From a virus, in IMG/VR virus record IMGVR_UViG_3300034418_000477, positions 1-31,152 of that record: 31,152 nucleotides of DNA. One strand, written 5' to 3'. The notes beneath the pieces are model-generated. The model did not search any database, was not told where the DNA came from, and saw only the letters and a program-made list of their open reading frames with translations. Numbering within the stretch: position 1 is the first letter of the stretch; each line of letters begins with the position of its first letter. A program made the position numbers and the translations under genes. Below, piece by piece: positions 1 through 31,152 of this stretch.

Positions 1-1
1 T

Positions 2-139
2 AATGACGGCTCTGCCCCAGCTGTACCAGCTGGATGGGTTTTAATAGGATCTGGCACGTACACAACTTCAGCATTAAACATAATATATGCCGAGTGGTGT
101 GGTGGATCAAGAGTTGAATACTGGATAGTTGCTGGATAA
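2..139 (+). CDS. C-terminal end of a tail-fibre-like protein (partial, runs in from left edge)
   Basis: An open frame enters from the left edge and ends at TAA 137-139, giving 45 residues ending in EYWIVAG. The visible part is rich in small, aromatic and Ser/Thr residues (PAVPAGWVLIGSGTYTTS, then IYAEWCGGSRVEYWIVAG). That composition fits the C-terminal tip of a beta-structured phage fibre or spike, but no specific family can be named from so little. The next gene starts at the TAATG overlap on its stop codon, so the two are translationally coupled. Coding status is inferred from frame, composition and tight spacing. Confidence 0.5.
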   Translation, partial: NDGSAPAVPAGWVLIGSGTYTTSALNIIYAEWCGGSRVEYWIVAG

Positions 140-300
140 TGAGTGATCACTATAGATCTATATTACAACTAAGCGGAGGAGTTAATTTACTTTTAGACGA
201 TTATCCAAATGCCGCAGTAGCTTATTCTTTGCGTAAATTAAGAACAGATTATACAGGTAATTCAATAAGGGTAAGGAGGTCAAGTGATAATGCAGAATAG
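139..300 (+). CDS. Short protein carrying a truncated adhesin-type module
   Basis: ATG 139 overlaps the previous stop (TAATG). The 53 residues contain YPNAAVAYSLRKLR, then IRVRRSSDNAE, then a TAG stop at 298-300. From memory, this AYSLRKLR...RVRRSSDNAEQDIGF pattern is common in phage tail-fibre and lectin/arabinofuranosidase-like modules, where it continues for 100 or more residues. Here it stops exactly where a Gln is expected. A -1 shift just before the stop would add IGEPTQFEVTDVP, ending at TAA 336-338. Reading TAG as Gln would add only seven more codons. It may therefore be a decayed or truncated fibre gene, or a genuine short protein. The recurrent motif is seen directly; the function is inferred. 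Confidence 0.5.
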   Translation: MSDHYRSILQLSGGVNLLLDDYPNAAVAYSLRKLRTDYTGNSIRVRRSSDNAE

Positions 301-345
301 GAGAGCCTACTCAATTTGAAGTAACAGACGTACCTTAAAAAACTG

Positions 346-353
346 TATATTTG
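346..353 (+). promoter_or_regulatory. Bacteroidota-type -7 promoter element (TATATTTG)
   Basis: TATATTTG matches the Bacteroidota -7 consensus TAnnTTTG and lies 19 bases before the ATG of the 78-aa gene at 373. The 13 bases TTTGTAATTAAAA that begin inside it recur exactly at the promoter before the scaffold gene (from 6292), which supports a real shared signal. No TTTG -33 element is seen at the usual 19-21 base spacing; the nearest upstream TTTG is 27 bases away. Confidence 0.6.
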
Positions 354-372
354 TAATTAAAAATAAAATAAA

Positions 373-609
373 ATGAATAAATTAGATCAAAAAGATCTCG
401 ATAAACTTGTCGAGTCAAACAGAAGGTATAGAGACTTAAAATTCGAAATCGCTGATATAGAAATGACATTCGAGCGATTAAAAAGTCAAAAGACCACTAC
501 ACTAACAAATCTTGAAATTGCCGCACACGACTTATCTAAACTTCAGTCTGAAATACAAGAGAAGTATAAGGCAAACAATATTAATCTAGCAACAGGTGAA
601 TATAATTAG
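373..609 (+). CDS. Small coiled-coil phage protein
   Basis: This 78-aa protein is nearly all helical and charged. Heptad-like spacing runs from about residue 8 to 67 (KLVESNRRYRDLKFEIADIE, then repeated L/K/E patterns). It ends in NINLATGEYN, which resembles the 'INL.TGE' ending of small coiled-coil proteins found just before the terminase in many Bacteroidota phages (recalled, not searched). It is the first gene after the promoter at 346 and overlaps the next gene by 14 bases, so it heads an operon reaching at least to TerL. There is no signal peptide or membrane segment. The role is unknown; a small structural or assembly factor is possible. Confidence 0.75.
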   Translation: MNKLDQKDLDKLVESNRRYRDLKFEIADIEMTFERLKSQKTTTLTNLEIAAHDLSKLQSEIQEKYKANNINLATGEYN

Positions 610-814
610 AAAGATAGCTGTCGGTCCAGACTATATGAACTGTATGAACTATACTGTTGGACAGCCTGTCTTAAATAAACAGTATGTTATACATGACATA
701 AAAGTAAATTCTGATGGTTATCAGGTGTGGATAAAGAAGGATGACGAGATTGTTTGCTGGAAGAACTTCTCTATATCTATGCCTGTATCTCTTGAATATA
801 AAATAGATTTTTAA
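596..814 (+). CDS. Conserved small phage protein of unknown function (GTG start)
   Basis: This 72-aa protein starts at GTG 596, inside the end of the previous gene. The next in-frame ATG (about 634) would remove the segment KIAVGPDYMN, which looks like part of the fold, so the GTG start is preferred. The pattern is KIAVGPD, then NYTVGQPVLNKQYVIHDI, then VWIKKDDEIVCWKNFSISMP and a short tail. It is probably a small beta-rich domain. I recall similar short proteins beside terminase genes in Bacteroidota phages, but no function is known. It abuts the next gene (stop TAA 812-814, start ATG 815). Confidence 0.7.
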   Translation: MNIIRKIAVGPDYMNCMNYTVGQPVLNKQYVIHDIKVNSDGYQVWIKKDDEIVCWKNFSISMPVSLEYKIDF

Positions 815-1375
815 ATGAAGTCCCCATACTGCTTTATAATAAAAGCTGCTGATGGGAGGAGATATGATAACATAAGAAATTACGAGGGTAAGGAATTTAT
901 CATAAGCTCTTCTCAGGAAGATCATAAGATATCTAACAGATTTGCTACTGTTGTGTCTACACCTATATATTATGATGGTCCAATAAAGGCTGGCGATAGT
1001 GTTGTTGTTCATCATAATGTATTTAAGTTTTACTATGACATGAAGGGAAGATTAAAGAGCAGTTGGCATCATTTAATGGATGACTTTTTTATTGTAGAGA
1101 AGGAACAAATATATTTATATTCAAGTGATAATAAATTATGGGAAGCTCCTTCTCCATATTGTTTTGTAAGACCCATCCCCTCTGAAGATAAAATGTTCAG
1201 TTCGACATCGGGACTAGAAGAGCTTTGGGGGGAGCTGGTCTTTAGTAATAAAGATCTGCCAGAGACATCTGAGGGTGATCTTATTTCGTTTACTCCAGAT
1301 AGTGAATATGAGTTCAATATAAACAATGAGATTTTATATAGAATGTATAACAGGAACATATGTCTAAAAAAATAG
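815..1375 (+). CDS. Unknown phage protein, possibly a GroES-like beta-barrel
   Basis: This is a 186-aa protein starting directly after the previous stop (TAAATG). Its centre reads GPIKAGDSVVVHHNVFKFYY, followed by FFIVEKEQIYLY and a return strand at SPYCFVRPI. This 'GD.V.VHH' turn with a later strand pair is reminiscent of co-chaperonin (GroES/gp31-like) barrels seen in some phages, but I cannot show homology and give it as a hypothesis only. The C-terminal 60 residues are acidic. The last 16 bases overlap the next gene. A role in capsid folding would suit the location before the head genes, though hypothetical protein is the safe reading. Confidence 0.75.
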   Translation: MKSPYCFIIKAADGRRYDNIRNYEGKEFIISSSQEDHKISNRFATVVSTPIYYDGPIKAGDSVVVHHNVFKFYYDMKGRLKSSWHHLMDDFFIVEKEQIYLYSSDNKLWEAPSPYCFVRPIPSEDKMFSSTSGLEELWGELVFSNKDLPETSEGDLISFTPDSEYEFNINNEILYRMYNRNICLKK

Positions 1376-1629
1376 AAATACTTGAAGCTGCAAAAGTTGC
1401 TATAGATGAACTTATAAAAGTGCTAAAAGAGCCTATAATAACACATATGGAGGCAGATGTGACAGCTGATAAATTAAAGAATGCTGCTTCAGCTAAGAGA
1501 TTAGCTTTTGAAGATGCATTATCTATGCTTCAAAAGATTGAGCAAGAAGAGAATGAACAGAAACCAGCTGTTGAGGTGACTATTGGAAATAAAGGTTTTG
1601 CAGAAGGAAGAGCTAAAGGTGGAAAATAG
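1360..1629 (+). CDS. Small helical protein, candidate small terminase subunit
   Basis: This 89-aa protein starts at ATG 1360, inside the end of the upstream gene. It is helical and charged (ILEAAKVAIDELIKVLKE, then DVTADKLKNAASAKRLAFED), with an EQEENEQK stretch and a Gly/Lys-rich tail FAEGRAKGGK. It immediately precedes and overlaps TerL, the position where a small terminase subunit often lies. No helix-turn-helix is obvious, so the terminase assignment rests on position only. It could equally be a regulator or assembly factor of this gene cluster. Confidence 0.7.
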   Translation: MSKKIEILEAAKVAIDELIKVLKEPIITHMEADVTADKLKNAASAKRLAFEDALSMLQKIEQEENEQKPAVEVTIGNKGFAEGRAKGGK

Positions 1630-3838
1630 TCTATACAATATCGTTGAAAATCATGTACCTATACAGGCATTAACATATAGAAACAATAACAAAAAATGGG
1701 AGTATGGGTATGATGAGAAATATGATATTGTTGTAATATCTAAAGACGGTACTATTGGCGAAATATATAATATAAATAATGTTAAAATAGCTCTACCGTT
1801 AACGCCTAGCAATATAGACGACAAACAAAACAAATGGTTGCCAGAAGAATATCCTCAAGAGTTAAAAAAACTTAAAACAGTATTTGATTGGAACAGGAAA
1901 GATAATGAGTTTAAGTCAAAATATGTTGATCTCATAGAAAGAGAGTTTGACAGAAGGGATGGTGGACATTGGTTTATGAATAATGGTAAACCAACATATA
2001 TGACAGGTGCTCATTATGTTTATTTGCAATGGACCAAAATAGATATAGGACTACCTGAATTTAGAGAATCAAATAGAATTTTCTATATATATTGGGAGGC
2101 ATGTAAGGCTGACAAAAGAGCGTTTGGAATGTGTTACCTAAAGAACAGGCGTTCTGGTTTTTCATTCATGGCTTCATCTGAGGCATGTAACACTGGTACT
2201 ATTGTTAGAGACTCCAGGATAGGTATACTATCAAAGACTGGTAGTGATGCTAAAAAGATGTTTACCGATAAGGTTGTGCCTATAGTCAGGAATTATCCAT
2301 TCTTTTTTAAGCCTATACAGGACGGTATGGATAACCCAAAGACTGAGTTGGCATTTAGGGTTCCAGCTAGTAAGATCACTAGGAGGAATATGGATGAAGA
2401 AAAGACTGATGATATACAAGGACTTGACACTACTATTGACTGGAAGAACACAGCTGACAATAGTTATGATGGAGAGAAGCTATTGTTATTAGTACACGAT
2501 GAAAGTGGTAAGTGGGAGAAGCCTGAAAATATATTAAACAACTGGAGAGTAACAAAGACATGTCTACGGTTAGGTGCTAGGGTTGTTGGAAAATGTATGA
2601 TGGGTTCAACATCAAATGCATTACCCAAAGGAGGGCAGAACTTTAAAGATTTATATAACGATAGTCTGCCTGAAAAAAGATCTGCAAATGGACAAACTAA
2701 AAGTGGTTTATATTCTTTATTTATTCCTATGGAATGGAATGTTGAAGGGTATATAGACGAGTATGGCCATCCAGTATTTGAGGATCCATCTAAACCAGTT
2801 AAGGGTATTGATGGAGAAATGATAACTCAAGGTGTTATAACTTGGTGGAAAAATGAGGTAGAAGCCTTAAAATCTGATGCTGATGCTTTAAACGAATTTT
2901 ATAGACAATATCCAAGAACAGAGTCTCATGCATTTAGAGATGAGTCTAAGCGATCTTTGTTTAATTTGACTAAGATATACCAGCAAATAGATTATAATGA
3001 CTCTCTAATAAAAGAAAAGGTATTAACAAGAGGTTATTTTCACTGGAAGAATGGAGAGAAAGATACAGAGGTTATTTGGACACCAGATCCAAAAGGAAGA
3101 TTTCTTGTATCTTGGATACCTGACAAAAGGCTAAGAAATAAAAAAATAAATAGAAATGGAAAGTTTTATCCAGGAAATGAAGCGTTGGGAGCTTTTGGAT
3201 GTGACCCTTATGATATTTCTGGTGTCGTTGGTGGTGGAGGCTCTAATGGTGCTTTGCATGGCGTTACTTCGTTTCATATGGAAGAAGCTCCAACGAATGA
3301 GTTCTTTCTTGAATATATAGCAAGACCGCAGACAGCAGAGATATTTTTTGAAGATGTTCTAATGGCATGTGTGTTTTATGGCATGCCAATACTTGCAGAG
3401 AATAACAAAGCTAGACTTTTATATCATTTTAAAAATAGAGGATATAGAGGATATTCAATGAATAGACCTGACAAACATAAAAATAGATTATCAAAAACAG
3501 AAATAGAGATAGGAGGAATACCAAATTCATCCGAAGATGTCAGACAAGCTCATGCTTCTGTTATAAATACATATATAGAAGAGCATGTTGGGTTTGATGT
3601 TGAAGGCACATATAGAGATCCTGATGTTATAGGGTCAATGTATTTTAGTAGAACTCTTGAAGATTGGGCTAGGTTTGATATAAGTAATAGAACAAAACAT
3701 GATGCTACAATAAGTTCTGGACTTGCGTTAATGGCTATAAAAAGATATATGTTTACCCCTGAAGTTAAAGAATCAAAAATAAGTATTAAATTTGTAAGAT
3801 ACGACAATAGTGGTAATAGGAGCCAAATAATTAAATAA
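1619..3838 (+). CDS. terL: Terminase large subunit (packaging ATPase and nuclease)
   Basis: TerL powers DNA translocation into the procapsid and cuts the concatemer. GTG 1619 is chosen as start; the only earlier in-frame options are weak codons such as ATT 1583. This gives 739 aa, with an 11-base overlap on the previous gene. The ATPase half shows a Walker-A-like LKNRRSGFS near residues 174-182, of the K.RR.G.S type common in Bacteroidota phage terminases. Walker B is LLLLVHDESGKW (Asp294, Glu295), followed by the coupling motif GKCMMGSTSN. The nuclease half has GCDPYD with Asp529, later ENNK, and HDATISSGLAL near the end as candidate metal ligands. Length and motif order fit a full-length TerL. 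Its stop shares one base with the portal start. Confidence 0.93.
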   Translation: MENSLYNIVENHVPIQALTYRNNNKKWEYGYDEKYDIVVISKDGTIGEIYNINNVKIALPLTPSNIDDKQNKWLPEEYPQELKKLKTVFDWNRKDNEFKSKYVDLIEREFDRRDGGHWFMNNGKPTYMTGAHYVYLQWTKIDIGLPEFRESNRIFYIYWEACKADKRAFGMCYLKNRRSGFSFMASSEACNTGTIVRDSRIGILSKTGSDAKKMFTDKVVPIVRNYPFFFKPIQDGMDNPKTELAFRVPASKITRRNMDEEKTDDIQGLDTTIDWKNTADNSYDGEKLLLLVHDESGKWEKPENILNNWRVTKTCLRLGARVVGKCMMGSTSNALPKGGQNFKDLYNDSLPEKRSANGQTKSGLYSLFIPMEWNVEGYIDEYGHPVFEDPSKPVKGIDGEMITQGVITWWKNEVEALKSDADALNEFYRQYPRTESHAFRDESKRSLFNLTKIYQQIDYNDSLIKEKVLTRGYFHWKNGEKDTEVIWTPDPKGRFLVSWIPDKRLRNKKINRNGKFYPGNEALGAFGCDPYDISGVVGGGGSNGALHGVTSFHMEEAPTNEFFLEYIARPQTAEIFFEDVLMACVFYGMPILAENNKARLLYHFKNRGYRGYSMNRPDKHKNRLSKTEIEIGGIPNSSEDVRQAHASVINTYIEEHVGFDVEGTYRDPDVIGSMYFSRTLEDWARFDISNRTKHDATISSGLALMAIKRYMFTPEVKESKISIKFVRYDNSGNRSQIIK

Positions 3839-6270
3839 TGCAAAGTAAACCGTCAGTAGTAATTTACCCAGGACAGTTTCCTAATGCCCTTGTTCCTGAC
3901 GAGCAGAAGCTTACAATGGAATATGGGCGTAGTGTTGGAAAGGCCATAGAGGGTGAATGGTTCAAGAGGAAAAACAATACATGTAGGTTTTATGACCAGT
4001 GGGGAGAGTACCACCGACTAAGACTTTATGCTAGAGGTGAACAGCCTGTTCAAAAATATAAAAATGAATTAGCTATTAATGGCGATATGTCAATGCTAAA
4101 TCTTGACTGGACTCCTGTACCTATTATTCCTAAATTCGTAGATATTGTCGTTAACGGTATGAATGACCGTTTGTTTAAGGTAAAAGCTGAAGCTCAAGAT
4201 GTAATGTCCGCAGAAAAGAAAAGTCTATTCCAAGACATGATAGAAGCTGATATGATTGCTAAAGATTTTTTGGAGCTCACAAAAGAACAATACGGTATCG
4301 ATGCATACAATGTAAATCCAGACGATTTACCTGAAGATGAGCAAGAACTATCATTATACATGCAACTTAAATATAAACCATCTATAGAGATAGCTGAGGA
4401 AGTAGCTATAGATACTATATTTAAGATGAATGACTATATAGAAACAAAAAGGTTGTTTGACTATGACATGACAACATTAGGCGTTGGAGTTCTTAGGCAT
4501 ACTTTTTTATCTAATGATGGTGTAAAAATAGAATATGTTGATCCAGCAAATTGGATTCATAGTTATACAGAGAAAAATGATTTTTCTGATTGTTATTATT
4601 TTGGAGAAGTAAAACAGGTTCATTATACAGAGCTCTTAAAGATAAATCCAAATCTAACTAAAGAGGAACTTCAAGAAATCAAAAATTCAAGTTCTGCATG
4701 GTACGATCATTTTCCTATAATAAGACAATATCAAGACGATGCGTTTTTAAATGAGGTAGTTACATTATTATATTTCAACTATAAAACGGATATGCGTTTT
4801 GTTTGGAAAAAGAAACTACTTGAAAACGGAGGAGAAAGGGTTATTCAAAAAGATGAAAACTTCAATCCTCCTATGGAAGAAGGCATGATGTTTGAAAGAA
4901 TAGAGGCTGTTAGGGATACATGGTATGAAGGTATCCTTGTTGCTGGAACAAACATAATGATTCAGTGGCAAATGATGGAAAACATGGTGAGACCTAAGTC
5001 TGCTACTCAAAAAGCTCTACCAAACTATATAGCATATTCACCTAGAATGTATAAAGGCAATATAGAGTCTTTAGTTCGAAGAATGATACCCTTTGCTGAC
5101 CAGATACAACTGACACACTTAAAACTTCAGCAGGTAATGGCTAGAGTTGTTCCTGACGGTGTATTTATAGATGCTGATGGAATTAATGAAGTTGATCTTG
5201 GAACAGGAGCAGCATACAATCCAGAGGATGCATTAAAGTTATACTTTCAAACTGGTAGTATTATTGGTAGGAGCTACACTCAAGATGGTGAATTTAATAA
5301 TGCTAGAATACCTATACAGGAACTAAACACAAACAACGGTCAGGCTAAGATGAGTGCGTTAATAAACGTATACAACTATAATCTTAATATGATAAGAAAT
5401 GTAACAGGTATAAATGAAGCTAGAGATGCCTCTACTCCAGATCCTGATGCTTTAGTAGGTGTACAAAAGTTAGCGGCATTAAATAGCAATACAGCAACTA
5501 GACATATCCTTAGAGGTGGTCTTAATGTAACAAAGAGAATGGCAGAGTGTATATCTTTGAGAGTTGCTGATATATTAGAATATGCAGATTTTGCTGAAGA
5601 ATTTGCCATGCAGATTGGAAAGTATAATGTTGAAATACTAAATGACATAAAAGATTTGTATTTGCACGATTTTGGAATTTTTATAGAGCTAGAGCCTGAT
5701 GAAGAAGAAAGACAACGCCTTGAAGCGAATATACAAATCGCACTTCAGCAACAAACCATTGATTTGGAAGATGCTATTGATATCCGAATGGTTAATAATA
5801 TCAAGCTTGCTAATGAGCTGTTAAAAGTTAAGCGTAAGAAAAGAATTGAGGATCAGAAGAAACAGAAAGAGATGGAGTTCAGAATGCAAATGCAGAGTAA
5901 TATACAATCTCAGCAAGCTGCTGCCGAATCTAAAGCTCAACTTGTTCAAATGGAAACTCAATCAAAAATACAGATACGACAAGCTGAGATGCAATTTGCT
6001 GTTCAGCAAATGCAAGCAGAAGCTGATCTTAAACGTCAATTGATGGATCAAGAGTTCCAATACAACATGACTCTTAACCAGGCACAAGCTAAATCTCTAA
6101 AAAATAGAGAAGATGAAAAAGAAAAAGCTAAAGACAGAAGAGTAGATTTGCAGGCTAGTAGGCAGTCAGACTTAATTAACCAAAGAAAGAACAATCTTCC
6201 TCCAATGAATTTTGAGAGTAATGAAGATAGTCTGGATGGTTTTTCTTTAGAGGAGTTTGAGCCTAGATAA
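3838..6270 (+). CDS. Portal protein
   Basis: This 810-aa protein starts at ATG 3838, overlapping the TerL stop by one base. Portal proteins form the dodecameric channel at one capsid vertex, docking TerL during packaging and the tail afterwards. The segment LNLDWTPVPIIPKFVDIVVN near residues 85-104 and the VEYVDPANW-like loop (IEYVDPANWIHSY) are typical of large podovirus/crAss-like portals as I recall them. From about residue 660 to 775 the chain is a long Gln/Lys/Glu coiled coil (QMQSNIQSQQAAAESKAQ and on), the likely barrel or core-contacting helix. It ends in an acidic tail. Position between TerL and scaffold/capsid supports the call strongly. Confidence 0.88.
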   Translation: MQSKPSVVIYPGQFPNALVPDEQKLTMEYGRSVGKAIEGEWFKRKNNTCRFYDQWGEYHRLRLYARGEQPVQKYKNELAINGDMSMLNLDWTPVPIIPKFVDIVVNGMNDRLFKVKAEAQDVMSAEKKSLFQDMIEADMIAKDFLELTKEQYGIDAYNVNPDDLPEDEQELSLYMQLKYKPSIEIAEEVAIDTIFKMNDYIETKRLFDYDMTTLGVGVLRHTFLSNDGVKIEYVDPANWIHSYTEKNDFSDCYYFGEVKQVHYTELLKINPNLTKEELQEIKNSSSAWYDHFPIIRQYQDDAFLNEVVTLLYFNYKTDMRFVWKKKLLENGGERVIQKDENFNPPMEEGMMFERIEAVRDTWYEGILVAGTNIMIQWQMMENMVRPKSATQKALPNYIAYSPRMYKGNIESLVRRMIPFADQIQLTHLKLQQVMARVVPDGVFIDADGINEVDLGTGAAYNPEDALKLYFQTGSIIGRSYTQDGEFNNARIPIQELNTNNGQAKMSALINVYNYNLNMIRNVTGINEARDASTPDPDALVGVQKLAALNSNTATRHILRGGLNVTKRMAECISLRVADILEYADFAEEFAMQIGKYNVEILNDIKDLYLHDFGIFIELEPDEEERQRLEANIQIALQQQTIDLEDAIDIRMVNNIKLANELLKVKRKKRIEDQKKQKEMEFRMQMQSNIQSQQAAAESKAQLVQMETQSKIQIRQAEMQFAVQQMQAEADLKRQLMDQEFQYNMTLNQAQAKSLKNREDEKEKAKDRRVDLQASRQSDLINQRKNNLPPMNFESNEDSLDGFSLEEFEPR

Positions 6271-6287
6271 AGAATATAAAAAATTAT

Positions 6288-6295
6288 TAACTTTG
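6288..6295 (+). promoter_or_regulatory. Bacteroidota-type -7 promoter element (TAACTTTG)
   Basis: TAACTTTG lies 18 bases before the scaffold ATG at 6314. The bases TTTGTAATTAAAA starting at 6292 are identical to those starting at 350, so the two promoters share a leader. A TTTG at 6256-6259 is 28 bases upstream, close to the 27-base gap at the other copy, but neither matches the usual -33 spacing. It likely gives separate transcription of scaffold and capsid. Confidence 0.6.
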
Positions 6296-6313
6296 TAATT
6301 AAAATATAATCTA

Positions 6314-7447
6314 ATGGAAAATAAAATAACAGTAAAGGCTGTTGATTTTGAAGAAAAGTCAAAAGCTGAGATTGAAGAAAAATTAATTAAGGAGCACGAA
6401 GAAAAACAAACTGGAGCTGAACCTACTAAAGAGGTCACTTCAGAAGGAGATGAGGGTAAAACGGTTACAGAAGAAACTGTTGTTTCAGAAGAACCGAAGA
6501 TAAGTACTCCAGAAATAAATGACGAACACGTTCTTTCACATATTAAGAATAGGTACAACAAGGAGATAAACTCATTAGATGAGTTGTTCGAACAGAGAGA
6601 AAAAAATGAAGAACTACCTGAAGATGTAGCTGCCTTCTTGAAGTACAAAAAAGAGACAGGTCGTAATATCAATGACTTTATGAGATTAAGTAAAGACTAT
6701 GATAATATGGACCAAGATGCTTTGTTGCTTGACTACTATAAAGATCAAAATTCAGAGTTAGATGATGATGACTTAAGATTTGAATTAGATTCAAAGTTTG
6801 CTTATGATTCAGATTTTGATGATGAAAAAGATATTAAAAAGAAGCAAGTAGCGAAGAAAAAAGAGCTTGCTAAAGCTAAGAAGTATTTTAACGACCAGAA
6901 AGAACAATATAAGGTTCCACTTGAGTCAAGGGAGTCAGTTGTTCCAAAGGAAGAAAGGGATGCTTATGAAGCTTACAGGAAGCAAAAAGAAAGCGAGGCT
7001 CAATATGAAGAGGAGCAAAAGAAGAGATCTAATTACTTTTCTGAAAAAACAAATGAATTGTTTAACGATAAATTCGAAGGTTTCGGATTCAATGTCGAAG
7101 AAAACAACAAGTTGTTATACAGACCAAGTGATGTAGACACTCTAAAAAAGGATCAATCTAGCGTTATGAACTTCTTATCGAAGTATATTGACCAAGATGG
7201 ATACTTAAAAGATGCTGAGTCTTTTCATAAAGCTATGTCCGTTGCTATGAACCCAGACAAGTTCGCTAAGTACTTTTATGATAAAGGAAAATCGGATGCG
7301 GTAGGTGATGTGTCTAAACAGTCTAAAAATATAAATATGACTAGACAGGCTCCAACACCAACACCGAAGGAAGGGCCAGGCATAAGGGTTATAGATGAGA
7401 ATCGCAGTAGTAGATTAGTAATTAAAAAACCTTTTAAAAATAGTTAA
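6314..7447 (+). CDS. Capsid scaffolding protein (by position and composition)
   Basis: This 377-aa protein is very acidic and helical, with low aromatic and Cys content. Residues 1-75 are a Glu/Lys/Thr-rich disordered arm. An ordered part (HVLSHIKNRYNKEINSLDEL) follows, then an Asp-rich stretch (SELDDDDLRFELDSK) and a long Lys/Glu coil at about residues 175-245. The end is basic (SSRLVIKKPFKNS), like the capsid-binding tail of scaffolds. It sits between portal and major capsid, two bases before the capsid ATG, which is the classical scaffold position. No protease motif is visible, so this is not a maturation protease. Assignment is by analogy; no specific family is recognised. Confidence 0.75.
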   Translation: MENKITVKAVDFEEKSKAEIEEKLIKEHEEKQTGAEPTKEVTSEGDEGKTVTEETVVSEEPKISTPEINDEHVLSHIKNRYNKEINSLDELFEQREKNEELPEDVAAFLKYKKETGRNINDFMRLSKDYDNMDQDALLLDYYKDQNSELDDDDLRFELDSKFAYDSDFDDEKDIKKKQVAKKKELAKAKKYFNDQKEQYKVPLESRESVVPKEERDAYEAYRKQKESEAQYEEEQKKRSNYFSEKTNELFNDKFEGFGFNVEENNKLLYRPSDVDTLKKDQSSVMNFLSKYIDQDGYLKDAESFHKAMSVAMNPDKFAKYFYDKGKSDAVGDVSKQSKNINMTRQAPTPTPKEGPGIRVIDENRSSRLVIKKPFKNS

Positions 7448-7449
7448 AA

Positions 7450-8883
7450 ATGGCTGGATCATTACAGGCGAGTCCTGGGGTATCGATTACTCCTAGCTCC
7501 GTCAAGGCAACATTGCCTACGAATTATATTACAAATTTTGACTTTTTGAATCAGTATTTACCTGATACATATGAAGCTGAATTTGAGCGTTATGGGAACC
7601 GATCAATCGCATCATTCTTGCGAATGGTTGGCGCAGAAATCCCTAGTAACTCTGACCTTATCAAATGGGCAGAGCAAGGAAGATTGCATACAAAGTATAC
7701 TGCACTAACATTTGGTTCTTTAGGAACACCTGCTGCTGGTCAGCAAGTATTTACTTTAGCTTCAGGTACTTGTAACTTCCGAGTAAATCAAACTGTATTT
7801 TTATCTTCAGAGCAAGTTGCTTCAGAGTCTGCTAAAGGTGTAATTGTGGCTGTAACAAGCTCAACATTTACAGTAGCATACTATGAAAATTACGGTTCTT
7901 CACCTTTTAGTGGAAGTACAACTGGAGTTACTGCATTTGTTTATGGATCTGAGTTCTCAAAAGGAACTAATGGAATGGATGGGTCTTTAGAGGCTGAGGA
8001 TGAAATCTTTGATGTTAAACCAATTATCATTAAAGATACTTATCAAGTTTCAGGATCTGAAATGGCTCAAGTTGGATGGGTTGAAGTGACAACTGAAAAC
8101 GGTGCTACAGGATACCTTTGGTATATGAAGTCTGAGCATGAGACTCGTTTACGATTTGAAGATTACTTAGAAATGGCTATGGTGGAAGGAGTTCCTGCTG
8201 AAGGATCATCTGGAGCATTGAGTTATTTATCGCCAGCTTCTTCAGCAGCTCCAGGATCAACTGCTGGATCAACTGCGGCTGGTACTAAGGGATTATTCAA
8301 TGAAATCGAAAATAGAGGTAACGTATGGTCTGGTGGTAATCCATCTGCTTTGTCTGATTTTGATACTATCGTACAAAGATTAGATAAGCAAGGAGCTATC
8401 GCTGAGAACGTATTGTTCTTGAATCGTCAATTCTCTTTCGATATCGATGATATGTTGGCTGCTCAAAACTCTTACGGTGCTGGTGGTACTTCATATGGTT
8501 TATTTGATAACGATGAGCAAATGGCATTAAATCTTGGATTTGCAGGATTTAAAAGAGGATATGAGTTCTACAAAACTGACTGGAAATACTTGAATGATGC
8601 AACTCTTCGAGGAGGTTTAGTTGGTGGTGCTGTTAATGGTATCCTTGTTCCTGCTGGTACAATGAGTGTTTACGATCAAATTCTTGGTAAGAACGCTAGA
8701 CGACCATTCTTACATGTTCGTTACCGAGCTTCTGAGACTGAAAACAGAAGATATAAAACTTGGATGACAGGTGGAGCTGGTGGTGCAATGACTAGCGACT
8801 TGGATGCAATGCAAGTTAACTTCTTGTCTGAAAGAGCACTTTGTACAATGGGTGCAAACAACTTCATGATCTTTAACGGATAA
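7450..8883 (+). CDS. Major capsid protein (HK97-fold expected)
   Basis: This 477-aa protein lies directly after the scaffold and before a strong terminator, so it is the natural major capsid gene. The N-terminal arm (residues 1-45) is followed by ASFLRMVGAEIPSNSDLIKW and EQGRLHTKY, a pattern I associate with capsid proteins of crAss-like and related phages. A Gly/Ser/Thr-rich beta segment at about 90-175 could be a surface domain. Residues 265-285 form an Ala/Gly/Ser loop (SAAPGSTAGSTAAG). The C-terminal half holds RFEDYLEMAMVEG, LFLNRQFSFDIDDMLAAQ and RRPFLHVRYRASETENRRY. CGT and CGA Arg codons are more frequent here than in neighbours, which use almost only AGA; this fits high expression. 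The terminator follows 12 bases after the stop. Confidence 0.85.
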   Translation: MAGSLQASPGVSITPSSVKATLPTNYITNFDFLNQYLPDTYEAEFERYGNRSIASFLRMVGAEIPSNSDLIKWAEQGRLHTKYTALTFGSLGTPAAGQQVFTLASGTCNFRVNQTVFLSSEQVASESAKGVIVAVTSSTFTVAYYENYGSSPFSGSTTGVTAFVYGSEFSKGTNGMDGSLEAEDEIFDVKPIIIKDTYQVSGSEMAQVGWVEVTTENGATGYLWYMKSEHETRLRFEDYLEMAMVEGVPAEGSSGALSYLSPASSAAPGSTAGSTAAGTKGLFNEIENRGNVWSGGNPSALSDFDTIVQRLDKQGAIAENVLFLNRQFSFDIDDMLAAQNSYGAGGTSYGLFDNDEQMALNLGFAGFKRGYEFYKTDWKYLNDATLRGGLVGGAVNGILVPAGTMSVYDQILGKNARRPFLHVRYRASETENRRYKTWMTGGAGGAMTSDLDAMQVNFLSERALCTMGANNFMIFNG

Positions 8884-8895
8884 TGACAAATAACG

Positions 8896-8927
8896 AGAGG
8901 GAGATTCGTCTCCCTCTTTATTTTTTT
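8896..8927 (+). terminator. Rho-independent terminator after the capsid gene
   Basis: AGAGGGAGA (8896-8904) and TCTCCCTCT (8909-8917) form a 9-bp perfect stem around a TTCG loop, followed by a T-rich run to about 8927. UUCG is an exceptionally stable tetraloop. It lies 13 bases past the capsid stop and closes the head transcript. Confidence 0.9.
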
Positions 8928-8946
8928 AAAAATTAAATTATATAAA

Positions 8947-9711
8947 ATGGAAACAAAAGTAAAACTAGCGAAGCTAGAACCAAAAGATAGAACCTATCTA
9001 TTAAAAGGAGAAAAATCACCTCTAAGCTATTTCTTAGCATCTAGAGATACACCGAGAAGAAGGTTGTTGTATTTCAATGAAGAAACAAACACAAATCATC
9101 CTTTGCGTTACGCAAGAAATTCTAACACACCATTTCAAGAGGATCAAGATAAAAATGTAATACTAGAGCCAGTTGTTTTTGAAGATGGTGTATTAAGAGT
9201 ACCAAAAACAAATCCTGGTTTACAATTATTTATGCACTATCATCCAGGAAATGGAAGTGAGTTTTATGAGTTTGATAATGAGAAAGATGCTCAAGAAGAT
9301 GTTGATATGATAAACTTTGAGATAGATGCATTAATGATGGCTAGAGAGCTTGATGTTACAACCTTAGAAGCTATTGCTAGATTGGTGTTATCTAGAGATG
9401 TATCTACAATGAAATCTTCTGAGATAAAAAGAGATATGTTGTTATATGCTAAAAGATATCCTGTTGATTTTATGGAGGCAGCATCAGATCCTTTATTAAA
9501 AGTAAACAATATAGCTGCTAGAGCAATATCAGATGGTTATTTTACGTTTAGAGCAGGTAAAGACATTCATTACAACTTTAAAGAAAATAAGAAAAGATTA
9601 TTGACTGTTCCATTTGGAAAAGATCATATTCATGTACTTGCTTCTTATCTACAATCAAAAGACGGTCTTGAGCTATACAAATATCTTCAAGAACAGATGG
9701 AAGAAAAATAG
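8947..9711 (+). CDS. Conserved virion-region protein of unknown function
   Basis: This 254-aa protein has a charged N-terminus (VKLAKLEPKDRTYLLKGEKSP) and a conserved-looking block LQLFMHYHPGNGSEFYEF at about residues 95-112. A helical half follows (DVDMINFEIDALMMARELDV, then MLLYAKRYPVDFMEAASDP) and an acidic end. No catalytic motif, signal peptide or membrane helix is seen. Proteins of this size lie just after the capsid gene in related phages and are usually listed as unknown or head-associated (recalled). No TAnnTTTG promoter is visible in the 19 bases between the terminator and the ATG, so it may depend on read-through. It ends in TAG, which is in frame with the next ORF. Confidence 0.8.
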   Translation: METKVKLAKLEPKDRTYLLKGEKSPLSYFLASRDTPRRRLLYFNEETNTNHPLRYARNSNTPFQEDQDKNVILEPVVFEDGVLRVPKTNPGLQLFMHYHPGNGSEFYEFDNEKDAQEDVDMINFEIDALMMARELDVTTLEAIARLVLSRDVSTMKSSEIKRDMLLYAKRYPVDFMEAASDPLLKVNNIAARAISDGYFTFRAGKDIHYNFKENKKRLLTVPFGKDHIHVLASYLQSKDGLELYKYLQEQMEEK

Positions 9712-9719
9712 TATCTTTG
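9712..9719 (+). promoter_or_regulatory. Bacteroidota-type -7 promoter element (TATCTTTG)
   Basis: TATCTTTG begins on the base after the TAG stop of the 254-aa gene and lies 31 bases before the ATG at 9751. It matches TAnnTTTG exactly, and the same octamer recurs at 10091. No -33 element is visible. It is probably a dedicated promoter for the 93-aa gene, whose own terminator follows. Confidence 0.7.
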
Positions 9720-9750
9720 TGGTATTATTAACCCATTAAATTTTTTAACA

Positions 9751-10032
9751 ATGGAAAAGTTTATCAAAATTTCAGTTACAGGTTTAGGAGACCAATTAGT
9801 TTCTGTTTCTGGTGTAAAATTAGTAGATGAAGCTTCAGCTACAGCTACAGCTACTACTATTCATTATGCTGATGGTACAGTTACAACTATAACTCATGCA
9901 GCTGATACTGCTTTTAGTGTATTATTAGCTATTCAAGATGCAATGTTATCTGCTTTAATTAAGCCTTGGACAGACGTTGCTCCAGTTGAAGTTAGCTTAA
10001 ATGTAGCAGTTAGTGGAATAGCTAACGCTTAA
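9751..10032 (+). CDS. Small beta-rich protein in its own transcription unit, candidate decoration/virion protein
   Basis: This 93-aa protein is rich in Ala, Thr, Val and Ser with almost no charge (ATATATTIHYADGTVTTITH). It lacks Cys and looks like a compact beta fold with one helix (FSVLLAIQDAMLSALIKPW). I recall similar 90-110 aa proteins (MEKFIKI.V...LVSV.G) near capsid genes in Bacteroidota phages, without known function. It alone lies between a promoter at 9712 and a terminator at 10059, which suggests strong, independent expression. A capsid decoration or other high-copy virion protein would fit (inference). Confidence 0.8.
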   Translation: MEKFIKISVTGLGDQLVSVSGVKLVDEASATATATTIHYADGTVTTITHAADTAFSVLLAIQDAMLSALIKPWTDVAPVEVSLNVAVSGIANA

Positions 10033-10058
10033 TACATTTACCTAAGTATTTAAAGAAG

Positions 10059-10087
10059 GGCACTTTTTAATTGAAGTGCCTTTTTTT
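10059..10087 (+). terminator. Rho-independent terminator after the 93-aa gene
   Basis: GGCACTT (10059-10065) pairs with AAGTGCC (10074-10080) around an 8-base loop and is followed directly by seven T residues (10081-10087). It isolates the 93-aa gene from the tail operon. The next promoter starts only four bases after the T run. Confidence 0.88.
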
Positions 10088-10090
10088 ATT

Positions 10091-10098
10091 TATCTTTG
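10091..10098 (+). promoter_or_regulatory. Bacteroidota-type -7 promoter element (TATCTTTG)
   Basis: TATCTTTG is identical to the element at 9712 and lies 14 bases before ATG 10113, so the transcript leader would be only about 8 bases. It follows the preceding terminator almost without spacing. It should drive the connector and tail operon (10113-17357). Confidence 0.7.
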
Positions 10099-10112
10099 TA
10101 AAAAGACACTCC

Positions 10113-10811
10113 ATGATCAATGAAGTTAGAAATACCGTTCTATCTATATTAAGCAAGGACAATAGAGGATACATAACACCATTCGAGTTCAATTTGTTTG
10201 CCAAGCAAGCACAAAGAGAAATCTTTGAGAACTATATGCAGCAGTATTCAAACGCCTATCTTAAGAGAATTGGTAGAGCATACGGAGAAGGGTATACGGA
10301 TGTTCCTAAAAGAATAGCTGAAGGTATGGATATATTTTATACTACAGCTGCATTAACATATTCTGGGAATCATTTTACTACACCAGCAAATATGTATCTT
10401 TTAGATAAGCTTGTATATCTTAATACAGTAGAGGTTGAAAAAGTATCACATAAAAAAATACTAAACTTATTAAATTCAAATCTTACAGCTCCTACAGTAT
10501 CTTATCCATCATACACATATGATGAGATTGGACTTATTGTATATCCTAATATAATAACTACAGATATATCTGCATCTTATTTAAGATTCCCAGCAGACCC
10601 TAAATGGACATATGTAGCTATGGGGCCTGGAGATTCAGATCCATTATTTAATCCATCAGCTCTTGACTATCAAGACTTTGAAGTGTCTGGAGATGAGTTT
10701 ACAATGTTAGTTGTAAAGATTCTAGGGTATTGTGGTGTTTCTATAAGGGAGCAAGATATTGTTCAAATTGCAAAGACTCAGGAGATACAAGATACTCAGC
10801 AAAAACAATAA
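10113..10811 (+). CDS. Head-tail connector/ring-type structural protein (putative)
   Basis: ATG 10113 (MINEVRNTVLSILSKDNRGY) is chosen as the start. A longer in-frame TTG at 10071 lies inside the terminator stem-loop and upstream of the promoter, so it cannot be real on this transcript. The 232-aa product begins with helices (FEFNLFAKQAQREIFENYMQ), which I associate with connector or adaptor proteins of crAss-like phages. A mixed beta domain ends in FEVSGDEFTMLVVKILGY, and the C-terminus is Gln-rich. No enzymatic motif is present. It is the first gene of the neck/tail operon, three bases before the next gene, which has the same helix-then-beta outline. Confidence 0.72.
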   Translation: MINEVRNTVLSILSKDNRGYITPFEFNLFAKQAQREIFENYMQQYSNAYLKRIGRAYGEGYTDVPKRIAEGMDIFYTTAALTYSGNHFTTPANMYLLDKLVYLNTVEVEKVSHKKILNLLNSNLTAPTVSYPSYTYDEIGLIVYPNIITTDISASYLRFPADPKWTYVAMGPGDSDPLFNPSALDYQDFEVSGDEFTMLVVKILGYCGVSIREQDIVQIAKTQEIQDTQQKQ

Positions 10812-10814
10812 CAG

Positions 10815-11723
10815 ATGGGATATATAACTAATTATCAATACTATACAAATAATGGAATAATACCTACAGATTCTAATTGGGGTTCTTATCAGTATGTTAG
10901 TTTAGCTGACATAGTGAACAACTTTATGCTTATGTATGTAGGTAACGATAAGCTTGTTAATAATGTTGATCGATACAATGTTTTATTCCATGCTAAAAGA
11001 GCTGTACAAGAGCTTAATTATGATGCTTTAAGAAATATAAAAGTTATAGAGTTTGAATTAGGTGATGATTTAAAAATGATTATGCCTCCAGACTATGTTA
11101 ACTATGTACGTATATCAATGTTAAATAATGGGGTATTATTTCCACTTGTTGAGAATAGAACTCCAATGTCAGCGACATCTTACTTGCAAGATAATAATCT
11201 TGATATTGTATTTGATGTTAATGGAGAGATTGTCACTGGCACATCAAGACTTGATATATTAAGGCAAGACAAACAGTTATATACTGGAATGGGTCCATAT
11301 CAAGGACAATATGGTTATTATTGGGATGGCGATTGGTATTTTGGATATAACTTCGGTAAAAGGTTTGGTTTAAATACTGAAGAGGCAAACGTAAACCCAA
11401 AGTTTCATATAAATAAAGCTGCTGGTGTAATTGATTTTTCTACAGGCGTAGAGAACAAAACAATTGTGTTTGAATATATATCTGACGGAATGGAGAATGG
11501 TGATGACTCTCTTATCACAATCAACAAGCTTGCAGAAGAATATCTTTACGCTTATATTAAATGGGCATTACTTAACAATAAATATGGCGTTCAAGAGTAC
11601 ATCGTAAATAGAGTACGAAGAGAAAAAACAGCTACTCTTAGAAACGCAAAAATAAGGATGAGTAATTTACATCCAGCTAGATTGCTGATGTCATTAAGAG
11701 GTAAAGATAAGCAGATAAAATGA
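10815..11723 (+). CDS. Second head-tail connector/ring-type structural protein (putative)
   Basis: This 302-aa protein shows SLADIVNNFMLMYVGNDKL, then YNVLFHAKRAVQELNYDAL, a helical start like that of the preceding protein. It continues with FELGDDLKMIMPPDYVNYVR, a motif I recall from neck or ring proteins of crAss-like phages. A Tyr/Gly-rich loop (YQGQYGYYWDGDWYFGYNFG) lies near residues 155-175. The C-terminal helix NKLAEEYLYAYIKWALLNN and a basic tail complete it. The stop overlaps the next start as ATGA, giving translational coupling with the tail stabilization protein. Confidence 0.75.
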   Translation: MGYITNYQYYTNNGIIPTDSNWGSYQYVSLADIVNNFMLMYVGNDKLVNNVDRYNVLFHAKRAVQELNYDALRNIKVIEFELGDDLKMIMPPDYVNYVRISMLNNGVLFPLVENRTPMSATSYLQDNNLDIVFDVNGEIVTGTSRLDILRQDKQLYTGMGPYQGQYGYYWDGDWYFGYNFGKRFGLNTEEANVNPKFHINKAAGVIDFSTGVENKTIVFEYISDGMENGDDSLITINKLAEEYLYAYIKWALLNNKYGVQEYIVNRVRREKTATLRNAKIRMSNLHPARLLMSLRGKDKQIK

Positions 11724-14700
11724 TTAATCTAAAAAGAACATTTGTTAATGGCAAAATGAATAAAGACCTTGAGGAGAAACTGCTCCCCAATGGTCAGTAT
11801 TTAGATGCATTAAATATAACTTTAGATAGTGCTGAGGGATCTAATATAGGGTCTATTCAAAATTCAAAAGGAAACTCTTTAATATCAGATATAGCCACTG
11901 TAACAGGGCTAACAGTTTCAAATGCTAGAGCTATAGGTGCTGTATCGTATGAACCAGAGAATTTAATATATTGGCTTGTTACAAGTGATAACTTTGATGC
12001 TATATTTGAGTATAATGAGATCAGTGGTGTTACAAGTAAGATATTACTGAGTACCACTGGCCAATTGAACTTCAATAAGATATATGCTGTAACAGGTATA
12101 AACTACATACCTGCATCCAGAGATTTAGGTCCATATTTATTTTGGACTGACAATCTGAATCCACCTAAGAGAATCAATATAGCAAGAGCAAGAGCGTGGG
12201 TAAATGATGATCCTAACATTGATATTGATACTAATGTTATATTAAGACCACCACTAGACTCTCCAAAGATAGAGATGTCTGTAAATACTGCTGATGAAGC
12301 ATCAACAAATCTTGAGGATAAATTTGTGTATTTTGCATATAGATATAAGTATGTAGATAGTCAATATAGCTCTATGTCTCCATTTTCAGCTGTAGCTTTT
12401 CAGGCTAAAACATTTGGATACGATTATGAGACTGGTGACAATATCGGTATGGAGAACACCTATAATCAGGTGGAGATATCGTTTAATACTGGCAATGAAT
12501 ATGTTGAAGAAATACAAGTTGTTTTTTACGATACATTTGGAACTACAACATACCTGATAGACTCATACAACAAAAGTGAGTTAGGATGGAATGACGATGA
12601 CACACAGAGTATAACATTCTCAAATAACAAGGTGTATACAGCTATTGATGTGTCTCAGATAAACAGATTATTTGATAACGTACCATTAAAAGCTAAGGCA
12701 CAAGAGCTTATCGGAAATAGAATAGTGTATGGAAACTATACGCAGTTTAGAGATATTATAGATGCTAATGGAGACGACATATCGATTGACATGACTGTTG
12801 ACTTAGTGTCATACCCGATAACAGTACCAAATATTGGTACAAAGACCTTTAGGTCAGACAGAGATTATGAATTAGGTATTATATATACAGATGAGTATGG
12901 TAGAATGACCACTGTATTGACATCTGAAAACAATGCTATATATGTGCCGCCATCTGTCTCTGACCAGGCAAATACATTTAAGCTAACTATAAACAACGAA
13001 GCTCCTGAGTGGGCTACTAATTTTAGAATAGCAATAAAACAACCTACTGGTGAGTACTATACAATATATCCATTAAACTTTGTTTTAGATGGTAACTTTA
13101 GATATTTCAAAATAAATGAAGCTGACAGAGATAAAGTTGCTATAGGCAAATATATCATATTTAAATCTAGCAATACGGCTGCTACATACTCAACCAATAA
13201 ATATAAGGTATTAGAGTTAGAAGTAAAAGGAGATGACTTTGTTGCTGGAGCACCAGAAGGACTATATTTTAAAGTAAAAAGACAAGGTGGCGATTCATTT
13301 CTTGATGAAGGTTTTTCTTATACTGCATACAATGCTTCAACAGGTAGAGGGCCAGCGGCAGGTATAACAACATCTGAAACTCCAAATCCAATACAAGGTG
13401 GAACTTTAGGGGGTGGATTTAGTGATGTAAATCAATATCCTGTTTATTATTCAATAACAGGTGATAACTCACTACCTTTACCATATCCATCTATACAGTC
13501 TAACTTTACTTCACCTTTTTTCTCAAAAACAGATAGAAGGATAGTTGTTGAAATACTTACTGCTACAACATTTAGATGGACAAGTGACATAACATTAACT
13601 TCATGGACTACTGATACGATTCCATCTGGCTTGACTTACAACATACTTGAGGGATCTGGTGACACTGAAACTGATTTTAATATTGTTTTTGATACAGATG
13701 GTAACAATCCTACAATACAGTATAATATAGGTGATAGATTTGTATTCAATGTTAGAGGACGTCAAAGCGGTCTTTCTTCTTTATTTGCAGGTACACCATT
13801 TGATCCAACAAATTTTCTTGGTACTTATGGAATTAGTAATGTAATACCTTTTAGTAGTAGAGCTGGAGGTGGTAGTGGGATTGTTTATGGAGGACATTGC
13901 TTACTGAACTTTAATAGTCCAATATATCAAGGAGCACAAATAGAAATAAAGATATTAAATGACGGTGCTCAATTTGCTACTAATGATGCTATAACAAATA
14001 CATTTACTCCGTCAACAAAATATTACGTTAATTTAGAGGAGTGGTGGTACAATGAAGGGCGTATTCAATGGGATCAATATGACGGCACTGGAACAAGTAC
14101 TTCTTTAACTGATCCGTCTAAGGGAATAACTTTTAGACATGGCACAAATTATTCTACTCCTGATGCTGATGGATCTGGATCTAATGATCCAACAAATGTT
14201 ATAACTCAAGCAACGTCACCATTTTCTGGTGCTCAGGATTTATTTATGTGTATAAGGGGCTATGGTGATCCGTCAGGAAGAAATGAAATAAAAGCAGAGC
14301 TAACAATAACCCAAACAGAAAGCAACAACAAACTATCAGCAGAGACTGTACCTGATGATGCTAATCTAGAGATTTATCATGAGCTTAGTCATACATACGA
14401 AATAGAGAACGGTCAGCACAAAATATCTTGGGAATATGCAGACTTTACACCAGGAGGATTTTATACTTATCTAGGACCATTAAACCCTACTACTCCAAAT
14501 GTATTGACAGATAAAAAACACTCATTTAATGTAGGTGAAACAATATATGTTGAAAATCCTGGTTCACCGACAGTAGGTCCTCCAACTGGTTACTACAATA
14601 TAATAAGTGTTTTAGACGAATATACTATAGAAATAGACTGGCCTTTTGTGTCTGGCGCAACTACACCAGGTAAAGTGTTCTATCAAGACTACGAGCAAGA

Positions 14701-15676
14701 CCAATCAATCGGTAATCCTTGCATCCTAGAGATCAACCACATAACCTCTCAAAACTCAGACTTTAATGCCTTTGCATTTGGTAATGGCGTTGAGTCAAAC
14801 AGGATATTAGATGGGTTTTTAAATCCACAGATGAAATACTCTCAAAGGGTAACATCTACGATAGAAGATTATAAAGAACAAACAAAAGAAACATCGTTAG
14901 CGTATAGCGGTCTATATGTCGGCAGTACTTCCGTTAACAACTTAAATGAGTTCAACCTATCTCAAGCTAACTTCAAGAACTTAGACATAAAGTATGGCCC
15001 TATACAAAAGCTGTACGCTAGAGATACTGATCTATTGGTATTACATCAGGACAAGATAACAAAAGTACTATATGGCAAAAACTTGTTAGTTGATGCTGTA
15101 GGTGGTGGCACTGTATCTTCAATTCCAGAGGTATTGGGTAATCAGACTGCACATCCATCGGAGTATGGTATTAGTAATAATCCTGAGAGCTTTGGTAAGT
15201 ACTCAACGTCACTATTCTTTACAGATGCTAGAAGAGGTGCTGTATTGCAGATGGACGGTGATGTTGTTACTGAGATATCTGATAAAGGTATGCGGTCATA
15301 CTTTAGAGATGTTATGCGTGACAATCCTAACACTCAAAAGTTAGGATGCTACGATCCACATGATAATGTGTATATATTAGCGTTTAATGACCAGTCAGTA
15401 TTCCCATGTAGTTTATCTATAAGACCTAGATCTATAAAACTTCCCAGCTCATCAGTAGGAGCACTATTTTTTACTATAACATCTAACACATCATGGACTG
15501 TATCTAAAGATCCTGCTGATACATGGGTATTCTTAAATACTACTTCTGGTTATGGTAATCAAGAGATATATGGAAGTGTATCGACAAATTCAACAGCAAT
15601 GGATAGAGTAGCTATAATAACAGTGACGTACTGTGATGGTTTAGAAGAACAATTTACCTTAACTCAAGAAAGATAA
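11720..15676 (+). CDS. Tail stabilization/muzzle protein, N-terminal part, with C-terminal BACON-like domain
   Basis: This 1318-aa protein starts with FVNGKMNKDLEEKLLPNGQY and LDALNITLDSAEGSNIGSIQ, the signature I know from the large 'stabilization' (tail/muzzle) protein of crAss-like phages. Further conserved-looking blocks are LFWTDNLNPPKRINIARA, KFVYFAYRYKYVDSQYSSMS, LIGNRIVYGNYTQ and LFFTDARRGAVLQMDGD. The tail-core part runs to GCYDPHDNVYILAFND (about residues 1209-1224). Residues about 1231-1316 are then a BACON-like beta-sandwich (SNTSWTVSKDP, then RVAIITVTYCDGLEEQFTLT). Family members normally continue within one chain into a block that is here found in the next gene, so the protein is split. 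Beta-rich throughout; no signal peptide. It presumably forms the short tail around the portal axis. Confidence 0.85.
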   Translation: MINLKRTFVNGKMNKDLEEKLLPNGQYLDALNITLDSAEGSNIGSIQNSKGNSLISDIATVTGLTVSNARAIGAVSYEPENLIYWLVTSDNFDAIFEYNEISGVTSKILLSTTGQLNFNKIYAVTGINYIPASRDLGPYLFWTDNLNPPKRINIARARAWVNDDPNIDIDTNVILRPPLDSPKIEMSVNTADEASTNLEDKFVYFAYRYKYVDSQYSSMSPFSAVAFQAKTFGYDYETGDNIGMENTYNQVEISFNTGNEYVEEIQVVFYDTFGTTTYLIDSYNKSELGWNDDDTQSITFSNNKVYTAIDVSQINRLFDNVPLKAKAQELIGNRIVYGNYTQFRDIIDANGDDISIDMTVDLVSYPITVPNIGTKTFRSDRDYELGIIYTDEYGRMTTVLTSENNAIYVPPSVSDQANTFKLTINNEAPEWATNFRIAIKQPTGEYYTIYPLNFVLDGNFRYFKINEADRDKVAIGKYIIFKSSNTAATYSTNKYKVLELEVKGDDFVAGAPEGLYFKVKRQGGDSFLDEGFSYTAYNASTGRGPAAGITTSETPNPIQGGTLGGGFSDVNQYPVYYSITGDNSLPLPYPSIQSNFTSPFFSKTDRRIVVEILTATTFRWTSDITLTSWTTDTIPSGLTYNILEGSGDTETDFNIVFDTDGNNPTIQYNIGDRFVFNVRGRQSGLSSLFAGTPFDPTNFLGTYGISNVIPFSSRAGGGSGIVYGGHCLLNFNSPIYQGAQIEIKILNDGAQFATNDAITNTFTPSTKYYVNLEEWWYNEGRIQWDQYDGTGTSTSLTDPSKGITFRHGTNYSTPDADGSGSNDPTNVITQATSPFSGAQDLFMCIRGYGDPSGRNEIKAELTITQTESNNKLSAETVPDDANLEIYHELSHTYEIENGQHKISWEYADFTPGGFYTYLGPLNPTTPNVLTDKKHSFNVGETIYVENPGSPTVGPPTGYYNIISVLDEYTIEIDWPFVSGATTPGKVFYQDYEQDQSIGNPCILEINHITSQNSDFNAFAFGNGVESNRILDGFLNPQMKYSQRVTSTIEDYKEQTKETSLAYSGLYVGSTSVNNLNEFNLSQANFKNLDIKYGPIQKLYARDTDLLVLHQDKITKVLYGKNLLVDAVGGGTVSSIPEVLGNQTAHPSEYGISNNPESFGKYSTSLFFTDARRGAVLQMDGDVVTEISDKGMRSYFRDVMRDNPNTQKLGCYDPHDNVYILAFNDQSVFPCSLSIRPRSIKLPSSSVGALFFTITSNTSWTVSKDPADTWVFLNTTSGYGNQEIYGSVSTNSTAMDRVAIITVTYCDGLEEQFTLTQER
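15410..15673 (+). other. BACON-like domain at the end of the 1318-aa tail protein
   Basis: The last ~86 residues show the BACON outline: a strand ending in FFTITSNTSWTVSKDPADTW, a TTSGYGN turn, STNSTAMDRVAIITVTYCDG and a final strand EEQFTLTQ. BACON domains are common in Bacteroidota surface proteins and were noted in crAss-like phage tail proteins, where mucin or glycan binding is suspected. The assignment comes from visible motif order; binding is inferred. Confidence 0.75.
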
Positions 15677-15677
15677 T

Positions 15678-17357
15678 ATGTGTGATTGCATTCAAATACA
15701 ACAAACGGTCAGGAAGTATGAAGTTACTTTTCAGATAGGGAGTGATGCTCAAAAAACGGTACAACTATTAAGTAGAGGTTCTTATCTTGGTTTTGATTGG
15801 TTTAGATTTTATTATTCTATAGGGTCTCCTTCTACTATCTGGTATGATTCTGGAGCTCAACAATGGAAGATAGAACAGGGATTAAATCCTGGTGATACTG
15901 GTGTCTACTTAGCTACTTTTGATGATTTAGTTGGAAACATCCCTTCTGGAAGTATTGGTGTTGGTGAATGGGAGAACGTTGTAGACTTTAATACACTAAC
16001 AACAAACTGGTATATTGAAGAGGTAATAATTAATAATGCAAATGCATTAGGAACATATAATAGCGAGAATTATTTTCAATGGGACTTACAAACTGTTGAT
16101 GACGAGTTATTTTCAGAAATAAATAAGGTTACTTACTATTTGTATTATGATCCAATTTTTGGTGGATGGTATATATCTACAGTGCTTGGAGATTCATCAA
16201 ATGCTATTGCTGAAGTTACTGGAGGCACTGGATGTCCTCCATATATAGGTACTCCTCCTTGGAATCATTCTCTTAGTGGTTATGTAGGCACAATAACGAA
16301 TGCATCAACAAGTTGTGTAGATTATCCAATAAATAATGCTACATGTAGCTGTATAAATGTTACTGCTACAAAGGCTGATAGTGCTATAAGAAACATAGAA
16401 ATACAGTCTACTGGTGTTAAAAATGGATATGGGTATTGGGAGGACTTAATAGATGGTAAACAAGCATATATATTTTATTCAAATGGTATTTGGCTTTTTG
16501 AAGTTGCTGGTAGCATTTCAGGATCTATAGAAACACAAGGTTGTCCTCTAGGAGACTTTGATATTATAGACAATAAATATATTTTAAAATTAAATGTATC
16601 TGAATGCGATGTAGAAGAAAAAACAATTACATATTCAGTAAACAGTGGTGGTTGGACTTCATTTTGGTCTTATAGACCAGACTGGATGGTTGAAATGAAT
16701 AACGTATTGTATAGCTTTAGTAATGGTAGTATGTGGAGGCATAATACAAATAATACTAGAAATAATTTTTATGGCATACAATATACATCAAAAGTAAAAA
16801 CTATATTTAATGACAGTCCGACTGAAAACAAGATGTTTGCTGCTCTTTCTTTAAATAGTAATTACTCCTGGTCGGCAGACATAGAGACCAATATACAGTT
16901 TGCTGATGTTCCGTATACATATTTTGTTGAGAAAGAAAATATATGGTATGCATATATAAGGAGACAAGATAATACTGTAGAGGTCAAGGCTTTATCCACA
17001 CAGGGTATAGGTCAGGTAGACAGTTTTGCTACTCCTACTGCTAACTCATGTGTACTCACATTTACTTTTGATATAGACACTACAGCTGTTAGTGTTGGAG
17101 ACAAGTTATATAAGAACAGTTCAGGCACTTTATTCTTCTTAGGTGACGTTACAGATATTACATCTACAACAATAACTATAGACACTACGTATGGAGCTAA
17201 TCCTACTGCTAGTGATTTTATTATATCTGCTAAAAATTCTCAGACAGAGAGTTATGGCGTTAGAGGTTTTTACATGACTATTGAACTTGAGAATGGCGAT
17301 ACAGAGGAAGTTGAATTATTCTCTATAGCGACAACGACATTCAAAAGTTTTCAGTAA
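15678..17357 (+). CDS. Tail stabilization/muzzle protein, C-terminal part, with N-terminal W/C-rich modules
   Basis: This 559-aa protein starts one base after the previous stop, in another frame. From about residue 312 it carries TITYSVNSGGWTSFWSY, WMVEMNNVLYSFSNGSMWRH, RNNFYGIQYTSKVKTIFND and near the end RGFYMTIELENGDTEEVELF. As I recall, these blocks form the C-terminal half of the single-chain crAss-like stabilization protein, just after its YDPHDNVYILAF block. The N-terminal 300 residues are different. They hold repeated W/Y/G-rich modules with CxC (Cys2/Cys4; Cys223/Cys225) and GCP motifs (about 185-187 and 288-290), resembling small receptor- or glycan-binding modules. So the tail protein is broken, with added modules on both sides of the break. 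The two chains presumably assemble together. Confidence 0.8.
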   Translation: MCDCIQIQQTVRKYEVTFQIGSDAQKTVQLLSRGSYLGFDWFRFYYSIGSPSTIWYDSGAQQWKIEQGLNPGDTGVYLATFDDLVGNIPSGSIGVGEWENVVDFNTLTTNWYIEEVIINNANALGTYNSENYFQWDLQTVDDELFSEINKVTYYLYYDPIFGGWYISTVLGDSSNAIAEVTGGTGCPPYIGTPPWNHSLSGYVGTITNASTSCVDYPINNATCSCINVTATKADSAIRNIEIQSTGVKNGYGYWEDLIDGKQAYIFYSNGIWLFEVAGSISGSIETQGCPLGDFDIIDNKYILKLNVSECDVEEKTITYSVNSGGWTSFWSYRPDWMVEMNNVLYSFSNGSMWRHNTNNTRNNFYGIQYTSKVKTIFNDSPTENKMFAALSLNSNYSWSADIETNIQFADVPYTYFVEKENIWYAYIRRQDNTVEVKALSTQGIGQVDSFATPTANSCVLTFTFDIDTTAVSVGDKLYKNSSGTLFFLGDVTDITSTTITIDTTYGANPTASDFIISAKNSQTESYGVRGFYMTIELENGDTEEVELFSIATTTFKSFQ

Positions 17358-17362
17358 ATTTG
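17355..17362 (+). promoter_or_regulatory. Bacteroidota-type -7 promoter element (TAAATTTG)
   Basis: TAAATTTG includes the TAA stop of the preceding gene and lies 16 bases before ATG 17379. It fits TAnnTTTG and the spacing seen at the other four sites. It would drive the internal-virion cassette of 231, 549 and 3450 aa. No -33 element is visible. Confidence 0.55.
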
Positions 17363-17378
17363 TGTAAAACCCATAATC

Positions 17379-18074
17379 ATGATTCCACAATTAGCATTAT
17401 ATGCTTTAGGTGCTGGACTACAAGGTGTTCAAGCTTTTCAAGCTCAAAAGAGAATGAAAAGTGCTGAACAAGCATCACAAAAAGCAATGAACGAATTAAA
17501 GCAAATCAAAGAAGTAAATCCCTATAAAGCAGTACAAGTTCCTACCATGGGTGCTCAATTACAGCAAGAAGCATTAGCCAGAGCAACAGCTGGAGGACTT
17601 CAAGCTGCTCAATCTGCTGGTGCTGAAGGCGTTATTGGAGGATTAGGAAATATAATGGGAGCATCTGCCGATGCTTCTAGAAAAATAGCTTCTGGTTTAG
17701 AACAGGCTGAGTATCAAAGAGATTTGGCTCAGGCTGGACAGGAAGCAGCTATAGGTCAGAGAGCAGCTGAAAGAGAATTTAAGATTGGAACTACAGAAGC
17801 AATGGGAGCACAACAAAGAAGAGCTGAACAAGCTGGATTAAGAGATGCTGCAATTACAGGAATAGGGGGAAGTCTTGCTGGTGCTGCTGGTCTTATGGGT
17901 GCATATCAAACTGAAAATCCATACGCTAGCTATAAACAAATGTTCTTTCCAGGGTCAGTGCAACCACCAGCTGGAATGCAACCATCAGCTGGAATGCAAA
18001 CTAACATGCAAGGTATGACACCTGAACAAATTGCAGCATTACAGCAATTTTCAAAAATGATGATGGGAAAATAA
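17379..18074 (+). CDS. Small internal virion (ejection) protein candidate
   Basis: This 231-aa protein is rich in Ala, Gly and Gln. The N-terminus (LALYALGAGLQGVQAFQAQK) is a short amphipathic or membrane-seeking helix. Long Ala/Gln/Glu coils follow (ALARATAGGLQAAQSAGAEG, then REFKIGTTEAMGAQQRRAEQ). A second Gly/Ala hydrophobic segment is GIGGSLAGAAGLMGAY, and the Met/Pro/Gln tail contains a repeated AGMQP(S) motif. This composition and size resemble the small ejection proteins of podoviruses, such as T7 gp14 and P22 gp7. It starts a three-gene cassette of increasing size that matches the T7 gp14-gp15-gp16 order. Function is inferred from composition and order; homology is not shown. Confidence 0.72.
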   Translation: MIPQLALYALGAGLQGVQAFQAQKRMKSAEQASQKAMNELKQIKEVNPYKAVQVPTMGAQLQQEALARATAGGLQAAQSAGAEGVIGGLGNIMGASADASRKIASGLEQAEYQRDLAQAGQEAAIGQRAAEREFKIGTTEAMGAQQRRAEQAGLRDAAITGIGGSLAGAAGLMGAYQTENPYASYKQMFFPGSVQPPAGMQPSAGMQTNMQGMTPEQIAALQQFSKMMMGK

Positions 18075-18086
18075 TCTTTTAAAATT

Positions 18087-19736
18087 ATGCCAACAGAAAA
18101 CAATTATTTCGGATACATACCATCAAACTCAAGAGTAGATTGGGGGAAAATGACAAGTGATATTGCTGATGAATTAACACAGGCTTATCAAGATAGAGAA
18201 CTAGCAAAACAACAGCTTGATGATATAAAAACAGTAAATGACGAATTGGTTTCATCTGCTGAAAAGTCGAAAACACAACAAATTAATGACTTGGTTTTTT
18301 CTGGGGCTGATGATGCTAGACAAAAAATGTTGCAATGGAATAAAGACCTTAAGGCTGGATTATTGTCTGCTAGAGACTATAAATCAAAAATGAATAAGGT
18401 AAAGGATGATTGGACTATTTTTGCTAACAACATGAAGCAGTTTGATACTAGAGTACAGGAAGCATTGAAAAGACAAGAAGTTGGTCCAGATGGAAAGGCT
18501 CCTGTTGGTTCTAAATTAGATGCAGCCATGAATGAGCATATAGCTGCATTAGGTGATTTAAGAGGAAAAAAAATAACTGTAGATAATCAAACAGGCAAAA
18601 TATATATAGGAAATGTAGATCCAGGGACAGGGATTCTTGATCCAAACTCACTTTTAGATGCATCATCGATAGGAAATGCTCAGAATCAATATGACAATAG
18701 ATTAGATTTAATAGCTGTAACTAAGCCTTATGTTGACCTTGTTGAAGCATGGAAGATACAAAATCCAAGTGGAACTATCACTGATGCTAAACAGAATCCT
18801 GAATTAAAAAATTCTATAGAAAACTTTACTTATGGTATACTAGGAAATAATAGGACTGCTACTAGTGTTTTATTAGATAATTCAGGTTTAGAATATGACA
18901 CATATTTTGACGATCAAGAGTATGATCAAAAGGTAATGGAAAAATTTCAAGACAAGATTAGAAGCATAGGAGAAACTCCTAAATATAGTTCTGATGAAAT
19001 AATTGAAATGGTATCTAAATATAAAAAGAGAAATAAAAATGCGACAGCAGAAGATCTTGAAAATTATAAAAACAAGTTATCAATGGAAGTTATAGGTGAA
19101 TTACCTATAGAGGATCAAGAGATGATAATGGATGAAATACGTTCAAAAATGATAAAAGTTTCTCTTGATGATAATGGCATATATCAACCAGAATTAACTA
19201 AAAATCAGATTGATGATGCTCAAGGAGTTATAGAAAGTTTGATATACACAGGTATACCAAGAACTGTAACACTACCAGCAAAACTTAAATCTAGTGGTAC
19301 AGGAGGAAAAGGAAAAGGTAAAAGTACTGAAGGAAGTACTGTTAATTATACCTTGTATGATAAGTCTAAAAAAGCTTATGATAAAATGCAGTCAGGAGAC
19401 ACCAACCCTATTAATTTAATGTTGGCAAATAAAGGATATAGAGTGGTAATAACAGCTCCAAGTCCTGATGATATGATACAAGGGAACTATGACAATAGCT
19501 ATGTTTTATATAAGGTTTCAACAGACCAATCTGGGATGGGTGAAGATAAAGTTGTAGGAAGAATATCAAGTCTTGAAGATCTAGCTCCATTCTTAGGTTT
19601 TGCTACAGGGACAGCATCTAAATCTTCTGAAGGTGAGACTGATTTTATAACTCAAAAGCAAGCATCTGAAGCAGATAAAGGCATAAAGTCTAGTGGCTTT
19701 GTATTTGGAAAAGATGGAATGAAGAAAAAGAACTAG
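18087..19736 (+). CDS. Medium internal virion (cargo) protein candidate
   Basis: This 549-aa protein is mostly helical and charged. It begins with NYFGYIPSNSRVDWGKMTSD, then a coiled helix (ELTQAYQDRELAKQQLDDIK) and LQWNKDLKAGLLSARDYKSK. The central part contains YNLDLIAVTKPYVDLVEAW-like helices, and a Gly/Lys/Ser linker (GTGGKGKGKSTEGS) lies near residue 410. No signal peptide or enzyme motif is seen. It sits second in the ejection cassette, 12 bases after the 231-aa gene. Its only separation from the giant gene is an amber codon (TAG 19734-19736) plus two codons, all in the same reading frame. I infer a packaged DNA-ejection or cargo protein, analogous in place to T7 gp15. Confidence 0.72.
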   Translation: MPTENNYFGYIPSNSRVDWGKMTSDIADELTQAYQDRELAKQQLDDIKTVNDELVSSAEKSKTQQINDLVFSGADDARQKMLQWNKDLKAGLLSARDYKSKMNKVKDDWTIFANNMKQFDTRVQEALKRQEVGPDGKAPVGSKLDAAMNEHIAALGDLRGKKITVDNQTGKIYIGNVDPGTGILDPNSLLDASSIGNAQNQYDNRLDLIAVTKPYVDLVEAWKIQNPSGTITDAKQNPELKNSIENFTYGILGNNRTATSVLLDNSGLEYDTYFDDQEYDQKVMEKFQDKIRSIGETPKYSSDEIIEMVSKYKKRNKNATAEDLENYKNKLSMEVIGELPIEDQEMIMDEIRSKMIKVSLDDNGIYQPELTKNQIDDAQGVIESLIYTGIPRTVTLPAKLKSSGTGGKGKGKSTEGSTVNYTLYDKSKKAYDKMQSGDTNPINLMLANKGYRVVITAPSPDDMIQGNYDNSYVLYKVSTDQSGMGEDKVVGRISSLEDLAPFLGFATGTASKSSEGETDFITQKQASEADKGIKSSGFVFGKDGMKKKN

Positions 19737-19742
19737 AATAAA

Positions 19743-22700
19743 ATGAACGAAAAGTTTTTACAACTATACAACTACCTGAACTCCAATGGAATGGTAGAGG
19801 GTATGTCAGCTCAAGATTTCTATAATTCATATTCAAGTGGAGATAATTTTAATCAACTGTATGGATATCTAAATTCAGAAGGAATGACTGACCTTTCTTC
19901 TAATGATTTTCAAAGTACTTATTTTGCAGATCAACAAGTTGAAGATCAACAAGTTGAAGATCAACAAGTTGAAGATCCTAGACAGGCTAAATGGAGACAA
20001 GTAACAGAGGAGGAGGTTGTCCCTGTAGATCAACTTTATTCACAATCAGATGAGTTTGATCCAACATTCAAAGCCGAAGATTTAGATCCTGTGCAGCTAA
20101 AAAAAGCACAAGAAAACTTAGAAAGATTATCAAAAGAAAAAATCATTCCAACTTCAGAAAAAATATGGGCTCAGTTTGATGAGACTTCTCTTGACATTGT
20201 AAGGCATGGTGATAAAATATATCAACTGGATAGCGACAATAATAGATGGAATGAGGTTGTTGTTACTGAAGATTGGGCTAAGGATCCTAGAAGATATTAT
20301 CTTGATGAACAGACAGGTGATTTCACTATAAGAGATTTAACTGGTTCATTAATTACACCTGTTGAAGATGATGAAGTTATTTCAAACTTAAATACAAAGT
20401 TCAACACAAACATCCCTCTAGCCACAAGAGATATGTTACCAACCATACCAGGAATAACTCCTTTTACAGATTTTATGGGTATTAAAATGCCTAGAGTAAA
20501 AAAGCCTACTGCTGAAGTAGAATTATATTCTGGATATGATGAGGACACAAAGGGGATGAAGTTCAGAAAAAATGAAACTAATAATGTATGGGAAAGTGTA
20601 GATGAAAAGGGCGTGGGTACACCTGTTTCTTTAGAGGTATCTAAAGAATTAAACAAAAGGCATGGTACTAACCTAGGTTCAGTACCTGAAGAACCTGTTG
20701 AATTTGGTGGAGAAGAAGATTTGAGATTATTACTAAATTTTGACAAGAATATAGATCCAAAGTCTGTAGAAGAATATAAAAAAGTATTAAAGGAAGCTAA
20801 TGGTAAACCAGTTGTTTTTGATTTCAGTCAAAATAAATATGTAGTAAAAGAAAAGCCTGAAAACAAATTAGAATCATATTCTGTTTTTGATTCAATAAGA
20901 CCAGAAGGCTTTAACTATCTAAAAGAGATTTTAAATCCAGTGTCTAATGCTTTTGAAAGAAAAAAATCAAATATAAAGCAATGGGAAGGTACTGTTAAAA
21001 ATTTCATATATAATAATAATATAGCTAGTCTTGAAGAGGAAGAGGCTATTAGATTATTAAGGCCACAATTTGAAAGATATGGTTTTATATTTGAAGAGAC
21101 AGATGCTGGAGATGGTATGATTGTATCTACATCAGATGGTTTAAGAACTCAATATATCAATTTAGATACTGATGATTATAGTCAAAACATAGCACTACAA
21201 GACTTCCTAATTGAAACTGCTGGACCACAAGCATATGGTATTGATAAAACAGTATTAGACGAAACTGGAGCTCCATTATCTTATGAATCTTTAATAAATA
21301 AGGTAGAGAAACAAATAAGTACTTTTAAAAAGCTTATTAATGGTTCTAGTACAAAAAGACCTATTAGAGATGAAAAAGGTGTTATAGTTGGATATGAAGA
21401 TACTAGAGAGCCAGTTGCTAAGGCTTATGGTGAGTATTTAAATTCAGAAGAATATAAAACATATCTACAAGCTAAAAAGACTGCCAAGCAATATGAAAGA
21501 GCTAAGATGCGGAATCTTTATGATGAAGTAAAAGCAGATCCTTCAGAAGGTAGTGCTGCCAGAAAAAAAGTTATGGCATTTTTAGATGATAAATACTTAT
21601 CTGAATTTAGAACAGACTATAACGTAGAGCTAAATGACTTAAGTCTTTTTGAAAAACATTTAATTTCTCAATATGAAGATTATAGCCAACAAGTAAAAGA
21701 ATTTGATTTAGCAAAAGGCAGTATGACTCCAGAGGAGGCATCTGTAAGAAATGAAGAATTAAATAAATTCAAAAAACATCTAGACACAAATAAAGATAAG
21801 TTCTTGGCAAGAAAAAGAACTATATCTGAAGATATTAAAAGACTTGAGTATCTAACAGGAAAGTATGTTGTCGATAAGTCTAAAATGGGTAACATAGGGT
21901 CAGGGCTATTGAATAGTTTTATGGATGGTGTATCTTCTGTTTATTCTACTTTACAACCTTGGGTTAGAGATAATGCAATGAGTGAAGGTAGAGTTAAGGC
22001 ATCATCTTTAACTAAAGAAGAGGAAAAAAGATATAGAGCTCAAGGATTAAAATCAGAAGATGAAATAGCAAACGCTATAGGACAAGAGATATATAAAGAG
22101 TTTAAAGAAAAAAATGCAAACGATCTAAAAATCAGTTTGGGAGATATGGGTGTATCTAAAGAATACATGCAGTCTGAAGATAGGGGTTTTGTTACAAAAG
22201 CATTGTTTGGAGTGGCTCAGTCTCTACCAGCAATGTTGACATCTGCCATGGGAACTCCAGCTAGTTTAACTGCCCTATCCGCTCAGGCTTTTAGTGCTAT
22301 TGAGGATGAGATGCTTAATGATCCTGACTTTAAAGGAGAGTCGTTAAGTGACATAGGCCTTATAGCTGTTCCTTATGCTATGGGAATGGGTGTCTTAGAA
22401 AAGATAGGTTTATCTACAGCCTTATCTAAAAACCCAGCTGCAAAATCTCTTATTTTAAAATCTATATCTAGCACTATTAAAAAGATAGGTGGAAGTGGAA
22501 GTAAGGATTTAATGGAGAAAGTTTTAGAAAAAGAAATAAAAAGTAATATAGCAAAATTTGGGCTTAGAGTCGCTGGTGGTTTTCTAGCGGAAGCTGAAAC
22601 TGGAGCAACACAATCGCTTGTTTTAGATATAGGATATAAAGAACTTATAAACCAAATAAAGGGCAACGATAGATTAGCTTCTGAACTTACTGGTGGTGAG

Positions 22701-25700
22701 TTGTTTGATACTCCTGACTCTGTTCAAGAAGGTATACTTCAAGTTGTTGAAGATGGTATAGCTGAGGGTATTGGGGGTATAGTTATGACTGGTGCTGCTA
22801 CTGCTAGTCAAGGATTAATAAATGGAAACATATCTTTGTATAACACTGAAGATGTAGAGTTTTTAAAATCAACTACTACCGATCATAATATAAGAAAAAG
22901 CTTAATAGCAAAGCTAAAAGCTGATATGCTTGGAGGTAGAATAACTAAGTCTGAAGCTCAAAAACAATTAGATGCTGTAGACAAAGTTTCAAATATATTT
23001 AAATCTGTTCCTGAAAATCTATCTGAAGATCAGCAGGTACAAGCTGTAAATTTAATTGTCGAGAAACAAAGATTAGAAAAACAAATAGAGGGCAAGGATG
23101 AATCGCTAGTTGCTGCTCAAAAACAAAGAATAAGCGATATTGATAATGAACTAAAAAAACTTAGCGAAGATGCCTTTCAAAAGCAAACAACAGGTGAAGT
23201 TCCTGTACAGCCAGAAGCCACAGTTGGCGAAGAAGTGGAGGGAAGAGAATCCCAAGCAGAACCTCAAGTCGTTACCGAAGAAGAAAACAAGATAAGCGTT
23301 TATCATGGAGGTGAAGTTTCTGACATTAATGTAGCCAGTAAAGAAAATCCATTATTTGTGTCGGAGGATGAATCTCAAGCTAATGAATACGCTAAAGGTA
23401 ATGAAGGTTCTGTTGCTGCATTTGATATAGATAACACAAAAGTTGCATCTGAGCAAGAAATTTATGATGTAATAAATAAATTAGGATTAGAGTCTAAAGA
23501 AGAAGGATGGGACATTAATGACTTAAGCGTATTTGAACTATTAGATAACAGGTTTGAGACATCTTTATCTGATGAAGGTATATCGTCTGTATTTTCTGAA
23601 TTAGAAAAAATGGGATATGGTGCGGCAAGATTTACTGACACGAACCTAAAAACTAATAAACAAGACATTCAAAATATTGTTGTGTTTAATCCAAACATAG
23701 CTACTGAGACTCAAGCACAGACAGAACCATCTACAAAGAATCAAATTACTGTTGAGAATGTAGATGAGATGAGAGCAAAGCAAAAAACATCTACAGGTCA
23801 AAAAGTCGTTACTGCTGCTAAGATGGTATTGAATTCGTTGCCTGGCGTTAAGATATATGTACACGAGACAACATCAGATTATGAAGGTGGAATAAAACAA
23901 AAGTCTGACGAAGGAGATAGGGGTGCATTTATACCAGGGACAAATGAGATACACATCAACCTAGAGAACGGTGGAGACCTTGTTACATTGTTTCACGAGG
24001 CAATGCATAGTGCTCTTCAGTCAAAGGGAATGGAGACAGGTGCTATACTTGACATGGCTAAAGGACTTCAATCAATAGTATCAGATAAAGATTTAAAGGC
24101 TAGACTATCTGACTTTATATCTCAATATGATGAAAATGAACGAGCGGAAGAATATCTGGCTGAACTAGGGGCTATCATGTCGGAAGCAAAGCAAGAACTT
24201 ACTACCACTAAATTTCAGAGATTCAAGGCTTTGATTGGTAGAATCTTTAAGAAGCTAGGACTTCCTACCAGATTGGTTCCATTTGCTAATGCTATGAATG
24301 CCGTTGATGCTGCTTCATTTATGAACAACCTGACTAGACAACTAAGAACTGGAGAGCAGGTTGTTAGTGAGGGAGAGGCAATAAATGTAAACACAGAAGA
24401 TCTATCTATAAAGAAACGAAAGGTAGGATCTTTTGAAGTATCTTATTTTGAAGATGAATCCAGATTCTTTGATTTAGTGAAACAAGGATTAGTAGAAAGC
24501 AACTATGATATAGCAAAAATTGCTGGGCAAGTTGTTGCAGTGCACCAGCCAGACAATATGTTTGTTGGTAATTTAAATTATAAAGGAGAGAATATATTTA
24601 GAGGTAATGGTGGTGTTTTTTACACTACTGATACTGGAAATGTATGGGCTTCTGGTAAAGAAAGTTCCGCTAAACAACTAAGCAATTTAATAAACAGATC
24701 TTTAAAGGAATCTACTGATGGTGTTGGTAGACTTGTGTTGGTTAGAGGTGTAGATTCAAAAATGATATCTTCAGTAGAAGGTGTAAAAGCATCTATGTCT
24801 ATAATTGAATTGATGGTTGATAAAGGACTTATTAGTAGGTCTGATTTTAGATCTTCTTTAATAAGAGCAGGAAAGAATTTTAATATAGATTTTTCAGGTA
24901 AAAATTCTGCTGCCGCTATACATAAAGACATCAAGGATAAGTTCATGGATGTTAAAAATTCAACTTTTGAAAGAAGAGGTGATTTCTTTGATCAAGTAAT
25001 AGATGATTTAGGTAAAACATCAAAAAGTGTTAAAGAAAACATTAAAGGTATAAGAGAGTTTTTAGGCAGTGAGAGAAAAATATCTTTTAGTGTACAAGGT
25101 GTAAGAGATTCTATAGGTAATATATTGACTGAAAGACTTCTTTTAGGATTGCCTAAAAGCCATGTGTATGCTGTTATTGAAGTTACTAAACCAGTTACTT
25201 ATGAAGAAAGAAAAGGTCATGATAGCTATCCTTGGATTTTAAAATCTGAGTCAAAACCTAAACTAAAATTATTATCTGAAAGACCAAATGCAGTAAAAGG
25301 AAATGTGTTTGAAATGATAGATGGATCAGCTCCTACTTATGGTAAGCTAGGTTTATCTAATATAGGAATGGGAATAGCCAGGGTTACCCCACAACAACAA
25401 CCTGAAAAACTGAAGAAGCAGAAGGCACCATCAATCAAAAGACAGAAAGGGGAGAAATTAACAGAGCCTGTTGCTGGAAATAAATTATTCAATGAGCCTT
25501 TAAAAGAGGCAGAAGATATAGCCAAGACTTATATGAAGTCTGCTGGAATGGAATATATTCCAGTAGAAAAAATAAAAAAACTAGATAAAAATCTTTCTAA
25601 AAGAATAGCTACAGCTTACGATCAAATGGAAAATAATCCTAACGATCCAAAAGTTAAAGCTGCTTATGATGCTTTGATGAAAGAAACAATAGCTCAATAT

Positions 25701-28700
25701 GATGCTATAATAGATGCAGGCTATCAGATAGAAATTAATAACACAGAACCATATTCTAATTCTCAAGAACTCATATCAGATTTAAAAGATAATAAGAGAA
25801 TGAGAATGTATTCTACTGAAGCTGGATTTGGAGATACACCTATAACTGATAAACAAAGATCCGAAAGTATATTACTTCAAGACTCTGGTAAAACAGATAT
25901 CAATGGAGAAAAATTATTGAATAATGATATATTTAGATTTGTTCATGACTTTTTTGGACATGCTAAATTAGGAAATAGCTTTGGTCCTATAGGGGAAGAA
26001 AATGCTTGGAGAGTCCATGCAGTAATGTATTCTCCAGAAGCTAGAAAAGCATTAACATCTGAGACTAGAGGTCAGAATAGCTGGGTTAATTTTAGTGGAG
26101 TAAATGATGAGGTTTTCAAGAAGAGAGATAGGGCTAGAGAGCTTCGTAAACAAGGAAAAGTAGAAGAGGCAAATAGGTTAGTAGATGAGGTTTATGAGGA
26201 CATGAAATTTGCTGAACAAAAAATAGGATTACTTCCAGATTTTGCAACTGAAGAAAGAGCTCCATCAATCAAAAAACAAAAAGGCCAAACACCAAGACAA
26301 CAGGCCATTCAAAAGGCCAAAGACAAGTACGAACTGTCTGTTGAGAAGAGAGGTAATTCTCACAATCAAGGTGTCAGTGCTGCCCTTGGTGAGTTAGAAA
26401 AGTCTGACTGGTATGAGAATGCTGACGATACAGCAAAAAAAGATGCGGTTAGAGAGATAGAGAAATTCTTTGGGGCTAAACTAAAGAAGGCTCCATCTGC
26501 TAAAAAAATTACTGGAGCACCTAAAAGAACGAAGGTGACTGTAGATGAAGCGGCTGCACTAAAAGATCAGATAAGACTAGAGGCAAAGGCAGCTAGAGAA
26601 GCTAAGAAAGATCTAAATGAAAAAAGAAAAGGGATTGCAGCGGTTGTTAAAGGAATGGTGAAATCTGGTAAGATTACTGAGAAACAGGCTGCTAGTATTG
26701 TAGCTCAATCAAACATTGTCAATCTAGATAATCCAGAAGCTGTTCAAAGGTTCTTAGATTACGTAGGTAGAGTTTTCGAAGATGCTAACTATAGGGAGAA
26801 ATTATTAGAAGCTAATAAAAAGAAAAAGTCTATACGTAGAGCTGTAAAGACAAACAATCAGGCTGAGGTTATTGGAATGGCGAAGAACTTCTTGAATGTT
26901 GATCCATCAATGGCTGAAGATATTGACGAGTATCTAGAGATAGCTGAAAAAGTATACAACGCTGTTCGGCCATCAAGAGTGAAAGATGCTAGTGTGATAT
27001 ATAAAGAGGCTGCAAACATAGGAGACATTAATGAGTATACACAGCAACAGCTAAAGATACAAGAGGACAACTATAAAAAGATGTTGATTGCTCAGTACAA
27101 TGACCTAAAAGAAGCAGGTCTTATTAGTGAAAGCATGGACATCAAGGAACTTGTCGATACCATAAACATGTTGAAAGATCCTAATGAGTCTACAGATAAT
27201 ACTGAAAGAGTAAGAAAGGCAGTTATAACTAGACTAGACTCTATGATTGGTGTTCTAAATAACATCTTACAAAACAAAATAAATCCAATCACAGGAGAGG
27301 ACATAGATATATCTGAAAAGGATCAGAAGATATTGAAGGCTGTAGCTAATATGGAGTTAGAGAATCTAGATATCAGAAGTCTTATATATCTAACGGAAGC
27401 TCTTGAGAATTATTTTGTGAATGGTATCACTAGTGGACTTGAAGCTAATGTGAAATCATATATAGGTGTAGTGAAGGCAAACATTTTATTTTCATCTATA
27501 AAGGGAACAAAAAGTGTATATTCAATATCAGCAGAACAAATACTAAGTTTACCTCTTCTAATAGAGCGTATATTCAGAAGTCAAACTATTGCCTCTAAAT
27601 TCATGCAGGACTCAGGGTTGATGGATATCATTAACGGTAAGAATAAAGCTGAAACAACATACAATCTATTATTAAGTCAGTACGCAAAACAAGACTTCTA
27701 TAAGCAGAAAGATTTTATGGCTGAAGATAATATGTATGAGAGAGGTATGTTGGCGTTCTTAATGAGAAATGTTTCAGGGAATCAAGAACAGATGAAAGCT
27801 GAAACACAAAGAAGAATAAATGCGATTAAAGAAAGTATAGATAATCTATCAAAGAGCAAGGACTCCGACTTAAAAGATAAGGCTAAAAAATATCAAGAGG
27901 TTGCTGATAAATTGAATTTAGATTCAAATGACATTGATGTTATAATGGCAAATGCATCTAAGATGAATGAAGATGCTGTCAACTGGTGGATAAATCAGTG
28001 GCAACAGCACTATCAAGATCTTTATGATATAAGTCTATCCGTTTACAATACTAAATTGAGTAGCGATGTAAACTATACACCAGACAACATCAAAAAGACA
28101 GACACTGTATCTTCTGAAATTGATAGCGAAAGTTCTTTTATTTCTTCATTAGGATATGTTGACACTAGAAAGACTGGTGTGTTAATGGAAAATCAAAGAG
28201 CATTACCTAAAGACGGATATGTTGATCTTTCTTTTGAAATGAATAATGCCAAGTCATTGAGATCAGCATTGGTAGATATAAATACTGCTGGAGCTATCAG
28301 ACAAACTAAAGCGTTCTTAGAGACAAAGGCATATATAGATGCCATGCCTGATACAGAGACAAGAAATATATTAAATAAAAGGATATCTAATTATATCTCT
28401 AGGTCAAAAGGGAAAAAGGTAGATCAAAAAGATTCGTTTAAAAAGTTAGAAAAAACATTTAATACTCTTGCTAAATTTGGAACAATAAAAGCATTGGGAG
28501 GTATATTCTCAGCACCAAAACAGCTGACTCCTTTGGTTAACACCTTATGGAATTCAGGAAGAGTTGATATTGTAACTCCTTCTCAATGGAAATGGATAAG
28601 TGAATTAGGAATGGGTATATCTAATCGTGGTGCTGAGGCAGATGCAGCTGTTACTATGGTAGATAGACGTATATCTAAATTAGCTGAAGGAATAGGAAAA

Positions 28701-30095
28701 GTGGCAGATCCATTTTCTAAAGTTGGTGATGCTTGGATAAACATAGCTATTAAATATCCAGATGCTATCGCTGCAAGATCTTCCTTTATATCTTATTACA
28801 AGAAGTACTTGAAAAGAAATGGAATAAATATAAATGATATAGACTGGTCCACTCACGAAGTAAATCAAGAGGCTGCTGACTATGCTCAACTTCAAGTTGA
28901 TAGGCAACAAAACATATCTGATCCTCTTCTTGCTGGTGAATTGTGGTTAAGTGAAAAGACATTTAATAAATTTATAACTAGATTATTCATGCCATTTACT
29001 TCTTTTATATGGAACCAAAGAGCAAGATCAATGAATGACTTACTAACATTGACATCTAATCTATCTAGTAAAGAAGAAAAAATAAAAGCATTCAAATCAA
29101 TTTCTGCTTTACCAATAGAACTTGCTGTATTCCAAGCTCTTGGAGTGGCAGCGAGATATGCTATGGAAAAAATAACAGACTTGATATTTGGAGAAGAAGA
29201 TGATGATGAAGAGAAAATAGAATTTGATACTATATTTGGTAAAATGGATGAGGAAACATTGAGATTATTTTCAACTCCAATAAGATCTTTTGCTGTTGAT
29301 TTATTATCTCCACTTCCAGGATTAACTGATGATATAACTGTATCAACTATAAACGAGTATTTATTAAAGGAATTACCAATGGTTTCTGATGAATCTATAA
29401 ATGAATTAGTTGATGAAGAAAATAAAATTAGACTTGCTTCAGGAAAAAATAAATTAGAAGGTAAAGAACTTGAAAAATTTATTAAAGACATAAAAGAAGA
29501 AAGAACATTTTCATTATTTGAATCTAGAAACAATTTTGATAAGGCAAGTTTTATTCCAGGATCCCCAGGTATATTGTTCAAGACAGTTTCTGAAATTAAT
29601 GATATGTATACAGCATTAAAAACAGGAGAGATAATTAAAGAATATCATGGTAAAGAAAAAACAGAGTATTTGAATGAAGAAGATAGAAATAAACTTAAAT
29701 ATGCTATATTGTTAAAAGGTTTGTATGGTTTAAATTTATTACCTAGAGAAGCAGGATCAATATCAGATAAAGCATTTCGTAGAATCAAGAAAAATGCAGT
29801 ATCAGAAAGCTTTCACGAAAAACAAGGGGAATTAAAGAAAACTATTGGAAGAGATCCTAACGAATTAGAATTATTATTATTAGAAAAGGGAACTAAACCT
29901 CAAAATATAAAGAAAGAGTCTAATTACATCAACAAAATGTTGGATGAAGATCAGGTTAAAGAATATATAAAAGTAAGATCAAAAGTGCAAAACGTATCAG
30001 ATAAAGTTAAAGGATATATAGCTAGAAACATAGCAGCTGGTCTTACAGCAGAACAGGTGATAGATAAATTAGCAGAAATAAGGGGAAAAAAATAA
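19743..30095 (+). CDS. Giant polyvalent internal virion protein with ART-like and metalloprotease domains
   Basis: A single 3450-aa protein. Domains seen in order are: twin N-terminal repeats (residues 5-30 and 36-60); a DQQVE linker (63-77); acidic helical and beta parts to about 720; Ala/Gly hydrophobic segments between about 820 and 1030 (FGVAQSLPAMLTSAM, GIAEGIGGIVMTGAA); an ADP-ribosyltransferase-like domain (about 1184-1320); a zincin with HEAMH at 1418-1422 and a Glu helix near 1469; an uncharacterised domain (about 1561-1880, GQVVAVHQPDNMFVG); an HDFFGH domain (about 1903-2170); helical regions; and a C-terminal block (PKQLTPLVNTLW, then FITRLFMPFTSFIWNQRA). A likely membrane helix lies near 3123-3150, followed by GEEDDDEEK. 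This architecture matches 'polyvalent proteins' packaged and injected with phage or conjugative DNA. It is third in the ejection cassette, at the place of T7 gp16, but without a visible transglycosylase motif. Confidence 0.85.
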   Translation: MNEKFLQLYNYLNSNGMVEGMSAQDFYNSYSSGDNFNQLYGYLNSEGMTDLSSNDFQSTYFADQQVEDQQVEDQQVEDPRQAKWRQVTEEEVVPVDQLYSQSDEFDPTFKAEDLDPVQLKKAQENLERLSKEKIIPTSEKIWAQFDETSLDIVRHGDKIYQLDSDNNRWNEVVVTEDWAKDPRRYYLDEQTGDFTIRDLTGSLITPVEDDEVISNLNTKFNTNIPLATRDMLPTIPGITPFTDFMGIKMPRVKKPTAEVELYSGYDEDTKGMKFRKNETNNVWESVDEKGVGTPVSLEVSKELNKRHGTNLGSVPEEPVEFGGEEDLRLLLNFDKNIDPKSVEEYKKVLKEANGKPVVFDFSQNKYVVKEKPENKLESYSVFDSIRPEGFNYLKEILNPVSNAFERKKSNIKQWEGTVKNFIYNNNIASLEEEEAIRLLRPQFERYGFIFEETDAGDGMIVSTSDGLRTQYINLDTDDYSQNIALQDFLIETAGPQAYGIDKTVLDETGAPLSYESLINKVEKQISTFKKLINGSSTKRPIRDEKGVIVGYEDTREPVAKAYGEYLNSEEYKTYLQAKKTAKQYERAKMRNLYDEVKADPSEGSAARKKVMAFLDDKYLSEFRTDYNVELNDLSLFEKHLISQYEDYSQQVKEFDLAKGSMTPEEASVRNEELNKFKKHLDTNKDKFLARKRTISEDIKRLEYLTGKYVVDKSKMGNIGSGLLNSFMDGVSSVYSTLQPWVRDNAMSEGRVKASSLTKEEEKRYRAQGLKSEDEIANAIGQEIYKEFKEKNANDLKISLGDMGVSKEYMQSEDRGFVTKALFGVAQSLPAMLTSAMGTPASLTALSAQAFSAIEDEMLNDPDFKGESLSDIGLIAVPYAMGMGVLEKIGLSTALSKNPAAKSLILKSISSTIKKIGGSGSKDLMEKVLEKEIKSNIAKFGLRVAGGFLAEAETGATQSLVLDIGYKELINQIKGNDRLASELTGGELFDTPDSVQEGILQVVEDGIAEGIGGIVMTGAATASQGLINGNISLYNTEDVEFLKSTTTDHNIRKSLIAKLKADMLGGRITKSEAQKQLDAVDKVSNIFKSVPENLSEDQQVQAVNLIVEKQRLEKQIEGKDESLVAAQKQRISDIDNELKKLSEDAFQKQTTGEVPVQPEATVGEEVEGRESQAEPQVVTEEENKISVYHGGEVSDINVASKENPLFVSEDESQANEYAKGNEGSVAAFDIDNTKVASEQEIYDVINKLGLESKEEGWDINDLSVFELLDNRFETSLSDEGISSVFSELEKMGYGAARFTDTNLKTNKQDIQNIVVFNPNIATETQAQTEPSTKNQITVENVDEMRAKQKTSTGQKVVTAAKMVLNSLPGVKIYVHETTSDYEGGIKQKSDEGDRGAFIPGTNEIHINLENGGDLVTLFHEAMHSALQSKGMETGAILDMAKGLQSIVSDKDLKARLSDFISQYDENERAEEYLAELGAIMSEAKQELTTTKFQRFKALIGRIFKKLGLPTRLVPFANAMNAVDAASFMNNLTRQLRTGEQVVSEGEAINVNTEDLSIKKRKVGSFEVSYFEDESRFFDLVKQGLVESNYDIAKIAGQVVAVHQPDNMFVGNLNYKGENIFRGNGGVFYTTDTGNVWASGKESSAKQLSNLINRSLKESTDGVGRLVLVRGVDSKMISSVEGVKASMSIIELMVDKGLISRSDFRSSLIRAGKNFNIDFSGKNSAAAIHKDIKDKFMDVKNSTFERRGDFFDQVIDDLGKTSKSVKENIKGIREFLGSERKISFSVQGVRDSIGNILTERLLLGLPKSHVYAVIEVTKPVTYEERKGHDSYPWILKSESKPKLKLLSERPNAVKGNVFEMIDGSAPTYGKLGLSNIGMGIARVTPQQQPEKLKKQKAPSIKRQKGEKLTEPVAGNKLFNEPLKEAEDIAKTYMKSAGMEYIPVEKIKKLDKNLSKRIATAYDQMENNPNDPKVKAAYDALMKETIAQYDAIIDAGYQIEINNTEPYSNSQELISDLKDNKRMRMYSTEAGFGDTPITDKQRSESILLQDSGKTDINGEKLLNNDIFRFVHDFFGHAKLGNSFGPIGEENAWRVHAVMYSPEARKALTSETRGQNSWVNFSGVNDEVFKKRDRARELRKQGKVEEANRLVDEVYEDMKFAEQKIGLLPDFATEERAPSIKKQKGQTPRQQAIQKAKDKYELSVEKRGNSHNQGVSAALGELEKSDWYENADDTAKKDAVREIEKFFGAKLKKAPSAKKITGAPKRTKVTVDEAAALKDQIRLEAKAAREAKKDLNEKRKGIAAVVKGMVKSGKITEKQAASIVAQSNIVNLDNPEAVQRFLDYVGRVFEDANYREKLLEANKKKKSIRRAVKTNNQAEVIGMAKNFLNVDPSMAEDIDEYLEIAEKVYNAVRPSRVKDASVIYKEAANIGDINEYTQQQLKIQEDNYKKMLIAQYNDLKEAGLISESMDIKELVDTINMLKDPNESTDNTERVRKAVITRLDSMIGVLNNILQNKINPITGEDIDISEKDQKILKAVANMELENLDIRSLIYLTEALENYFVNGITSGLEANVKSYIGVVKANILFSSIKGTKSVYSISAEQILSLPLLIERIFRSQTIASKFMQDSGLMDIINGKNKAETTYNLLLSQYAKQDFYKQKDFMAEDNMYERGMLAFLMRNVSGNQEQMKAETQRRINAIKESIDNLSKSKDSDLKDKAKKYQEVADKLNLDSNDIDVIMANASKMNEDAVNWWINQWQQHYQDLYDISLSVYNTKLSSDVNYTPDNIKKTDTVSSEIDSESSFISSLGYVDTRKTGVLMENQRALPKDGYVDLSFEMNNAKSLRSALVDINTAGAIRQTKAFLETKAYIDAMPDTETRNILNKRISNYISRSKGKKVDQKDSFKKLEKTFNTLAKFGTIKALGGIFSAPKQLTPLVNTLWNSGRVDIVTPSQWKWISELGMGISNRGAEADAAVTMVDRRISKLAEGIGKVADPFSKVGDAWINIAIKYPDAIAARSSFISYYKKYLKRNGININDIDWSTHEVNQEAADYAQLQVDRQQNISDPLLAGELWLSEKTFNKFITRLFMPFTSFIWNQRARSMNDLLTLTSNLSSKEEKIKAFKSISALPIELAVFQALGVAARYAMEKITDLIFGEEDDDEEKIEFDTIFGKMDEETLRLFSTPIRSFAVDLLSPLPGLTDDITVSTINEYLLKELPMVSDESINELVDEENKIRLASGKNKLEGKELEKFIKDIKEERTFSLFESRNNFDKASFIPGSPGILFKTVSEINDMYTALKTGEIIKEYHGKEKTEYLNEEDRNKLKYAILLKGLYGLNLLPREAGSISDKAFRRIKKNAVSESFHEKQGELKKTIGRDPNELELLLLEKGTKPQNIKKESNYINKMLDEDQVKEYIKVRSKVQNVSDKVKGYIARNIAAGLTAEQVIDKLAEIRGKK
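19755..19922 (+). repeat. Twin 25-residue repeats at the N-terminus of the giant protein
   Basis: Residues 5-30 (FLQLYNYLNSNGM...DFYNSY) and 36-60 (FNQLYGYLNSEGM...DFQSTY) align over their whole length with the pattern F.QLY.YLNS.GM......DF...Y. The DNA copies (19755-19832 and 19848-19922) have diverged, so the duplication is not recent. It is probably a small helical docking module, for example for the capsid or portal (inference). Confidence 0.85.
19929..19973 (+). repeat. Three exact 15-base tandem repeats (DQQVE x3)
   Basis: The unit GATCAACAAGTTGAA occurs three times without change in frame, encoding DQQVE three times in a flexible linker after the twin repeats. Perfect identity implies recent slippage or ongoing copy-number change. 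Confidence 0.97.
23289..23700 (+). other. ADP-ribosyltransferase-like domain in the giant protein
   Basis: Residues about 1184-1320 show ISVYHGGEVSDINVA, then LFVSEDESQANEYAKG and, at the end, QNIVVFNPN. A YHG turn, an 's....A..YA' helix and a final 'E/Q..VVF.P' strand are the outline of ART-fold domains of injected polyvalent proteins. The last catalytic position appears to be Gln rather than Glu, so activity is uncertain. Confidence 0.6.
23845..24190 (+). other. Zincin-type metalloprotease domain in the giant protein
   Basis: KIYVHETTSDYEGG leads to GAFIPGTNEIHINLENGG and LVTLFHEAMHSALQSKGM, an HExxH zinc site (His1418, Glu1419, His1422). A later helix RAEEYLAELGAIM offers Glu1469/1470 as third ligand. 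The spacing fits the gluzincin-like proteases of polyvalent proteins. It may cut host proteins after injection or process the virion protein itself. Confidence 0.78.
25450..26250 (+). other. Uncharacterised HDFFGH domain in the giant protein
   Basis: Residues about 1903-2170 contain FRFVHDFFGHAKLGNSFGP (His2068, Asp2069, His2073), then EENAWRVHAVMYSP and SETRGQNSWVNF, ending at KIGLLPDF. I recall the same pattern in other giant phage proteins without a function. The His, Asp and Glu cluster suggests a metal or nucleotide site. Confidence 0.6.
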
Positions 30096-30116
30096 TTAAA
30101 TTATAATACCTTTTTC
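30085..30116. terminator. Weak AT-rich hairpin between the convergent genes
   Basis: GAAAAA (30085-30090) can pair with TTTTTC (30111-30116) around an AT-rich inner region with TAATT/AATTA self-complementarity. A run of A on one side and T on the other could end transcription from both directions at this convergent junction. The stem has almost no GC, so it is only a candidate. Confidence 0.25.
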
Positions 30117-31097
30117 AATCTTGAATTGTCTCACTGTTATTTGTCCTTTGTCGTTGTCAAGGATCGCAAAAGACTGATCCCATTCATTGATCTCTAGATA
30201 TTCTGGTTCTAGTTCGCACATGCACCCTAAGGAATAACCATTGATAGTGGAGGAATCATCAACATTATAAACTCTCTGAGAGCTTGATGAGGTCTTATGA
30301 AAGTGATTGATAATTACATTTGTTTTCATTCTCATTAAAGCTGTCCTTGCTGGGACAACTCCACCAGCTCCAGGGATTTTATCTCCATGCTCTATCAGAT
30401 AATTTCCAAATGATACTCTGGATCTGAATGGGAGATATTCAATTCTTGTTGCACCCACTTGTAAAAGGACATCAAGTCTAAACTCATCGACATCCAAAAG
30501 CTCAACAGCTTTACTCCTCAAATACCTCTCAAAACGGTTTTCATGGTTTCCAGGGATGAAATATATTGAAATCCCTAAGAAACGCTCTCTAATGTACTCC
30601 AGAAACTCTCTACCAGCTTCTATCTCATGTTTGAACCTTGCTTTCCTAGGATCTTTTTCATGAAAGGAGAGAGCATAAAAATCAAGTAGATCTCCATTGA
30701 TATAAATACCATCCACATTCTCCTCCTCAAATTTGTCAAACATTGCCTCCAGAGCTTCATTGTCATGGTATGGGATATGTACATCTCCAAAGATTCCGAG
30801 TTTTTTAATACCAGATGGGAGCTTGATTCTTTGTCTCTTTTCAATATGTGACTCTGGGAGTGATTTGGTGAATTGCCTAGACTCTCTTACAAATCGATTT
30901 GTTTTGATTACGTCTCTATTTTCATTTCCATTAACTCCTAAATAGTATCTGACTCTCCCATATATCTTCTCAAAACTATCAAAGAAAGATTTGTTCTCTT
31001 CAAATATCTTTCTGGATAGTGTCCTTGCTGGTGCATTCGGAAACCTCTCGATATAATCAAGAATTATTTTTGTCTCTGGTTTTGGAATTTTTCCCAT
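30096..31097 (-). CDS. Calcineurin-like metallophosphoesterase
   Basis: This is a 333-aa protein read on the minus strand from ATG 31097. It has the dinuclear-metal phosphoesterase motifs in order: GIFGDVH (Asp105, His107), YINGDLLDF (Asp136), IPGNHENRFE (Asn184, His185), EHGDK (His237) and INHFH (His265, His267). All usual ligands are present, so it should be active on a phosphomonoester or phosphodiester, possibly nucleic acid or cyclic nucleotides. The N-terminal ~60 residues (PARTLSRKIFEENKSFFDSF, then RVRYYLGVNG) look like a small helical DNA-binding-type domain found before such phosphoesterases in other phages (recalled). It converges on the giant gene with no gap and probably belongs to an early or middle operon continuing beyond the window. 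Confidence 0.9.
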   Translation of the reverse strand: MGKIPKPETKIILDYIERFPNAPARTLSRKIFEENKSFFDSFEKIYGRVRYYLGVNGNENRDVIKTNRFVRESRQFTKSLPESHIEKRQRIKLPSGIKKLGIFGDVHIPYHDNEALEAMFDKFEEENVDGIYINGDLLDFYALSFHEKDPRKARFKHEIEAGREFLEYIRERFLGISIYFIPGNHENRFERYLRSKAVELLDVDEFRLDVLLQVGATRIEYLPFRSRVSFGNYLIEHGDKIPGAGGVVPARTALMRMKTNVIINHFHKTSSSSQRVYNVDDSSTINGYSLGCMCELEPEYLEINEWDQSFAILDNDKGQITVRQFKIEKGIII

Positions 31098-31152
31098 CTC
31101 ATTTTTTATTTTGTTTTTGATCGTGGCTTCTATTAATATCTCTTAAAAGCTT
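31098..31152. other. Upstream edge of the phosphoesterase gene; no feature recognised
   Basis: These 55 bases are AT-rich and lie upstream of the minus-strand gene. No TAnnTTTG element is found on the minus strand here, so its promoter probably lies outside the window or the gene is co-transcribed with one beyond the edge. Confidence 0.5.

Follow-up and report, generated by a model that had tools for sequence, protein, structure and literature searches.

A crAss-like phage muzzle encoded by two genes, with a BACON domain and further sequence at the break

Described muzzle proteins and their relatives

The crassvirus muzzle is a hexamer at the tail tip; it is among the most conserved parts of the crAss-like virion and likely the gatekeeper of ejection, and little is understood of the way in which these phages recognise a host surface. 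Muzzle gp44 of crAss001 (PDB 7QOK/7QOL) is one chain whose two core blocks meet without an insert at about residues 1198-1201, and in gut relatives of crAss001 the region was matched in a single piece across this junction in nearly all records listed. The available portions of the crAss001 structure paper describe insertions in the crass and IG2 domains and do not mention a split (Bayfield et al. 2023, PMC10172136). A preliminary description of the DNA considered here stated that related phages join both blocks in a single chain, and this is the case for phi38:1 (gp097), Calle_1, Gundel_1 and the Flavobacterium elemo phages including elemoF. In the nozzle and tail-hub proteins T7 gp12 and P22 gp10, assigned by Foldseek matches to the same propeller nozzle class as the muzzle studied here, the protein is likewise known only as a single chain, and we know of no comparable cassette in either. 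In contrast, the muzzle is split in the cultured Pachyviridae phages phi18:3, phi13:2, phi46:3 and phi19:3, whose halves are annotated only as separate structural proteins. For phi18:3, the record annotates both gp114 and gp115 from experimental virion MS/MS, a record note that joined halves would equally have earned. BACON domains are also tied to phage tails in crAssphage, where tandem BACON repeats thought to bind the host surface lie in a separate tail-associated ORF (PMC6949934). A literature search, with most subscription papers outside its reach, found no report of a split muzzle.

The window, i.e. the whole stretch of 31,152 nucleotides analysed here (IMG/VR record IMGVR_UViG_3300034418_000477), resembles each of these systems in part. 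With crAss001 gp44 it shares a homologous core on both sides of the junction, the propeller and ring-joining fold and the place in the structural gene block, whereas gp44 is one chain with strands b and c joined without an insert. The muzzles of phi38:1 and the elemo phages are homologous to that of the window (35-41% identity over the matched core) but are single chains with 5-20 aa between the blocks. The phi18:3 pair breaks at the same residue as the window and carries its insert on chain 1, where it is large; the insert is, however, a different one (cadherin-like/Ig, about 500 aa), and chain 2 lacks an N-terminal extension. Alignments, which included loci L003, L004, L009 and L010, place the window with the Pachyviridae-type split muzzle, defined by a break at the b-c loop and an insert on chain 1. 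Unlike the crAssphage BACON arrays, the window has a single BACON domain, as the C-terminal tail of muzzle chain 1.

Two muzzle genes and their junction

The two genes (Table 1) are co-directional and lie in different frames. Gene A matched Pfam crAss_MUZ with 55.9 bits (cut-off 27, E 2.9e-15) and PHROG 14478 at 4.5e-195, while gene B matched crAss_MUZ_C with 51.6 bits (cut-off 27, E 1.3e-13), a match confined to residues 359-430, and PHROG 18548 at 1.2e-53. Both Pfam families were thus matched above their curated cut-offs, and the profile searches proposed in the preliminary description confirmed its reading of the two genes as a muzzle. Since this muzzle is encoded by two genes in different frames, and not as a single polypeptide of the crAss001 type, it represents a variant architecture of the crassvirus muzzle family. 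The assignment also corrects an annotation, as the C-terminal half sits in PHROGs as a protein of unknown function. A tblastn search with chain 1 gave matches in phi38:1, the elemo phages and further isolates. Against the PDB, phmmer with P0001 and P0002 gave no useful match, and profile A1 matched crAss001 gp44 weakly (0.024). The core of chain 1 ends with GCYDPHDNVYILAFND, and the core is picked up again in chain 2 at TITYSVNSGGWTSF. Within the C core (16620-17354), the stretch VGDKLY...GDVTDI...TITID weakly resembles KOW/ribosomal L24 (E 0.38, not significant).

Table 1. Features of the split muzzle in the window, all coordinates being those of the window.
Feature	Position	Strand	Basis or remark
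Muzzle chain 1 (N half, gene A, P0001)	11720..15676	+	1318 aa; Pfam crAss_MUZ, PHROG 14478, tblastn
Final core block of chain 1, with propeller blades as far as strands a and b of the broken one (GCYDPHDNVYILAF)	14843..15382	+	alignment A1 and profile search; strands assigned from the homologous phi38:1 model
Chain 1 tail (C-terminal), a single BACON domain (Ig-like)	15383..15673	+	PF19190; model; PDB match 3zmr
Stop TAA, one base, start ATG	15674..15680	+	spacing also in L016
Muzzle chain 2 (C half, gene B, P0002)	15678..17357	+	559 aa; Pfam crAss_MUZ_C, PHROG 18548
W/C-rich extension at the N terminus of chain 2 (315 aa)	15678..16622	+	without Pfam or PHROG match
C core of chain 2: the broken blade's strands c and d (TITYSV, GWTSFWSY), with the last blade and the C-terminal domains	16620..17354	+	alignment A2, profile matches; homologous strands in model

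The core blocks stand in series, as had been proposed, and the extra sequence between them (15386-16622) amounts to about 1.24 kb, close to the 1.2 kb first given. The BACON-like end of chain 1 was likewise borne out: the final 97 aa matched PF19190 with 27.5 bits when scanned alone (cut-off 25) and with 20.2 in the full protein, and a model of the tail (pLDDT about 95) found its best PDB match in 3zmr (Bacteroides ovatus GH5), at 1.8 Å over 89 columns. Scanned alone, the tail thus joins a BACON profile match to an Ig-like fold. It is conserved in 25 other retrieved loci; bacterial BACON domains are sometimes spacers, not binders. The W/C-rich modules that open chain 2 were confirmed as well; residues 1-315 gave no match in Pfam or PHROG. 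Among the retrieved loci, residues 223-315 (93 aa) have their sole relative in L016 (28%), and the rest of the extension has none there. For folding, both genes were read through the stop, with TAAT treated as one residue; the fused model did well on the BACON domain and on a good part of the C core, but its quality over the insert was poor (pTM 0.35), and it was of no use for the 315-aa extension, for which no fold is claimed because of this low confidence.

The stop-T-ATG junction is spaced identically in L016, an independent contig and the closest relative with both halves, which makes a base-calling error at this point very unlikely. With stop and start only one base apart, it might be thought that a self-splicing intron, an intein, a programmed frameshift or read-through rejoins the halves, so that the virion holds a single chain, and introns and inteins do interrupt core genes in some gut crAss-like phages (PMC7886860). 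This is very improbable. No intron family was matched in eight split loci at gathering cut-offs, nor at the window junction when every match up to E 1 was considered, and no intein family matched the inserts, the latter being judged on this alone. Furthermore, 1-4 complete genes lie between the halves in other phages, the tails are under purifying selection and in the window's clade start with a folded BACON domain, and in most loci a separate ATG for chain 2 stands directly at strand c.

Split and joined loci among relatives

IMG/VR was scanned with profiles of both core blocks and each locus was then classed as split, with the blocks in different reading frames or genes, or joined. The blocks part at a homologous point in 103 loci and are joined in one chain in 33, counts that include contigs fetched twice and isolate copies. 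The two classes are separated without intermediates: joined loci have 4-20 aa between the profile blocks, whereas in split loci the N block is followed by a tail of 39-991 aa, and a long insert is found in none of the 33 joined homologues. The split is not peculiar to the window phage: among the retrieved relatives in which both halves are present, those nearest to it all show the break at the same residue. In 93/103 split loci chain 2 has an ATG at most 15 codons from the C core (strand c). Most relatives carry the whole insert on chain 1 or in separate intervening genes, and chain 2 starts just before the core strand; extra N-terminal modules on chain 2, as in the window, are a minority arrangement. 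Ten further records gave the N half alone near the match; when the whole contigs were searched, five yielded the C half several kb further along the same contig, and the others are short contigs. By arithmetic from the scan positions, the N and C halves lie up to about 8 kb apart. Single-protein searches of IMG/VR returned nothing for P0002 and only four truncated relatives for P0001.

In Maribacter phage Panino (L006, PP540027; 6700-6980) two muzzle genes are annotated whose break lies upstream of the site used elsewhere, and the absent stretch continues in another frame, probably through a frameshift or sequencing error; this locus was not counted as split, its break lying at a different, non-homologous place. 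Panino illustrates how an assembly error, a frameshift artefact or a pseudogene could produce an apparent split, and the same might be supposed for the window. The recurrence of one break residue in more than 100 loci across many samples, as well as in four cultured phages, the identical stop-start spacing in L016 and the coding constraint on both sides of the break leave this explanation with practically no probability.

A tail region of about 300 aa is homologous across most other split lineages (89/103 split loci, 0/33 joined), and in the window's clade the tail starts with a BACON-type domain. L018 and L023, close kin of the window, have the shared tail module in a separate downstream gene and not on chain 1; there (L018:7902-10550, L023:7921-10803) a gene of 883-961 aa starts with the tail module, a second break in the same protein. 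In the 83 non-redundant loci read, the halves are separated by 0-4 complete genes. The N-terminal motif YYLDG..L..A.AVFTDA.LT..A.DG.YS.G..VR.Q..G.L...Q.C..C recurs in many of the products of these genes and is followed by variable sequence, as would be expected of an anchor plus a variable part. The tails and the proteins from the intervening genes have a modular make-up, with BACON, Ig, cadherin-like and further domains of adhesion type. The chain 1 tails of L101 (7544-8902) and L114 (7544-8890) hold YIYFDSSGSM, which resembles the metal-binding site in adhesion domains of the von Willebrand A type; at E 0.01 no such domain was called there by Pfam. Among the members scanned, the intervening products also include enzymes, namely glycosyltransferases (GlcNAc-type), an FkbM methyltransferase, a 2OG-Fe(II) oxygenase and a radical SAM/SPASM protein, which could modify the displayed tails or the host surface. 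As a set, the enzyme-like genes come from L147, L150, L151, L153, L116, L121, L018, L023 and L035, and a 300-aa family that recurs in these loci begins with the motif M..ICAQPANQYFxWQ.

Codon comparisons of the tails gave dN/dS of about 0.07-0.57, mostly below 0.35, right up to the stop codon; the tails are translated and under purifying selection. Over 2147 non-independent pairs, mean identity was 66% for the N core, 31% for the tail and 48% for the C core, and the tail was the least alike part in 99.6% of these pairs; between the window and L016 the corresponding values were 77%, 45% and 61%. Trees were built from 83 distinct split and 22 joined rows, with a careful tree of 50 rows. The latter implies at least five changes between split and joined states, well-supported branches making four of them unavoidable, and in none of the 200 bootstrap trees did a single change suffice. 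The tail-module tree mostly tracks the core clades, with the exception that the tails of phi13:2, L144, L101 and L114 cluster together though they come from two core clades. This history fits an early split followed by several re-fusions and some exchange, or the repeated gain of one cassette, and its direction is not resolved; the deepest ancestor can be argued to have been joined because the gut relatives are joined.

The agreement of tail-module and core clades is also what simple inheritance would give, and the split may have been a neutral leftover fixed by chance in an ancestor, the cassette being a merely tolerated landing site without a role in host recognition. Some tails are short (39 aa in L079), and enzyme genes as well as binding modules occur between the halves, as such a site would allow. 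Nevertheless, tails and intervening proteins are constrained, modular and equipped with adhesion-type domains, they diverge faster than their flanks, and the long insert is absent from all joined homologues, so that a neutral origin appears unlikely. Host recognition is reasonably likely to be the main role of the cassette.

The break in the fold and a proposed assembly

An AlphaFold model was made of the C-terminal part of the joined phi38:1 muzzle, a homologue and not a split pair, and was built from alignment rows that were IMG/VR copies only. The model (pLDDT 83) matched best in the PDB the crAss001 tail with muzzle gp44 (7qol_P, 1.1e-13; also 7qok), and further the nozzle proteins of T7-like and P22-like phages, so that this homologue of the split pair has a propeller nozzle fold in its C-terminal half. 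One blade consists of strands a (177-182), b (187-192), c (196-201) and d (206-211), and the break site corresponds to residues 193-195, in the b-c turn, where pLDDT is about 90. The preliminary description had placed the break inside the insertion; an insert does lie at the break, but this was not the full account, as the site itself is, in the phi38:1 model, the loop between strands b and c of one propeller blade. Beyond this blade come three strands of one more, and the broken blade is therefore probably blade 6 of 7, the penultimate one. With the break in the b-c loop of one blade, the two chains should complement each other within that blade and complete it. In propellers the b-c loops share a face with the inter-blade loops, and from this general geometry the ends freed at the break should point distally, toward the cell.

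Together, it is suggested that the muzzle, the tail-tip nozzle, is an obligate two-chain protein. Chain 1 would run from the N-terminal core through strands a and b of the penultimate blade and end with the BACON domain; chain 2 would begin with displayed modules of its own and continue with strands c and d of the same blade and the remaining core. The adjacent genes, probably coupled in translation, would give two chains that assemble without a peptide bond and complete one propeller per subunit. The break would then be a site of display and exchange, with free ends bearing host-binding modules that may be lengthened, swapped or moved into separate genes while the core is left undisturbed. 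We consider a two-chain muzzle with displayed tails to be probable, with co-assembly, orientation and binding function as inferred parts of this reading; that the two chains form one complex is an interpretation that finds support in the phi18:3 record, where each half carries the virion MS/MS flag. A far more speculative extension, to which we give a low probability, is that a large aquatic crAss-like lineage carries a two-chain nozzle with a swappable host-recognition cassette in one blade, and that binding via the freed tails strains or extracts the half-blade and so opens the tail gate.

On the preferred reading of a two-chain muzzle, the break would mark a precise, conserved display site at the tail tip and suggests that two chains are able to make up one nozzle propeller. 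The stretch between the halves could serve as a simple marker for locating host-binding modules across hundreds of aquatic phages not in culture. Split (phi18:3) and joined (phi38:1) muzzles both occur in cultured phages of Cellulophaga, which makes these predictions directly testable.

Elsewhere in the window, positions 19743-30095 encode a 3450-aa protein that contains TLFHEAMHSAL (metallopeptidase-like HExxH), had no Pfam match at E 0.01 and is probably the giant ejected cargo protein. A metallophosphoesterase gene on the minus strand (30096-31097; Pfam Metallophos 1.4e-10, PHROG 221) is convergent with this giant gene, its last base adjoining the giant gene's stop.
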